Source: Enterobacter hormaechei ATCC 49162
GTDB taxonomy: Bacteria; Pseudomonadota; Gammaproteobacteria; Enterobacterales; Enterobacteriaceae
Assembly: GCF_001875655.1 (NCBI RefSeq)
Contig: NZ_MKEQ01000001.1
Coordinates: 868,001 to 932,000 of the forward strand
DNA: 64,000 nucleotides
Direction of reading: 5' to 3'
The position numbers and the translations under genes were made by a program. Below the pieces are notes generated by a model, which was not told the DNA's origin, made no database searches, and saw only the letters and a list, made by a program, of their open reading frames with translations. Of the stretch, positions 1 to 64,000 are shown one piece after another (the stretch's first letter is position 1; every line of letters starts with the position of its first letter).

Positions 1-1113
1 CGATTTAGTGTTTTTACCGATGTGGATCATCTTGGTGCCGGTATCGGCCTGCTGATGTCCGCTGGTCAGCGCCACGGAGTAAAACTCACCGATGGAGTTG
101 TCACCGCGCAGAATACAGCTCGGGTATTTCCAGGTAATGGCGGAGCCGGTTTCTGACTGCGTCCAGGACATTTTGCTGTTTTCGCCTTCGCACAGCGCGC
201 GTTTGGTGACGAAGTTCAGAATACCGCCGGTATTGCCGTCGCCCGGGAACCAGTTCTGCACCGTGGAGTATTTCACTTCCGCGTCTTTATGGATGATCAC
301 CTCTACTACCGCCGCGTGCAGCTGGTAGCTGTCGCGTACCGGCGCTGAACAGCCTTCGATATAGCTGACGTAGCTGCCTTCATCCGCCACCAGGATGGTC
401 CGTTCAAACTGACCGGTTTTCTCTGCGTTAATGCGGAAATAGGTCGATAGCTCCATCGGGCAGCGTACGCCTTTCGGCACGTAGATAAAGGTGCCATCTG
501 ACGCCACCGCCGCATTCAGTGCCGCGAAGAAGTTATCGTTACTGGGGACTACGGTGCCGATGTACTTTTTCACCAGCTCAGGGTGATCGTGAATGGCTTC
601 GCCAAAGGAGCAGAAAATAATCCCCTGCTCCGCCAGCTTTTCACGGTAGGTGGTTGCCACTGAAACGGAGTCAAAAATGGCGTCTACCGCCACCTCTTTG
701 CCTTCACGCACGGGTACGCCGAGCTGATTGAACGCCTCTTCCACCTCTTTACTCAGGAAGCTGTTCTCGGCACCGGTTTGCTGTACCGCGCCGGGCTGCG
801 AGGCGCAGGTATCATCACAGCTGCCGCAGGAGGGCGCGGAGTAGTAGCTGTAATCCTGATAGTTCAGCTTATCGTAATGCGCTTTCAGCCAGTGGGGTTC
901 TTCCATCTCCAGCCACGCGTGGAATGCGCTCAGGCGAAACGCCAGCATCCACTCCGGCTCGTTACGTTTGGCCGAAATGGCGCGAATGACATCTTCGTTG
1001 ATGCCTTTCGCCAGCTCATCGGTTTGCAGCTGCGTGAAGAACCCCTCTTTATAGTTGAGGTGTCCGCCGCCCCAGGTGTTTACATCACTTGTTGCTTCAG
1101 TATTACGAGACAT
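1..1113 (-). CDS. sufB: SufB, Fe-S cluster scaffold subunit (3' end outside window)
   Basis: SufB of the SufBC2D complex, which builds [4Fe-4S] clusters in the cytoplasm under iron starvation and oxidative stress, taking sulfur from SufS-SufE. The reading frame opens at the ATG at 1113 (protein begins [17 protein letters not shown]) and stays open to the window edge, giving the first 371 residues of a protein that is normally about 495. A Cys-rich motif SCGSCDDTC lies near residues 95-104, as in enterobacterial SufB; the functional C-terminal cysteine region is outside. It starts 8 bp after sufA, so the two are cotranscribed; sufC-D-S-E should follow beyond the window. Family assignment is very secure; only completeness cannot be judged. 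Confidence 0.97.
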
Positions 1114-1121
1114 AGTACCGC

Positions 1122-1490
1122 CTATACCCCAAAGCTTTCGCCGCAGCCACATTCGTTCTGGGCTTTCGGGTTATGAAATTTGAATAACTGGTTTAAACCT
1201 TCCCGAACATAGTCGACTTCGGTTCCATCGATAAACGGCATAGCCTGTAGCGCGACGTATAACTTTGCTCCGTCGGTTTCAAAGACCAGATCGTCCTTTT
1301 CAGGTTCGGTTACGGTGTCCAGCACGTAGCCAAATCCCGCGCAGCCAGTCTGCTTAACGCCTAAGCGTACGCCGAGGATGTCGGGATTTTTCGCCACCAG
1401 CTCATGAATGTGCGCCGCCGCCGCGGGCGTCAGCGTTAAGCCACGCCAGGCAAAATCGGCCGGATTGAAGGTTTCTGAATGCAGTTCCAT
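1122..1490 (-). CDS. sufA: SufA, A-type Fe-S cluster carrier
   Basis: First gene of the suf operon; 122 aa. SufA is an A-type carrier that accepts clusters from SufBC2D and hands them to apoproteins. The three cluster-ligand cysteines of the family are present at Cys50 (GCAGFGY) and Cys114/Cys116 (CGCGES). The start at 1490 is supported by a strong ribosome site (GAGGTGG) seven bases upstream. A Fur box lies about 45-65 bp upstream of the start, so the operon is expected to be de-repressed when iron is short; OxyR, IHF and IscR control is known for the E. coli operon but was not demonstrated here. Confidence 0.97.
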
Positions 1491-1533
1491 AGGTCCACCT
1501 CATCTGATAAGCCACCAGGGCATAACACCATGT

Positions 1534-1554
1534 TAGTGATAACGATTATCACTT
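1534..1554 (-). promoter_or_regulatory. Fur box of the sufA promoter
   Basis: The stretch contains GTGATAACGATTATCAC (1536-1552), an almost perfect palindrome matching the Fur consensus core GATAATGATTATC. It lies just upstream of sufA on the minus strand, where E. coli also has its Fur operator. Confidence 0.85.
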
Positions 1555-1558
1555 CAAC

Positions 1559-1597
1559 CCCCTGCGAGCAGGGGCTTTGGGCTAAACCGCCCTTTTT
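1559..1597 (+). terminator. Hairpin pair with T-run on the + strand upstream of sufA
   Basis: Two hairpins follow one another: CCCCTGC-GA-GCAGGGG (1559-1574, perfect 7-bp arms) and GGGC-TAAACC-GCCC followed by TTTTT (about 1579-1597). Read on the + strand the second looks like a small intrinsic terminator, although no gene on that strand is known to end here. In E. coli the small RNA RydB is encoded between ydiH and sufA; this could be its position or remnant, but I cannot confirm sequence identity. Confidence 0.4.
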
Positions 1598-1658
1598 GGC
1601 TACTTTCATTAAGCATAGACCCTGTGACGGGATGCGGATGGGAGGGTTAAATTTGTTC

Positions 1659-1757
1659 AATGCATTGATAAATAATGCATTTAATAAGAAATGACTGAGT
1701 GGGTCGCGCAATAAGAAAAATTGTATTGAAAATACCTATTTTTAAGATAGCTATCTT
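1659..1757. repeat. Short palindromes in the suf-bluR intergenic region
   Basis: The 321-bp gap between sufA and bluR holds no gene. Besides the Fur box and hairpins it has two copies of AATGCATT (1659-1666 and 1674-1681, 15 bp apart) and a perfect 14-bp palindrome AAGATAGCTATCTT at 1744-1757. These could be protein-binding sites; none matches a regulator I can name with confidence. Confidence 0.45.
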
Positions 1758-1784
1758 CCGATAAGAAAGTGGACGCGAAAAAAC

Positions 1785-1807
1785 AAAAAGGCCCTGACGG
1801 ACCCCTT
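1785..1807 (-). terminator. Probable intrinsic terminator of bluR
   Basis: On the minus strand, just after the bluR stop, GGTCC-GTCA-GGGCC (one G-U pair) is followed by TTTTTG and a second T run. The stem is short but the position and U-tract fit a terminator. Confidence 0.6.
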
Positions 1808-1811
1808 AACA

Positions 1812-2540
1812 TCAGTGGTGGAACGAAACGGCGAAGCCCTGCTCACGCCAGTGATCGAGCTGTTCCTGCTGGCGAGGTGTAGGTGCTTTACCGGTCCAGA
1901 CGAAGATTTTTTGCCCGGGGAAGAGTTCCGGACGTGGAGAATCAATCGGCTCAGCCAGCACGTCGATATGCCAGCCCTTGTAGGCAAGGCGGGCCGCTTC
2001 CAGCCACAAATGCGTCCGATCGTCGCACTCCCAGCCGACCAGCAGCGCATCTTTACCTGCTTTTTTTCGCGATTCAACCAGGCTTGTCACGGCAAACTCA
2101 ATCAGGACACCGTCGAGCAGGCTCGCCATATGGCGCACCGTATTCTGATCCTGGTTCATTCGCTGTCGCACAGGGGTGATGATGTTATCTATCAGAACAT
2201 CCATCGCATGGTCACGGCGGAACTCGCCGATTTTGGCGCGCAGTTTTGCCGGGTTGGCATAGCGCAGAACGGTTAACATCTCTTCCTGAAACGATGCCCA
2301 GTTCCCCTGAGTCATCACTTCTGTGTTTTCAAGAAGCGCTTTTACTTTACCGACCGACACACCTGTTTTCATCAGGCGCTTGATCTCTTCTATACGCAGG
2401 ATATCTTCATCGTCAAACTGACGATGACCCCCTTCGCTTCGCTGCGGCTTCAACAATCCATAACGGCGCTGCCAGGCACGCAGCGTAACGGGGTTGATAC
2501 CGCATCGTTCGGCCACTTCGCCGATACTGTAATAGGCCAT
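1812..2540 (-). CDS. bluR: BluR (YcgE), MerR-type repressor of the blue-light response
   Basis: 242 aa; the start at 2540 (protein begins [20 protein letters not shown]) matches the E. coli BluR start, and a longer in-frame opening further upstream is not needed. Residues 1-70 form a MerR winged helix-turn-helix ([23 protein letters not shown], listed here in two parts: IGEVAERCG and LRAWQRRYG); the rest is a B12-binding-like domain as in BluR/MlrA but used as a light-input partner. In E. coli BluR represses the ycgZ-ymgA-ariR-ymgC operon and is released by BluF in blue light at low temperature. The same neighbours are here: bluF upstream and ycgZ-ymgA-ariR divergent. TTGTACA-type motifs occur in front of both bluR and ycgZ (see those entries). 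Confidence 0.93.
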
Positions 2541-2590
2541 TAACTCCCTCACGCACAATACTTCCATACCTAACCAAACCAACCTTATCA

Positions 2591-2725
2591 GATTGTACAA
2601 ATCATTTGTATAACTAACTCCTCGTTCTGAGACAAGTGAATGGCCCGAAGAACCACTCACTCGTTAATGTATTGTTGTATAAATTTAGCGATACGTACAG
2701 GTCACTCTTTAGAGTTACGTACAAG
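2591..2725. promoter_or_regulatory. TTGTACA-like motifs in the bluR-bluF gap
   Basis: The 188 bp between bluF and bluR contain ATTGTACAA (2592-2600), TTTGTATAA (2605-2613), CGTACAG (2694-2700) and CGTACAAG (2718-2725). TTGTACA is the core known for the related MerR-type regulator MlrA. Their presence upstream of bluR suggests autoregulation; this is inference from motif similarity. Confidence 0.45.
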
Positions 2726-2728
2726 TTT

Positions 2729-3949
2729 TTAAAAATCGAACTTTTTCTCGGGCCAGGCAATCGCCGGAATGCCCCCAAGACGTGGGCTGGCGAACAGGTG
2801 TCCCTGGAACTGAGAAATCCCGGCAGACTCCAGCCACATCCACTCTTCAGCCAGCTCCACACCGACCGCACAGAAGAGAATTTCCAGAGATGCACAGCAT
2901 TTGATGATCGCCTGCACGATAGCCTGCCGCGGGCCGCTCTTGTGTACGTTGGCAATCAAATCGCGGTTAATCTTGATTCTGTCCGGCTGGAATTGGGCCA
3001 GCAGTTGCAGACCGGCGAATCCCGCACCAAAGTGATCGATGGCCACGCTGATACCGGCGCTTTTTAGCTGTCTGACCGCGCTGGTGAACTCTTCAAAGCG
3101 CGAGATCGCCTCGCTCTCGGTAAACTCGACCACGATCTGCTCCGGCACAAACCCGTTCGCCTCAATTGCCGTGAGTAAAAAATCGACGGCGCCAGGCACA
3201 TTGACCAGCGTCATCGGCAGCAGATTAATGGACAGCGTTTGAGTCTGAAGGCCCAGCGCGCTGGCCATCGACAGAGCCACCTGCTTACTCTTCAGATCCG
3301 ATTCGTACAGCGCCTCACGCGGCAGGTTTGCAAAATACTTTTCAGGGGACTCACCCGAAGGCGTGCGGATCAGCGCTTCCCAGGAAACGACCTGCTGCAT
3401 AAACGGGTCGACGATGGGCTGAAATGCGAAGCTACAGTCCGCCCCCTTTGCCACTACCGTCGGCTGGGAGGATAACGGCGTGTTTTCGGTGACAAATTCC
3501 CAGGCGTCAGCCGGGGGCAGCTCAAAGTAGTTGGCTTTTTCCGTGGCTTCGACGAAGGTGCGGAAAAATTGCAGGGCGCGATCGTTATAGGTCAGCTGAT
3601 AGCGAGTTGTGCCTTTATCGAGAACCTGTTGCAGCACTTCGTCGGTGTCGTACTGACGAAGGTCAAACAGCTCCATACCGACGTTGCCAAAACGCCTTGA
3701 AGGACCATGATCGCTCAGCAATTCGACCACGTTGTGATGCCGTGGATCGCGGCAGATGAGCTGATAGATCTCCTTAACGTTTTCAGCGGGCCCTTCAAGT
3801 AACTGAAAAAAGTGTGTGCCGTTAAACAGCAAAATCCCCGTCACATCGGACTGGCGATTTCTACAATTTGCAGCAGCGACCATATCTTCCAGCGCTTTCA
3901 CTGGAACGTCATCGCAGATATGACTGCGGTAAATGATGGTTGTGAGCAT
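2729..3949 (-). CDS. bluF: BluF (YcgF), blue-light sensor with BLUF and degenerate EAL domains
   Basis: 406 aa from the ATG at 3949 (MLTTIIYRSH), the start that aligns with E. coli BluF; upstream in-frame codons are not supported. The N-terminal BLUF domain (about 1-95) retains the FAD photocycle residues Tyr7, Asn31 and Gln49 (N-G-T-H-F-F-Q). A linker leads to an EAL fold (about 170-400) that is degenerate: the usual DDFGTG is IDHFGAG and the EAL signature context is WEALIRT, so c-di-GMP hydrolysis is not expected. In E. coli light-activated BluF binds BluR and lifts its repression. It precedes bluR on the same strand, 188 bp apart, and is divergent from ycgZ. Confidence 0.94.
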   Translation of the reverse strand: MLTTIIYRSHICDDVPVKALEDMVAAANCRNRQSDVTGILLFNGTHFFQLLEGPAENVKEIYQLICRDPRHHNVVELLSDHGPSRRFGNVGMELFDLRQYDTDEVLQQVLDKGTTRYQLTYNDRALQFFRTFVEATEKANYFELPPADAWEFVTENTPLSSQPTVVAKGADCSFAFQPIVDPFMQQVVSWEALIRTPSGESPEKYFANLPREALYESDLKSKQVALSMASALGLQTQTLSINLLPMTLVNVPGAVDFLLTAIEANGFVPEQIVVEFTESEAISRFEEFTSAVRQLKSAGISVAIDHFGAGFAGLQLLAQFQPDRIKINRDLIANVHKSGPRQAIVQAIIKCCASLEILFCAVGVELAEEWMWLESAGISQFQGHLFASPRLGGIPAIAWPEKKFDF

Positions 3950-4078
3950 GCTAATCCTGAAGATTGAGGGGGTGACCACGCAAACACGTGGGGAGACTTC
4001 TGTTATAGCACATTAATTGCCCAACAAATAATTTACATCTCAACAATTTAGACGGCTTTCTGGCGCCGTTTTGCGGCG

Positions 4079-4222
4079 TGTACAACTCTGGGACGTCGTG
4101 TCGGATTGTACAATATATCCTGTGAATTCCGCAGTAAATTGTATACATATAACCACCTGAAAAATAAATATTTTTAAAATATATTATAAAATATTTAAAA
4201 AATTGTACATTTTGAATGTACA
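4079..4222. promoter_or_regulatory. Cluster of TTGTACA operators between bluF and ycgZ
   Basis: The 338-bp divergent gap (3950-4287) has no gene. It carries TGTACAA (4079-4085), the palindrome TTGTACAA (4106-4113), TTGTATACA (4139-4147), and TTGTACA at 4203-4209 followed 7 bp later by TGTACA (4217-4222) within an A/T-rich frame. The last pair resembles the MlrA half-sites AAAATTGTACA / TGTACAATTTT. They are the best candidates for BluR operators controlling ycgZ-ymgA-ariR. A TATACC(TTAA) element at 4238-4247 is a possible sigma-S-type -10 box for ycgZ. Confidence 0.55.
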
Positions 4223-4287
4223 GATTTGAAAATTATGTATACCTTAATTGTAACGTTACTGATTACGAAATTTTACAGGAGCGAAAC

Positions 4288-4527
4288 ATGCAGCAGAACG
4301 GTCACCTCGCAGACTCATCAACCGCGATTGCGCAGTACTTCGAAAAAGCCGCGCTTCCTACCCAACAGGAAACATTGGGTCAGGTTGTTGTTGAAATCCT
4401 TAGCGATGGGCGGAATCTGAATCGCAAATCGCTCTGCACAAAACTGTTAAGTCGCCTTGAAAAGGCCAATGGCCCGGAAGAGGAACATCATTATCACATG
4501 CTGCTTGGCCTGCTCTTCGAACGTTAA
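4288..4527 (+). CDS. ycgZ: YcgZ, connector protein of the BluR regulon
   Basis: 79 aa. The ATG at 4288 has an ACAGGAGC ribosome site and aligns with the E. coli YcgZ start; the conserved core is QQETLG...ILSDGRNLNRKSLC and the C-terminus HYHMLLGLLFER. The protein is small, acidic-helical and cytoplasmic. In E. coli ycgZ is the first gene of the BluR-repressed operon that feeds into the Rcs phosphorelay and so favours colanic acid and suppresses curli. It is followed after 4 bp by a ymgA-like gene. The mechanism of YcgZ itself is not established. Confidence 0.9.
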   Translation: MQQNGHLADSSTAIAQYFEKAALPTQQETLGQVVVEILSDGRNLNRKSLCTKLLSRLEKANGPEEEHHYHMLLGLLFER

Positions 4528-4531
4528 TGTT

Positions 4532-4852
4532 ATGAGCAGCAGTGATGCAGACAGACTGATCGACCAGCTTATTGGAGAAGCCACTCTTTCACTTTTGAAG
4601 GAGCGCGGTCCCGTGACGACCGAGGGATTGATTCAGCGTCTGCGTAACATGCAAGCCTGTGAAACGGATCCCCAGCGGCGGGAGACATTAGCGAAGGTGA
4701 TAGCTGAAATCAGCGCTGACACGATCGCTTTCAAAGGTCGCAGAACCGCACAGGGACGAATACAGAGAAAGGGATTTCTCAAAAATAACCGAGACAATGT
4801 AGTGCCGTTATTTGGAAATGGAAAACCGTCCGATCCCAAAAAGATACATTGA
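4532..4852 (+). CDS. ymgA: YmgA-like small regulatory protein
   Basis: 106 aa, middle gene of the ycgZ operon. It starts 4 bp after the ycgZ stop with no clear Shine-Dalgarno, which suggests translational coupling. It resembles E. coli YmgA (about 90 aa) in pattern only: a helical segment ATLSLLKERG...LIQRLRNMQ, then an ERR-type stretch, and the shared C-terminal end KKIH; residues 75-106 are basic and low in predicted helix. The YcgZ/YmgA/AriR family proteins act together through the Rcs system. The name is given by position and weak similarity, so a divergent paralogue is possible. Confidence 0.65.
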   Translation: MSSSDADRLIDQLIGEATLSLLKERGPVTTEGLIQRLRNMQACETDPQRRETLAKVIAEISADTIAFKGRRTAQGRIQRKGFLKNNRDNVVPLFGNGKPSDPKKIH

Positions 4853-4881
4853 CTACAACTTTACAGCTACGGTGAGAACAA

Positions 4882-5160
4882 ATGAGACAAAATATTCAGC
4901 TTCAACCCGAATATCACTCCGCCTTTTTAGATAGCGCGTTGTCGGAGTATTTCCGTCACGCAGGCGATCGTTTTGCTGAAGAGTCTGCCATTTTTTCGAC
5001 TGCGGTTCGTTGCGTACTTGCTTCCGAAGGTCATCTGACCAACAAAGCGATTATTCTCTGGCTGATCCAGACGCTGGAATCCACCGATGATGTCGTTAAG
5101 GCGGACGTGATCCGCAAGACGCTGGAAATTGTCGTCGGCTATACCATGGACGATCTTTAA
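4882..5160 (+). CDS. ariR: AriR (YmgB), biofilm and acid-resistance regulator
   Basis: 92 aa. Strong match to E. coli AriR: EESAIFSTAV, NKAIILWLIQTLEST and the C-terminal KADVIRKTLEIVVGYT. AriR is a small all-alpha dimer reported to repress biofilm formation and to aid acid survival; in the BluR pathway it acts upstream of RcsC/RcsD. Ribosome site GGTGAG lies 6 bp before the ATG. It is the last gene of the operon here: no ymgC follows, instead a 14-bp inverted repeat and a convergent LuxR-type gene. Confidence 0.9.
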   Translation: MRQNIQLQPEYHSAFLDSALSEYFRHAGDRFAEESAIFSTAVRCVLASEGHLTNKAIILWLIQTLESTDDVVKADVIRKTLEIVVGYTMDDL

Positions 5161-5188
5161 CGCCTCTCTCTTCGCATCTCTGCGGATA

Positions 5189-5232
5189 GCGTGTCATCGT
5201 CAATGGTGTTCAACAGACTGACGATGACACGC
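5189..5232. repeat. Perfect 14-bp inverted repeat between convergent ariR and a luxR-type gene
   Basis: GCGTGTCATCGTCA (5189-5202) and TGACGATGACACGC (5219-5232) are exact reverse complements separated by 16 bp. There is no T-run directly after either arm, so it is not a textbook terminator, but a stable RNA hairpin here would separate the two convergent transcripts. Confidence 0.7.
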
Positions 5233-5257
5233 CCTCTCTCCCATAACACCCTGTCAG

Positions 5258-5917
5258 TCATGCACACTGAATGTGTTCTGCATAATTATTTTCCAGGTAA
5301 TCGCGTAGCAGGTTCGGTCGGCTCTTTTTCGCCATCAGCCTTCTCAGCAGTACGATCAGCTCGTAATCGCTTCGCAGATTAAATTTCTGCATCATCATAT
5401 ATTTATGGGTAAAGACCGTTTTTTCGCTCATCTTCAACGCGTTCGCGGTCTGCACTACCGACAGCCCACGGTAAAAATTGACCATAATACGCATTTGTTG
5501 CCGGGATAACCCTTTATGCTGGCAGTCGAAACAGGTCTTTTTATTCCACGTGTAACCCGGTAATTGCGTCGCGTACCACGCGATAAACAATAAGCCGCTT
5601 ATACGATCAAGCGATGCACGGCGCGGAATAAAAACGATGTCCTGATAGCAGGAGGACAGTGCCGAAAAGCGCTGCTCATCGTCGACGAGTCCTATCACAA
5701 TCCCTTTTTGCCGGGCCAGTAACTCGGGAAAACAGGTCAGCGTTTCACCCTGACATAATGAAAGAACAATAATATCGGCCTGACTGACGTTCTCATTGGT
5801 CAGGCCCAGGTGAAATGTGATGGAGCGATGAAAGTTATGCTTAAAAAAATCCTCGAAAAAGTGCTGCAACCCAGCCTGAAAAAACAGATCCGTTTCCTGA
5901 ATCAGAATATTTAACAT
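5258..5917 (-). CDS. LuxR-family regulator at the end of the fimbrial operon
   Basis: 219 aa. The C-terminus (about 136-193) is a LuxR/GerE helix-turn-helix (LSRQQMRIMVNFYRGLS, MSEKTVFTHKYMMMQKF). The N-terminus resembles a response-regulator receiver in outline (ILIQETDLFF, IIVLSL) but has Ser53 where the phospho-Asp would be, so phosphorylation is unlikely. It lies 41 bp behind the minor pilin gene, same strand, so it is probably expressed with the fimbriae and feeds back on them or on motility, in the way FimZ/FimW-type regulators do. I cannot assign it to a named orthologue. A modest ribosome site GGTGTGAA precedes the ATG. Confidence 0.75.
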   Translation of the reverse strand: MLNILIQETDLFFQAGLQHFFEDFFKHNFHRSITFHLGLTNENVSQADIIVLSLCQGETLTCFPELLARQKGIVIGLVDDEQRFSALSSCYQDIVFIPRRASLDRISGLLFIAWYATQLPGYTWNKKTCFDCQHKGLSRQQMRIMVNFYRGLSVVQTANALKMSEKTVFTHKYMMMQKFNLRSDYELIVLLRRLMAKKSRPNLLRDYLENNYAEHIQCA

Positions 5918-5958
5918 AGTTCACACCAACGTCTTTAATAAAGGCTTATCAACGGCAC

Positions 5959-6471
5959 TCAGTTGTACTGCATTGTCATTACCACAACAGCACTGATGCT
6001 TCCCGGCGTGGCGCCACCCGCTATCGATTTTACCGAGGCCTGCATCGCCATTGTCGCCGTTCTGTCCGCGGCAATGGTCTGGGTCATGCTGGAGCCTGTT
6101 CCTTTAAGCGCACCGGTTTGGGCATCACGCATGGCTATCGCCACGTGCGTGGCCGAACCGCTATTCATAAAATAGTCCGCGCCCGCCACGGGATCGGGGC
6201 TGCCGGTGAAAGAGACAGTCACACTCTGCGTTCCGGTTGGGCATTGGGTAAACAGCAGACTAAAAGGCACCGGATCCGATGTTGAGCCAGGCGTCGCCAT
6301 ATTGGTTGCCTGAATATTGCCCAGGTTGACATCGAGGCTGTTACTCCCGCCATTAAATATGCACGGCGACGCCACGATATTTCCCGTCACGCCTATGCTG
6401 ACGCTGTCAGCGGAAAAACCCTTCCCGCTGAATAAGGCAAGTAACAGCAGTATCCTGCATCTTATTTTCAT
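5959..6471 (-). CDS. Fimbrial minor pilin (FimG/FimF-like)
   Basis: 170 aa with signal peptide (about 1-20, ...FSGKGFSA), then an Ig-like pilin domain with the usual cysteine pair (SPCIF near residue 37 and FTQCP near residue 77) and the penultimate tyrosine C-terminal beta-zipper MTMQYN. Such subunits sit in the fibrillum between rod and adhesin and are delivered by the periplasmic chaperone to the usher. It is the last structural gene, 11 bp behind the adhesin gene, which shares its strand. The specific type of minor subunit cannot be decided from sequence alone. Confidence 0.85.
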   Translation of the reverse strand: MKIRCRILLLLALFSGKGFSADSVSIGVTGNIVASPCIFNGGSNSLDVNLGNIQATNMATPGSTSDPVPFSLLFTQCPTGTQSVTVSFTGSPDPVAGADYFMNSGSATHVAIAMRDAQTGALKGTGSSMTQTIAADRTATMAMQASVKSIAGGATPGSISAVVVMTMQYN

Positions 6472-6482
6472 CTTCTTACCTG

Positions 6483-7430
6483 CTACTGATAGGTCAAATT
6501 AAGGGTGGCGGAGGCATTCGCTGAACCTGACTCTACGCGAGACAACGTCTGGTAATAACGGGCCGTTAATGGCAATGTCTCTTGCCCCCCGGCGGACTGT
6601 CGCAAGAAAAGTCGGCTGTTCATCACCAGCGGCGCACCGTTATAGATAAGCTGCACCCCTACCCCTTTTGCGGTGCCGGCATTACCCTGCCCGGTTAAGG
6701 CCATCACGCTGGTATTGGCGCTGTCCGGATTCTGTATTCCACTGAGCGAGACCGAAATATTGGTTCCGGCAGCGCAGGTTAAGCCCAGGTTTTGCGTATT
6801 CTGTGCCCCCGTCGGCGTGGTGCCCACCACGGTGCCGAACGCCGAGACGGGAATATCTCCGATCGGAAACGTAAGCTGTGACGTATTCACCGTGCACGCC
6901 AGAGCATTGATGGTGCCGGAGGTGAGCTGCGTGGTCAGACCGTCACGGTAGAGACCGTCGCTTCCCTGAAGCGTCACGACGCCTATCACCCCCGGGGTTA
7001 ACGCCCCCGATGACACCGGGCCAGTCACCACCAGCTCAATGCGTCCGCCGTACCAGTCCACATAGGAGGTCTGAGCGTTGTATGAGAACGTATTACTCGG
7101 GTTTTCAAAATAGTTGTTGGAAGAAAAGCGTATCCCTATCCCGCTGACGTTCGTGTTGTAGACATGGTTGCCGTAGCTGCTCAACGTGGCGCTGTTGTAG
7201 CGCATGCTGAATCCCAGCATCAGCGGATTAGTGCATCCGGTAAGATAGGAGCCTGTGGCTGACGCCGCGCCGGAAAATACCACCGTACCGACAGGCGCAT
7301 CGCGCTGCACGTTGATGGTCCCCACGGACAGGGTGGAAAGCTGTGGGGTGATGGTGGTGCAGGTTCCGGCACGCGCCATATTTCCCGCCGCAAGCAAACA
7401 GAGCAGCAACATCGCGTTTAGATATTTCAT
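6483..7430 (-). CDS. Two-domain fimbrial tip adhesin (FimH-like)
   Basis: 315 aa from the ATG at 7430, one base after the usher stop (TAACATG), with a signal peptide MKYLNAMLLLCLLAAGNMARAG; the longer in-frame opening at 7475 lies inside the usher gene. The N-terminal half (about 22-165) is a lectin-type domain rich in Asn/Ser/Tyr with cysteines at the start (GTCTT) and in TGCTN; the C-terminal half begins near LACTVNTSQLTFPIGDI and is a pilin domain ending in ATLNLTYQ. The length and two-domain layout are those of FimH-family adhesins. The binding-pocket residues of mannose-specific FimH are not recognisable, so the ligand is unknown. Confidence 0.82.
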   Translation of the reverse strand: MKYLNAMLLLCLLAAGNMARAGTCTTITPQLSTLSVGTINVQRDAPVGTVVFSGAASATGSYLTGCTNPLMLGFSMRYNSATLSSYGNHVYNTNVSGIGIRFSSNNYFENPSNTFSYNAQTSYVDWYGGRIELVVTGPVSSGALTPGVIGVVTLQGSDGLYRDGLTTQLTSGTINALACTVNTSQLTFPIGDIPVSAFGTVVGTTPTGAQNTQNLGLTCAAGTNISVSLSGIQNPDSANTSVMALTGQGNAGTAKGVGVQLIYNGAPLVMNSRLFLRQSAGGQETLPLTARYYQTLSRVESGSANASATLNLTYQ

Positions 7431-7431
7431 G

Positions 7432-9975
7432 TTAGCGTTCCTGACGGCAGGTAGCGCGCATATCAGCGATCCCACCGAACGTTGAGTGTTTCGGCAGCGT
7501 GAAATCAGCGCGGCATTGCTGGCTGGATTGACTCCCCCATGTCGCGACTAACGTTCCCTGCTCGCGCATACCGGTTAAATAGACCTGACCGCGATCGCCG
7601 ACAATAAAACTGCCGCTGTCATCACCCACAAGGGTGACCACCGCCCCAAACGGAACGGCGCGGTCGTTGTCAGTTAAGGTCATCAGCACCCGGCGTCCTG
7701 ACTTCGGAAGATAATCGGCTCTCACCACCGCCCCCCGCGTCGGCGTTACCGTGCGGGTGTTGATCTCCAGCTCGACATCGTCCGGCATATTTTCCGGGTC
7801 GAGGGTGAGATCGTTTTTGCGGTAGACAGAAAGGTTGCTCACGACCGTATAACCGCGAAAATCTGTCCGAACACCGGGCTGATTGCGGATATCCACGCCG
7901 TGGGCGCCCGGCGCTTTGATTAAGACGTTGGTCTCCCCCAGCGGCTGAGAGAGCGTGATGCCATCAGCATGGGCGAGAATGCCGCCTTGCAGGCCATAAT
8001 TCAGGCGTTCACTGTTTTTGTCATAGCCATATCCCGCCGTGAATTCGCCATAGGTGCCTCTGTAGTCCGCGTTAACGTTGCCGGTATAGCCCACACCCTC
8101 TGTGCCGTAACCCTGCTGCACGTTCCAGTTCAGGGCACGGTTCTCAAGCGCCACCCCGTTGAGGCCGACGTTATGCGTCGTCCCGTTATTTCTGCTGGCG
8201 TTCATGCCATAGTTAGCCCATGTCTGCGGCAAAAATTTATCCAGCGGAATGCTGACGTTGAGCGCCAGCAGTTGGTCGTGGTCTGCGTTTTTTTGGCTGT
8301 CGCGCATCTCTGACCCCGAGCGGACATTTTTGCTGTAGGTCCATGTCAGGCCATAGCTGATGTTGTGCCAGTAGTTGCTATAGCCGACGCTCCACGAAGC
8401 CATCGACTTACCGTCATTCCAGTAATCTTCCCGCGCCGCACTGAGGGTGAGCGCGCCCAGGTTGCCCCCCAGCGTCTGGCTCATCGTCAGCTCGGCACGG
8501 TTACGCCGCCTGTCCTGAAGCGCGCTGCTGTCGCCGTACGAATCGAGTACGTCCTGCATCCCGTAATAGCCGCGGGTCGAGTAGCGATACCCGGCAATCG
8601 AAAAGTTTGTCCCGGTATTGATAAAATTTTTGCTGTATCTGGCCCGCCACGACTGACCGCTTGTTTTCGCGGCATGCTCCGGCGTTGACCAGCCCTGAGT
8701 GACGTCAGCGGATATCGCCCCGAGATCGCCCATGTTTTTGCCCATCCCCAGGGCCGCCGACTGGTATTTATCTGCCCCCTGGACGCCGCCATAGAGCGTG
8801 ATGCCGTGGCGGAAGCCGTAAATTCCGGTCAATTGCCCGAAGGGAGTTTTCTCCACGCTGCGGTTATAGGCGCGATACTGCCCGGCGGTAAGGGCGTATT
8901 TCAGACGCCCCTCCCGTTGCAGGACCGGCAACGAAGCGTACGGCAGGGTAAAATGTTGTTCGCTGCCATCGGCTTCGACGATCGTCACATCCAGATCGCC
9001 CGCACCGCCGGTGGGGTACATATCCGCGATCTCAAACGCGCCCGGCGCCACATAGCTTTGGTAGATTTGATAGCTATTCTGACGTACCACGACCTGCGCA
9101 TTAGTACGCGCAATACCGCGGACCACCGGCGCATACCCTTTCAGGGAATCCGGCAGCATATCGTCGTCGGAGGCCAGCTGGACGCCGCGAAACGGCATGC
9201 TGTCAAAGACATCGGCAGGCGCGGAACTGTCCCCGAGGGTGAGCTGGGCTTGCAGGGGAATAATGGCGCGCTGCATCCAGGTGTAGACGTTATCCCACTT
9301 ATCCTGGCCGGACGCATCGCGGGACCAGGTGGTGTAGTTGCGTAGCCGCCAGGGGCCGACGTTGATCCCCGGCCGCAGGTTTGCATACTGGCTGTCGCTG
9401 CGGGAGCCAGCCCCGCTTCTCGCCCGGCTGTTCGCGCCGCTAAGGCTGTAGTTGAGCATGGCCGCAGTGATGCCTTCATCCCACATGTCCGGTGGAACGT
9501 AACCTCTGGCAGGCAGGTCAATGGCCGCCTGTGGAATGCTGATCGCCAGACGCTGGGCGCCAAACTGGAAGTCTGCGCTGGCCTGTGGAATCGCCTTGAG
9601 ATCTGCGCATTCACCTTGCTCAGCGGCGAGCTGTGGGAAAAGCGCCGTTTTCACGCCCCACGCGTTTAACTGCCCGATACTCAGGCACGGCCGCAACGTT
9701 TCCCCGCCGTTAGCATCTTTCACTGCCATGAAACGAATATCACGTGTTTCCAGTAGCCGATCGTCAAGAATAATATCAACGTGGTATGTCCCGGGTGCCT
9801 GCGAGCCGGATTCAAAGGCAGATAAATCCGCTTTTCCCATTCCGGGGTTATCCAGCTCTACCAGTTCTGTATTAAAGGTCTCAGTGGCATACAGTGCGGG
9901 AGAGACACCAGCAAGCGCGAAGGCAATAAAAATTGCCAGGGGCGCAGGCTGCATTGTATTAAATGCCGTTGTCAT
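7432..9975 (-). CDS. Fimbrial outer-membrane usher (FimD/PapC family)
   Basis: 847 aa. The ATG at 9975 has an AGGTG ribosome site; a GTG three codons earlier is a poorer choice. A signal peptide ends near ALYA, followed by the N-terminal chaperone-binding domain (FNTELVELDNPGMGKADLS), a 24-strand barrel with plug, and two C-terminal domains that end with the cysteine pair in QQCRADFTLP and ATCRQER. Ushers form the secretion pore that stacks pilin subunits. It is 27 bp behind the chaperone gene and 1 bp before the adhesin gene. Confidence 0.95.
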   Translation of the reverse strand: MTTAFNTMQPAPLAIFIAFALAGVSPALYATETFNTELVELDNPGMGKADLSAFESGSQAPGTYHVDIILDDRLLETRDIRFMAVKDANGGETLRPCLSIGQLNAWGVKTALFPQLAAEQGECADLKAIPQASADFQFGAQRLAISIPQAAIDLPARGYVPPDMWDEGITAAMLNYSLSGANSRARSGAGSRSDSQYANLRPGINVGPWRLRNYTTWSRDASGQDKWDNVYTWMQRAIIPLQAQLTLGDSSAPADVFDSMPFRGVQLASDDDMLPDSLKGYAPVVRGIARTNAQVVVRQNSYQIYQSYVAPGAFEIADMYPTGGAGDLDVTIVEADGSEQHFTLPYASLPVLQREGRLKYALTAGQYRAYNRSVEKTPFGQLTGIYGFRHGITLYGGVQGADKYQSAALGMGKNMGDLGAISADVTQGWSTPEHAAKTSGQSWRARYSKNFINTGTNFSIAGYRYSTRGYYGMQDVLDSYGDSSALQDRRRNRAELTMSQTLGGNLGALTLSAAREDYWNDGKSMASWSVGYSNYWHNISYGLTWTYSKNVRSGSEMRDSQKNADHDQLLALNVSIPLDKFLPQTWANYGMNASRNNGTTHNVGLNGVALENRALNWNVQQGYGTEGVGYTGNVNADYRGTYGEFTAGYGYDKNSERLNYGLQGGILAHADGITLSQPLGETNVLIKAPGAHGVDIRNQPGVRTDFRGYTVVSNLSVYRKNDLTLDPENMPDDVELEINTRTVTPTRGAVVRADYLPKSGRRVLMTLTDNDRAVPFGAVVTLVGDDSGSFIVGDRGQVYLTGMREQGTLVATWGSQSSQQCRADFTLPKHSTFGGIADMRATCRQER

Positions 9976-10002
9976 GACGAGCACCTGGTTAATGCAAGGA
10001 GA

Positions 10003-10680
10003 TCACAAACTGGCCCGGTGTAATTCGCCGGGACTACCATAATCGTTAATAACTTTAAACGTCAGCGCATTGCCACTGGCCCCGTTCGGTAGCGGAAAGC
10101 TAGCGGAGCCTGAAGGCATCACGTAGGTGACGTCGTTAAGTTTTTTATCCCCCAACGTGATTTCATTGAAATTAATCACGTACGGCGTTGGGTTATTTAC
10201 CTGAAGGGTATTCCCGGCACGACGCCAGGTTAATTTGTTGGCCTGGTCCTCGGGAGTAGACGCACGAAGACCCTCTGGCCGATAAATAAGTTTGATGCGC
10301 GTTTTAACGGCAATTTGCAGCGAGTTCATCTGCTTCGAGGCTGACGGTATGGCTTTAATGTTCAGCCAGAATAAACTCTCCTGCCCCTGAGGCAGCGAGC
10401 CTGTCATGACTATACGCTCAAGGTTTTTTTGCCCGCCATCCAGACGATACAGCGGAGGCGTAATAATAAAAGGCACTTTACCCGATTGCTCATCCTTAAC
10501 GTCAATCCACGACTGGATTAAATAAGGAACGTTATCAGGATTGGTAATACTTATTGACGCCTCTTTTTTAGCCCCATCAAAAATAATACGGGTGCCGCCA
10601 ATAATCACGCCTGCACTGGCGGATGTTAACGTCAGCGGTAACAGCGCCATAGCCAGGCCTGTTGTCATGATAAAACGCAT
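10003..10680 (-). CDS. Periplasmic fimbrial chaperone (FimC/PapD family)
   Basis: 225 aa with a signal peptide (about 1-23, ...SASAG). It has two Ig-like domains. The subunit-anchoring residues of the family are present: Arg in GTRIIFDG near the mature N-terminus and Lys in KTRIKLIYRPEGL. The F1 region is short, of the FGS type used for rod-like pili. It caps pilins by donor-strand complementation and hands them to the usher. A hairpin with a T-rich tail lies between the pilin gene and this one, which would lower its expression relative to pilin. Ribosome site GAGGT is 8 bp before the ATG. Confidence 0.95.
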   Translation of the reverse strand: MRFIMTTGLAMALLPLTLTSASAGVIIGGTRIIFDGAKKEASISITNPDNVPYLIQSWIDVKDEQSGKVPFIITPPLYRLDGGQKNLERIVMTGSLPQGQESLFWLNIKAIPSASKQMNSLQIAVKTRIKLIYRPEGLRASTPEDQANKLTWRRAGNTLQVNNPTPYVINFNEITLGDKKLNDVTYVMPSGSASFPLPNGASGNALTFKVINDYGSPGELHRASL

Positions 10681-10699
10681 TTTAATACCTCATAAAACA

Positions 10700-10719
10700 A
10701 GGGGCCGGGCGGCCCCCTG
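10700..10719 (-). terminator. GC hairpin between major pilin and chaperone genes
   Basis: On the minus strand the pilin stop is followed by GGGGCC-GCCC-GGCCCC and then TTGTTTT before the chaperone ribosome site. This is a leaky-terminator or mRNA-end-stabilising hairpin of the kind that makes pilin mRNA more abundant than chaperone/usher mRNA in fimbrial operons. Confidence 0.7.
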
Positions 10720-10736
10720 CTGATTACTGCAATGAC

Positions 10737-11267
10737 TTAGTTGTATACCACGGAGAAGTTTGCGACCGAGTTAGCCGGGCCAGCGGTCACGGATGCCGCG
10801 GTGGAGATATACTGCGCGTAGAAGTTCAGCGTATTATCAGCCGTACTGCTGAGTGCATAGGTATAGCTGTTGCTGCCGTGCAGCGGCAGATCGGCTTTAT
10901 CTGCCGTCATCAGGTTAATCGCCACCCCCGTGGCCGCCCCTGCCACGGAGGCATCAATTGCCAGCAGGCTGGCGTTGGTTAAATCCGGCGTGCCGTCAAA
11001 ACGGACTTTTGCATTCGTGACCGTCACCGGACAGTTTTTCAAAATAATATTGAATTGCGTCGCCGCCGTTCTCGCCCCGGTCGTCGGGAATTCCGTTTTA
11101 TAATAATCGCCTAATACCACCACCTGGTTCTGGGATGCCACATCAACATCGCAGGCAGAATCCAGAATGTTTCCGTTAAAATTAACGGTACCGGCCGCTG
11201 CGAATGCATTTGTCATGGTGAGTACTGAACTTGCCGCTAACATTGCCATCATCAATTTCTTATTCAT
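10737..11267 (-). CDS. Major fimbrial subunit (FimA-like pilin)
   Basis: 176 aa. The signal peptide MKKLMMAMLAASSVL-type segment ends in NAFA-AAGTVNF; the mature pilin begins with GTVNFNGNILDSACDV and has the disulfide pair Cys39 (SACD) and the Cys in KNCPVTV, with a C-terminal beta-strand ending VVYN. It is first in the operon and 56 bp from the chaperone gene. The 354-bp region upstream is shared with a divergent Crp/Fnr-like regulator gene and carries three identical-type palindromes, which point to control by that regulator and not by an invertible switch (no recombinase gene or inverted-repeat switch was seen). Confidence 0.93.
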   Translation of the reverse strand: MNKKLMMAMLAASSVLTMTNAFAAAGTVNFNGNILDSACDVDVASQNQVVVLGDYYKTEFPTTGARTAATQFNIILKNCPVTVTNAKVRFDGTPDLTNASLLAIDASVAGAATGVAINLMTADKADLPLHGSNSYTYALSSTADNTLNFYAQYISTAASVTAGPANSVANFSVVYN

Positions 11268-11380
11268 GATTTTATATCCTGTGTTACTTTATTTATTACC
11301 AACATTCAATTTCAGAAATAAAAGCCCTTCCGACGAGTTAAAATTTATACAACTCTTTTTCCGCATACAATCAATTTTGA

Positions 11381-11396
11381 GGTCTAGCTGTAGACC
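11381..11396. promoter_or_regulatory. Palindromic operator 1 (GGTCTA-N4-TAGACC), pilin side
   Basis: GGTCTAGCTGTAGACC: perfect 6-bp arms with a 4-bp spacer. It is about 115-130 bp upstream of the pilin start. On the minus strand a TTGATT (11369-11374) with a TGTATA 17 bp further on would be a possible weak pilin promoter, with this palindrome just upstream of its -35: an activator position. Confidence 0.7.
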
Positions 11397-11453
11397 CTCT
11401 TTTAACAAATACAAAACATATTCATTCGGAAACACCTTAAGAATATTGGCTAT

Positions 11454-11469
11454 GGTCTACTTTTAGACC
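11454..11469. promoter_or_regulatory. Palindromic operator 2 (GGTCTA-N4-TAGACC), central
   Basis: GGTCTACTTTTAGACC: same arms and same 4-bp spacer as operator 1, 73 bp from it (seven helical turns). It lies mid-way between the pilin and regulator promoters. Confidence 0.7.
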
Positions 11470-11498
11470 TGAGTTAAAAAATTTTAAAATTCAATTAA

Positions 11499-11534
11499 TT
11501 AACACTCCGAAATAGGTAAGTCTATAATTAGACT
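11499..11534 (+). promoter_or_regulatory. Regulator promoter with palindromic operator 3 on the -10 box
   Basis: TTAACA (11499-11504) and TATAAT (11523-11528) are separated by 18 bp, a good sigma-70 promoter reading towards the first Crp/Fnr-like gene. The third palindrome AGTCTA-TAAT-TAGACT (11519-11534) covers the -10 box completely, so a protein bound there would block this promoter. The region from 11268 to 11621 otherwise holds no gene. Confidence 0.72.
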
Positions 11535-11621
11535 CGCCGCGAATATTCCCTGACTTACTGTTTTTTAAGATAATTCTCTATGCCGATCAAAAAATGATCG
11601 CATCAGTGAGTGAGGTCTCAA

Positions 11622-12281
11622 ATGAATACCCGATTCGTGCCTGAGTCAGAAATTGATAAGTCAACAGCGCTTGGCGCTAAGCCTTTCAAGCACATTGAAA
11701 AGTTAATCGATAATGTTGTGCCGCATGCAGAGAGACACATTATTGCTAAGGGGGAAGTTATCCATTATTACGCCGGGGATATCCGTCAGTGCTTTTTACT
11801 GTTACACGGCAGCGTGGCGTTGCACCGTCGCGGTGATGGTATCGTCTTAAATTCTGAATCCGCGCCATTTATACTCGGCGTGAGCAGCCAGTTTTCTTCT
11901 GAACACCTTTACGTCAGAGCGCTGGAAACCTCAGAGGTGGCCAGCGTTTCGCTGGCGTGTTTTAATCGTGTTGTCGCACAACAGAATTTATGGGAACACT
12001 TCTCAAACCTGCTGATCTATACCGCATCGCGCGTCTACGAACATTGCGCCCAGATATCGCAAATGTCGGCTTATGACATTATCCGCTTTCAGCTGGTCGA
12101 GCTGATGCAGGAGCCGGAAGCCATCAGACAAAACATAACCGCCGCAGCCTATATCAAAAGCCGTACCTATCTTTCACGCAGCGGCATTATGCGGATCCTC
12201 GCGGAGTTGCGGACAGGGAAATACATCACCATGGAGCGCGGCGTGCTATTAGAGATCCATCATTTACCCCGTAAGTACTGA
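11622..12281 (+). CDS. Crp/Fnr-like transcription regulator, first of two paralogues (IprA/YaiV-type)
   Basis: 219 aa; the ATG at 11622 is preceded by GTGAGG at a normal distance, so an in-frame GTG at 11610 is not used. Layout: cyclic-nucleotide-binding-like beta roll (about 30-125, FLLLHGSVALHRR) lacking the cAMP-contact motif of CRP, a dimer helix, and a winged helix-turn-helix (about 165-219) containing YLSRSGIMRILAEL. It shares the pattern AYxxIRxQLVxLMQE...LSRSGxMRILAxLxTG with the next gene. It is divergent from the fimbrial operon, and its own -10 box lies inside a palindrome, so autorepression and fimbrial control are likely. The ligand or signal is unknown. Confidence 0.8.
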   Translation: MNTRFVPESEIDKSTALGAKPFKHIEKLIDNVVPHAERHIIAKGEVIHYYAGDIRQCFLLLHGSVALHRRGDGIVLNSESAPFILGVSSQFSSEHLYVRALETSEVASVSLACFNRVVAQQNLWEHFSNLLIYTASRVYEHCAQISQMSAYDIIRFQLVELMQEPEAIRQNITAAAYIKSRTYLSRSGIMRILAELRTGKYITMERGVLLEIHHLPRKY

Positions 12282-12358
12282 GGCTGTATTTATCTCTGGA
12301 GAAGGAGGAAAAGAAGAGCGACACTATAGGAAGTACTATCTCTTTCCAGGTTAACGCT

Positions 12359-12988
12359 ATGTCTTCTGATAAACCATCGCATCGCGGCTCTCCCTATGCT
12401 CAGGAACTGATTTCTCATTTACAGCCGCACTGCGCCACGCATAAAACCGATCCCGGCGAGCAACTTGATCTCCAGGTTAACGGGCAGAGCATGTGTTATT
12501 TAATTCTTGAGGGCACGGTCGCTATATACAGAAGAAGCGACGATATGATGCTTTCGACGGCGCGCAGTCCCGCCCTGTTTGGCCTCGCTAACCTGACGGA
12601 CATCTATTTTACCGATTATCTCAGAACGGTGACGCCTTGCCTGATCGGTGTGCTCACGACCGATCGGGTGGCTGAAATTATCAAAGAGAACGCGCTGTGG
12701 GGGCTGCTTTCTAATCATCTGATGTTTGTTTACAACCGCCTCTATCACAATGTCATGCCGAAAGGCGCGCCAACCGCATACGAAATGATTCGCCACCAGC
12801 TCGTGCTGCTGATGCAGGAAGATGACAGCTACCGACGTAGCGTGACGGCGGAAAGGTATATCAGGGATAAAACCCAGCTTTCCCGCAGCGGCGTAATGCG
12901 CATACTGGCTGACCTGAAAACGGGCGGGTTCATCGAAATGGAAGAAGGCCGGCTCATTAAAATTAACAAACTGCCTGCCAGATACTGA
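12359..12988 (+). CDS. Crp/Fnr-like transcription regulator, second paralogue (IprA/YaiV-type)
   Basis: 209 aa, 77 bp behind its paralogue and probably cotranscribed. A beta-roll domain (about 25-115, MCYLILEGTVAIYRRSDD) without a recognisable nucleotide-binding motif is followed by a winged helix-turn-helix with QLSRSGVMRILADLKTGGFIEM. The recognition region LSRSGxMRILAxL is nearly the same as in the first paralogue, so both may read the same operator or form heterodimers; the sensor halves differ more. Related E. coli IprA affects hydrogen peroxide resistance, but function cannot be carried over on this evidence. A terminator follows. Confidence 0.78.
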   Translation: MSSDKPSHRGSPYAQELISHLQPHCATHKTDPGEQLDLQVNGQSMCYLILEGTVAIYRRSDDMMLSTARSPALFGLANLTDIYFTDYLRTVTPCLIGVLTTDRVAEIIKENALWGLLSNHLMFVYNRLYHNVMPKGAPTAYEMIRHQLVLLMQEDDSYRRSVTAERYIRDKTQLSRSGVMRILADLKTGGFIEMEEGRLIKINKLPARY

Positions 12989-13000
12989 ATGTCAGACACT

Positions 13001-13026
13001 AAAAAGGCCGCGTTTGCGGCCTTTTC
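13001..13026. terminator. Bidirectional terminator between regulator and ydiH
   Basis: AAAAGGCCGC-GTTT-GCGGCCTTTT: perfect 10-bp arms with A and T tracts on both sides, between two convergent genes. Confidence 0.92.
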
Positions 13027-13034
13027 TTCACTGC

Positions 13035-13229
13035 TTAATGGACGTGAACGCCCAACCGCCAGGCAAAGTAGATCTCTTCTTTCAGTTCGTTAGAAGAGAG
13101 CGCCAGCAAATCCGTAAATTCCAGCTCAAGCTGTTTCAGCTTTTTCAGGTACTGCGCGGGAGACAGATTGCTTTTATCGCGACGTAAATATTCAATTGCC
13201 AGCTGTGTTGGGGTTATTTCAGTATCCAT
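13035..13229 (-). CDS. ydiH: YdiH, small conserved enterobacterial protein
   Basis: 64 aa from the ATG at 13229, which has a GCGAGGAC ribosome site and aligns with E. coli YdiH; an in-frame ATG at 13250 gives 71 aa but has no better support. The sequence is very conserved (PTQLAIEYLRRDKSNLSPAQ, LKKLKQLELEF, EEIYFAWRLGVH) and predicted to be helical and cytoplasmic. No function is known. In E. coli ydiH sits next to sufA; here about 11.4 kb of accessory DNA separates them. Confidence 0.88.
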   Translation of the reverse strand: MDTEITPTQLAIEYLRRDKSNLSPAQYLKKLKQLELEFTDLLALSSNELKEEIYFAWRLGVHVH

Positions 13230-13314
13230 GATGTCCTCGCTTATGTTCAAAACGTGACCAGTATATCACAATCGGGCGGCTATTTTTTGACCAAAAGCAA
13301 GGCATCCGGAAACT

Positions 13315-13725
13315 TTACACAACGGCCGTCGTCAGCCTGGATGAACAACACAGGCTATCCTGTTCGTCCAGAATCTCTATCTGCCACACCTGATGACGGC
13401 TTCCGGCATGCAGTGCGCGGCAGATGCCGCGCACGCGTCCGCTGCGAACGGAGCGGATGTGGTTGGCATTAACCTCCAGCCCCACCACCTTCTGCTCTCC
13501 TTCCGTACAGAGGTAGCCTGCCACCGACCCCAGCGTTTCAGCCAGCACGACGGACGCGCCGCCGTGCAACAGACCAAACGGTTGATGAGTGCGGCGGTCT
13601 ACTGGCATCGTTGCTTCCAGTTCGTCGTCGCCAATGCGCGTGAACTGGATGTCCAGCAAACCGACCATGTTCTCCGCGCCCATGGCATTTAATGCCTCCA
13701 GCGTGACCGCACGTTTCCAGATCAT
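13315..13725 (-). CDS. menI: MenI, 1,4-dihydroxy-2-naphthoyl-CoA hydrolase
   Basis: 136 aa hotdog-fold thioesterase of the menaquinone pathway: it releases DHNA from DHNA-CoA before prenylation by MenA. The family signature GLLHGGASVVLAETLGS carries the catalytic Glu63. The full E. coli MenI (YdiI) length is kept. Its ATG overlaps the ydiJ stop codon (ATGA), so it is translationally coupled to ydiJ. The remaining men genes are not in the window. Confidence 0.94.
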   Translation of the reverse strand: MIWKRAVTLEALNAMGAENMVGLLDIQFTRIGDDELEATMPVDRRTHQPFGLLHGGASVVLAETLGSVAGYLCTEGEQKVVGLEVNANHIRSVRSGRVRGICRALHAGSRHQVWQIEILDEQDSLCCSSRLTTAVV

Positions 13726-16700
13726 CCCATAATCTCCAGTAAAGCCTGCAATGGATGGCGAACGCCGTTACCTTCCACCCGTTTCACCTGGCTGCGGCAG
13801 GAGTAGCCCGTCGCCAGACAGCGGTTGCGTGGCAGGCGCTGCATCGCCTGATGCCATGACAGTTCATAGATGCCAAGCGAGTTGGCGTGGTTTTTGGCTT
13901 CATGGCCGTAGGTTCCGGCCATGCCGCAGCAGCCCACGTTGACGCTTTCCAGCTTCGCGCCAAACCGGGCGAAGATAGAAGCCCACTGGGCAGGCGCCGT
14001 CGGCAGCGCCGTCACTTCGGTACAGTGCCCAAACAGATACCAGGATTCTCCGCTGACCTCCTGAGGGGCCGTTTGCGTCAGCACCGCAGGCAGCCATTCG
14101 TGCACCAGTAAGACCTGAAAATCACCGCGCTTATCGCCGAGCGTCTGCTTGTATTCATCGCGGTAGCAGAGCACCAGCGCCGGATCGACGCCCACCATCG
14201 GCATGCCGAGCTGCGCCACGCGATTCAGGAAATCTGACGTTTTCTGCGCGGTTTTCGCAAAGCGGGTCAGGAAGCCTTTAATGTGCTGCGCCTTGCCGTT
14301 CGGGGAGAACGGCAGCACCACCGGCTGGTAGCCGATTTTCTCGGCCAGCCGGACAAAATCAGCCACCACCTGCGCATCGTAATAGCTGGTAAACGGATCC
14401 TGCACCACCAGCACCACCTTCGCTTTCTGCTCAGGGCTTAATGCTTCCAGTTGTTCCAGGGTCATGTTCGCCGAGCGGTGCCCCACCAGCCGACGCTGGA
14501 GCGATGGCGTCGACAGCAGCGGCAAATCCACCATGCCGATATGTTTTTCAGACAGTTTGCGCACCAGCGGCTGATTGATAAAGAAGTTAAAGGTTTTTGG
14601 CGCACGGGCCATCAGCGGCGCGTAACTCTCCACCGTCGCCACCAGATGATCGCGCATCGGGCGCAGATAACGCGTGTGGTACAGCTGGAGGAAGCGGGAA
14701 CGGAATTCCGGTACGTCAATTTTAATCGGGCACTGGGTTGAACACGCCTTGCACGCCAGGCAGCCGGACATAGCCTCTTTCACTTCATGAGAGAAATCGT
14801 ATTCACCTTTGTTCGCATGCCAGCTGTTGCGAGTGCGTTCGATAAGCCTGCGCAGGCTGGCGCGTTTTTCCGGCAGTTCCTGTTCCAGCTTGAGCGGGTC
14901 AATACCGCGATCGGCCAGCAGGCGCAGCCATTCACGCACCAGCGTCGCACGCCCTTTCGGGGAGTGGATGCGGTTGCTGGTGATTTTCATCGACGGACAC
15001 ATCGGGCTTTTCACGTCGAAGTTGAAGCACAGCCCGTTGCCGTTACACTCCATCGCGCCGCGCCAGGACGCGCGTACCGCAATCGGAATTTGTCGGTCAT
15101 AGGTGCCGCGCTTAACGGCGTCCACCTGCAACATCGGCGCATCAACGCCCTCCGGCGGGCAGATTTTTCCCGGGTTAAGGCGGTTATCGGGGTCAAATGC
15201 GGCTTTCACCTTACGCAGCTCGGCGTAGAGTTGTTCACCAAAGAATGCCGGGCTGTACTCGGCGCGGAACCCTTTGCCGTGCTCGCCCCATAGCAAGCCG
15301 CCGTATTTGGCCGTCAGGGCCACGACCTCGTCGGAGATCTCCTTCATCAGGATCTCCTGCTGCGGATCGCACATGTCCAGCGCCGGGCGCACGTGCAGCA
15401 CACCCGCGTCGACGTGCCCGAACATGCCATAGCTCAGACCATGGCTGTCCAGCAGCGCGCGAAACTCCACTATATAATCCGCCAGATGTTCCGGCGGCAC
15501 GCAGGTATCCTCCGCAAACGGAATCGGCTTCGCCGCCCCTTTCGCGTTGCCGAGCAGCCCCACCGCCTTTTTACGCATCGCGTAGATTCGCTCGATGCCA
15601 GAGAGATCGTTACACAGCTGCCAGCCAATGACGCCGCCTTCCCCCTGCGCAATCAGCTCGTCCAGACGCTGGCAGAGCGTGCTCACCTGGCTCTCAATAA
15701 GCTCTGCGTCATCCCCGGCGAACTCGACGATGTTCAGGCCGAGCATCTCTTTATCCGGCACGTCGGTAATCAGTTCGCTCACCGAATGCCAGACAATATC
15801 TTCCCGGGCCAGGTTCAGGACTTTTGAATCGACGGTTTCCACCGACAGCGCCCGCGCCTCCACCATAAACGGTGCATTACGCAGGGCGGAGTCAAAGGAG
15901 TTGTATTTGACGTTCACCAGACGGCGCACCTTTGGCAACCGGGTGATATCCAGTCGCGCTTCGGTGATGAAGGCCAGCGTCCCTTCTGACCCGGTCAGCA
16001 CGCGGGTAAGATCGAACTGGCTCAGATCGTCATTAAAGACATGACGCAGATCGTAGCCCGTCAGGAAGCGGTTAAGCTTCGGGAATTTGTCGAGGATCAG
16101 TTCGCGATTTTCGCGGCAGCGCTCCAGCACGGTACGATAAATCCGTCCGCTGGTGGTGCTCTCTTTTGCCAGCGTTTCAGCCAGTTCGACCGGCATCGGT
16201 TGGGTATCGAGAATATCGCCCCCCAGCAGCACCGCCCGCACACCCATGACGTGATCGGAGGTTTTGCCGTAGACCAATGAGCCCTGCCCCGAGGCATCGG
16301 TGTTGATCATCCCGCCAAGGGTCGCGCGGTTACTGGTGGAAAGCTCCGGCGCAAAAAAATAGCCGTAAGGTTTTAAAAACTGATTCAGCTGATCTTTGAT
16401 GACCCCCGCTTCCACACGTACCCACCCCTCTTCCGGGTTGATCTCAATGATGCGGTTCATATAGCGGGACATATCAATGATGATGCCCTGGTTCAGCGCC
16501 TGCCCATTGGTGCCTGTCCCGCCGCCGCGCGGGGTAAAGACCAGAGAGCTGAAACGGTCCTGCGACGCCAGGCGGGCGATGAGCGCTACATCGGCGGTAG
16601 AGCGCGGGAAAACGACGGCATCGGGAAGAAGCTGGTAAATACTGTTATCGGTCGCCATCGTCAGCCTGTCGGCATAATCGGTGGCGGTATCACCTGTAAA

Positions 16701-16778
16701 ACCCTGTTGCTCCAGTGCCTGCAAAAAATTAAGCACCAGCTGAACGACGCCCGGTGCCTGAGAAATCTGTGGGATCAT
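13722..16778 (-). CDS. ydiJ: YdiJ, FAD/Fe-S D-2-hydroxyglutarate dehydrogenase
   Basis: 1018 aa from the ATG at 16778 (MIPQISQAPG), equal in length to E. coli YdiJ; the 21-codon upstream extension is not conserved. Domains: FAD-binding type 4 (TPRGGGTGTNGQALNQG near residue 90), FAD-linked oxidase C-terminal region with the metal-site HVDAG, a ferredoxin-like [4Fe-4S] motif CLACKACSTQCPIK, and a C-terminal CCG domain (VGCCGMAGTYG). E. coli YdiJ was reported to oxidise D-2-hydroxyglutarate. It forms an operon with menI. Confidence 0.93.
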   Translation of the reverse strand: MIPQISQAPGVVQLVLNFLQALEQQGFTGDTATDYADRLTMATDNSIYQLLPDAVVFPRSTADVALIARLASQDRFSSLVFTPRGGGTGTNGQALNQGIIIDMSRYMNRIIEINPEEGWVRVEAGVIKDQLNQFLKPYGYFFAPELSTSNRATLGGMINTDASGQGSLVYGKTSDHVMGVRAVLLGGDILDTQPMPVELAETLAKESTTSGRIYRTVLERCRENRELILDKFPKLNRFLTGYDLRHVFNDDLSQFDLTRVLTGSEGTLAFITEARLDITRLPKVRRLVNVKYNSFDSALRNAPFMVEARALSVETVDSKVLNLAREDIVWHSVSELITDVPDKEMLGLNIVEFAGDDAELIESQVSTLCQRLDELIAQGEGGVIGWQLCNDLSGIERIYAMRKKAVGLLGNAKGAAKPIPFAEDTCVPPEHLADYIVEFRALLDSHGLSYGMFGHVDAGVLHVRPALDMCDPQQEILMKEISDEVVALTAKYGGLLWGEHGKGFRAEYSPAFFGEQLYAELRKVKAAFDPDNRLNPGKICPPEGVDAPMLQVDAVKRGTYDRQIPIAVRASWRGAMECNGNGLCFNFDVKSPMCPSMKITSNRIHSPKGRATLVREWLRLLADRGIDPLKLEQELPEKRASLRRLIERTRNSWHANKGEYDFSHEVKEAMSGCLACKACSTQCPIKIDVPEFRSRFLQLYHTRYLRPMRDHLVATVESYAPLMARAPKTFNFFINQPLVRKLSEKHIGMVDLPLLSTPSLQRRLVGHRSANMTLEQLEALSPEQKAKVVLVVQDPFTSYYDAQVVADFVRLAEKIGYQPVVLPFSPNGKAQHIKGFLTRFAKTAQKTSDFLNRVAQLGMPMVGVDPALVLCYRDEYKQTLGDKRGDFQVLLVHEWLPAVLTQTAPQEVSGESWYLFGHCTEVTALPTAPAQWASIFARFGAKLESVNVGCCGMAGTYGHEAKNHANSLGIYELSWHQAMQRLPRNRCLATGYSCRSQVKRVEGNGVRHPLQALLEIMG

Positions 16779-16803
16779 TGCTGTCGACCCTAATGAGAAT
16801 AGT

Positions 16804-16819
16804 GTGAAATCGTTTGCGT
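16804..16819. promoter_or_regulatory. Possible PurR box between ydiJ and ydiK
   Basis: GTGAAATCGTTTGCGT matches 12 of 16 positions of the PurR consensus ACGCAAACGTTTGCGT, including the central CG. It is in the divergent ydiJ/ydiK promoter region. Not tested; could be chance. Confidence 0.4.
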
Positions 16820-16977
16820 TGTGTCTGGAAAGTTTTATCACATTTTTTTCTTATGTGCTTCGTAGAATTACGGGCAAAATCCGCCTGTCAAAAATCGCTG
16901 AAATCACTAATGATTAGAGAGAAGCGGTTTATATTCCCATCAGCCTTGCTGGTGTTCATTTAAGGAAAGTTTTGTTT

Positions 16978-18093
16978 ATGGTCAACCTTCGTCAGCCCAG
17001 GGATGTCGCGCAGATACTGCTATCGGTGCTGTTCTTAGCCATTATGATTATTGCGTGTCTGTGGATTGTTCGCCCTTTCGTGCTCGGATTTGCCTGGGCC
17101 GCGACCGTCGTCGTCGCGACCTGGCCTTTACTCTTACGTTTGCAGAAGCTGCTGTTTGGTCGCCGCGGCCTGGCCGTGCTGGTGATGACGCTGCTGTTAT
17201 TCCTGCTGTTCATCATTCCCATTGCACTGCTGGTTAACAGCCTGGTTGACAGCAGCGGCCCGGTTATTCGTGCGGTCACCAGCGGTGACATGACGCTGCC
17301 GGATCTCGCGTGGCTGAACAGCATTCCGGTTGTGGGCGCCAAACTGTACAGCGGCTGGCATAGCCTGCTGGAGATGGGCGGTAGCGCCCTGATGGCCAAA
17401 GTGCGACCGTACATCGGGACAACCACCACCTGGTTTGTGGGGCAGGCTGCGCACATCGGTCGCTTCATGATGCACTGTGCGTTGATGCTGGTCTTCAGCG
17501 CCCTGCTTTACTGGCGCGGCGAGCAGGTTGCGCTGGGGATACGTCATTTCGCCACCCGCCTGGCAGGTAAACGCGGCGACGCCGCCGTGCTGCTGGCAGC
17601 CCAGGCCGTCCGCGCGGTGGCGCTCGGCGTGGTGGTCACAGCGCTGGTGCAGGCGGTGCTTGGCGGAATCGGGCTGGCGATTTCCGGCGTACCGTATGCC
17701 ACCATTTTCACCGTCATCATGCTAATGACCTGTCTGGCACAGCTCGGTCCGCTGCTGGTGCTGGTTCCCTGCATCATCTGGCTTTACTGGACGGGGGATA
17801 CGACCTGGGGCACGGTGCTGCTGGTCTGGAGTTGCGTGGTGGGCACCATGGATAACGTGATTCGCCCGCTGCTCATTCGCATGGGCGCTGACCTGCCGCT
17901 GATATTAATCCTGTCCGGGGTGATCGGGGGGTTAATTGCCTTCGGCATGATTGGTCTGTTCATCGGTCCAGTGCTGCTTGCGGTAACCTGGCGACTCTTC
18001 TCCGCCTGGGTGCATGAAGTGCCGCCGCCGGGAACCGATCCGGACGTCATCTTAAGCGAACTTGAAGAGCTGGAAGATAAGAACGCGCAGTAA
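16978..18093 (+). CDS. ydiK: YdiK, AI-2E family inner-membrane transporter
   Basis: 371 aa, an AI-2 exporter/permease (UPF0118, AI-2E) family protein with about seven to eight hydrophobic segments: two near 12-55, one near 65-88, and a C-terminal group from about 155 to 345. The ATG at 16978 (MVNLRQPRDVAQ) is the conserved start; AAGGAA lies rather far upstream. The substrate is not known; other family members export autoinducer-2 or act as Na+/H+ antiporters. It is divergent from ydiJ and is followed by a REP element and the rprA gene. Confidence 0.92.
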   Translation: MVNLRQPRDVAQILLSVLFLAIMIIACLWIVRPFVLGFAWAATVVVATWPLLLRLQKLLFGRRGLAVLVMTLLLFLLFIIPIALLVNSLVDSSGPVIRAVTSGDMTLPDLAWLNSIPVVGAKLYSGWHSLLEMGGSALMAKVRPYIGTTTTWFVGQAAHIGRFMMHCALMLVFSALLYWRGEQVALGIRHFATRLAGKRGDAAVLLAAQAVRAVALGVVVTALVQAVLGGIGLAISGVPYATIFTVIMLMTCLAQLGPLLVLVPCIIWLYWTGDTTWGTVLLVWSCVVGTMDNVIRPLLIRMGADLPLILILSGVIGGLIAFGMIGLFIGPVLLAVTWRLFSAWVHEVPPPGTDPDVILSELEELEDKNAQ

Positions 18094-18101
18094 GAACGTA
18101 T

Positions 18102-18128
18102 GCCGGGTGGCGCTAACGCTTACCCGGC
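18102..18128. repeat. REP element after ydiK
   Basis: GCCGGGTGGCGCTAACGC followed by TTACCCGGC: a typical enterobacterial repetitive extragenic palindrome with an imperfect stem, directly 3' of ydiK. Confidence 0.85.
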
Positions 18129-18252
18129 CTACACTCTGTGCAGGAATACTTAAACGTTGCTAAACTATTTATTCTCTGCGCACTGGTCAGACCCGCCTTT
18201 TCCTGCCTAAAACCGTCATTCTGTTCAAGAAATCTTTACCTCCCTTTAACTA

Positions 18253-18297
18253 TTGAGACGAATCCGATCGACTCAAAATCCTGGCATGCCTACTATT
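18253..18297 (+). promoter_or_regulatory. rprA promoter with RcsB box
   Basis: TTGAGACGAATCCGATCG (18253-18270) closely follows the RcsB site known in front of E. coli rprA, and CTACTATT (18290-18297) is the -10 region. The Rcs phosphorelay would therefore induce RprA here too. The rest of the ydiK-rprA gap shows nothing else. Confidence 0.7.
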
Positions 18298-18302
18298 AAG
18301 AC

Positions 18303-18408
18303 ACGGTTATAAATCAACACCTTGATTTATAAGCATGGAAATCCCCTGAGTGAAACAACGAATTGCTGTGTGTAGTCTTTGCCCATCTCCCACGATGGGC
18401 TTTTTTTT
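18303..18408 (+). ncRNA. rprA: RprA small RNA
   Basis: 106 nt, nearly identical to E. coli RprA: it begins ACGGTTATAAATCAACA, includes the central GGAAATCCCCTGAGTG and ends with the terminator CCCATC-TCCCAC-GATGGG plus T8. RprA is an Hfq-dependent sRNA that opens the rpoS leader for translation and represses csgD and ydaM. Its regulators (Rcs) connect it to the ycgZ-ariR genes in the same window. The terminator T-run ends only 8 bp before the stop of the convergent GH3 gene. Confidence 0.96.
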
Positions 18409-18415
18409 ATCCTTT

Positions 18416-20791
18416 TTACGCCCGGGTCATGTCACAGCGACTGAGCATTCGCCACTCCCCCGCCAGCACCCGCGTCTCTCCGGTTACCTGTACCGTTACT
18501 GCCTCGCGAATATCCGCCGAGGACGCGCCAACCTGTAGCTCAAATTCCCCTGGCTCGACGATTCGCTTCCCGTCCCGGCGCGTGAAATTGAACATCTCTA
18601 CCGGCAGGGTAAAGGTCAGCGTGGCGGTTTCTCCTGGTGAAAGCGTAACGCGCTGGAACGCTTTCAGCTCCTGAAGCGGACGCACCTGCGTGGCGACCTT
18701 ATCGCGCACATACACCTGCACCACTTCACTGCCGCTGCGCTCCCCGGTGTTGGTGATATCGACGTTTAACACCACCTCTCCGCCGACCGGGACGCGACTT
18801 TCAGCCAGGCGGGCCGCGCCCCAGCTAAACTGCGTCCAGCCGAGACCGTAACCGAACGGGTAAAGTGCGCCAAAATGGAACGCAAACGGCGTGCCGCCGC
18901 TTTTCAGCTTGTGGTTGTAGTAGTACGGCATCGCCCCGGCGCTTTTCGGTACGCTCACGACCAGCCTGCCCTGCGGCTCCGCACGACCGGTTAAGACATC
19001 GGCAATCGCCCAGCCTCCTTCCTGCCCCGGCGCCCAGGCCAGCATCAGCGCGGCCACCTTATCTTCCAGCCCCTGAAGGTTATAAGGTCGCCCGCCCGTC
19101 ATGACGACAATCACCGGCTTACCGGTTGCCACCAGCGCCTCCAGCAGCTGTTGCTGCACGCCCGGCAGATCCAGCGAATCGGTATCCGATCCTTCCCCCA
19201 CGGTGCCGCTCTGGAATAGTCCGGCGAGGTCACCGACGCAGGCCACCACCACGTCACTCTCTTGCGCCGCGCTTACGGCGTCGGGGATCAGATCCGTGCG
19301 TTGTGAAACCGGCGACTGCTGCATCGGTTTACCGCCGCTGTCGCCAGGAAAGACTGGCGCGCCCGCCATCCGTTTTTCGATAATGTGACACCCTTTGGCG
19401 TAACGTATCTGCGATGCACCAAGATACTGTTCCAGCGCCGCGCGCGGAGTAGTCACCTGCGAGGTCTCTTCAACCATATCGCTGATGATCAGGTGCACCG
19501 GGAAGCTGTAGCCGCTCAGCAGCGCCAGCGGATCGTCTGCCGTTGGCCCCACTACCGCTACACGAGGTTTCCCGTTGAGGGGCAAAATGCCGTTGTTTTC
19601 CAGCAGCGTTATCGATTTTGTTGCCACCTCGCGCGCTACCTGCCGCGTCGCCTCATTCTGCAAATCAATACTGTCTTCGTCGGCGTACGGTTTTTCAAAC
19701 AGCCCGAGGCGGAATTTTTCACTCAGCACACGCGCCACAATCTCATCCACTTTCGCCATCGAAATAAGCCCACGCTCTACCGCTTCCGCCAGATGACGCG
19801 CGCAGTCATCTTTTGGCAATTCCACGTCCAGCCCGGCGTTAAACGCCAGCGCCGCTGATTCCGCGGGATCGTGAGAAACCCCGTGGTGCTGGTGCAGCAG
19901 GCTGACGCCGCCGTAATCCGCCACGATAATACCGTCGAAGCCCCACTGTTCACGCAGTACGGTGGTGAGCAGGAAGTGGTCGCTGTGCCCTGGCTGATTA
20001 TCAATGTCGTGATAGGCGGGCATCACCGAACCGGCGTTCGCCAGCTTGACCGCCATTTCAAAGGGCAGCAGGAAGGTATCGTTTAGCTCGCTGAAACCGA
20101 GATGGACCGGCGCATGGTTGCGCGCCCCTTCGCTGAAGGAGTGGCCGACGTAGTGTTTCAGGGTCGCCAGCAGATCGCGCTTATCACCCTGCAAGCCTTT
20201 GACGTAGGCGGTGGCCATCACCCCCACCAGCCACGGATCTTCACCGAAGGTCTCTTCCGTACGCCCCCAGCGCACGTCGCGGGAAACGTCCAGCACCGGG
20301 GCCAGCCCCTGTTGACACCCGACGGATCGAGCCTCTTTGCCGATCTGCTCCGCTGCGCGCTGTACCAGCGCCGGATCCCAGGTGGAACCGTAGTTCAGCG
20401 ACGACGGGAACAGCGTTGCATCTTTGCACAGCAGCCCCACCAGACACTCCTCATGAAACAGCGCCGGAATGCCGAGCCGGGTCTCCTCCATCATCATGCG
20501 TTGCAGACGGTTGGCGGCTCGCACGCCGGTTTTTGCATCCACAATGTGCGTGCCGAGCGGTCGGGTGATCTGGCCGACACCCAGCTTCAGCCGTTCGCTG
20601 AGGGACGCCTGTTCGCTCACACCGGCGAATTCATCGCTCAAATCGCTGCGCTCGCGATGGTTGCCATTTTCGTCGAGGATCAGCCAGTACGCGTGCATCT
20701 GGGCGAATTTCTCTTCAGGGCTCATACGCGCCAGTAAATCGGCGACACGCTCATGTACGGGACGTCCCGCGTCCTTATAGATAGCCGTCAT
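18416..20791 (-). CDS. Glycoside hydrolase family 3 beta-glycosidase
   Basis: 791 aa without a signal peptide, so cytoplasmic. The N-terminal GH3 barrel spans about 1-370 with the nucleophile Asp292 in IIVADYGG, KHYVGHSFSEG and GRTEETFGEDP motifs; the alpha/beta C-terminal domain (about 390-620) and a fibronectin-III-like domain (about 690-780) follow. Likely substrates are beta-glucosides or beta-xylosides brought in by the symporter encoded 3 bp upstream; the ribosome site AGGAGT overlaps the symporter stop codon. Exact specificity cannot be read from sequence. The locus replaces ydiL and following genes found at this place in E. coli. Confidence 0.9.
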   Translation of the reverse strand: MTAIYKDAGRPVHERVADLLARMSPEEKFAQMHAYWLILDENGNHRERSDLSDEFAGVSEQASLSERLKLGVGQITRPLGTHIVDAKTGVRAANRLQRMMMEETRLGIPALFHEECLVGLLCKDATLFPSSLNYGSTWDPALVQRAAEQIGKEARSVGCQQGLAPVLDVSRDVRWGRTEETFGEDPWLVGVMATAYVKGLQGDKRDLLATLKHYVGHSFSEGARNHAPVHLGFSELNDTFLLPFEMAVKLANAGSVMPAYHDIDNQPGHSDHFLLTTVLREQWGFDGIIVADYGGVSLLHQHHGVSHDPAESAALAFNAGLDVELPKDDCARHLAEAVERGLISMAKVDEIVARVLSEKFRLGLFEKPYADEDSIDLQNEATRQVAREVATKSITLLENNGILPLNGKPRVAVVGPTADDPLALLSGYSFPVHLIISDMVEETSQVTTPRAALEQYLGASQIRYAKGCHIIEKRMAGAPVFPGDSGGKPMQQSPVSQRTDLIPDAVSAAQESDVVVACVGDLAGLFQSGTVGEGSDTDSLDLPGVQQQLLEALVATGKPVIVVMTGGRPYNLQGLEDKVAALMLAWAPGQEGGWAIADVLTGRAEPQGRLVVSVPKSAGAMPYYYNHKLKSGGTPFAFHFGALYPFGYGLGWTQFSWGAARLAESRVPVGGEVVLNVDITNTGERSGSEVVQVYVRDKVATQVRPLQELKAFQRVTLSPGETATLTFTLPVEMFNFTRRDGKRIVEPGEFELQVGASSADIREAVTVQVTGETRVLAGEWRMLSRCDMTRA

Positions 20792-20794
20792 GTT

Positions 20795-22195
20795 TTACTC
20801 CTGTATTGCGGATTGGGTTGCCGGGCTGAGCTGCCCCGCATCGTTTCGAATATCGCGTTTGCTGGCCAGCTCCCGGGCGATAGTGTCCACAAGCCGGCTG
20901 TTAAGTTTGTAGATGGCAAGGAGTGCCACCATGCAGAGGAACAGCACACAGGGGATCAGGGTAAACAGGGCGTTGATGGTTGCGAGGACGTGAGGCGCCT
21001 GGTTTGCCTGTCCAGGCGCGTAATCCACCATGCCAAGCACCCAGCCGACCACCGCCCCACCCAGCGCCAGCCCAAACTTGATGGCAAACAGGGCGGTAGA
21101 AAAGACCAGCCCGTCCAGACGGCGGCCGCTCCGGTGTTCTTCGTAGTCCACCACATCGGAGAACATGGTCCATTGCAGGGGCGTGGTCAGGTTCTGAATA
21201 AAACTAAACACAATATTCAGACCGAATATCAGCCACACCTGCGAAGGGGGAATGAAGAAAATCAGCGCGCCAAAAATAACGAAGGAAATAATAGTCCACT
21301 GATACGCGCGAACGCGGTCAAATTTCCCCAGCAGGCGTTCAGATAATAATGCGCCGCTTAAGGATGCCACCATGCCGGAAACAATAAAGGCAAAGACCAG
21401 TTCCGGACGTAACAGAACATAGTTAACGTAATACATGGTCGCTGAGCCACGCGTTACGACGGCGGTTAACAGTAAAATATTAAACAAAAAAACAATTCGC
21501 CACTGACTGTTGCCAGCCAGCAGTTTTAAATCCGTCAGCATTGAGCCGGAGGTGTCATTGCGCGGAGAGTAACGCTCGCGGGTCATAAAGAAGCAGCAGA
21601 AGAATAAAACGATTCCCAGCAGCCCCATCAGGCTCATGGCATAGAAATAGCCTTTCTGCACATTACCCTGGCCTAATAAAGAGACCAGCGGCAGCGCGAT
21701 GACCGTGACAATCAACCCGCCGATAAACGACAGGCCAAAGCGCCAGGATTGCAGCGAGTGGCGCTCGCGTGGGTCGAGCGTCAGCGCGCCGGGCATGGCG
21801 CAGTAAGGGACGTTAATCGCGGAGTAGATCAGGCTCAGGATGGCATAGGTCACGCAGGCATAAACAATTTTTGCCGTCGCCCCGGCATCCGGTACGTAGA
21901 AGGTGATGAGGCAGCTCACGCCAAACGGAATGGCAAACCAGAGCAGCCAGGGACGAAAACGACCGTGGCGCGTCTGAGTACGATCCACCAGCGCGCCAAT
22001 GCACGGGTCGACAAACGCATCGACCACGCGCACCACTAAAAACATGGTGCCCATAATGGCCGCCGGTAAACCGAATACGTCCGTATAGAAATAAGCGAGA
22101 AATAACGTTGCCGTTTGCCAGACCAGCGCGCTGGCCATATCACCCAGGCCATAACCTATTTTATCTTTTGTACGTAATACAGAGGAGATTGTCAT
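20795..22195 (-). CDS. GPH-family glycoside:cation symporter
   Basis: 466 aa, 12 predicted membrane segments, of the glycoside-pentoside-hexuronide family (MelB, XynP, YicJ). Family features visible are KIGYGLGDMASALVW near the N-terminus, the cation-site region VDAFVDPCIGALVDRT and the loop RHGRFRPWLLW. It should import a beta-glycoside with Na+ or H+ for the downstream GH3 enzyme. Upstream (22196-22383) there is TTGTTA-16 bp-TAATAC on the minus strand as a possible promoter and a weak CRP-like sequence, but no regulator gene is adjacent. Beyond that lies the ppsA terminator. Confidence 0.9.
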   Translation of the reverse strand: MTISSVLRTKDKIGYGLGDMASALVWQTATLFLAYFYTDVFGLPAAIMGTMFLVVRVVDAFVDPCIGALVDRTQTRHGRFRPWLLWFAIPFGVSCLITFYVPDAGATAKIVYACVTYAILSLIYSAINVPYCAMPGALTLDPRERHSLQSWRFGLSFIGGLIVTVIALPLVSLLGQGNVQKGYFYAMSLMGLLGIVLFFCCFFMTRERYSPRNDTSGSMLTDLKLLAGNSQWRIVFLFNILLLTAVVTRGSATMYYVNYVLLRPELVFAFIVSGMVASLSGALLSERLLGKFDRVRAYQWTIISFVIFGALIFFIPPSQVWLIFGLNIVFSFIQNLTTPLQWTMFSDVVDYEEHRSGRRLDGLVFSTALFAIKFGLALGGAVVGWVLGMVDYAPGQANQAPHVLATINALFTLIPCVLFLCMVALLAIYKLNSRLVDTIARELASKRDIRNDAGQLSPATQSAIQE

Positions 22196-22383
22196 TGTTA
22201 TTTGCCTTTTTTATCAGGTTAAAACGTATTTCAACCAGTCGCGCATCAGCCCGAAGGCGGTACGCGGTAAGGCTCAAGTATTAGCAACGCTTTGCCCGCT
22301 AACAATTGTCTAAATTAACAGATAAATTATGATATTTGGTTTTTTGCTTTATTTGTGATGGTGAGCATATTCGCAGGAAAATA

Positions 22384-22415
22384 AAAAAGGCGAGGACAGA
22401 TATCCTCGCCTTTTT
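22384..22415 (-). terminator. ppsA terminator
   Basis: AAAAAGGCGAGGA-CAGATA-TCCTCGCCTTTTT: perfect 13-bp arms 16 bp after the ppsA stop. Confidence 0.95.
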
Positions 22416-22430
22416 CAGGTTATGCAGGTT

Positions 22431-24809
22431 TTACTTGTTCAGCTCTGCCAGGCTCAGCCAGGTTTGCACCACGGTGTCCGGGTTCAGGGAGAGGCTATCA
22501 ATGCCCTCGTCCATCAGCCAGGCCGCAAAGTCTTCATGGTCAGAAGGACCCTGACCGCAAATCCCGACATATTTACCCTGTTTCTTCGCCGCGCGGATGG
22601 CCATGGAGAGCAGCGCTTTCACCGCCTCGTTACGCTCATCGAACAGCTCAGAGACAACGCCGGAGTCGCGATCCAGACCGAGCGCCAGCTGCGTCATGTC
22701 GTTCGAACCAATGGAAAAACCGTCGAAATGTTCCAGGAACTGCTCGGCCAGCAGGGCATTGGACGGAATTTCACACATCATGATGATCTTCAGCCCGTTC
22801 TCGCCGCGCTTCAGACCCTGACGCGCCAGCTCATCCACCACCGCTTTCGCCTGATCCACGGTACGGACGAACGGGATCATGATTTCCACGTTGGTCAGCC
22901 CCATGTCGTTGCGCACGCGTTTTACCGCCTCGCACTCCAGCGCGAAGCAGTCGCGGAAGCTTTCCGACACGTAACGTCCGGCGCCACGGAAGCCCAGCAT
23001 CGGGTTCTCTTCTTCCGGCTCGTAACGTTCGCCGCCCACCAGGTTGGCGTATTCGTTGGACTTAAAGTCCGACAGACGCACGATCACGCGTTTCGGGTAG
23101 AAGGCCGCGCCAAGCGTGGCGATCCCTTCCGTCAGGCGTCCGACATAGAACTCTTTCGGCGAGTCGTAACCCTTCATCATCTCGCGGATTTCGTTTTGCA
23201 GTTTTGCGTCCTGGTCGTCGAACTCCAGCAGCGCACGCGGGTGCACCCCGATCATACGGTTAATAATAAATTCCAGACGCGCCAGACCCACGCCTTCGTT
23301 CGGCAGGCAGGCGAAGTCAAACGCGCGGTCCGGGTTACCGACGTTCATCATGATCTTCAGCGGCAGGTCCGGCATGGTATCCACGCTGGAGCTTTTCACA
23401 CTGAAGTCGAGGATATCGGCATACACATAACCGGTATCGCCTTCGGCACAGGAGACCGTCACGTTCTGGTCGTCCTTCATGCGTTCGGTCGCGTCGCCAC
23501 AGCCGACGACCGCCGGGATCCCCAGCTCACGGGCGATAATAGCCGCGTGACAGGTACGGCCACCGCGGTTGGTGACGATGGCAGCCGCTTTCTTCATGAT
23601 CGGTTCCCAGTCCGGGTCGGTCATGTCGGTGACCAGCACGTCGCCGGGCTGAATGCGGTTCATCTCGCTGATGTCGTGGATCACTTTCACCGGACCGGCA
23701 CCGATGCGGTGACCAATTGCGCGGCCTTCCGCGACAATTTTGCCCTGCGCGTGCAGGGTGTAGCGCTCCATGACCTGACCGCGTGAACGGACGGTTTCCG
23801 GACGCGCCTGCACGATAAACAGCTTGCCGGTGTGTCCGTCTTTCGCCCACTCGATGTCCATCGGACGACCATAGTGTTTTTCGATCTGCACCGCCTGCTT
23901 CGCCAGCTCTTCCACTTCGGCGTCAGTCAGGGAGAAGCGGTCACGCTGCTCCTGCGGCACATCTTCAATGGTGACCTGCTTACCATGCTCCTGGGTCGGG
24001 GCATAGATCATGCGGATTTTTTTCGAGCCCATGGTGCGGCGCACCACCGCCGGGCGATTTGCCGCCAGCGTAGGCTTGTGTACGTAGAATTCGTCAGGGT
24101 TCACCGCCCCCTGCACCACCATCTCGCCCAGCCCCCACGCGGAGGTGATAAACACCACCTGGTCGAAACCGGATTCAGTGTCGATAGAGAACATCACGCC
24201 GGAGGAACCCACGTCGGAGCGCACCATACGCTGCACGCCCGCGGAGAGCGCCACGCCGCGGTGATCATAGCCCTGATGGACGCGATAGGAGATGGCGCGG
24301 TCGTTGAACAGGGAAGCAAACACATGCTTCACCGCCACCAGTACCGCCTCATAACCCTGGACGTTGAGGAAGGTTTCCTGCTGTCCGGCGAAAGAGGCAT
24401 CCGGCATATCTTCCGCGGTAGCGGAGGAGCGCACGGCAAAAGAGGCCTGCGCGTCGTCAGCGGAGAGCTGGTTGTAGGCGTCGTGAATGGCTTTTTCCAG
24501 TTCCGGCTGGAAAGGTGTGTCGATGATCCACTGGCGGATTTGCGCGCCGGCTTTGGCAAGCTCGGTGACATCATCAATATCCGTTTTATCCAGCAGGTCG
24601 TAAATGCGCTGGTTTACACCGCTCTGGTCTAAAAACAGGTTAAACGCATCGGCGGTGGTGGCAAACCCGTTAGGTACGGAGACACCCATACCGGACAGAT
24701 TTGTAATCATTTCACCCAGGGAGGCATTTTTGCCCCCAACTCTGTCTACATCATTCATGCCGAGTTGGTTATACCAAAGCACCAGCGGTGACGAGCCATT
24801 GTTGGACAT
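22431..24809 (-). CDS. ppsA: Phosphoenolpyruvate synthase
   Basis: 792 aa, same length as E. coli PpsA, from the ATG at 24809 ([13 protein letters not shown]). It converts pyruvate + ATP to phosphoenolpyruvate + AMP + Pi, the first gluconeogenic step from pyruvate. N-terminal ATP-grasp pyruvate-kinase-dikinase domain (about 1-340), swivelling phosphohistidine domain with [11 protein letters not shown] (His421 by alignment) and C-terminal TIM barrel with CGQGPSDH. It is divergent from ppsR, which encodes its regulatory kinase/phosphorylase, and has a Cra box upstream. Confidence 0.98.
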
Positions 24810-24862
24810 CGAAACAATCCTTTTGTGATATTTGATCGGAGTAAGAAACACCTGACTACGTA

Positions 24863-24912
24863 TTTATACTGGCATATTTATTTCCGCTAAAAAAACGGTG
24901 AATCGTGTAAGC
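24863..24912 (-). promoter_or_regulatory. ppsA promoter with Cra (FruR) box
   Basis: On the minus strand TTTAGC (24886-24891), a 17-bp spacer and TATAAA (24863-24868) form the promoter. Just upstream, GGTGAATCGTGTAAGC (24897-24912) resembles the Cra site, one good half (TGAATCG) and one weaker half, in the place where Cra activates ppsA in E. coli. The remainder of the 335-bp ppsA/ppsR gap is A/T-rich and shows no gene. Confidence 0.65.
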
Positions 24913-25144
24913 AATTTAAATTTTCAACTTTTCGGACAGTTTCCCCGCACTCGCTAACCCGATGATTCCTATAGATTCCGGCAAAAACCATAGAAATAAA
25001 GCCGCTATTCGAAAAATGAAATCCACTTTTCAGGAAAATCAAAAACACCATTTCATTTTAAATTCAGATAAGTTCTTTGCTGTGAAATTAACTTTTTTAA
25101 TTTATGCTTTCAGGCAATTACGTACGCTATTCAGGGTGGATAAA

Positions 25145-25978
25145 ATGGATAATGCTGTCGATCGCCACGTTTTTTATATTTCTGATGGGACGGCGATTAC
25201 CGCCGAGGTGCTGGGACACGCGGTGATGTCGCAGTTTCCCGTGTCGATAAACAGCATCACGCTGCCGTTCGTGGAAAATGAGAGCCGGGCCAAAGCGGTC
25301 AAGGACCAGATCGACGCCATTTACCAGCAGACCGGCGTTCGTCCTCTGGTGTTCTATTCCATTGTGATCCCCGAGATCCGCAACATCATTCTGCAAAGCG
25401 AGGGCTTCTGTCAGGACATCGTGCAGGCGCTGGTCGCGCCGCTGCAAGGCGAGCTGAAGCTGGACCCGACGCCCATCGCCCACCGTACCCACGGGCTGAA
25501 CCCGGGCAACCTGACCAAATACGATGCGCGTATTGCCGCCATTGACTACACCCTGGCGCACGACGACGGGATCTCGCTGCGCAATCTGGACCAGGCGCAG
25601 GTGATTTTGCTCGGCGTGTCGCGCTGCGGTAAAACCCCCACCAGCCTTTACCTGGCGATGCAGTTTGGCATTCGCGCCGCCAACTACCCCTTTATTGCCG
25701 ATGATATGGATAACCTGGTGCTGCCCGCCGCGCTCAAGCCGCTCCAGCATAAGCTGTTTGGGCTGACCATCAACCCGGAGCGACTGGCAGCAATCCGCGA
25801 AGAACGTCGCGAGAACAGCCGCTACGCCTCCATGCGCCAGTGCCGTATGGAAGTCTCTGAAGTCGAAGCGCTGTATCGAAAAAACCAGATCCCCTGGCTG
25901 AACAGTACCAACTATTCAGTAGAAGAAATTGCCACCAAGATCCTCGATATCATGGGGCTGAATCGCCGCATGTACTAA
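25145..25978 (+). CDS. ppsR: PpsR, bifunctional PEP synthase regulatory protein
   Basis: 277 aa, from the ATG at 25145 (ribosome site AGGGTGG); a much longer in-frame opening from 24962 lies in non-coding, A/T-rich sequence. PpsR is a DUF299 serine/threonine kinase and pyrophosphorylase: it inactivates PpsA by ADP-dependent phosphorylation of a Thr next to His421 and restores it by Pi-dependent removal. The P-loop GVSRCGKT is at about residues 157-164. The 3' end overlaps the TrpR operator of aroH. Confidence 0.96.
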
Positions 25979-25990
25979 TATGCTAGTACA
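25971..25990. promoter_or_regulatory. TrpR operator of aroH, overlapping the ppsR stop codon
   Basis: TGTACTA-ATATGC-TAGTACA: perfect arms and the same total span as the trp operator core GTACTAGTTAACTAGTAC. It spans the ppsR stop (25976-25978) and is about 140 bp upstream of the aroH start. TATTAT at 26007-26012 is a possible -10 box. Confidence 0.8.
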
Positions 25991-26021
25991 TTAATCCAGT
26001 TTCAGTTATTATCATGCCATC

Positions 26022-26040
26022 CTCGGGGCGACGTGCCCCG
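26022..26040 (+). other. Hairpin in the aroH leader
   Basis: CGGGGC-GACGTGC-type stem: CGGGGC (26023-26028 region) pairs with GCCCCG ending at 26040, leaving a short loop. There is no T-run, so it is a structured leader rather than an attenuator; its role is unknown. Confidence 0.4.
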
Positions 26041-26128
26041 AACTTGAAATCAGCAGGGATTGGTTTAAGGTGATGCCCATCACTTCCCGGTAGTCTGCCG
26101 ATGAAGCAAAAAATTTCTGAGACATTCC

Positions 26129-27175
26129 ATGAACAAAACCGACGAACTGCGCACCGCGCGCATTGATAGCCTGGTCACACCGGCTGAACTGGCCCGGCTG
26201 CACCCCGTTTCCGCCGAGGTGGCGGACCATGTGACGGCCTCCCGGCGCCGCATCGAAAAAATTCTCAATGGTGAAGACAAACGGCTTCTGGTGGTGATTG
26301 GCCCCTGCTCCATTCACGATCTGGACGCGGCGATGGATTATGCGAAACGCCTTCAGACGCTGCGTGAAAAATATCAGGATCGCCTTGAGATCGTGATGCG
26401 GACCTACTTTGAAAAGCCGCGTACCGTGGTGGGCTGGAAAGGATTGATCTCCGATCCCGACCTGAACGGCAGCTACCGGGTGAATCACGGTATTGCCCTG
26501 GCGCGTAAGCTGCTGTTACAGGTTAACGAGCTGGGTGTGCCTACCGCCACCGAATTTCTGGATATGGTGACCGGACAATTTATTGCCGACCTCATTAGCT
26601 GGGGCGCGATAGGGGCGCGTACCACCGAAAGCCAGATCCACCGAGAAATGGCGTCGGCGCTCTCCTGCCCGGTGGGTTTCAAAAACGGAACGGACGGCAA
26701 TACCCGAATTGCCGTCGATGCCATCCGTGCGTCACGCGCCAGCCATATGTTCCTTTCCCCGGATAAAAACGGCCAGATGACCATCTACCAGACCAGCGGC
26801 AACCCGTTCGGACATATCATTATGCGTGGCGGTAAAAAACCGAATTACCATGCAGACGATATTGCCGCTGCCTGCGAAACGCTGGCGGAATTTGACCTGC
26901 CGGAGCATCTGGTGGTGGATTTCAGCCACGGCAACTGCCAGAAACAGCACCGCCGCCAGCTGGACGTCTGCGAAGAAGTTTGCCAGCAGATCCGCAGCGG
27001 CTCGACCGCCATTTCAGGAATTATGGCGGAGAGCTTTATTAAAGAAGGTACCCAGAAGATCGTCGCCGGACAGCAGATGGTTTACGGGCAGTCAATCACC
27101 GATCCGTGCCTGAGCTGGGAAGACAGCGAGCTGCTGCTGGAGAAGCTGGCTGCGGCGGTTGATTCTCGCTTCTGA
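26129..27175 (+). CDS. aroH: Trp-sensitive DAHP synthase
   Basis: 348 aa; first step of the shikimate pathway, condensing erythrose-4-phosphate and PEP. Metal and substrate residues of type I DAHP synthases are visible: Cys60 in VIGPCSIHD, His in VVDFSHGNC, Glu in IMAESF and Asp in SITDPCLSW. Identity as the Trp-controlled isoenzyme rests on best resemblance to E. coli AroH, on the ppsR-aroH-hemP gene order and on the TrpR operator upstream. A REP pair follows the gene. Confidence 0.96.
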   Translation: MNKTDELRTARIDSLVTPAELARLHPVSAEVADHVTASRRRIEKILNGEDKRLLVVIGPCSIHDLDAAMDYAKRLQTLREKYQDRLEIVMRTYFEKPRTVVGWKGLISDPDLNGSYRVNHGIALARKLLLQVNELGVPTATEFLDMVTGQFIADLISWGAIGARTTESQIHREMASALSCPVGFKNGTDGNTRIAVDAIRASRASHMFLSPDKNGQMTIYQTSGNPFGHIIMRGGKKPNYHADDIAAACETLAEFDLPEHLVVDFSHGNCQKQHRRQLDVCEEVCQQIRSGSTAISGIMAESFIKEGTQKIVAGQQMVYGQSITDPCLSWEDSELLLEKLAAAVDSRF

Positions 27176-27182
27176 TGTTATT

Positions 27183-27258
27183 GTCGGGTGGCGCTGCGCT
27201 TACCCGACCTACGATCCGTGCCGTTGTAGGCCCGGTAAGGCGTAGCCGCCACCGGGCG
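27183..27258. repeat. REP/BIME pair after aroH
   Basis: GTCGGGTGGCGCTGCGC...TACCCGAC and, in opposite orientation, GCCCGGTAAGGCGTAGCC...CCACCGGGC. Two REP units in head-to-head arrangement, a standard BIME. Confidence 0.9.
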
Positions 27259-27305
27259 TTTCATTGCACAAATTTGATCCCGTCACACAATTTTCACAAA
27301 AACGC

Positions 27306-27345
27306 TTGCCGTGAATTTGCAGTTTATTGATAATGATTATCATTG
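27306..27345 (+). promoter_or_regulatory. hemP promoter with Fur box
   Basis: TTGCCG (27306-27311), 17 bp, GATAAT (27329-27334) form the promoter. The Fur box TTGATAATGATTATCATTG (27327-27345) covers the -10 element and is almost the exact consensus, so iron-bound Fur should shut off hemP-hemR-hmuSTUV. Confidence 0.88.
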
Positions 27346-27372
27346 TTACATTGATTGTTATTTATAAACATT

Positions 27373-27561
27373 ATGTCACCGACCGATAACAGCACGGCAA
27401 CGCCAACTAAAACACACACAGCGCCGTCCCCTGCTCCCACCGATCGCCGCATCGACAGCAAAAGCCTGTTGGGTGACGAGGGACGGGTGATTATCGTGCA
27501 TGACGGGCAGCACTACCTGCTGCGCCAGACCAATGCCGGAAAACTGATCCTGACTAAATAA
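27373..27561 (+). CDS. hemP: HemP (YdiE), hemin uptake protein
   Basis: 62 aa if translation starts at the ATG at 27373; no Shine-Dalgarno is visible there, and an upstream TTG is not convincing. The conserved HemP/HmuP core is complete: [21 protein letters not shown] and [15 protein letters not shown]. HemP-type proteins are small regulators or accessory factors required for expression of haem receptor genes in some bacteria. In E. coli K-12 the homologue ydiE is an orphan; here it heads a full haem operon and sits next to a strong Fur box. Confidence 0.88.
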
Positions 27562-27636
27562 ACCACAAAAACATTCGCCAGCCACCCAGGTGATCCCCAG
27601 GCAGCCAGCGCTTTTCACTTCTTATGGAGAGTTGCT

Positions 27637-29619
27637 ATGCCACACCTGCAATCCGCGTCTCTACGTCCGTCTCTTCTGGCGCTGGCGATTGTCAGCACCC
27701 TGCCGGGCGTTACGTTTGCCGCCGCAGACGAGATCACCGTCACCGCCACCGGCAATGCCCGCAGCGCCTTTGAAGCCCCCATGATGGTGAGCGTGATTGA
27801 CGCCACCGCGCCAGAAAACCAGACCACCAGCTCAGCCGCCGATATGCTGCGCAAGGTGCCCGGTCTGATGCTGGACGGCACCGGGCGCACCAACGGCCAG
27901 GACGTTAACCTTCGGGGCTATGACCGCCGTGGCGTACTGGTGCTGGTGGATGGCGTACGCCAGGGTACCGATACCGGACACCTGAACAGCACGTTCCTCG
28001 ATCCGGCGCTGATCAAACGTATCGAAGTGGTGCGCGGCCCTTCCGCCTTGCTGTACGGCAGCGGTGCGCTGGGCGGCGTGATTTCGTATGACACCGTCGA
28101 CGCCAGCGATCTGCTGGATGCGGGTAAAAACAGCGGCTATCGCGTCTTTGCTACCGGCGCAACGGGCGATCACAGCATCGGGATGGGCGCCAGCGCCTAT
28201 GGCCGCACCGATACCCTGGACGGTCTGGTCTCCTGGTCCAGCCGCGATCGCGGCGATATTCGCCAGAGCGACGGCGCGAGGGCACCAAACGACGAATCCA
28301 TCAACAATATGCTGGCGAAAGGCAGCTGGAAAATCGATCCGGCGCAGACGCTGAGCGGCTCCCTGCGCTACTATAACAACGACGCGCAGGAGCCGAAAAA
28401 CCCGCAGACCACGGATGCCAGCAGCAGTAACCCGATAACCGATCGTTCCACCATCCAGCGCGATGCCCAGCTTGGCTACCGCATTGCGCCAGCCGGAAAC
28501 GACTGGCTGAACGCCGATGCGAAAATTTACTGGTCCGAAGCGCGGATCAACGCCCAGAACATCAACGCCAGCGGCGAGTTCCGTAAACAGACCACCAAAG
28601 GCGGCAAAGTGGAAAACCGTACCCGCCTGTTCAGCGACGCCTTCGCCTCGCACCTGCTGACCTACGGCGGGGAATACTATCGTCAGGAGCAACACCCTGG
28701 CGGCGCGACCACCGGCTTCCCGGACGCGAAAATCGACTTCAGCTCTGGCTGGTTGCAGGATGAGATCACCCTGCGCGACCTGCCGGTAACGCTTCTCGGC
28801 GGGACGCGTTACGACAACTATCGCGGCAGCAGCGACGGCTATGATGACGTGGATGCGGATAAATGGTCATCACGCGCCGGGTTAACCGTGAGTCCGACCG
28901 ACTGGCTGATGCTGTTCGGCTCTTACGCTCAGGCCTTCCGCGCGCCAACGATGGGCGAGATGTATAACGACGCGAAGCACTTCTCTATCGGCAGCTTCTA
29001 CACCAACTACTGGGTGCCGAACCCGAACCTGCGCCCGGAAACTAACGAAACCCAGGAGTTCGGTTTTGGGCTGCGTTTTGACGATCTGCTGCTCGCCAAC
29101 GACGCGCTGGAGTTCAAAGCCAGCTATTTCGACACCAACGCGAAAGATTACATCTCCACCACCGTGGATTTTGCGGCGGCGACTACCATGTCCTATAACG
29201 TACCGAACGCCAAAATCTGGGGCTGGGACATGATGGCAACCTACGCAACCAGCCTGTTCAACCTCGACGTCGCCTACAACCGCACGCGAGGAAAAGATAC
29301 CGACACGGGCGAATATATCTCCAGCATTAACCCGGACACCGTCACCAGCAAGCTGGATATCCCGGTGGCGCAAAGCGGCTTCTCCGTGGGCTGGATCGGC
29401 ACCTTCGTCGAACGTTCAACGCACATCAGCAGCAGCTACAGCGAGCAGCCGGGCTACGCAGTGAATGATCTCTACGTTAGCTATAAAGGCCAGCAGCAGC
29501 TCAAAGGCATCACCACCACCCTCATGCTGGGGAACGCCTTCGACAAAGCCTACTGGTCACCGCAGGGCATCCCGCAGGATGGCCGCAACGGCAAGATCTT
29601 CGTCAGTTATCAATGGTAA
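27637..29619 (+). CDS. hemR: TonB-dependent hemin receptor HemR
   Basis: 660 aa outer-membrane receptor. Signal peptide about 1-30 (...VTFAAA), TonB box DEITVTAT at 31-38, plug domain with LRGYDRRGVLVLVDGVRQ, then a 22-strand barrel. It has the haem-receptor FRAP and NPNL boxes (AFRAPTMGEMYND, VPNPNLRPETNE) with a conserved His between them (DAKHFS), and ends in aromatic ...FVSYQW. Ribosome site GGAGAG. It takes haem across the outer membrane using TonB-ExbBD energy, for HmuTUV. Confidence 0.96.
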   Translation: MPHLQSASLRPSLLALAIVSTLPGVTFAAADEITVTATGNARSAFEAPMMVSVIDATAPENQTTSSAADMLRKVPGLMLDGTGRTNGQDVNLRGYDRRGVLVLVDGVRQGTDTGHLNSTFLDPALIKRIEVVRGPSALLYGSGALGGVISYDTVDASDLLDAGKNSGYRVFATGATGDHSIGMGASAYGRTDTLDGLVSWSSRDRGDIRQSDGARAPNDESINNMLAKGSWKIDPAQTLSGSLRYYNNDAQEPKNPQTTDASSSNPITDRSTIQRDAQLGYRIAPAGNDWLNADAKIYWSEARINAQNINASGEFRKQTTKGGKVENRTRLFSDAFASHLLTYGGEYYRQEQHPGGATTGFPDAKIDFSSGWLQDEITLRDLPVTLLGGTRYDNYRGSSDGYDDVDADKWSSRAGLTVSPTDWLMLFGSYAQAFRAPTMGEMYNDAKHFSIGSFYTNYWVPNPNLRPETNETQEFGFGLRFDDLLLANDALEFKASYFDTNAKDYISTTVDFAAATTMSYNVPNAKIWGWDMMATYATSLFNLDVAYNRTRGKDTDTGEYISSINPDTVTSKLDIPVAQSGFSVGWIGTFVERSTHISSSYSEQPGYAVNDLYVSYKGQQQLKGITTTLMLGNAFDKAYWSPQGIPQDGRNGKIFVSYQW

Positions 29620-29654
29620 TGCCCTTCGGGGCAACGATTCAGAAGGATAAGATT

Positions 29655-30683
29655 ATGGGTCACTACACACGCTGGCTTGAGCTTAGAGAGCAACATCCGG
29701 GTAAGTACGCCCGGGATATCGCCGGATTAATGCACATCAGTGAAGCAGAGCTGGCATTTGCGCGCGTTGGCCACGACGCCTGGCGGCTGCGCGGTGAAAT
29801 CCGCGAGATTCTGGCAGCGCTGGAGTCCGTGGGGGAAACTAAATGCATCTGCCGTAACGACTACGCCGTTCACGAACAGGTCGGGGCGTTTACTCACCAG
29901 CACCTCGGCGGCCATGCCGGGCTGGTGCTGAATCCGCGCGCGCTGGATTTGCGTTTATTCCTCAACCAGTGGGCGAGCGCGTTTCACATGAGTGAAACGA
30001 CCTCCCGCGGCGAACGTCAGAGCATTCAGTTCTTCGATCATCAGGGCGACGCGGTACTGAAGGTCTACACCACGGATCGCACCGATGTCGCCGCCTGGGG
30101 CGACGTGCTGACCCGTTTTATCATAGCCGATAACCCCGCTCTGGCGCTGAAGGCAGTCGATGCCCCTGCGCATTCCGACGGTGCTGATGCAGGCTCGGTG
30201 GAGAAAGAGTGGCGCGCCATGACCGACGTACATCAGTTCTTCAGCTTATTAAAACGCCATAACCTGAGCCGCCAGCAGGCGTTTCGTCTGGTGAGTGACG
30301 ATCTGGCCTGTAAGGTGGATAACAGCGCGCTGGCACAGCTGCTGGAGACGGCACGACAGGATGGAAACGAAATCATGATCTTCGTCGGCAACCGCGGCTG
30401 CGTGCAGATCTTCACCGGTGTGGTGGAAAAACTGACGCCCATGAAGGGCTGGCTGAACATCTTCAACGCCACCTTTACCCTGCATCTGCTGGAGGAGACT
30501 ATCGCGGAGACGTGGGTAACGCGTAAGCCAACAGCGGACGGACACGTTACCAGCCTGGAATTGTTTGCGGCGGATGGCACCCAAATCGCCCAGCTCTACG
30601 GCCAGCGTACCGAAGGCGAACCGGAGCAGAGCCAGTGGCGTCGGCAGATTGATGCCCTGACGCCAGAAGGGCTGGCCGCATGA
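29655..30683 (+). CDS. hmuS: HmuS (HemS), haem-degrading/haem-carrier protein
   Basis: 342 aa, from the ATG at 29655 (MGHYTRWLEL; ribosome site AGAAGG) 35 bp after hemR. Two tandem HemS/ChuX-type domains (about 10-170 and 190-335). The family binds haem in the cytoplasm and, with reductant, opens the porphyrin ring to liberate iron. The stop codon overlaps the hmuT start (ATGA). Confidence 0.94.
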   Translation: MGHYTRWLELREQHPGKYARDIAGLMHISEAELAFARVGHDAWRLRGEIREILAALESVGETKCICRNDYAVHEQVGAFTHQHLGGHAGLVLNPRALDLRLFLNQWASAFHMSETTSRGERQSIQFFDHQGDAVLKVYTTDRTDVAAWGDVLTRFIIADNPALALKAVDAPAHSDGADAGSVEKEWRAMTDVHQFFSLLKRHNLSRQQAFRLVSDDLACKVDNSALAQLLETARQDGNEIMIFVGNRGCVQIFTGVVEKLTPMKGWLNIFNATFTLHLLEETIAETWVTRKPTADGHVTSLELFAADGTQIAQLYGQRTEGEPEQSQWRRQIDALTPEGLAA

Positions 30684-31498
30684 AAAACTGGTTTGCCCTG
30701 CTCTGCGCCCTGCCGCTGGTCGCCGTCGCCGCGCCGGAGAGAATCGTCGCCCTCGGCGGCGACGTGACGGAGATCGTCTACGCCCTCGGCGCGGAGTCTT
30801 CTCTGGTTGCGCGCGACAGCACCAGCCGGTGGCCGCAGGCGACAGACGCGCTGCCTGACGTCGGGTATCTCCGCCAGCTCAACGCGGAAGGCATTTTGTC
30901 CGTGCGCCCGACGCTGGTGCTGGCAAGCGACCAGGCGCAGCCTTCTCTGGCGCTGAAACAGATTGAGCAGAGCCACGTCCGGGTGGTTACCGTTCCCGGC
31001 ACGCCTGACCTGCGCGCGATTGACGAAAAAGTGCGGGTGATAGCCCAGGCGACGCATCATGAGGCGCAAGGGGAAACCCTGCGCAGCTCGCTGCGTCAGG
31101 CGCTGGCGGCACTGCCCTCATCACCGCTCAACAAGCGGGTGCTGTTTATCCTCAGCCACGGCGGAATGACCGCAATGGCGGCCGGGCAACAGACCGGCGC
31201 GGATGCGGCAATACGCGCCGCCGGGTTGCAGAACGCCATGCAGGGCTTTACCCGCTATCAGCCGCTTTCGCAGGAGGGCGTGATGGCCAGCCAGCCGGAT
31301 CTGGTGGTGATTTCGCAGGACGGCCTTAACGCGCTGGGCGGCGAAGAAAATCTGTGGAAACTGCCCGGCCTGGCGCAAACGCCTGCGGGACGACGCAAAC
31401 AGGTGCTGGCTATTGATGACATGGCCCTGCTGGGCTTCAGCGTCCGCACGCCGAAAGCCATACAACAGCTGCGTGCCAGAGCGGAGCAACTGCCCTGA
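30680..31498 (+). CDS. hmuT: HmuT, periplasmic haem-binding protein
   Basis: 272 aa, signal peptide MKNWFALLCALPLVAVA, then a class III (TroA/BtuF-like) binding protein: ERIVALGGDVTEIVYALG and DVGYLRQLNAEGILSVRPTLV are family motifs. It delivers haem to HmuUV. It overlaps hmuS by 4 bp and hmuU by 1 bp (TGATG). Confidence 0.94.
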   Translation: MKNWFALLCALPLVAVAAPERIVALGGDVTEIVYALGAESSLVARDSTSRWPQATDALPDVGYLRQLNAEGILSVRPTLVLASDQAQPSLALKQIEQSHVRVVTVPGTPDLRAIDEKVRVIAQATHHEAQGETLRSSLRQALAALPSSPLNKRVLFILSHGGMTAMAAGQQTGADAAIRAAGLQNAMQGFTRYQPLSQEGVMASQPDLVVISQDGLNALGGEENLWKLPGLAQTPAGRRKQVLAIDDMALLGFSVRTPKAIQQLRARAEQLP

Positions 31499-32490
31499 TG
31501 TCCCGGCGCATCACGCTATCGTTATGGCTTCTGGCGGGGTTGCTTACCGTCATGACGTTCATGGCTACCGGTTTTGGGGCGTTACGCCTGCCGGTGAACG
31601 TGCTGTGGAGCGGCAGCGATGAGACGCTACGCCAGATCTGGCTCACCATCCGTTTGCCCCGCGTGCTGCTGGCGCTGGTGATTGGCGGGTCGCTGGCGCT
31701 CGCCGGTTGCGTCATGCAGGGGCTGTTCCGTAATCCGCTGGCCGACCCGGGCCTGCTCGGGATCAGCAGCGGTGCGGCGCTGGCCGTCGCCCTGTGGGTG
31801 GTGCTTCCGCTCTCGCTGCCCGCGCTGGTAATGCTTTACGCCCCTATGCTGGCGGCGTTTCTTGGGGCGCTGGCAGCCACAGGCGTGATCTTCCTGCTCA
31901 GCAAACAGCGTGACACCTCTCTGTCACGTCTGTTGCTGGTGGGTATCGCCATCAATGCCCTGTGCGGTGCGGCAGTGGGTGTGCTTTCGTGGGTCAGCAA
32001 TGACGCCCAGCTTCGTCAGCTTTCACTCTGGGGAATGGGAAGTCTCGGTCAGGCGCAGTGGTCAACGCTGTTAGCCGTGACCTCGCTGATGGTGCCTGCC
32101 GTTCTGGCGATCTGGCGTTGTACCAGCGCGTTAAATTTACTGCAACTGGGTGAAGAGGAAGCGCATTACCTTGGCGTGGACGTTGCCCTTGTACAGCGAA
32201 TATTACTGTTATGCAGTGCCCTGCTGGTCGCTGCGGCTGTCGCCGTCAGCGGCGTGATTGGCTTTGTCGGCCTCGTGGTGCCGCACCTGGTGCGCATGTG
32301 GCTGGGCGCCGATCACCGGGCAACCCTCCCCGGCACGATACTCGCGGGCGCTTTACTGCTGCTGGTGGCGGATACGGTAGCGCGCACCCTTGTCGCCCCG
32401 GCAGAAATGCCGGTCGGCCTGCTCACCAGTATCCTTGGTGCCCCCTGGTTCTTATGGCTCATCTTTCGTCGTGGAGAACAGCATGGCTGA
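31498..32490 (+). CDS. hmuU: HmuU, haem ABC transporter permease
   Basis: 330 aa FecCD-family permease with about ten membrane segments, typical motifs [37 protein letters not shown] and [16 protein letters not shown]. It pairs with HmuV in a 2:2 complex. The end overlaps hmuV by 8 bp. Confidence 0.95.
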
Positions 32491-33262
32491 ACGTTATACG
32501 GCTGAAAATCTTACTTTTACCCGGTCTGGCCGCACGCTGACAGATAACGTCTCGCTGTCACTGTCGCAGGGAGAGCTGGTCACGCTGATCGGCCCCAACG
32601 GCGCGGGGAAATCCACGCTGCTGCGTCTGCTGACCGGCTACCTGAAACCGGACAGCGGCGGCTGTTCGCTGGCGGGGAAAGCGTTGAGTGAATGGCATCC
32701 GGAGACGCTGTCCCGCTATCGGGCGGTGATGCGTCAGCATTCTCAGCCTGGATTTGACTGGCTGGTGGAGGAGATCGTTGGAATGGGGCGTGCGCCCTGG
32801 ACGCGTCAACCTGAACCGTCGATTGTGCGTGAGGTGATGCACCTGACCGGTTGTCTGCCACTGGCTGGCAGGTCCTGGCATGCCCTCTCGGGCGGCGAGC
32901 AGCAGCGCGTCCAGCTCGCCCGCGCGCTGGCGCAGCTATGGCGTGACGGCACGCCGCGCGGCTGGCTGTTTCTCGACGAACCCACTTCTGCGCTGGATCT
33001 CTATCACCAGCAGCATCTGCTGCGCCTGTTGAAATCGCTGACCCGTCAGGGCCATCTTCACGTCTGCGTGGTGCTACACGATCTCAATCTCGCCGCGTTA
33101 TGGTCGGACCGGATCCTGCTGTTACACAACGGAGCAATAGTTTCTCAGGGCATGCCGGAGACGGTTTTGCAGGCCGACGCGCTGGCGCACTGGTACGGTG
33201 CGCAGGTGCACGTCGGCAGACATCCGGCGCACGCTGCGCCGCAGGTTTTTCTTGCCCCTTAG
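32483..33262 (+). CDS. hmuV: HmuV, haem ABC transporter ATPase
   Basis: 259 aa from the ATG at 32483 ([10 protein letters not shown]), inside the end of hmuU; a longer in-frame opening at 32390 lies within hmuU. Walker [10 protein letters not shown], signature [15 protein letters not shown], Walker [13 protein letters not shown] and the H-loop VVLHDLN are all present. Last gene of the haem operon. Its stop overlaps the stop of the convergent selO by two bases and no terminator lies between them. Confidence 0.95.
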
Positions 33263-34701
33263 CTTGAGCAGCTTACTTCCAGCCGCTTGCCCCAGTCCGG
33301 CGGACGGCTGACATAGTCATCCTCCCGGTCGGCAAACGGCGTGCGCAGGGCGATGTGCAGCCGATGCAGCTCGGTATAGTCCCCCTGCTCTGCCTGCTCA
33401 ATGGCCCGCTGCGCCAGCCAGTTGCGCAACACCATCGCCGGGTTAACCGCCTTCATTTGCGTCTGGCGGGTATCATCATCAATCTGTTCCTGCTGCAAAC
33501 GCGCCCGGTAAGCGGCAAACCAGTCATCAAACGCCTGTCGGTCAATGAATTCGTCACGCAGCGGTGACGAGGCGCTCTGCTGCGCGGTCTGGCTCAGCAT
33601 ACGGAAAGTTCGGGTATAGTCGCTGCCTTCACGCGCCATGATGGCAAACAGCCCATTCAGCAGTTCGTTATCGCCTTTTTCCTGCGTCATCAGCCCCAGC
33701 TTGTTGCGCATTAACACACCGTATTCCCGCAGCAATACTTCCTGATAGCTGTCCAGCGCATCGTTCAGGGCATCGACGTCGATAAACGGCGACAGGCTTT
33801 GCGCAAGCCGCTGAAGGTTCCACAGCCCCACCGCGGGCTGGTTGTCGAAACGGTAACGTCCCTGATAGTCCGAATGGTTACAGATGTAACCCGGCTGATA
33901 GTCATCAAGGAAGCCGTACGGACCATAGTCAAACGTCAGCCCCAGCAGGGACATGTTGTCGGTATTCATCACGCCGTGCGCAAAGCCGACGGCCTGCCAG
34001 CGGGCAATCATTGAGGCGGTGCGCGCGACAATATCGCGGAACCAGAGAACATAGCGGTCCGGTTCGTTTTGCAGGTGTGGCCAGTGACGGCGAAGGGCGT
34101 AATCGGCAAGCTGGCGGACCTTATCCGGCTCGCGGCGATAGTAGAAGTGTTCAAAATGGCCGAAACGCAGATGGCTTTCCGCCACGCGGATCAGCATTGC
34201 CCCTCGCTCCATCGTCTCGCGGGCCACCGGCGTGTCGCTGGTGACTATCGAGAGCGCGCGTGAGGTGGGGATCCCCAGCGCATGCATCGCCTCGGAAGCC
34301 AGGCTTTCACGGAGGGTTGAACGCAGCACCGCGCGGCCATCCCCCATGCGTGAGTACGGGGTCAGTCCTGCTCCTTTCAGGTGCCAGTCGAGCGTTTCGC
34401 CATTCGGCAGAACCTGTTCACCCAGCAGAATGCCGCGACCATCGCCGAGCTGTCCCGCCCAGACGCCAAACTGATGTCCGCTGTAGACCTGAGCCAGAGG
34501 CTTCATGCCCGGAAGCAGCGTTTCACCGCCCCAGACGCCAGCGCCTTTTTCTGGCTGAAAAAGGGTCGCAGGGATGCCAAGCGAATCCGCTAACGCTTCG
34601 TTATGCCAGATAAGACGCGCGTTCTGTAAAGGCGTTGGCTTAAGCGCGGTGTAAAAGCCGGGTAATTCATCGTGCCAGTGGGCAGTAAAAGACAGGGTCA
34701 T
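33259..34701 (-). CDS. selO: SelO (YdiU), protein AMPylase of the pseudokinase fold
   Basis: 480 aa from the ATG at 34701 with ribosome site GGAGGA; longer in-frame openings are unsupported. SelO transfers AMP to Ser/Thr/Tyr of target proteins and protects against oxidative stress in E. coli. Family motifs include [39 protein letters not shown] (given here in parts: [11 protein letters not shown] and [13 protein letters not shown]) and [12 protein letters not shown]. The C-terminal Cys in LEVSCSS is the position of selenocysteine in eukaryotic SelO; here it is a normal Cys codon. Confidence 0.95.
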
Positions 34702-34762
34702 AAGTCCTCCTGCTTTAAGTGTAGAGGGTTTCCCTGGACGTAAACACGGGCGAAGAAAGGGG

Positions 34763-35476
34763 TTATTGCTGAACGAGGGTCGTAACCCGCTCTGCCGGAA
34801 CGGCAGGCCACAGGCTTCCCTGCATTGCACCAAAGTTGAAGGGCAGTACGCGTTGTAAGATGCCATGATCGTCAATGCCCGAAACCATGACCGACTGACA
34901 ATGCGGCGCGATCTGCCAGAGAATGGCGCGCATAAAAGGCTCAAAGGAGAGTGCCGAAACGCGCTGCTGGATAAAGTTTTTATCCAGGATCACTCGTTTG
35001 AACAGACCGTCATAAACCGGTTTGAGGGACGCAGCCCCTGCACCAAAGTTAGCCAGCACTAAGGGGAATTGGATCGCCATTCTTGCCAGGTCGGGATCGT
35101 CTTTCCCGTTATTTAAACCTGGATAGTTCTCATTAACAGTAAACTCAAGAAACGGATAACGCTCAAGGATTGAAACAGCGTTCTCATTAGTTAATAAAAA
35201 CTCAATAATTGCAGGTGTAATATTGATCCATGCAATTAACTGATGCTGAATAAAAAATAGCTTACAGGTATCGAGTAATTGCAGTTTTTCCTTAAACAGC
35301 ACTAATTCATCTTCCCAAGAAAGATGTGGGATAACCAGTTCAGTCGGGATCCGTACGTCCGCACCCACGCCAGTAAAGTTAACCAAAATCTCTAAACCTT
35401 TAAGCAAACCTGCACTATCACGCGCCGGAAGCAGTAAAAGTTCAGACTGGTAAGCATTATCTAGCGTAATAATCAT
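34763..35476 (-). CDS. ydiV: YdiV (RflP), degenerate EAL anti-FlhDC factor
   Basis: 237 aa, whole length like E. coli/Salmonella YdiV. It keeps the EAL fold outline (ITHF-like [40 protein letters not shown]) but lacks the metal- and c-di-GMP-binding residues of the EAL signature. YdiV binds FlhD and blocks FlhD4C2, so repressing flagella when nutrients are poor. A 62-bp gap separates it from the selO start downstream; both are on the minus strand and may share transcripts. Upstream is a nested inverted repeat. Confidence 0.9.
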
Positions 35477-35601
35477 CGCGCTTGTCCTGCATTAAAGATG
35501 AGAGAGAACATCCTGAAGCAATTGCAGGCACAATTCCACTGTCTTGATTTTAATAAGATTAATTTCATTCTTTCCGTATTAATTTTCAGATTTTTCCCTG
35601 A

Positions 35602-35649
35602 ATCTAAAATAATCTTATCCTGGTTATTGAATAATAGCCAGTTTTAGAT
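35602..35649. repeat. Nested inverted repeats upstream of ydiV
   Basis: In the 292-bp nlpC-ydiV gap, CTGGTTATT-GAAT-AATAGCCAG (35620-35641, one mismatch) is flanked by ATCTAAAA (35602-35609) and its exact complement TTTTAGAT (35642-35649). The sequence is about 130-175 bp upstream of ydiV. It could be an operator or a structured leader. The rest of the gap is A/T-rich with no gene. Confidence 0.5.
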
Positions 35650-35711
35650 AAAACAGGCACATGCCGACATAAATAATTGGGCGAAAATTTTACTTTAATC
35701 AACCGATGAGA

Positions 35712-35742
35712 AAAGCCTGACGTCTATTTTCGCCGCCAGGCC
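35712..35742 (-). terminator. nlpC terminator
   Basis: On the minus strand GCCTGGCG and CGTCAGGC pair (one G-U) around an 11-nt loop, followed by TTTTCT; 27 bp after the nlpC stop. Confidence 0.75.
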
Positions 35743-35768
35743 CTTCGCACTGCATCTTTATGCAGCGG

Positions 35769-36233
35769 TTAAATACGTCTGGCCTGCCAGAAGTTTTTCC
35801 GCCAGTAAACATTATCGAGAGAGGAGCGCATCACGCCACGGCTGGTCGAGGCATGAATGAACTGATTATCGGTGTCATAAATACCTACATGAAGGCCGCT
35901 TTCGCCAGAACCTGTTTTAAAGAAAACCAGATCGCCCGGCAGGAGATCGTCTTTATCGATTTCAGTGCCGATTTCCGCCTGCATTCGCGTTTCACGCGGA
36001 AGCTGGAGGTCAAATTTATCGCGGAAGGTCATCAGCACGAACCCTGAGCAATCCACCCCGCCCCGGCTCATGCCGCCGTAGCGATAGGGGGTGCCGCGCC
36101 AGTTACTGAGCTGATCGTTCAGGCTGGCAATGACCGTAATGGAATCAGAAAGCCGTGGGTTGGGCGGAGGTGCACGATGGCTGCTGCATCCTGCAAGAAA
36201 GAGCGCCGCAACAAGGAGAAACCAGAATCGCAT
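35769..36233 (-). CDS. nlpC: NlpC, NlpC/P60 lipoprotein peptidase
   Basis: 154 aa. The signal peptide ends in a lipobox LAGC with Cys16; a NlpC/P60 papain-like domain covers about 40-150 with the catalytic Cys62 (DCSGF), His115 (LHVGIY) and His127 (FIHAST). Members cut the stem peptide of murein (gamma-D-Glu-Dap bond); the exact role of NlpC in E. coli is not settled. Same strand as btuD, 72 bp apart, as in E. coli. Confidence 0.93.
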   Translation of the reverse strand: MRFWFLLVAALFLAGCSSHRAPPPNPRLSDSITVIASLNDQLSNWRGTPYRYGGMSRGGVDCSGFVLMTFRDKFDLQLPRETRMQAEIGTEIDKDDLLPGDLVFFKTGSGESGLHVGIYDTDNQFIHASTSRGVMRSSLDNVYWRKNFWQARRI

Positions 36234-36305
36234 TTCAGACGAATCCTCTGCTTTTTTTGTTCTTTCGGTAATTTAGCGTGCATCTATGCGGCTGTGCAAG
36301 AAAGG

Positions 36306-37061
36306 TTATTCCTGCGCCGTGGAAATAAGCATCTTGTGGCCTTCAATATCCAGCCTCCGGAACGACATGTGGTAAGCACTCGCAAGATTGGGGGCCGTCA
36401 GCACGCTGTCACGCGTGCCGCTGGCAATCAGCTTGCCACGCGCCAGCAACCACACCCTATGCGCGTGACGCAACGTATGGTTTAAATCATGGCTGCTCAT
36501 CACAACGGTTATGCCCTTGCGACAGAGCGCGCTGAGCAGGGTATCCAGCGCGGCCTGCTGGGCAACGTCCAGCCCGCTCATCGGCTCGTCCAGCAGCAGC
36601 AACCGCCCGTGAGGATTTCCGGACGGATGGATCTGAAGGATGACGGCGGCCAGGCGTACGCGCTGCCACTCGCCGCCGGAAAGCTGGCTCGCCTGTCGGG
36701 TAAGCTTATCGTCTAACCCGAGCGCCGCAGCAACCTCAGTAAGCAATCCCGTCTGATTTTTATCAGGCAGATGCAGCGTCAGGTAGTGCCAGACGGGCAT
36801 CGCAAAGGGCGGGACCTGCTGCTGAACCAGGTAGCTTCGACGGGAGGCGAGCGTAGCGGGTAGCCAGTCGACGAGCGATTGCCCGAGAAAGGTAATCTCC
36901 CCTTCCCCGGTGGTCAGCCCCGCCATGCGCGCCAGCAGTGTGCTCTTTCCGGCTCCGTTTGGCCCAACCAGGTGAAGGATTTCACCGGCGTTGACCGCGG
37001 CGGTGACAGGCTCAAGACGTCCCTTCCCGGCAACGTCTGTGAGCTGCATCAGCAGCGTCAT
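36306..37061 (-). CDS. btuD: BtuD, vitamin B12 ABC transporter ATPase
   Basis: 251 aa. Walker [10 protein letters not shown], signature [12 protein letters not shown], Walker [13 protein letters not shown]. It powers the BtuCDF cobalamin importer; btuC is two genes upstream and btuF is not in the window. Its ATG overlaps the last base of the btuE stop codon (TAATG), so it is coupled to btuE. Confidence 0.95.
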
Positions 37062-37612
37062 TATTTCGCCAGCGCCAGCTTGATAGATTCCATCACGATA
37101 GGATCTTCAGGCGTCATGTCCGGCGAAAAACGCTGCACGACCTGACCGTCACGGCCAATCAGGAATTTTTCGAAGTTCCACAGAATATCGTCCGGATAGA
37201 GCGGCGCGCGGCCTTTACTCGCCATTCGCTCATAGAAACCACTCTCTTCAGGCGCAACGGCGGTCGGCGCCGCGGCCACCAGTTTGGCGTACAGCGGATG
37301 ACGGTCTTCCCCGTTCACGTCAATTTTGCTGAACATCGGGAACGTCACGCCATAGGTTGTGCTGCAAAAGGTCTTAATCTCCTCTTCGCTGCCCGGCTCC
37401 TGGCCCAGGAACTGGTTGCACGGGAAGCCGAGGACGGTAAAGCCGTCTTTTTCCCAGGCTTTATGAATGTTTTCCAGCTGTTCATACTGCGGCGTCAGGC
37501 CACATTTCGACGCCGCGTTCACGATGAGCAGCACCTTGCCCTTGTAGCCTTCCAGCGTGGTTTTCTCGCCGTCAATGGTCGTCACTTCGGTATTCAGAAT
37601 ATCAGACTGCAT
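37061..37612 (-). CDS. btuE: BtuE, thioredoxin/glutathione peroxidase
   Basis: 183 aa peroxidase of the GPx family with the peroxidatic Cys37 in [28 protein letters not shown] and the [10 protein letters not shown] motif. In E. coli BtuE reduces peroxides with thioredoxin, and is not needed for B12 transport in spite of its name and its place between btuC and btuD. An enterobacterial palindromic repeat lies between btuC and this gene. Confidence 0.94.
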
Positions 37613-37639
37613 AGCATTCCCTCAGGTTGACTTACAGGT

Positions 37640-37698
37640 ATACCCGTCATACTTCGAGTTGCAGATGCGTTGGCTGCAACTCGAATTATTTAGGGTAT
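37640..37698. repeat. Short palindromic repeat (YPAL-like, non-autonomous)
   Basis: The 59-bp unit has terminal ATACCC/GGGTAT and inner exact arms TTCGAGTTGCA (37653-37663) and TGCAACTCGAA (37675-37685). The ends ATACCCGTCATACTTCGAG and AATTATTTAGGGTAT are those of a dispersed palindrome common in Yersinia and Serratia. It fills the btuC-btuE gap and may form an RNA hairpin that affects expression of btuE-btuD. Confidence 0.65.
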
Positions 37699-37703
37699 AG
37701 TAA

Positions 37704-38684
37704 TTAACGTCCAGCTTTTAATAGTAGCCAGATAAAGACCGGCGCGCCCAGCGTTGCGGTCACCACACCTATGGGTAACTCAGCGGCCGTCAGGGCGAGT
37801 CGGGCGATGATATCGGCAATCAGCAGCGTTGCCGCCCCGGCAACCGCCGAGGCCGGGAGCAGGGTTCGGTGATCCGTAATGCCGCACAGGCGCAGCATAT
37901 GCGGGATCACCAGCCCAATAAAGCCAATCGCCCCCGCCAGCGCCACGCTTACACCCACCATCCAGCCAATAGCGATAACCAGCACGTTACGCCAGAATCC
38001 AATCGGCATTCCGAGCTGGCGAGCAGACGTTTCGCCCAGCGCGAGAATATTGAGCGGCTGCGCCTGGAACGCCGTCCACAGAATGATCGGGATCAGGAGC
38101 ATCATCAGCCACCCCTGACGCCAGTCAACGCCCCCAAATCCCCCCATCATCCAGTACATTAACTGGCGCAAATCAAATGAGGTGGAGAAGTAGACGGCCC
38201 AGGTCATGAGTGCACTACAGATGATCCCCAACGCTACCCCGGCAAGCAGCAGCCGACTGGTGGATAAGTGGCGACGCGCAAAGCGCAGGAGGATAAGGGT
38301 GATCAACAGCGCGCCAAGAATGGCGCTGAGGCTAATCCCCCAGGCGGAGAGTTCGCCTCCCCCCAGCATCACGGCGGCGATAAGCCCGACGCCTGCGCCA
38401 TTCGACACCCCGAGAAGCCCGGGTTCCGCCAGTGGGTTTTCAAACAATGCCTGCATGATGGTGCCGCACAGCGCCAGCGCAGCGCCGACTAAAAGAACAG
38501 CCAGCGTCCGCGGCAGGCGGATCTGCCAGACAAACAGCTGTCCTTCAGGCGTAAACCAACTTTCCGGCCCGAGCCACCGCTCGCCCGCACACAGGCTGAC
38601 CGTGGTGGCGACAATCAACAGCACCCCGAGCAGACACAGGCGGCGGAGATCGGAGCGGTGCTGGCGGCGGGCAAAATCAAGCAT
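37704..38684 (-). CDS. btuC: BtuC, vitamin B12 ABC transporter permease
   Basis: 326 aa from the ATG at 38684 ([10 protein letters not shown]), matching E. coli BtuC; an ATG ten codons upstream is also in frame and neither has a good ribosome site. FecCD-type permease with ten membrane segments; motifs [36 protein letters not shown] and [15 protein letters not shown]. First gene of btuC-btuE-btuD(-nlpC), downstream of the ihfA terminator. Confidence 0.95.
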
Positions 38685-38748
38685 AGACGATAGGTTATCC
38701 GGTTGAGATATCATTGATTTTACGGCGGGTTTAGCAACTAGCGCAAAG

Positions 38749-38776
38749 AAAAAAGGCCGCGTGAGCGGCCTTTTTA
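38749..38776 (-). terminator. Terminator of the pheST-ihfA operon
   Basis: AAAAGGCCGC-GTGA-GCGGCCTTTT: perfect 10-bp arms with runs on both sides, 12 bp after the ihfA stop. Confidence 0.94.
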
Positions 38777-38787
38777 GTTAGTTCATA

Positions 38788-39087
38788 TTACTCTGCTTTG
38801 GGCGTTGCGTTTTCGACACGGCTTTTTAACTTCTGTCCGGGTCTGAAGGTCACCACGCGGCGGGCTGTAATGGGAATATCTTCCCCCGTCTTCGGGTTAC
38901 GGCCCGGACGTTGGTTTTTGTCTCGCAAATCAAAATTGCCAAAGCCGGAGAGTTTTACCTGCTCACCATTTTCCAGAGCACGACGGATCTCTTCGAAAAA
39001 CAGCTCTACCAGCTCTTTGGCATCCCGTTTGCTAAGCCCAAGCTTATCAAACAGATATTCTGACATTTCAGCTTTTGTAAGCGCCAT
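38788..39087 (-). CDS. ihfA: IHF alpha subunit
   Basis: 99 aa, HU/IHF fold; with IhfB it bends DNA sharply at IHF sites. The DNA-intercalating Pro65 is in the arm [18 protein letters not shown]. Four bp separate it from pheT, so it belongs to the pheM-pheS-pheT-ihfA operon as in E. coli. Confidence 0.98.
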
Positions 39088-39091
39088 AGGT

Positions 39092-41479
39092 TCAATCCCT
39101 CAATGATGCCTGGAATCGCTCTTTTAATGCCTCTACACATTTGGCGACGGTAGCGGCAATCTCCTCTTCTTCGAGTGTACGGCTGGTATCCTGAAGGATA
39201 AGGCTAATAGCGAGGCTCTTGAAACCTTCTGCTACGCCCTTGCCGCGGTACACGTCAAATAAGTTTACGCCAACTACCTGATTTACGCCAACTTTCTTAC
39301 ATTCGGCCAAAATATCTGCTGCGGGCACATTTTCAGCGACCACAACCGCGATATCACGGCGGTTTGCCGGGAAGCGTGAGACGTCCTGCGCCTGAGGAAT
39401 GACGCGGTCTGCAACCGGGTTCCACTCCAGCTCGAATACGATGGTACGGCCATTCAGATCCAGCTTACGTTCCAGCTCCGGGTGAACAACCCCAATGAAA
39501 CCAACGCGTTTGCCGTCTAAATAAATCGCCGCACTCTGGCCCGGATGCAGGGCTGGAATCGCTTCTGCGCGGAATTCAATTTCGGATAATTTACCGGTCA
39601 GATCGAGAATCGCTTCCAGATCGCCCTTCATATCGTAGAAATCAACCGTCCCTTTTGCCAGGTCCCAGTGCTCTTCATAGCGGTTACCGCTGATGGCGCC
39701 AGCCAGCATGAGATCCTGACGGATGCCTAAATTCGCCTGAGTATCCGGTACAAAGCGCAAACCGCTTTCGAAAATACGTACGCGGTTTTGCTGACGGTTC
39801 TGGTTATAAACGATAGTGCCCAGCAGTCCCGTCCACAGGGACAGACGCATTGCTGACATCTCGCTGGAAATCGGGCTTGGCAGGATCAGTGCTTCCTGAC
39901 CCGGGTGGATCAGCTGTTGCAGCTTAGGATCAACGAAGCTGTAGGTGATCACTTCCTGGTAGCCTTTATCGTTCAGCATGGTTTTCACACGCTTCAGCGA
40001 CAGATCGGCTTCGCGATGGCTACCCATCACCAGACCCGCCTGTACCGGCTCGTCAGGGATGTTGTTGTAGCCGTAAACGCGGGCCACTTCTTCCACCAGA
40101 TCTTCTTCGATCTCCATATCGAAACGCCAGGATGGCGCAACGGCTTTCCACTCGTCCTGGCCTTCAGTCACTTCGCAGCCCAGACGCGTCAGAATGTCAG
40201 TCACCTGCGCATCGGCAACGTGGTGACCTATCAGACGATCCAGCTTGCTGCGGCGCAGGGTAATGGTTGCACGCTTCGGCAGCGTCGCTTCGCTGGTCAC
40301 ATCGATAACCGGACCCGCTTCGCCGCCGCAGATGTCGATCAGCAGACGCGTCGCACGCTCCATCGCTTTGTATTGCAACGCAGGATCCACACCACGCTCG
40401 TAGCGGTGAGAGGCGTCAGTGTGCAGACCGTGACGGCGTGCGCGACCGGTGATGGAGAGCGGGCTGAAGAATGCGCATTCCAGCAGAACGTTTTGCGTCT
40501 CGTCGTTGACGCCAGAGTGTTCGCCGCCGAAGATACCGCCCATCGCCAGCGCTTTGTTGTGATCGGCAATCACCAGGGTGTCGGCGCTCAGTTTCGCTTC
40601 GCTGCCGTCCAGCAGCACCAGGGTTTCGCCCTCTTTCGCCATGCGCACCACAATACCGCCTTCGATACGATTTTTATCGAAAGCGTGCATTGGCTGGCCC
40701 AGCTCCAGCAGAACGTAGTTGGTGACGTCAACCACGGCGTCGATAGAACGGATACCGCAACGACGCAGCTTCTCTTTCATCCACAGCGGGGTTGGCGCTT
40801 TAACGTTGATGCCTTTCACCACACGACCGAGGTAGCGTGGGCAGGCCTCAGGCGCGTCGACCTGAATCGGCAGCACGTCACTGATGGTCGCCTCAACCGG
40901 AGCAATCTCCGGCACGTTCAGTTCGGTCTGGTTCAGCACGGCAACGTCGCGGGCCACACCGATGATGCCTAAGCAGTCAGCACGGTTTGGCGTGACGCTG
41001 ATTTCGATAGTGTTGTCATCCAGCTTCAGGTATTCACGAATATCGGTACCGATAGGTGCATCCTGCGGCAGTTCAATAATGCCGGAGTGATCGTCGGAAA
41101 TACCCAGCTCGGAGAAGGAGCACAGCATGCCTTCAGACGGCTCGCCGCGCAGTTTGGCCGCTTTGATTTTGAAATCGCCCGGCAGTACCGCACCGACGGT
41201 CGCCACGGCCACTTTCAGGCCCTGACGGCAGTTTGGCGCACCGCAGACGATATCCAGCAGACGGTCACCGCCCACGTTGACTTTTGTTACGCGCAGTTTG
41301 TCAGCGTTAGGGTGCTGACCGCACTCCACCACTTCACCCACCACAACGCCGGTGAAGGCGCCAGAAACAGGATCCACGCCATCAACTTCCAGGCCCGCCA
41401 TGGTGATCTGGTTGGAAAGCGCTTCGCTGTCCAGCGTGGTGTTAACCCATTCGCGTAACCACAGTTCACTGAATTTCAT
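39092..41479 (-). CDS. pheT: Phenylalanyl-tRNA synthetase beta subunit
   Basis: 795 aa. N-terminal EMAP-type tRNA-binding domain (about 40-150), B3/B4 editing domain, B5, catalytic-like core and C-terminal FDX-ACB anticodon-binding domain (about 700-795, [17 protein letters not shown]). Forms the alpha2beta2 enzyme with PheS; 15 bp separate the genes. Confidence 0.98.
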
Positions 41480-41494
41480 TGTTCTGTCCTGCCC

Positions 41495-42567
<1,073 letters not shown>

Positions 42568-42615
42568 ATCTGGCGCTGTTTTTCGTTTCATCTTTCACGC
42601 GCTAGCCTCCTGAAG

Positions 42616-42660
42616 TCAGGTGCTAAAGTAAAAGAAGAAGCGGAAAATAGCAGCATTCAT
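42616..42660 (-). CDS. pheM: pheST leader peptide PheM
   Basis: 14 aa, [14 protein letters not shown], identical in design to the E. coli leader: five Phe codons in nine positions (F-R-F-F-F-Y-F). Ribosome stalling on these codons controls the attenuator that follows. Confidence 0.95.
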
Positions 42661-42699
42661 GCTTGCGTTACCTTGTAGGGTAAAAACCGTTAAGACCTT

Positions 42700-42728
42700 A
42701 TTGAAAAGCCTGGACGGATAAATGTCAA
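42700..42728 (-). promoter_or_regulatory. pheM promoter
   Basis: TTGACA (42723-42728), 17 bp, TTCAAT (42700-42705) on the minus strand, about 40 bp upstream of the pheM start. Confidence 0.7.
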
Positions 42729-42747
42729 TCTTCTGATGGTGTTAAAT

Positions 42748-42773
42748 GAAAAGAGGAGGCAAAGCCCCCTCTC
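42748..42773 (-). terminator. rplT terminator
   Basis: AGAGGGGGC-TTT-GCCTCCTCT (one G-U pair) and TTTT on the minus strand, directly after rplT. Confidence 0.85.
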
Positions 42774-42782
42774 TCAACTGGC

Positions 42783-43160
<378 letters not shown>

Positions 43161-43189
43161 CTAAGTTAAAAAAGTTAAACGTTAACGAC

Positions 43190-43411
<222 letters not shown>

Positions 43412-43484
43412 TTAAATAAACGAAACATAGGCGAACAAAACCTATGGGGCCCGAAGGCTCCACAGATTTTGCTGCTTGAAGGCC

Positions 43485-44030
<546 letters not shown>

Positions 44031-45959
44031 TTATTCCTCCAGTTGTTGAAGACTGCGGCTGCGAATCTCTTGTTGCAGCTTCTCAATCACTTCACTTACG
44101 TCCAGGCTTCCCAGGTCTTTACCACGGCGGGTGCGAACGGCAACTTTGCCTGCTTCCACCTCTTTATCACCACAGACCAACATATACGGGACACGACGTA
44201 AAGTGTGCTCGCGGATTTTAAAGCCAATCTTCTCATTTCTCAAGTCTGCTTTTACGCGAATGCCCGCATTTTGTAGTTTCTGCGTCAATTCTTTAACGTA
44301 ATCCGCCTGAGAATCGGTAATGTTCATCACGACTACCTGCACTGGCGCAAGCCAGGTTGGGAAGAAGCCCGCGAACTCTTCGGTCAGGATGCCAATGAAG
44401 CGCTCCAGGGAACCGAGAATCGCACGGTGAATCATAACCGGCACCTGACGCTCGTTGTCTTCGCCAACATAAGAGGCGCTTAAACGCTGCGGCAGGGAGA
44501 AGTCCAGCTGTACCGTTCCGCACTGCCATGCGCGATCGAGGCAGTCATACAGGGTAAATTCAATTTTCGGACCGTAGAATGCGCCCTCGCCCAGCTGATA
44601 TTCGAACGGAATCCCGTTCTCTTCCAGCGCCACGGCGAGATCCGCTTCTGCGCGATCCCATGTCTCATCGCTGCCGATACGTTTTTCCGGACGCGTTGAG
44701 AGTTTGACCACGATCTTCTCGAAGCCAAAGGTGCTGTACATATCGTAGACCATACGAATGCAGGCGTTAACTTCATCACGAACCTGATCTTCAGTACAGA
44801 AGATATGCGCATCATCCTGGGTAAAGCCACGAACACGCATCAGACCGTGCAGCGCACCTGATGGTTCGTTACGGTGGCAGCTACCAAACTCCGCCATACG
44901 CAGCGGCAGATCGCGGTAGGATTTCAGACCCTGGTTGAAGATCTGAACATGACCCGGGCAGTTCATTGGCTTGATGCAGTATTCACGGTTCTCAGACGAG
45001 GTGGTGAACATCGCATCTTTGTAGTTGTCCCAGTGGCCGGTTTTTTCCCACAGCACACGGTCCATCATGAACGGGCCTTTCACTTCCTGATACTGGTACT
45101 CTTTCAGCTTGGAGCGCACAAAAGTTTCCAGTTCACGGAAGATTGTCCAGCCGTCGTTATGCCAGAACACCATCCCCGGCGCTTCTTCCTGCATATGATA
45201 CAGGTCAAGCTGCTTACCGATTTTACGGTGGTCACGCTTAGCCGCCTCTTCCAGGCGTTGCAGGTACGCGTTCAGTGCTTTCTTATCGGCCCACGCGGTA
45301 CCATAGATACGCTGCAACATTTTGTTGTTGCTGTCGCCACGCCAGTAAGCGCCTGCGATTTTCATCAGTTTGAAGTGATGACAGAAGCGCATATTCGGCA
45401 CGTGCGGTCCACGGCACATGTCGACGTATTCTTCGTGATGGTACAAGCCTGGCTTGTCATCATGAGCGATGTTTTCATCCAGAATCGAGACTTTGTAGCT
45501 CTCGCCGCGCTTCACGAAGGTCTCACGCGCTTCGTGCCAGCTGACTTTCTTCTTGATGACATCATAGTTAGTTTCGGCGAGCTCATGCATACGTTTTTCG
45601 AGCGCGTCGATATCTTCCTGGGTCAGGGTGTGGTCAAGGTCAACGTCGTAGTAGAAACCGTTGTCGATAACCGGGCCGATCGCCATTTTGGTGTTTGGCC
45701 ACAGCTGCTTGATAGCATGACCCAACAGGTGCGCGCAGGAGTGACGAATGATCTCCAGACCTTCTTCGTCTTTCGCGGTGATGATCGCAAGCGTTGCATC
45801 GCTTTCAATCAGATCGGACGCGTCTACCAGCTCACCGTTTACGCGGCCTGCAATGGTTGCTTTTGCAAGTCCAGGACCGATATCCAGGGCAACATCCATT
45901 GGGCTAACAGCGTGGTCGAAATGGCGTTGGCTGCCATCAGGAAGAGTAATTACAGGCAT
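44031..45959 (-). CDS. thrS: Threonyl-tRNA synthetase
   Basis: 642 aa, same length as in E. coli. N-terminal TGS domain (1-60), editing domain with His73-x3-His77 ([11 protein letters not shown]), class II core with zinc-binding Cys and His residues ([25 protein letters not shown]) and C-terminal anticodon-binding domain. It ends 3 bp before the infC start codon. Its mRNA leader folds into a tRNA-like operator. Confidence 0.99.
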
Positions 45960-46101
45960 TTTATATCCTTATTTGCAGTGATGCCCCACACATAAGAGCA
46001 TATACAAAGAAAATAATCGTGATTAAACAGTAGATTACGAAACCATCTGACCAACAATCGTCAAATTGGTTCGTCATCATGCACCTGCCGATTTCAGAAT
46101 A
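45960..46101 (-). promoter_or_regulatory. thrS leader with translational operator
   Basis: A TATTCT (46096-46101, minus strand) is a possible -10, giving a leader of about 130 nt. Near its end ATGCTC and GGGCAT (45981-46001 as seen on +) enclose a 9-nt loop UUAUGUGUG, then AAGGATATAAAATG carries the ribosome site. In E. coli such an anticodon-like hairpin binds ThrS and blocks the ribosome. Threonine anticodon triplet UGU is readable in the loop. Confidence 0.65.
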
Positions 46102-46281
46102 GTGCGGGTTTACGGCAAGCGATGTAATGGTAACACTATTACCAGGGCGAATGCACCTTCTGCGACCGTTTTGAACCTCTCATCCTTGCGGATGGGAACA
46201 TGAATTGTCGCGACCAGACGCTCGCATTCCAACAGTGCTGAGCTATTCTTGAACAGGTCCTAAACATCTAAGGGGTATCAC

Positions 46282-46374
46282 ATGAATGTATCCAGCAGAA
46301 CCGTTGTGATATTAAATCTACTTTCCGCTGCCGGTCTGATATTGATTCTGGCCGACAGATTCCATTGGTTTTAA
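46282..46374 (+). CDS. yncL: YncL-like single-span membrane peptide
   Basis: 30 aa, starts MNVSSRTVVILNLLSAAGLI and ends ADRFHWF. The first nine residues equal those I recall for E. coli YncL (31 aa); one hydrophobic segment spans about 8-24. A clear AGGGG ribosome site is 7 bp before the ATG. CTATTCTTGA (46243-46252) upstream resembles a sigma-S -10 region. Function unknown. It is 97 bp before yniD, in the same direction, an arrangement that I do not know from E. coli. Confidence 0.8.
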   Translation: MNVSSRTVVILNLLSAAGLILILADRFHWF

Positions 46375-46471
46375 GCCGAACCGGTGTTCTGGCATAACCT
46401 GACGTTCCGGTTGAGCGCTTTCTGGCGCAAGCTTTGGTAGACTAAGGGTATCTACTGACAAGGATTAGGTT

Positions 46472-46579
46472 ATGCCAACAAAAAATTTTGCCGTTAAGCA
46501 CTGGAAAATGGTCGTGGTGTTAATTGCTATTTGCGGCGCGATGTTGCTGCTGCGCTGGGCCGCTATGATATGGGGCTAA
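46472..46579 (+). CDS. yniD: YniD small membrane protein
   Basis: 35 aa: MPTKNFAVKHWKMVVVLIAI followed by CGAMLLLRWAAMIWG. The E. coli YniD sequence is nearly the same (KHWKMVVVLLAICGAMLLLRWAAMIWG end conserved). One membrane span (about 13-30). Function unknown; it is too short for default ORF cut-offs. Confidence 0.9.
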   Translation: MPTKNFAVKHWKMVVVLIAICGAMLLLRWAAMIWG

Positions 46580-46648
46580 TATTGTCAGCGAAAGCGTGAC
46601 GTTAATTTGCTGAATAAATTTTAATTATCTTTACGTTAATTCAGAGGC

Positions 46649-46677
46649 AAAAACCGGTACATCATAATCCGGTTTTC
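46649..46677. terminator. Bidirectional terminator between yniD and an exported-protein gene
   Basis: AAAACCGG (46650-46657) and CCGGTTTT (46669-46676) around an 11-nt loop; T-run on each strand. Confidence 0.75.
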
Positions 46678-46727
46678 GACAGGTTATAACAGCATTTATA
46701 TTCCATCACAACGTGGCCGTTGAATTA

Positions 46728-46961
46728 TCAGGACCACTCACCCGCCACCAGCTTGTGCACATCAAAGGCATCATTCATTGACTGGCCGGTAGACTGCGAG
46801 CCTGGGGCAATGTTGGAACCCGCTTCAACATCAGAGGCTTTAGCGATCCCGATTTGGCCGTTAACGTCACTGGCAGGTGGCGCCATATTATCAGCAGCAA
46901 ATACGCCAAATGAAAGTGCGGAAAGCACCATCGCTGCTGTAGCAGTTTTGATTTTTTTCAT
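46728..46961 (-). CDS. Small exported protein of unknown function
   Basis: 77 aa from the ATG at 46961 (MKKIKTATAAMVLSALSFGV...), which opens a clear Sec signal peptide cleaved after VFAA. The mature part (about 54 aa) is polar: DNMAPPASDVNGQIGIAKAS, DVEAGSNIAPGSQSTGQS, then DAFDVHKLVAGEWS, with no cysteine. The signal peptide looks like those of DUF1471 (BhsA/McbA) proteins but the mature domain does not clearly match that fold. A longer in-frame opening at 47069 is unlikely. It stands alone between terminators, convergent with yniD. Confidence 0.7.
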   Translation of the reverse strand: MKKIKTATAAMVLSALSFGVFAADNMAPPASDVNGQIGIAKASDVEAGSNIAPGSQSTGQSMNDAFDVHKLVAGEWS

Positions 46962-47189
46962 AATTTTATTCTCATACTTAATTAATGCAGAAATGCCTGA
47001 GGCTTGTTTTTGCCTGTGCCGTAAGTGTAGATCTGGATCACACTTTTGCCTAGTCAAATTATTTATCAATTCGTGTCAAATAAACTGAATAAGCGCTGCG
47101 CGGCTAATTATGGAGAAATTATGAAGATGAAACCAAATCCATTATTTTAAAACGCCGTTTAAAATAAATAAGCACAGTTTCAGAAAATA

Positions 47190-47219
47190 AAAAACGGGCC
47201 GGGAATAGTCCCGGCCCAA
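47190..47219 (-). terminator. ydiY terminator
   Basis: GGGCCGGGA-ATAG-TCCCGGCCC with perfect 9-bp arms; on the minus strand it is followed by GTTTTTTATTTTC. Confidence 0.9.
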
Positions 47220-47224
47220 CGAAA

Positions 47225-47983
47225 CTACATTTTATAGCCTAATGAAATCGTGGTTCTGCGATCGGTATGTTCCGGCGCAGAATCAGGCGGTGACGAGTTC
47301 CAGGTGACGTTGTACGCCACCTTGAGTCCAAAGTGTTCGTTGATGGCCACGTTCAACGCGCTTTCATAGTTCAGGGTGGTATCTTCTGCACCAAACACCG
47401 ACACACCCTGGGTGAATTTTGCATTGTCCGTCATCTGCCATGCGTAAGTGCCCGAGGCATAACCCAGCGGCTGGGTTTCATCTTCGCCATTGGTGTACTC
47501 GTCGTAACGGACACCCGGACCGAATTCAAAACGCAGGCTGTGCACGGGTCCGTTCAGGAACTGACGACCATAACCCGCCGTCACGACATCACGCTGGCGA
47601 TAACCGTTGTAGCGGTCAGTCAGCCAACTCGCCTGCCCGAACAGGTAATCATAATCGGTCATGTTATAACGGCTACGTCCGCCTGCTGCATATTTCTCCG
47701 ATGAGCGTTCATCGTTAGCAGACGTGTTGCTGGCATTTCCCCATAGCGACCAGGCCGTGGTGTTGCCGTACCAGGTCAGGGTGCTGTCTGCGGTCAGGGA
47801 GGAGCTTTTCGTGTTACCGGATTGCGCCAGGTACCCCGCATTCAGGTTACCTTCAAAGGGTTTTTTGGCAGTGGAGGGATCGTCCATGACAGTAAAAACG
47901 GTATCATCGGCGGTTGCATTCATTGACGCAAATACGCCACCCGCCAGCATCAGTGCTGCGGGTACTGTCTTCAAAAGCTTCAT
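47225..47983 (-). CDS. ydiY: YdiY, DUF481 outer-membrane protein
   Basis: 252 aa from the ATG at 47983 (MKLLKTVPAALMLAGGVFAS...), with a signal peptide cleaved near NATA-DDTVF. The rest is a DUF481 salt-induced outer-membrane protein of beta-barrel type: alternating aromatic strands (YLFGQASWLTDRYNGYRQRD, LRFEFGPGVRYDEYTNG) and a final SLGYKM. In E. coli it is acid-inducible; function unknown. It is divergent from pfkB with a 296-bp gap in which I saw no other gene. Confidence 0.88.
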   Translation of the reverse strand: MKLLKTVPAALMLAGGVFASMNATADDTVFTVMDDPSTAKKPFEGNLNAGYLAQSGNTKSSSLTADSTLTWYGNTTAWSLWGNASNTSANDERSSEKYAAGGRSRYNMTDYDYLFGQASWLTDRYNGYRQRDVVTAGYGRQFLNGPVHSLRFEFGPGVRYDEYTNGEDETQPLGYASGTYAWQMTDNAKFTQGVSVFGAEDTTLNYESALNVAINEHFGLKVAYNVTWNSSPPDSAPEHTDRRTTISLGYKM

Positions 47984-48279
47984 TTTATTTAAGGAGTCCG
48001 TACAACATAAAAAGAGACCGTCACGGTCTCGGAAACTTTCTTGCGGATCAATGACAAGGCGACCATAGAAAGGTAACAAATTATAAAAAGCCGCAAATAA
48101 CATAGCAATATTTTCTTCTTTCATTTTTTGAATAAGAACGATCTCAAAACGCGTTTTATTTTATATGCCCGAAGAAGGTTATTTGTCAGCATTCATTTTT
48201 AAAATCATACTGTTATTTACGTTGCCTTCCTGCCAAACGGTGCCAGGCTTAAAAGAACCCATGCTAAAAGGAGGTTATG

Positions 48280-49212
48280 ATGGCTTCAATTTATACGCTG
48301 ACGCTCTCCCCTTCCCTCGACTCCGCGACGATGACGCCGCAAATCTACCCGGAAGGTAAGCTACGCTGTAGCGCCCCGGTGTTTGAGCCGGGCGGCGGCG
48401 GCATTAACGTGGCGCGCGCCGTTACCCATCTCGGCGGAAAAGCCACCGCCATTTTCCCTGCTGGCGGTGCTACGGGAGAGCATCTGGTTGCGTTGCTGGC
48501 AGATGAACAAGTTGCCGTGGACACCGTAGACGCCAAAGACTGGACCCGGCAAAACCTGCATGTCCATGTTGAATCCAGCGGCGAACAGTATCGTTTTGTT
48601 ATGCCGGGGGCGAAGCTGAGCGATGATGAGTTTCGTCAACTGGAAGAGAAAGTGCTGACCATTGAAAGCGGTTCATTGCTGGTGATCAGCGGTAGCCTGC
48701 CGCCGGGCGTCAAAACAGAAAAGCTGACGGGGCTGGTTCAGGCGGTGCTCCAGCGCGGCATTCGCTGCATTGTCGATAGCTCAGGCGACGCTCTGAAAGC
48801 GGCGTTAGAACCCGGCCAACTTGAACTCGTCAAACCTAACCAGAAAGAGCTTAGTGCGCTGGTTAATCGCGAACTTAACCAGCCTGATGACGTGCGTACT
48901 GCCGCAGAAGAGCTGGTACGTACCGGCAAAGCGCATCGCGTTGTGGTCTCTCTCGGTCCTCAGGGTGCGCTGGCCGTCGACAAGACGGGCTATGTACAGG
49001 TCGTTCCTCCGCCAATGAAAAGCCAGAGCACCGTGGGTGCAGGTGACAGTATGGTTGGCGCGATGGTGCTGAAGCTGGCGCAGGGCGCTTCGCTTCTGGA
49101 GATGGCACGCTATGGCGTCGCGGCAGGGAGTGCAGCCACCATCAATCAGGGAACGCGTCTGTGTTCGCTTGCGGATACGCAGAAAATTGTCGATTACCTG
49201 GCGAAAAGCTGA
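48280..49212 (+). CDS. pfkB: 6-phosphofructokinase II
   Basis: 310 aa PfkB-family sugar kinase, the minor phosphofructokinase of glycolysis. Two consecutive ATGs (48277, 48280) follow AAGGAGG; the second gives better spacing and the conserved MASIYTLTLSPSLD start. Motifs: PGGGGINVARA for fructose-6-phosphate, and STVGAGDSMVGA with the catalytic Asp. A loose hairpin (CTTCCCC...GGGGAAG, about 49219-49241) lies after the stop but has no T-run. Confidence 0.96.
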   Translation: MASIYTLTLSPSLDSATMTPQIYPEGKLRCSAPVFEPGGGGINVARAVTHLGGKATAIFPAGGATGEHLVALLADEQVAVDTVDAKDWTRQNLHVHVESSGEQYRFVMPGAKLSDDEFRQLEEKVLTIESGSLLVISGSLPPGVKTEKLTGLVQAVLQRGIRCIVDSSGDALKAALEPGQLELVKPNQKELSALVNRELNQPDDVRTAAEELVRTGKAHRVVVSLGPQGALAVDKTGYVQVVPPPMKSQSTVGAGDSMVGAMVLKLAQGASLLEMARYGVAAGSAATINQGTRLCSLADTQKIVDYLAKS

Positions 49213-49303
49213 ACGTACTTCCCCTTCCTGTGGAGGGGGAAGTCGCCAAATATGGCTCATCGACTATGCTAAGAAAACTTTCAGGATAACAACGAGGTGA
49301 AAT

Positions 49304-49594
49304 ATGAGCAGTGGTGATATCACCCGCTACGTCGTAACGGTCAATATTCATGAAGCATCGCTGACCGAACTGAATGAACTCAACAACGCGTTCACGCGGG
49401 CAAATTTTCAACTTACGCTGACGGACGATGAAGGCAATATTCATGATCTCGGCTCGCTGGCGTTTGGCCTGATAAGCCCGCTAAGTCAGGAAGAGGTGAA
49501 GGCGCTGGCCAGTAGCCTGGTGGAAAGCGTGACTGACAAAGCGACAGAAATTGACGTGGATAGCTGGGAAAACTGGCATAAAAAAGAACAATAA
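49304..49594 (+). CDS. ydiZ: YdiZ, conserved protein of unknown function
   Basis: 96 aa, cytoplasmic: ITRYVVTVNIHEASLTELNE and DDEGNIHDLGSLAFGLISPL are conserved with E. coli YdiZ. No catalytic motif. It follows pfkB by 91 bp and precedes yniA by 105 bp. AACGAGGTG is the ribosome site. Confidence 0.9.
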   Translation: MSSGDITRYVVTVNIHEASLTELNELNNAFTRANFQLTLTDDEGNIHDLGSLAFGLISPLSQEEVKALASSLVESVTDKATEIDVDSWENWHKKEQ

Positions 49595-49699
49595 GTGCCC
49601 TGTACAAAATTAAACCGCTCAGTTGTGCGTTAGTTCCTGTTTTTTTATGGGCGTTCTGCGCTAACTTTATGATCTGGCAGACAACATGGGAGAGACATC

Positions 49700-50560
49700 A
49701 TGTGGCAGGCTATCAGTCATCTTTTAAGTGAGCAACTGGGTGAAGGTGAAATTGAACTGCGTAACGAACTGCCAGGCGGAGAGATCCATGCCGCATGGCA
49801 TTTACGTTACGCCGGGCGCGATCTTTTCGTTAAGTGTGATGAACGTGAATTACTCCCCATTTTTACTGCCGAAGCCGATCAGCTTGAGCTGTTATCGCGC
49901 AGTAAAACCGTCACCGTGCCGCAGGTTTTAGCCGTCGGCAGCGATCGTGACTATAGCTTTCTGGTGATGAACTATCTTCCGGCGCGTCCTCTGGATGCCC
50001 ATAACGCCTTTATTCTCGGGCAACAGATTGCCCGTTTGCACCAGTGGAGCGATCAACCTCAGTTCGGGCTCGATTTCGATAACGATCTCTCCACCACGCC
50101 GCAGCCAAACGCGTGGCAGCGCCGGTGGTCGACATTTTTCGCTGAGCAGCGCATCGGCTGGCAGCTGGAGCTGGCCGCTGAAAAGGGATTAGCGTTCGGC
50201 AACATCGACGCGATTGTTGAACACGTTCAGCAGCGTCTGGCTTCACATCAGCCTCAGGCGTCCCTTCTGCACGGTGATTTATGGTCGAATAACTGTGCGC
50301 TCGGGCCTGATGGCCCCTATATATTTGACCCGGCCTGCTACTGGGGCGACAGAGAGTGTGACCTCGCGATGCTGCCGTTGCACCCTGAACAGCCGCCGCA
50401 AATTTATGATGGCTATCAGTCTGTCTCGCCGCTTCCCCTGGATTTCCTCGAACGTCAGCCGGTTTATCAGCTGTACACCTTGCTAAACCGGGCTATTTTG
50501 TTTGGCGGAAACCATCTGGTCAATGCCCAGCGGGCGCTGGATCGTATTCTGGCGGCATAG
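49700..50560 (+). CDS. yniA: YniA, fructosamine-3-kinase-family protein
   Basis: 286 aa aminoglycoside phosphotransferase-fold kinase. The N-lobe has the Lys-containing DLFVKCDERELLPIF; the catalytic loop is LLHGDLWSNNCAL and the metal loop FDPACYWGDRECDLAM. The family phosphorylates ketosamines on glycated proteins so that they break down; E. coli YniA was linked to heat response. Substrate of this protein was not proven. Confidence 0.93.
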   Translation: MWQAISHLLSEQLGEGEIELRNELPGGEIHAAWHLRYAGRDLFVKCDERELLPIFTAEADQLELLSRSKTVTVPQVLAVGSDRDYSFLVMNYLPARPLDAHNAFILGQQIARLHQWSDQPQFGLDFDNDLSTTPQPNAWQRRWSTFFAEQRIGWQLELAAEKGLAFGNIDAIVEHVQQRLASHQPQASLLHGDLWSNNCALGPDGPYIFDPACYWGDRECDLAMLPLHPEQPPQIYDGYQSVSPLPLDFLERQPVYQLYTLLNRAILFGGNHLVNAQRALDRILAA

Positions 50561-50593
50561 CGGGAGGGGGCAACATCACGCCCCCTTTAGCAT

Positions 50594-51130
50594 TTACAGG
50601 AAGCCAAGCAGCGTAAAGAAGAAATACCCGGCCACAATGATAACGATCGGCAGGACGTAGAGCGGGAAAAACTGCACAAAAATGGTATGACGCGGAACGA
50701 CAATGCGCGATTCAATCTGCTCGCGGCTCATCCCGTCCGGGCCTTTCGCCTTCTCAAGTATCAGTTGATCTTCCACCCCTTCGCGTAAAAAGCGGGTCTG
50801 GCGGCTCATGCGCGCGCCGGAGGCCTGCAACGCCATCGCGATGAATATTAACGCATAGATTATCCAGAATCCGATATTAAGCTGGTTGTGAAAATCCGGC
50901 GTGGGCGAGTTGAACCAGAAGACGTTCAGGAACGGGGTGTTGAACCGCATCATCTCAATCATGACGTGGGCAAAATCAAGCATGACGGCATTAATGCCCG
51001 GCTGTTTTTCGCTGTGATCGTACATAAATTTGAGTACGGAGATCAGCGTTGAAATCAGGGCGGGAATGAAAATAACCCAACCAGCAATACGTTTTAAGAC
51101 CGCGATGCGTCCAGCCTGTTGATACGTCAT
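50594..51130 (-). CDS. yniB: YniB, inner-membrane protein
   Basis: 178 aa with three likely membrane segments (about 15-35, 83-103, 152-175) and conserved FWFNSPTPDFHNQLNIGFWI between them. Unknown function. Ribosome site GAGGAAC. Divergent from hxpB, convergent with yniA, as in E. coli. Confidence 0.9.
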   Translation of the reverse strand: MTYQQAGRIAVLKRIAGWVIFIPALISTLISVLKFMYDHSEKQPGINAVMLDFAHVMIEMMRFNTPFLNVFWFNSPTPDFHNQLNIGFWIIYALIFIAMALQASGARMSRQTRFLREGVEDQLILEKAKGPDGMSREQIESRIVVPRHTIFVQFFPLYVLPIVIIVAGYFFFTLLGFL

Positions 51131-51272
51131 TCGTTCCTCTTCATAAAGACGCGTTATTTGTGCCTAAGTCTACCTGCTGTCGGTCATTTTCGCCCGATCT
51201 TTGAATGCAATATGCTAAATTGCTTGTGCTTAGCACCGTTCGTCTTACCCCCCAAGATAAGGAGATGTTGTA

Positions 51273-51944
51273 ATGTCGACACCGCGCCAGATACTTGCCG
51301 CTATTTTTGACATGGATGGATTGCTGATTGATTCCGAACCCCTGTGGGATCGGGCTGAACTGGACGTGATGGCCAGCCTTGGCGTCGATATCAGTCGTCG
51401 TAACGAGCTTCCCGATACCCTGGGGCTGCGCATCGATATGGTGGTTGATCTTTGGTATGCCCACCAGCCATGGGTTGGCCCGGACCGCGACGAAGTCACG
51501 GCGCGTATTATCAACCGCGCTATCTCCCTCGTAGAAGAGTATAAGCCTCTGTTACCGGGCGTACATGACGCTATCGCCCTGTGCAAGGCGCAAGGGCTAA
51601 AAGTGGGGCTGGCCTCCGCCTCACCGCTGCATATGCTGGAAAAAGTGCTGACGATGTTCGGGCTGCGCGACAGTTTCGACGCGCTGGCCTCGGCCGAAAA
51701 GCTTCCTTACAGCAAGCCGCATCCGCAGGTGTATATGGATTGCGCCGCAAAACTGGGACTGGATCCGCTTACCTGCGTGGCGCTGGAAGATTCAGTTAAC
51801 GGCATGGTGGCGTCTAAAGCTGCACGTATGCGCTCTATCGTTGTACCGGCTGAAGAAGGCCGACACGATCCCCGTTTTGCCCTCGCGGATGTCAGGCTGA
51901 CGTCTCTTGAAGAATTGACTGCCCGCCATTTGCGCGGGGAGTAA
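51273..51944 (+). CDS. hxpB: Hexitol phosphatase B (YniC)
   Basis: 223 aa HAD-superfamily phosphatase. Motif I FDMDGLLIDSEPL (Asp13/Asp15), Ser in ASASPLHM, Lys in YSKPHPQVY and the acidic EDSVNGM. E. coli YniC dephosphorylates hexitol phosphates and 2-deoxyglucose-6-phosphate. Ribosome site AAGGAG. The hairpin CAGGCAGC-TTCG-GCTGCCTG (51953-51972) follows the stop and is probably its terminator. Confidence 0.94.
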   Translation: MSTPRQILAAIFDMDGLLIDSEPLWDRAELDVMASLGVDISRRNELPDTLGLRIDMVVDLWYAHQPWVGPDRDEVTARIINRAISLVEEYKPLLPGVHDAIALCKAQGLKVGLASASPLHMLEKVLTMFGLRDSFDALASAEKLPYSKPHPQVYMDCAAKLGLDPLTCVALEDSVNGMVASKAARMRSIVVPAEEGRHDPRFALADVRLTSLEELTARHLRGE

Positions 51945-51952
51945 TGCTCCTT

Positions 51953-51972
51953 CAGGCAGCTTCGGCTGCCTG
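51953..51972 (+). terminator. Hairpin after hxpB
   Basis: CAGGCAGC-TTCG-GCTGCCTG: perfect 8-bp arms with a stable UUCG loop. T-run is weak. Confidence 0.65.
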
Positions 51973-52072
51973 CTTCACAAAATCAAAACATCGTTTTACT
52001 TTATTTGCTTTTCTCATTCCAGGCTCCTATCCTTACGTGCAGAATGACAATAATCTGACTTCTGAGGCGCGT

Positions 52073-52834
52073 ATGATACTGGATGCTTTTACTCTGGCAG
52101 GAAAAGTGGCGATCGTAACCGGGTGCGATACCGGTCTGGGGCAAGGCATGGCTATTGCCCTCGCCCAGGCAGGCTGCGATATCGTGGGAGTTAACCGCAA
52201 GGTTCCTGACGAAACGGCTGCGCGCGTGACGGCGCTGGGACGACGCTTTTTCGCGATCCGCGCCGATCTTGGCAAGCAGGCGAGCATTCAGAGCGTGGTG
52301 GATACCGCAGTCGCTGAGATGGGACGCATCGATATTCTGGTTAACAATGCTGGCACCATCCGCCGTGCCGATGCACTGGAATTTAGCGAGAAGGACTGGG
52401 ACGAGGTCATCGATCTCAATCTGAAATCGGTCTTTTTCCTCTCCCAGGCAGTGGCCAGACAGTTTATTGCGCAGGGTCAGGGCGGCAAGATCATTAACAT
52501 TGCCTCCATGCTCTCCTTCCAGGGCGGCATCCGGGTGCCCTCTTACACGGCCTCCAAAAGCGGCGTGCTGGGCCTCACCCGCCTGCTGGCGAACGAATGG
52601 GCGGCGCGGGGGATTAACGTGAACGCTATTGCGCCGGGCTATATGGCGACAAATAACACCCGGCAACTTCGTGATGATGAGCAGCGCAGCCAGGCGATCC
52701 TTGACCGTATTCCGGCGGGCCGCTGGGGACTGCCGGAAGATTTGCAGGGTCCGGTGGTGTTTCTGGCCTCGTCAGCGTCCGATTACGTTAACGGCCATAC
52801 CCTCGCCGTAGACGGTGGCTGGCTGGCGCGCTAG
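52073..52834 (+). CDS. kduD: KduD-like 2-dehydro-3-deoxy-gluconate 5-dehydrogenase
   Basis: 253 aa from the ATG at 52073 (MILDAFTLAGKVAIV), the same length as E. coli KduD; the longer opening from 51944 runs through the hxpB terminator. Short-chain dehydrogenase: TGCDTGLGQG nucleotide motif (17-26), NNAG, active-site Ser with YTASK, and APGYMATNNT and YVNGHTLAVDGGW near the end. KduD makes or uses 2-keto-3-deoxygluconate in pectin/hexuronate use. No kduI or transporter is nearby, so it is an orphan here. It is not at this place in E. coli. Confidence 0.85.
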   Translation: MILDAFTLAGKVAIVTGCDTGLGQGMAIALAQAGCDIVGVNRKVPDETAARVTALGRRFFAIRADLGKQASIQSVVDTAVAEMGRIDILVNNAGTIRRADALEFSEKDWDEVIDLNLKSVFFLSQAVARQFIAQGQGGKIINIASMLSFQGGIRVPSYTASKSGVLGLTRLLANEWAARGINVNAIAPGYMATNNTRQLRDDEQRSQAILDRIPAGRWGLPEDLQGPVVFLASSASDYVNGHTLAVDGGWLAR

Positions 52835-52895
52835 CCGCGCGCTTGTGACAAAGAGTTACACCGTCACCTCTTTCGCACACTGTATAAAAACCCTA

Positions 52896-52915
52896 TACTG
52901 TATGAATCGACAGCT
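52896..52915 (+). promoter_or_regulatory. LexA box of ydjM
   Basis: CTGT-ATGAATCG-ACAG (52898-52913), a perfect CTGT-N8-ACAG SOS box preceded by TA. A second CTGT (52880-52883) upstream has no good partner half. E. coli ydjM is a LexA target. Confidence 0.9.
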
Positions 52916-52935
52916 TACCGGGTTTTATTTTTATC

Positions 52936-53526
52936 ATGACGGCGGAAGGCCACCTGCTTTTTTCACTTGCTTGTGCAGTGTTTGCCAAAAACGCTGAACT
53001 GACCCCTGTGCTGGCACAGGGGGACTGGTGGCATATTGTCCCTTCTGCCGTGCTGACCTGCCTGCTGCCAGACATTGATCATCCCAAATCATTCCTTGGT
53101 CAGCGGCTGAAGTGGATTTCAAAACCCATCGCCAGAGCCTTTGGTCATCGCGGATTTACCCACAGCCTGCTGGCCGTGTTTGGCCTGTTAACGCTCTTCT
53201 ATTTGAAGGTCCCTGAGAGCTGGATCGTCCCGGCGGATGCCATTCAGGGCATGGTGCTCGGCTACTTAAGCCATATCCTCGCTGATATGCTGACCCCAGC
53301 GGGCGTTCCGCTGCTCTGGCCCTGCCGCTGGCGTTTCCGCCTTCCGATCCTCGTACCGCAAAAAGGCAACCAGCTGGAGCGCGTTCTGTGCATGGCGCTG
53401 TTTGCGTATGCCATCTGGATGCCGCAGACATTGCCCGAAAATGGTGCAGTGCGCTGGTCATCGCAGATGATCAACTCGCTGCAATTTCAGTTCAATCGTT
53501 TTATTAATCACCAGATTGAACATTAA
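52936..53526 (+). CDS. ydjM: YdjM, LexA-regulated inner-membrane metal-hydrolase-like protein
   Basis: 196 aa YdjM/DUF457 family with conserved His/Asp sites: MTAEGHLLFSLACAVF, PDIDHPKS, FGHRGFTHSLL and YLSHILADMLTPAGVPLLWP. Four or more membrane segments. Family members are called metal-dependent hydrolases; the substrate is unknown. SOS-inducible in view of the LexA box 22 bp before the start. Confidence 0.93.
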   Translation: MTAEGHLLFSLACAVFAKNAELTPVLAQGDWWHIVPSAVLTCLLPDIDHPKSFLGQRLKWISKPIARAFGHRGFTHSLLAVFGLLTLFYLKVPESWIVPADAIQGMVLGYLSHILADMLTPAGVPLLWPCRWRFRLPILVPQKGNQLERVLCMALFAYAIWMPQTLPENGAVRWSSQMINSLQFQFNRFINHQIEH

Positions 53527-53653
53527 ACCGACAATATAATCACTTTTGTCATAAACCATTCCATATGGATATAAGCGCGACATCACACTTCTGATAACCT
53601 TGCGCCAACAGGTTCGGTAAAAACCGACCATATAATAAATCAGGAGAACGGGG

Positions 53654-55045
53654 ATGAATTTTCCACTCATCGCGAACATTGTCGTGTTCGTCGTATTGCT
53701 ATTGCTTCTCGCCCAGGCTCGCCACAAACAGTGGAGCCTGGCAAAAAAGGTACTGGTCGGTCTGGTCATGGGCGTGGTGTTTGGCCTGGCCTTACACGCC
53801 ATTTACGGCTCTGATAGCCCGGTACTGAAGGATTCCATTCAGTGGTTCAACATTGTCGGTAACGGCTATGTACAGCTGCTGCAAATGATCGTTATGCCGC
53901 TGGTGTTCGCCTCTATTCTGAGCGCCGTAGCCCGTCTGCATAATGCTTCTCAACTGGGTAAAATTAGTTTCCTGACCATTGGTACCCTGCTCTTTACCAC
54001 GCTGATTGCCGCGCTGGTGGGTGTGCTGGTGACCAATCTGTTTGGCCTGACCGCTGAAGGTCTGGTGCAGGGTAGCGCTGAAACCGCGCGTCTGACGGCA
54101 ATTGAGACCAACTACGTGGGTAAAGTGGCCGATCTGACCGTGCCGCAGATGGTGCTCTCCTTCATTCCGAAGAATCCGTTCGCTGACCTGACCGGTGCAA
54201 GCCCAACCTCCATTATTAGCGTGGTGATTTTCGCGGCGTTCCTGGGCGTGGCTGCACTGAAGCTGCTGAAGGACGATGCGCCGAAAGGCGAGCGCGTACT
54301 CATTGCCATCGATACCCTGCAAAGCTGGGTGATGAAGCTGGTGCGTCTGGTCATGCAACTGACGCCGTACGGTGTTCTGGCGCTGATGACCAAAGTCGTT
54401 GCAGGATCGAACCTGCAAGACATTATCAAGCTTGGCAGCTTCGTGATTGCTTCGTACCTGGGGCTGGGCATTATGTTTGTTGTGCACGGTATCCTGCTGG
54501 GCGTGAACGGCGTTAGCCCGCTGAAATATTTCCGCAAAGTCTGGCCAGTGCTGACCTTCGCCTTCACCAGCCGTTCCAGCGCGGCCTCTATCCCGCTGAA
54601 CGTGGAAGCGCAGACCCGTCGTCTGGGCGTACCGGAGTCTATCGCCAGCTTCTCGGCCTCCTTTGGCGCGACCATCGGGCAGAACGGCTGTGCGGGTCTC
54701 TACCCGGCTATGCTGGCCGTAATGGTTGCCCCAACCGTGGGTATCAACCCGCTGGATCCGGTCTGGATTGCGACGCTGGTGGGTATCGTGACCATTAGCT
54801 CCGCCGGTGTGGCGGGCGTGGGCGGCGGCGCGACCTTCGCTGCGCTGATCGTTCTGCCTGCGCTGGGACTGCCGGTGACGCTGGTTGCCCTGCTGATCTC
54901 TGTTGAACCGCTGATCGATATGGGCCGTACCGCGCTGAACGTGAGCGGCTCAATGACCGCTGGCACCCTGACCAGCCAGTGGCTGAAGCAGACCGACAAA
55001 ACGATTCTCGAGAGTGAAGAAGATGCCGAACTGGCACATCGTTAA
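53654..55045 (+). CDS. tcyP: TcyP, L-cystine:cation symporter
   Basis: 463 aa DAACS-family (glutamate/cystine) transporter with about eight membrane spans and the two hairpins; signature [17 protein letters not shown] and the NAxNx-like [19 protein letters not shown]. coli TcyP (YdjN) is the main cystine importer under CysB control. CAGGAGAACGGGG is its ribosome site. A terminator follows. Confidence 0.94.
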
Positions 55046-55060
55046 TCACTACTGAAAGAA

Positions 55061-55086
55061 AAAAACCGCCTGCGGGCGGTTTTTTT
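55061..55086. terminator. Terminator between tcyP and cedA
   Basis: AAACCGCC-TGC-GGGCGGTTT with A and T runs; serves convergent tcyP and cedA. Confidence 0.9.
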
Positions 55087-55093
55087 ATGGCTG

Positions 55094-55333
55094 TTATTCT
55101 TCAACCTCTTCATCCTGACGGGTCTGCACTGCCCATCGCTGCGCCGATTCTGGCACCGAAAACGCAGGGGAGCGACGGAAGTGCTCGCCAATCAGCACGA
55201 AGGCAACGTATTTACCCCGTAACATCCAGACATCGCGAAAACCATCCACTTTCAGGGCATGGTCAGGCGGCGCGGGTTCAACGCGGGGCACATAGCTAAT
55301 AACCTGGCGGTTTTGTTGACGAAGAGGTTTCAT
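55094..55333 (-). CDS. cedA: CedA, cell division activator / RNA polymerase-binding protein
   Basis: 79 aa from the ATG at 55333 (MKPLRQQNRQVISYVPRVEP); a GTG five codons earlier is less likely. Very like E. coli CedA (FRDVWMLRGKYVAFVL, RSPAF, VPESAQRWA). CedA restores division in over-replicating dnaAcos cells and was seen to bind RNA polymerase. No strong ribosome site is seen. Divergent from katE. Confidence 0.92.
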   Translation of the reverse strand: MKPLRQQNRQVISYVPRVEPAPPDHALKVDGFRDVWMLRGKYVAFVLIGEHFRRSPAFSVPESAQRWAVQTRQDEEVEE

Positions 55334-55489
55334 AAGCGACGGGTTCACTAAAACAAATTCTTAAAGCAGGAAATTTCTATCATAGCCGATTCTCCCCCCA
55401 CCCGTCGCGCCTGACGTGTGGCAGATGGCTCCTTTCGCTAATCACTTATCTGAAAACGCTTAGTTCGCCTGCTAATTCATCACATTGTT

Positions 55490-55499
55490 CTATCCTTAA
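55490..55499 (+). promoter_or_regulatory. Sigma-S-type -10 element of katE
   Basis: CTATCCTTAA agrees with the sigma-S consensus CTATACTTAA except for one base; 37 bp upstream of the katE start. E. coli katE is a model RpoS-dependent gene. Confidence 0.75.
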
Positions 55500-55535
55500 T
55501 AGGGTTTTCAGGAACGAACTAAGGAGAAGCGTGCA

Positions 55536-57785
55536 ATGTCGAACAACGATAAACCACATCAAGCCCCCATTCATGGCACCGAAGAATCTCAACCGGGAAT
55601 GGACTCACTCGCCCCTGCGGATGGTTCTCATAAACCCTCCCCTGGCCCTTCGGCGCCGGGCGAGCAACCGACTGCGCCGGGAAGCATGAAGTCACCCGAT
55701 GCGGATAACGAGAAGTTAAAATCTCTCGACCCGCATCGCAAAGGGGGTGAAGGCTATGCGCTGACCACCAATCAGGGCGTGCGTATCGCCGACGATCAGA
55801 ACTCCCTGCGCGCCGGAACGCGCGGCCCGACGCTGCTGGAAGATTTCATCCTGCGGGAAAAAATCACCCACTTCGACCATGAGCGTATCCCTGAACGTAT
55901 CGTTCACGCGCGCGGCTCCGCGGCGCACGGCTATTTCCAGCCGTACAAGAGCCTGAAAGAGATCACGAAAGCGGATTTCCTTTCCGACCCGAACAAAATC
56001 ACACCGGTGTTTGTACGCTTCTCTACCGTACAGGGCGGCGCTGGCTCGGCTGACACGGTGCGTGATATCCGCGGCTTCGCCACTAAATTCTATACCGAAG
56101 AGGGTATTTTCGACCTGGTGGGGAATAACACTCCGGTGTTCTTCATTCAGGATGCGCATAAGTTTCCTGACTTTGTCCATGCGGTAAAACCAGAGCCTCA
56201 CTGGGCCATACCGCAGGGACAAAGTGCGCATGACACCTTCTGGGACTACGTCTCGCTGCAACCGGAAACCCTGCACAACGTGATGTGGGCGATGTCTGAC
56301 CGGGGGATCCCACGCAGCTATCGCACCATGGAAGGGTTTGGGATCCACACCTTCCGTCTGATCAATGCCGAAGGCAAGGCAACGTTCGTGCGTTTCCACT
56401 GGAAACCGGTCGCGGGGAAAGCGTCCCTGGTGTGGGATGAAGCGCAGAAGCTCACCGGGCGCGATCCGGACTTCCACCGTCGCGAACTGTGGGAATCCAT
56501 TGAAGCCGGTGATTTCCCGGAATACGAGCTGGGGTTGCAGCTGATCCCGGAAGAGGACGAGTTCAAATTCGACTTCGACCTGCTCGATCCAACCAAGCTT
56601 ATTCCGGAAGAGCTGGTGCCGGTTCAACTGGTAGGCAAAATGGTGCTTAATCGCAACCCGGATAACTTCTTCGCGGAGAATGAGCAGGCTGCGTTCCACC
56701 CGGGCCATATTGTGCCGGGGCTGGATTTCACCAACGATCCGCTGCTCCAGGGCCGTCTGTTCTCTTACACCGATACGCAGATCAGCCGTCTCGGTGGTCC
56801 CAACTTCCACGAGATCCCAATCAACCGTCCGACCTGCCCGTACCATAACTTCCAGCGTGACGGAATGCATCGCCAGGATATCGATACCAACCCGGCAAAC
56901 TACGAACCGAACTCCATTAACGATAACTGGCCGCGTGAAACTCCACCGGGGCCAAAACGTGGCGGATTCGAGTCGTATCAAGAGCGCGTGGACGGAACAA
57001 AAATTCGTGAGCGCAGCCCGTCGTTTGGTGAGTATTACGCTCATCCTCGCCTGTTCTGGAACAGCCAGACCCCGATTGAACAGCAGCACATTATCGGCGG
57101 TTTCAGCTTTGAACTGAGCAAAGTGGTGCGAACCTATATTCGTGAGCGCGTGGTCGACCATCTGGCGCACATTGATATTCAGCTCGCACAGGGCGTGGCG
57201 AATAATCTCGGCATCACGCTGACTGACGAGCAATGCCATGCCGCACCGCCAAAAGACGTGAACGGGCTGAAGAAGGATCCTTCCCTGAGCCTGTATGCGG
57301 TACCTGGCGGGTCAATTAAAGGCCGCGTGGTGGCTATCCTGCTGAACGATAAACCCCGCGCCAGCGACGTGCTGGGGATCATGAAGGCGCTCAAAACCCA
57401 GGGCGTGCATGCCAAACTGCTTTACTCACGTATGGGCGAAGTGACGGCCGACGATGGCTCCGTCCTGCCGATTGCCGCGACCTTCGCCGGGGCACCGTCG
57501 TTGACAGTTGATGCGGTGATTATGCCGTGCGGCGACGTGGAGAGTCTGATCGGCAATGGCGATGCCGCCTATTATCTGCTGGAAGCCTATAAGCACCTGA
57601 AGCCAATCGCCCTGGCAGGCGATGCGCGGAAGTTTAAATCTCTACTGAAGGTACCGGATCAAGGGGAAGAAGGTATTGTCGAAGGTGATAACGTTGACGA
57701 TGCGTTTATGACCCGGTTGTTTGACCTGCTCGCCGCCCACCGCGTGTGGTCGCGCAGCAGTAAGATCGACCAGATACCGGCGTAA
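55536..57785 (+). CDS. katE: Catalase HPII
   Basis: 749 aa large-subunit monofunctional catalase. An N-terminal arm of about 75 low-complexity residues is followed by the core with the active-site His in [14 protein letters not shown] and Asn in [12 protein letters not shown], heme-ligand Tyr in RLFSYTDTQ, and a C-terminal flavodoxin-like domain (from about 600, [15 protein letters not shown]). It breaks down H2O2 in stationary phase. Ribosome site AAGGAG. Confidence 0.98.
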
Positions 57786-57814
57786 ACAACCATACCCGGT
57801 TGTGCGGCCTGAAG

Positions 57815-57834
57815 CCCTCTCCCACAGGAGAGGG
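57815..57834. repeat. Short dispersed palindrome
   Basis: CCCTCTCC-CACA-GGAGAGGG. This sort of hairpin is commonly seen in Enterobacter and related intergenic regions. Confidence 0.6.
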
Positions 57835-57846
57835 AGAAACCAAAAA

Positions 57847-57874
57847 AAAACGGTAACCAAAAGGTTACCGTTTT
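57847..57874. terminator. Bidirectional terminator between katE and chbG
   Basis: AAAACGGTAACC-AAAA-GGTTACCGTTTT: perfect 12-bp arms between convergent genes. Confidence 0.93.
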
Positions 57875-57901
57875 GCTTTTACCTCGCCACCGGGCTTTGT
57901 C

Positions 57902-58651
57902 TCAAAGATCCCTGAACGTCCCCAGACGATACCCACGCTCGGCAATCGCGTATTTCAGCGACGCCGACGTCAGCACGTCCAGTTCCGCCAGACGCGGCCA
58001 GCAGTAGGCGCTCTTACGTACAATGTTATCGACAAACGCCGGGTGCGCCATCACTTCAAGCGAGCGCTCCCCTTTTGCGGCGGACTCATCCAGCACCTTC
58101 AGGAACAGCGCTTCGTCGATCTCATCGCCGTAAAAGGCACTGCTGAAGCCCTCCGTAGACGTCACCGCCACGTCCGGCAACCCGTGCACGTCCCGATCCA
58201 CGCGCATCGCCACGCCTTTACGTTGCGCAAACTCTGCCACAATCGGGAAAATCGCCGGGATCATATGCACATGATGATGGCTGTCAATATGGGTTGGCTC
58301 GCGGCCAAACAGATCCACAAAGCGGTTAAACTGGCAATCCAGCTCACGGGCAATCTCATCGAGCGGCAGAGCGTCCTGCTCCGCGATTTCCCAAATCCAT
58401 TTCCCCAGTTGCCCTTCGCGCGTCAGGCCCGGCATCGGTGAAAGGGGCAACCCAAGCGTCAGCACAAAGTGCATACCCACGCCCAGTTCGGGCACCTCAC
58501 GGCTTAGCTGTGCCGCATGTTCCACCGCCTCGCCGTTGATGAGCGCTGTAGTAGAGGTGACCACGCCCCGGCGACAGGCTTCAATAATGCCGTAGTTCTG
58601 CCCTTTTGACAGGCCAAAATCATCGGCATTGACGATCAGCAGGTTTTCCAT
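57902..58651 (-). CDS. chbG: Chitooligosaccharide deacetylase ChbG
   Basis: 249 aa YdjC/ChbG-fold metal-dependent deacetylase: NADDFG near the N-terminus, [13 protein letters not shown] metal site and EVMAHPAF. It removes one acetyl group from chitobiose-6-phosphate (and chitotriose), which gives the true inducer for ChbR. Last gene of the chb operon, 11 bp after chbF. Confidence 0.95.
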
Positions 58652-58662
58652 CGCGGCTCCTC

Positions 58663-60018
58663 TTAACGGTGCGTGTGCTTCAGTTTCTCAACCGTTGCAG
58701 CAAAGTTTGGCAGCCATTTTTCATGCGCCAGGATCATCTCACTCGCGAGTTTTTCAGCATCACGGTCAGAATGCACCAGCGGACTGAGGTTAAGCGCCAG
58801 CAGCACGTCATTCAGTTCTCCGCTCAGGGCCGCATTGCTTGCCGCCACTTCAAAGCCTTTGATGGTGTGAATCAGGCCCATCACTTTATCGTCGAAGTGG
58901 GTAATGCGGGGATGCGGTTTTGCGCCGTCGCGCCCAAGGATGCAGGTCATCTCAACGGCCCAGTCTGCCGGGATATTGTCGATGTGCCCATGATGCGGAA
59001 CGTTCACATAGTGCTCGGCCTGCTTGTCATTGTAAATGGCGTTGATCACTTCACACGCGGCATCCGAATAGTATGCCCCGCCACGCTGCTCCAGCTCTTT
59101 CGGTTTGACGTTCAGGTTCGGATCTTTATACAACTCAAAAAGCTGCTTCTCCACTTTCTGCACAACCTGAGCGCGCGCGCCGCCTTTGTAGTATTCGCCC
59201 ATTTCAATCGCCAGCATCTCTTTCTGCTTGAAGTAGTAGAGCAGATACGAGCACGGCAGCAGATTCAGGGAGCGGATCAGCCCTTCGCTGAACGGCAGAT
59301 CGAAAATGTTTTTCACCGAGGCCGCAGTCAGTCGACCAGAGGCGACGCCGTCGAGCAGTTCTGCAAAGCGCGATTGCCCGTTCACCATCACATCTTTGAT
59401 AAAGACCATGTGATTCAGGCCGAACAGGTCAATGGACAGCTCATCGTTATCGGTCAGTTCCAGCACATCGCGGATGAACATCTTCATGCCAATCGGAATA
59501 TTGCAGACGCCGATGAAGCGTTTGAAACCGGTGTGACGATAAACGGCCTCGGTGACCATCCCGGCCGGGTTGGTAAAGTTAATCACCCACGCGTTCGGGC
59601 AGATCTCCTCCACGTCTTTAATGATGTCAAAAATAACCGGAATGGTACGCAGACCTTTAAACAGGCCCCCTGCCCCGTTGGTTTCCTGGCCCAGATAACC
59701 GTGGCTCAGCGGAATACGCTCATCCAGCTCACGCGCTTTCAGCTGGCCGACGCGCAGCTGGGTGGTCACGAAGTCTGCATCTTTCAGCGCCAGGCGGCGA
59801 TCCAGCGTTTTATGGACGGTTAAAGGCACGCCCGCTTTTTCAACCATGCGTTTGCACAGTTCAAAAATAATATTCAGCTTCTCCTGCCCTTCTTCAACAT
59901 CCACCAGCCATAACTCGCTGACCGGTAATTCATGATAACGTTTCAGGAAACCTTCAAGTAATTCCGGGGTATAGCTGCTGCCGCCACCAATGGTTACGAC
60001 TTTTAATTTCTGTTGCAT
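58663..60018 (-). CDS. chbF: 6-phospho-beta-glucosidase ChbF (GH4)
   Basis: 451 aa GH4 enzyme that needs NAD+, Mn2+ and reductant. N-terminal Rossmann motif [16 protein letters not shown] (9-24), the metal Cys in [10 protein letters not shown] and His in [13 protein letters not shown] segments, and the [18 protein letters not shown] [11 protein letters not shown]. It hydrolyses chitobiose-6-phosphate after deacetylation by ChbG. It lies 109 bp behind chbR. Confidence 0.95.
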
Positions 60019-60127
60019 AATATCTCCCTTAGCGTATCAGGTTAATCGCCTGCAAGGTATAGCGTACTCTTCCCGCTACTTGGGCAAGCCATTACGTCAC
60101 TGTTCGTGGCGGATAAACCGCCGAAAG

Positions 60128-60946
60128 TTAATTAATTACCGTTAAATTTTTGCGGTAACTGTTCGGTGTGAATGAAGTCAACTTTTTAAAGGTTTTAATA
60201 AACAGACTGGGGCTGCTGTATCCCGATTCGTAAGCGATATCGGTGACAGAGTAGTTCGTAATTTCCAGCTGTTTTTTGGCAAAGTTAATGCGGATTTCAT
60301 TAATAATTTGCACAGGCGTTTTACGATAATAACGCTGCGTGGCGCGCGTTAAATATTCCTGCGATTTACCCGACAGCGCCACCATATTTTCCAGCGCGTT
60401 CTCGCTGAACTGTCCCTTGTCGTGCATCAGCTCCACGGTACTGCGCAGCCACTGAGGAATATCATCCACCACCTGCTGTTCTTCACGGTGATGGCGGAGG
60501 CGATTCATGACGTAGAAGGTCACGGTTTCAATAAATTCATCAAATTCATTGTCGCGGAAATTCAGCGAAGCGATAACCGTTTCAATCCAGGTCATAAACT
60601 CATTTTTGACGCGATACACCTGTGATGCCACAAAGCAGAACGGAACCAGTGTCAGATAGTGTTTTTCAAAGAAACGCCTGCTCACCCCTACGTTCAGAAT
60701 GCGTGTCGCACCAAACTCATAAAAGCTCTGGTGATACGATCCCATCGGCAAAAAGACGAAATCGCCGCGTTCAAGCAGGACGCGCTTACCGTTGATCTCC
60801 TGATAGTAGCGGCCGGTCAGAACAATCGTGAACTCGTAGTAGTCATGCTGGTGCAGACCACTGGCGCTCTCCGTTTTGTTGTAAATCACCACGTGAAAAT
60901 TCTTGCCATTAAACAGCTGCTGCTCATGTGCGGTTTTAATTTCCAT
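60128..60946 (-). CDS. chbR: ChbR, AraC-family regulator of the chb operon
   Basis: 272 aa: N-terminal cupin-like sensor (about 10-110, [20 protein letters not shown]) and two C-terminal helix-turn-helix motifs (about 165-270, [26 protein letters not shown]: [19 protein letters not shown]). ChbR represses without substrate and activates with the deacetylated sugar phosphate, together with CRP. The E. coli protein is 8 residues longer at its N-terminus. RBS GGAGGTC. Confidence 0.95.
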
Positions 60947-60975
60947 CGTGCTGACCTCCTGCTACTTCGGCTGAC

Positions 60976-61323
60976 TTATTGCATCTTCTCGTGAAGCTCG
61001 ATGAGCTCCGCTACCAGCTCGCGCGCCAGCATGGAGGTCATCAGGTGATCCTGGGCATGGACCAGCACCAGGCTCACTTTCATCTTCCCTTCGCCCTGGT
61101 CGCTTTCGATGAGCTTCGTCTGCACCAGATGCGCTTCGTTTAATGCGGTACGGGACTGCTCCATCATGGTTTTTGCGGCTACGAAATCGCCCTGCTTAGC
61201 CTGCTTAAGCGCCGCATACGCCAGGCTGCGTGCCTGCCCGGAATTGATGATGAGACCCATCACCACCTCTTCCAGATCGTTCTCTGCGGTTTCTTCGGCA
61301 ACGATATTCTCTAAATCTAACAT
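60976..61323 (-). CDS. chbA: ChbA, PTS enzyme IIA for chitobiose
   Basis: 115 aa Lac-type EIIA, trimeric helical bundle; phosphorylated at His89 (LVHAQDHLM). Hands phosphate from HPr to ChbB. 47 bp after chbC, 29 bp before chbR. Confidence 0.96.
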   Translation of the reverse strand: MLDLENIVAEETAENDLEEVVMGLIINSGQARSLAYAALKQAKQGDFVAAKTMMEQSRTALNEAHLVQTKLIESDQGEGKMKVSLVLVHAQDHLMTSMLARELVAELIELHEKMQ

Positions 61324-61370
61324 CTTTAAGCTCCTTTACGCTGGCGCGGGTTGCCCCGCGCCGTGCAATT

Positions 61371-62729
61371 TTAGAATTTCAGTGCGAGGGCGATATCCTC
61401 TTCGCTCTCTTCTTCATCGATAACCGTTGCGGCCTTGTTCGCAATCGCCACGAATGGCATGTAGAGCAGGGTGGCAATCCCGAGGTTGAATATCGCCAGC
61501 AGGAAGGCGGCCACGCTACCGTTGGTGTTGAAGAACGCGCCCAGACCGGCTGGCATTGTCCACGGTGCAATGTTGGTCACCGGCGGGATAATGCCCAGGT
61601 AGTACGCCGTCAGCGTAATCGCGGCCAGCAGCGGCTGAACCAGGATGAAGGGAATGAACATCACCGGGTTCATGATAATAGGCAGACCAAACAGAATCGG
61701 CTCGTTAATCTGGAAGATGCCTGACGGCAGAGCCAGCTTCGCAACCTGACGATGGTCGGCGCGGCGAGAGACAATAAAGACCGCGATGATCAGACCCAGC
61801 GTCGCCCCGGTACCCCCCAGGAAGATATAGGAGTCAAGCATCGGCTTCGCCCACACATGGAAGGTTTTACCGGCCGCCAGCGCCGCATCGACGGAGCCGT
61901 ACTGCTGGTAAAGCGCGACGTTTTCCAGTGCCCACGGGGTCATAATACCGCTGTCCAGCGCCGCCAGTGCCAGTGAACCATGCACGCCGAAGAACCACAG
62001 CAGGGAGGTAAAGATGACATATGCCCAACCGACCACGCTACCCATCGACGCCAGCGGCGTTGAGATAGAGTCCATAATGATCTGATGGAAGTTAGTACCC
62101 CAATGAGAGAGCGCCCAGGCAATAATCCCCATGATGGAGAGAATAATGAAGCCCGGAATCAACGCGGAAAATGAACGAGAAACGGAGGCCGGAACGCTAT
62201 CCGGCAAGCGGATAACCCAGTTACGGCGGATAACGAAGGTGAACATTTCGGCCACCACCAGCCCGATAATAATACCGGAAATGATGTTTGCCCCACCCAG
62301 CCAGTTGGCGCCAACGGCGTAAGCGTCGCCCACGCTGTACGGAGTGACGGTCATGAACGCGGCAATGGAGAGCAAGCCTGCCGCCAGCGGATCCACTTTA
62401 CGCTCTTCCGCCAGCGCCATCCCGATAAAGAAAGGCGCCATTAGCGACATAATACCCAACGTACCGTTGTAGACGTTGCCGCCAATGGCTTTTAAACCAT
62501 TAAGGGTTTCAATAGTGGAAGCATCTAACCTAATTCCTAATGAATAAAAAAAGGAACCTTCTCCAAAGCTCAGAAAAACGTTGTTAATTAAAACGAACAT
62601 TGCCCCGGCTAATGTCAATGGCATTAATTTAATAAAGCCGTTCTTAATGGCATTAACGTGAGGCTGCTTTCCTATTTTAACAGCAAAAGGAAGGAGTACC
62701 TTTTCAAGTGAAGCGATGACTTTACTCAT
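61371..62729 (-). CDS. chbC: ChbC, PTS enzyme IIC for chitobiose/cellobiose
   Basis: 452 aa Lac/cellobiose-type EIIC with about ten membrane segments. Typical segments: [53 protein letters not shown]. Carries N,N'-diacetylchitobiose through the inner membrane. 80 bp after chbB. Confidence 0.96.
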
Positions 62730-62809
62730 AGGAAAATACCCTTAAATGCCGCAACGACCGTTACGGCGTATTGTGTGTGAAATAACTCTTTGACGGGAAA
62801 AATAAAAAA

Positions 62810-63127
62810 TTAATTAGCAGCTTTTTTAATCGCCGCAACAGCAGCTTTTAATACACCTAAACCATCAATCTTGCCGTACAAAACGGAATCGATCACTTCA
62901 ACCGGTTTATCAGGGAGTAAACGTTGAATTTCGGGCAACATATAAGCGATTTGCGGACCCAGCAAAATAACATCTGCCGCCTGGCCCTTTTCGCCCGCCA
63001 GCGTTTCCGGAAACGCCTCAATCACCACAGGGACTTCATATTTTTCGGCCTGCGCGCGCATTTTGGAAACCAGCAGCGAAGTGGACATACCCGCAGAGCA
63101 GAACAGATAGATATGTTTCTTTTCCAT
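62810..63127 (-). CDS. chbB: ChbB, PTS enzyme IIB for chitobiose
   Basis: 105 aa Lac-type EIIB; phosphocysteine Cys10 in [13 protein letters not shown]. First gene of the chbBCARFG operon, which keeps the E. coli gene order. ribosome site AGGGAAG. Confidence 0.96.
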
Positions 63128-63227
63128 GATAACTTCCCTCTTGTTTGTCTACCCGCCGTCGCGCTAACACTCGACTCGCTATCCTGGCTGACGGGCAGTG
63201 TGCTGAACATTGTTTGTCGTTGAAGTG

Positions 63228-63343
63228 AGTATACGCAATGGTACAGGGAGGGGATAATTCTGGATAGACTGAAATTGTCTCTCATTGACCTGGCTTGTTG
63301 ACTACCTTCACATTTCAGGCAAATAATTCGCGCCAAGAAATAA
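63228..63343 (-). promoter_or_regulatory. chbB control region
   Basis: The 281-bp gap to osmE holds, on the minus strand, a -10 TATACT (63228-63233) with a poor -35, as expected for an activator-dependent promoter. TGTGA-AGGTAG-TCAAC (63297-63312) resembles a CRP site. AATAATTCGCGCCAAGAAAT (about 63321-63340) resembles a NagC operator. In E. coli chb is controlled by NagC, ChbR and CRP; the exact sites here are inferred. Confidence 0.5.
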
Positions 63344-63356
63344 GATTTACGTATGC

Positions 63357-63384
63357 ATAAAAAAACCGGCCTTCAGGCCGGTTT
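63357..63384 (-). terminator. osmE terminator
   Basis: AAACCGGCC-TGAA-GGCCGGTTT followed by TTTTATG on the minus strand, 25 bp after osmE. Confidence 0.93.
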
Positions 63385-63408
63385 GTTAACACTCTCAGGC
63401 AAGCACGC

Positions 63409-63753
63409 TTACTGCGCCTTAGGTGCCTGTGGGTCGGTGTCGTATTCGGCACAGGTCTGGTAACCTGAATTGATCACGTGACCCGTATCATCCAGGGCGA
63501 CAAAGTAGGTTTCTGCCTTACCATCACGTTGACCCAGAATATAGGTCTGGCAGGTACCACGTGCGTGGATCATAGTGACTTCAGAAGAAGGTTTACCGGC
63601 AATGGCAGCAACCTGGGAACGCGTCATGCCTTTTTTGACGTCTTTAACCACTGGCTGTGTGAACTGATCTTTGGTGCGATCGTAAGCTGTACACCCTGCC
63701 AGCATAGTCAGTACCGCCGCTGCGCTTAAAATTCCTGCTACGTTCTTGTTCAT
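63409..63753 (-). CDS. osmE: OsmE, osmotically inducible lipoprotein
   Basis: 114 aa. Lipobox LAGC with Cys21, then a SmpA/OmlA (BamE-like) domain [19 protein letters not shown]...[23 protein letters not shown]. coli osmE is RpoS- and osmolarity-controlled. TTGAAC-17 bp-CATGCT upstream (minus strand, about 63787-63816) is a possible promoter. Confidence 0.95.
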
Positions 63754-63984
63754 ATTCCGTCCTCTTGTTTATCAGCGTGTTAACTAAGCATGGGATAAAA
63801 ATTACTATTGTTCAACTTTGCGAGTTACGCCAGACGAATTTCGGAAAATTCTAATAAAACAACGATAAGCTGCTAAATCGCTGTAAAACAGTACACTCAA
63901 AACTGTGATCCTTGTCGTTTTCCCGACAAAGGGTTAGTTTTAACAGATCACACTTTCTGTTTGGTTCTGCATAGGGAGGGCGTA

Positions 63985-64000
63985 ATGGCTCTGCAACAAG
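63985..64000 (+). CDS. nadE: NadE, NAD synthetase (only first codons in window)
   Basis: ATG GCT CTG CAA CAA at the window end, with a strong GGGAGGG ribosome site 6 bp before. MALQQ matches the NadE N-terminus (E. coli MTLQQQ) and nadE is divergent from osmE in E. coli. Assigned from context and five codons. Confidence 0.8.

Follow-up and report, generated by a model that had tools for sequence, protein, structure and literature searches.

Crp/Fnr-type regulators include the closest described relatives of the system reported here. FNR reads the site TTGAT-N4-ATCAA, and at classical activator promoters of this type the sites are centred at -41.5 or -61.5. The cAMP pocket of CRP includes a GEL motif and R82-S83. 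A different sort of local regulator is known from fimbrial operons, where regulators such as FimZ, FimY and FimW either belong to the LuxR type (FimZ and FimW) or differ from CRP in other ways. A third point of comparison is IprA (YaiV) of Salmonella and E. coli, a member of the HTH_46 family (PF15977). According to published reports, Salmonella IprA influences fim (PMC6527747, PMC12502779) and other fimbrial genes too (PMC6527747), and yaiV is mentioned in PMC11408624 and PMC3688515. In the open-licence literature, mostly as titles and abstracts, we found no DNA site for HTH_46 regulators, IprA included, nor any described regulon with the operator presented below, in agreement with an earlier note on this DNA.

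We have analyzed a 64-kb stretch of Enterobacter DNA (hereafter the window) in which two HTH_46 genes adjoin a fimbrial operon, with three copies of one palindrome in the gap between them. Related loci point to a way in which this little-studied family would read DNA, and to a possible role in switching its fimbriae on.

Palindromes between a fimbrial operon and two regulators

The operon, on the minus strand, starts with a pilin gene (PF00419, 10737-11267), followed by a periplasmic chaperone gene with PapD domains (PF00345 and PF02753, 10003-10680), an ORF of 850 aa (7432-9984) that is called usher-like from gene order and matches in related fimbrial loci only and, at the far end, a LuxR-type (GerE) gene (5258-5917). 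By these domains and the usher-like ORF it belongs to the chaperone-usher class, and it is the fimbrial operon of the earlier note. Just past the operon, a protein of about 92 aa (4882-5160) is similar to one found at a second palindrome locus (L094:7031-7306); both look to us like YmgB/AriR. On the plus strand are the two regulators, reg1 (219 aa, 11622-12281, with an ATG aligned with the orthologs and an alternative upstream GTG at 11610 in the ORF list) and reg2 (12359-12988), which are 33-34% identical and have the same recognition-helix residues. Both are HTH_46 proteins (scores of 93.5 and 85.3 bits, the curated cut-off being 29.3) with a weak cNMP-binding match, below the Pfam cut-off. 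The AlphaFold model of reg1 (pLDDT 79.9, pTM 0.54) predicts a CRP fold, the top Foldseek matches being Vfr and CRP (best E 5.8e-11) with a whole-chain TM of about 0.5, perhaps because the hinge differs. A profile comparison with CRP (E 2.3e-5) was consistent with this predicted fold, and the two together place reg1 in the Crp/Fnr superfamily, which is defined by a beta roll of the cNMP type at the N-terminus and a winged helix at the C-terminus.

The three palindromes of the earlier note were recovered as exact matches, none assigned to a strand: site 1 on the pilin side (GGTCTAGCTGTAGACC, 11381-11396), site 2 in the middle (GGTCTACTTTTAGACC, 11454-11469) and site 3 on the regulator side (AGTCTATAATTAGACT, 11519-11534), at distances of 73 and 65 bp. 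Exact copies of RGTCTANNNNTAGACY are found in the window at these three places only and in none of 100 dinucleotide shuffles, and the next-best match, at 16260, has two mismatches. Over the own genome (4.89 Mb) the core GTCTA-N4-TAGAC appears five times, three of them in this gap. A control with the reversed pattern gave 8 matches, but this pattern contains GATC-like words and was judged an unfair null, therefore shuffles were used. Besides, a relaxed match, GGTCCAGCGTTGGACC, was found at C1:2743908 of the same genome.

Two cores elsewhere in the own genome were considered as regulon members and rejected. One of them (L093:6642-6655, C1:3385641) lies 93 bp before a MASE1-GGDEF-EAL gene, with TTGATT-17-TATTAT directly after the core, and it was discarded because it is kept in many Enterobacter, both with reg1 and lacking it, and is replaced in several genomes, some of which have reg1. 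At this position some genomes have a different sequence and a few another inverted repeat, e.g., GGAAATGCTATTTCC. The other is located before a gene of 90 aa, presumably YqjD/ElaB-like, and is found in G000, G026, G041 and G048 among the matches listed.

Along the orthologous loci the palindromes are preserved. All three are present, with two mismatches at most, in 42 of 43 loci that encode reg1 (some genomes are counted twice, and L024, a partial match, is excluded); the exception is L054 (genome G034), with two sites, where site 3 has been lost and reg1 retained. The earlier note had pointed to loss of the palindrome beside a retained regulator and fimbria as the observation to look for against it, and the 43 loci examined gave no refutation of this kind. 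In 30 distinct orthologous upstream sequences (L048, L054 and duplicates left out) the 30 columns of the core arms had a mean identity of 98% to the window, compared to 72% for the spacers and 58.5% for the other 306 intergenic columns, and random sets of 30 taken from these 306 columns never exceeded 76.5% in 10,000 draws. The core of site 1 was conserved at 98.7%. Spacer conservation decreased from site 1 (92%) to site 2 (69%) and site 3 (54%), and changes in one arm were tolerated, such as TGGAC for TAGAC. The distances between sites drifted in diverged orthologs from 73/65 to 93/67, 110/67 and 115/67. Diverged relatives have a site close to the regulator that corresponds to site 3. Site 2 was present in close reg1 orthologs and not seen at L055, a diverged locus with a pair of regulators. 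The closest named reg1 orthologs were those of E. quasihormaechei (92%), E. hormaechei (89%) and E. cloacae (88%), and 11268-13000 was also compared by blastn with 20,395 records of E. coli and with 72,556 plasmids, neither of which gave a match. Within the reg1 leader we also observed an inverted repeat, CGATCA-AAAAA-TGATCG (11581-11597), fairly well conserved among the orthologous upstream sequences and with two GATC sites, a possible leader hairpin or Dam-sensitive element.

The palindrome tends to co-occur with this class of regulator. Among the matches listed, reg1 is present at no less than 68% identity in 30 of 60 genomes of the genus; 29 of these have at least one exact core at the reg1 locus, and G057 has imperfect copies only. 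For the other 30 genomes, again among the matches listed, 26 had zero or one core match anywhere, and those with more were G028 (five), G030 and G058 (three each) and G048 (two). At three loci with a reg2 ortholog and no reg1 (L068, L069 and L074; one of the genomes, G015, is 86% complete) no palindrome was found within 450 bp, the promoter of reg2 included. The same result was obtained within 450 bp at L058 (G048), where the pilin promoter region and the first operon genes are gone and a C-terminal reg1 remnant of 111 aa lies beside the last pilin gene, with reg2 (96%) and the LuxR-type gene (88%) still in place. Diverged regulators, reg1-type or single, located beside fimbriae have the palindrome at L055, L056 (one mismatch), L061, L062 and L063; at L057 it was not found. 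A pilin gene (PF00419) adjoins the regulators in all 10 diverged loci tested. From this comparison the palindromes are very probably operators of HTH_46 regulators, and we consider it likely that reg1 is their foremost reader. Since reg2 has the recognition-helix residues of reg1, it may read the same site. The earlier proposal that one or both neighbours bind the palindromes is supported by comparison with the relatives, mainly as regards reg1.

Some genomes have the palindrome in other places. The four further cores of G028 are found before two other fimbrial operons (L276 and L279), before a gene pair of no assigned function (L277) and in the gap between leuA and what looks like leuO (L278, contig C36), where GTCTACTTTTAGAC lies about 460 bp before this LysR-type gene (Pfam) and might connect the palindrome with a global regulator. 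Of the G058 cores, one precedes a fimbrial operon (L281) and another is upstream of an orphan LuxR gene (L280) whose neighbour is a Wzi-type capsule-assembly gene. A similar LuxR arrangement appears in G030 (L283), these orphan genes being 35% identical to the LuxR-type gene of the window. The palindrome at L282 (G042) precedes a fimbrial operon similar to L276 both in its place and in the start of the pilin. The stretches analyzed at L276, L279, L281 and L282 contained no HTH_46 gene; G042 has one elsewhere in its genome, with a G-S helix. A fixed distance to a -10 element was sought by eye at L276 and L282 and not found. Matches at L076 and L080, before genes that we take to be antitoxin-like from their first residues, look unrelated.

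Helix residues and half-sites across HTH_46

We have searched for similar sites upstream of other HTH_46 genes. Of the 149 genomes of the bacterial family, 48 have a PF15977 match. An order-wide set of 394 gave a single match above 60 bits from outside this family, located in G404. A part of all HTH_46 matches, 202 genes, was fetched (proteins shorter than 150 aa, genes with less than 150 bp upstream and identical proteins were left out) and grouped into 139 clusters at 70% identity. When every perfect inverted repeat with 5-bp arms was collected over 300 bp upstream and sorted by spacer length, without any motif given beforehand, the most recurrent arms with a 4-bp spacer were GTCTA (7 clusters) and GTGTA (6), with GTCCA in 3. 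Within 350 bp, and taking as reference 40 dinucleotide shuffles, GTCYA-N4-TRGAC was present in 11 of the 139 clusters (shuffle mean 0.125, maximum 2) and GTGTA-N4-TACAC in 6 (mean 0.1, maximum 1), while ATCYA-N4-TRGAT, in 3 (mean 0.275, maximum 3), was barely above chance.

The residues aligned with CRP positions 182 and 185 partition these three operator types in 20 out of 20 clusters at 350 bp. GTCYA sites go with G-R or G-S helices (11 clusters), GTGTA sites with S-K helices (6 clusters, one of which also holds a T-K member) and ATCYA sites with G-K helices (3 clusters). Extending the distance to 500 bp gave two exceptions: a GTGTA site at 424 bp in L111, where the helix is G-K, and an ATCYA site at 359 bp in L248, where the helix is G-R. 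When 26 representatives with a site were arranged in a tree, the pairing of G-K with ATCYA appeared in two separate places. The S-K proteins form two clades that share one physical site in L132 and L192, and therefore only about three independent switches of helix and operator are visible. Many clusters have no detectable site; GTCYA was present in only 9 of the 22 G-R clusters.

Two other repeats were also more frequent than in the shuffles within 350 bp, RGTCC-N6-GGACY (8 of 139 clusters; mean 0.05, maximum 1) and ATCAA-N4-TTGAT (4 of 139; mean 0.225, maximum 1). The helices that go with them vary, and the two residues do not account for either repeat. RGTCC-N6-GGACY, a fourth half-site type outside this code, is located some 90-165 bp before the HTH_46 genes of L224, L228, L230, L235 and L242, which have Y/H and R/Q helices. 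A repeat found in nine clusters before iprA-type genes, GGTGT-N5-ACACC, was rejected as an operator because in the own genome, the one of the nine clusters where this was established, it lies at the 3' end of an outer-membrane gene located upstream, in the part that codes for GVKYTW. Some of the sites are outside a fimbrial context, as at five loci (L072, L153, L164, L172 and L174) with no pilin gene among six neighbours.

Promoter geometry and competing readings

The two genes that flank the gap have candidate promoters placed in a similar way with respect to the palindromes. For reg1, the predicted -10 is GATAAT (11569-11574, plus strand), 34 bp after site 3 and within a block (11562-11574) conserved at 98.5%, with a -35-like TTCCCT at 11546-11551 on the same strand. 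For the pilin gene, on the minus strand, the predicted -10 is TATAAA (11344-11349), 31 bp from site 1, with GATTGT (11367-11372) as a weak -35 candidate. In 30 distinct orthologs the distance from this TATAAA to site 1 was 31 bp in 15 cases and 30 bp in 7, the other 8 having a variant hexamer. The earlier note had placed the promoter of the regulator at a TATAAT inside site 3 and suggested autorepression by covering it. However, in other orthologs this hexamer reads TATTAT, TATTAA, TATTTT or TACTTT, in line with the poor conservation of the site 3 spacer, and because of this and of the conserved candidate located downstream neither idea could be upheld. Control of pilin, also proposed there, finds support in site 1 and its spacing.

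The distance between operator and -10 recurs in diverged relatives. Considering the 21 clusters that have a site 70-190 bp before the regulator, NATAAT was found 32-35 bp after the site in 9, with both GTCYA and GTGTA sites, and was absent at that distance in 12. In 2,000 shuffles the mean was 0.49 and the maximum 4, and the other non-overlapping 4-bp windows of distance gave one cluster each at most; this null is generous to the claim, because the 32-35 bp window was chosen after inspecting the sequences. Counted from the predicted -10s, the centres of the sites fall near -51 for pilin and near -54 for reg1, overall at about -51 to -55. Such positions, upstream of poor predicted -35 hexamers, we read as activation of both promoters. 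We have also scanned 17 fimbrial loci for their own half-site. A single site with one mismatch at most was found in 9, on the regulator side in 7 and midway in 2 (L061 and L062), and an additional site on the pilin side was found at L132, L218, L055 and L149. Another feature seen near the proximal site, 12 bp upstream of it, is an AAG and, after it, a T-rich stretch, common to several diverged loci (L055, L101, L105, L118, L135, L149, L189 and L209).

We propose that the three palindromes serve as operators for the neighbouring regulators with the predicted Crp/Fnr fold, reg1 foremost and possibly reg2. A dimer would read RGTCYA half-sites 4 bp apart through the helix S-R-S-G-x-M-R (CRP 179-185) and, bound at sites 1 and 3 just upstream of the weak -35s, would most likely activate pilin and reg1. 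The gene for reg1 and the fimbria would then be turned on together in response to a signal, as a positive-feedback switch, and site 2 may add cooperativity or limit the feedback. Taken from end to end this explanation appears to us reasonably probable, and the same degree of trust is given to its central step, net activation of reg1 and pilin.

The same operators and regulators could also act in the opposite direction, with dimers that hinder RNA polymerase at pilin and reg1, perhaps forming a loop, until a signal releases them. Local Crp/Fnr-like regulators can repress, site 3 does contain a TATAAT in the window, and a loop could form among three sites that span about 155 bp. But the orthologs do not keep that TATAAT, the conserved -10 candidate is located 34 bp past the site, the distances between sites drift, and the recurrent spacing from site to -10 across diverged regulators suits contact with the polymerase better than occlusion, so we regard repression as rather unlikely. 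A different reader of the sites was also considered, the LuxR-type protein (5258-5917) from the far end of the operon. LuxR-type regulators bind palindromes, this gene belongs to the fimbrial operon, and the orphan LuxR genes of G030 and G058 have the same palindrome upstream. Against this, G028 has a site at L061 and a best LuxR match no better than 6.8e-5, the LuxR match of G058 is located at a distance from L062, G048 retains the gene and has no palindrome at the locus, and the operator type follows the HTH_46 helix, all of which makes a LuxR reader very improbable.

Instead of protein operators, the palindromes might be terminators, hairpins in RNA or the places where a phase switch recombines. 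Phase variation is common in fimbrial operons, and hairpins can arise from short inverted repeats. We give hardly any credit to this reading. No long T-run is found directly after the palindromes. A hairpin fits badly since the spacers vary and one-arm changes are tolerated while the arms are retained, no recombinase is evident by eye among the ORFs listed at 5000-18000, and related regulators show the same layout with a different half-site. A wider generalization of the activation model is tentative and, in our opinion, somewhat doubtful: that the two residues (CRP 182/185) form a code across much of HTH_46 (G-R/G-S for RGTCYA, S-K for GGTGTA, G-K for AATCYA), and that the fimbrial branch consists of switches which activate themselves and coordinate a number of fimbrial operons together with other functions of the cell surface.

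Relation to known regulators

The palindromes have the organization of Crp/Fnr-type operators, two-fold symmetric with 4 bp between the 5-bp cores of the half-sites as in FNR, in accordance with the architecture that the earlier note had recognized. In the same way, reg1 shares with these proteins the predicted CRP fold and a recognition helix that can be aligned with CRP S179-R185. However, the half-site is RGTCYA, and reg1 has Ser and Gly at the positions of CRP E181 and T182. It is neither CRP proper, with no counterpart of GEL and of the R82-S83 pocket in the aligned stretch, nor FNR proper: the first cysteine is residue 57 and therefore there is no N-terminal cluster of the FNR type. Crp/Fnr activator promoters have the site at a fixed distance upstream of the -10 and depend on the regulator for transcription; what was observed here is a recurrent distance from site to -10 candidate in 9 of 21 clusters (in a window picked post hoc), with predicted centres near -51 to -55 that differ from the classical positions.

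IprA shares the HTH_46 domain with reg1 and reg2, and to this extent the name IprA-like used in the earlier note is correct. As IprA itself they are excluded, with 79 and 72.8 bits against the 359 of the IprA equivalog (NF008810), and none of the three N4 site types was found within 350 bp of the genes with IprA-type helices (SRSV-x-AE; 0 of 15 V-E clusters). With FimZ, FimY and FimW the likeness is one of position, as local regulators beside a chaperone-usher operon, but the adjacent pair here is of the predicted Crp/Fnr fold. The predicted operator and the partition of operators by helix make the HTH_46 family testable and allow candidate regulons to be listed from sequence, and a positive-feedback switch is proposed for a fimbria of Enterobacter and relatives. 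These likenesses and differences are best read as local regulation of the Crp/Fnr type in a new variant, for which part of a recognition code is proposed.
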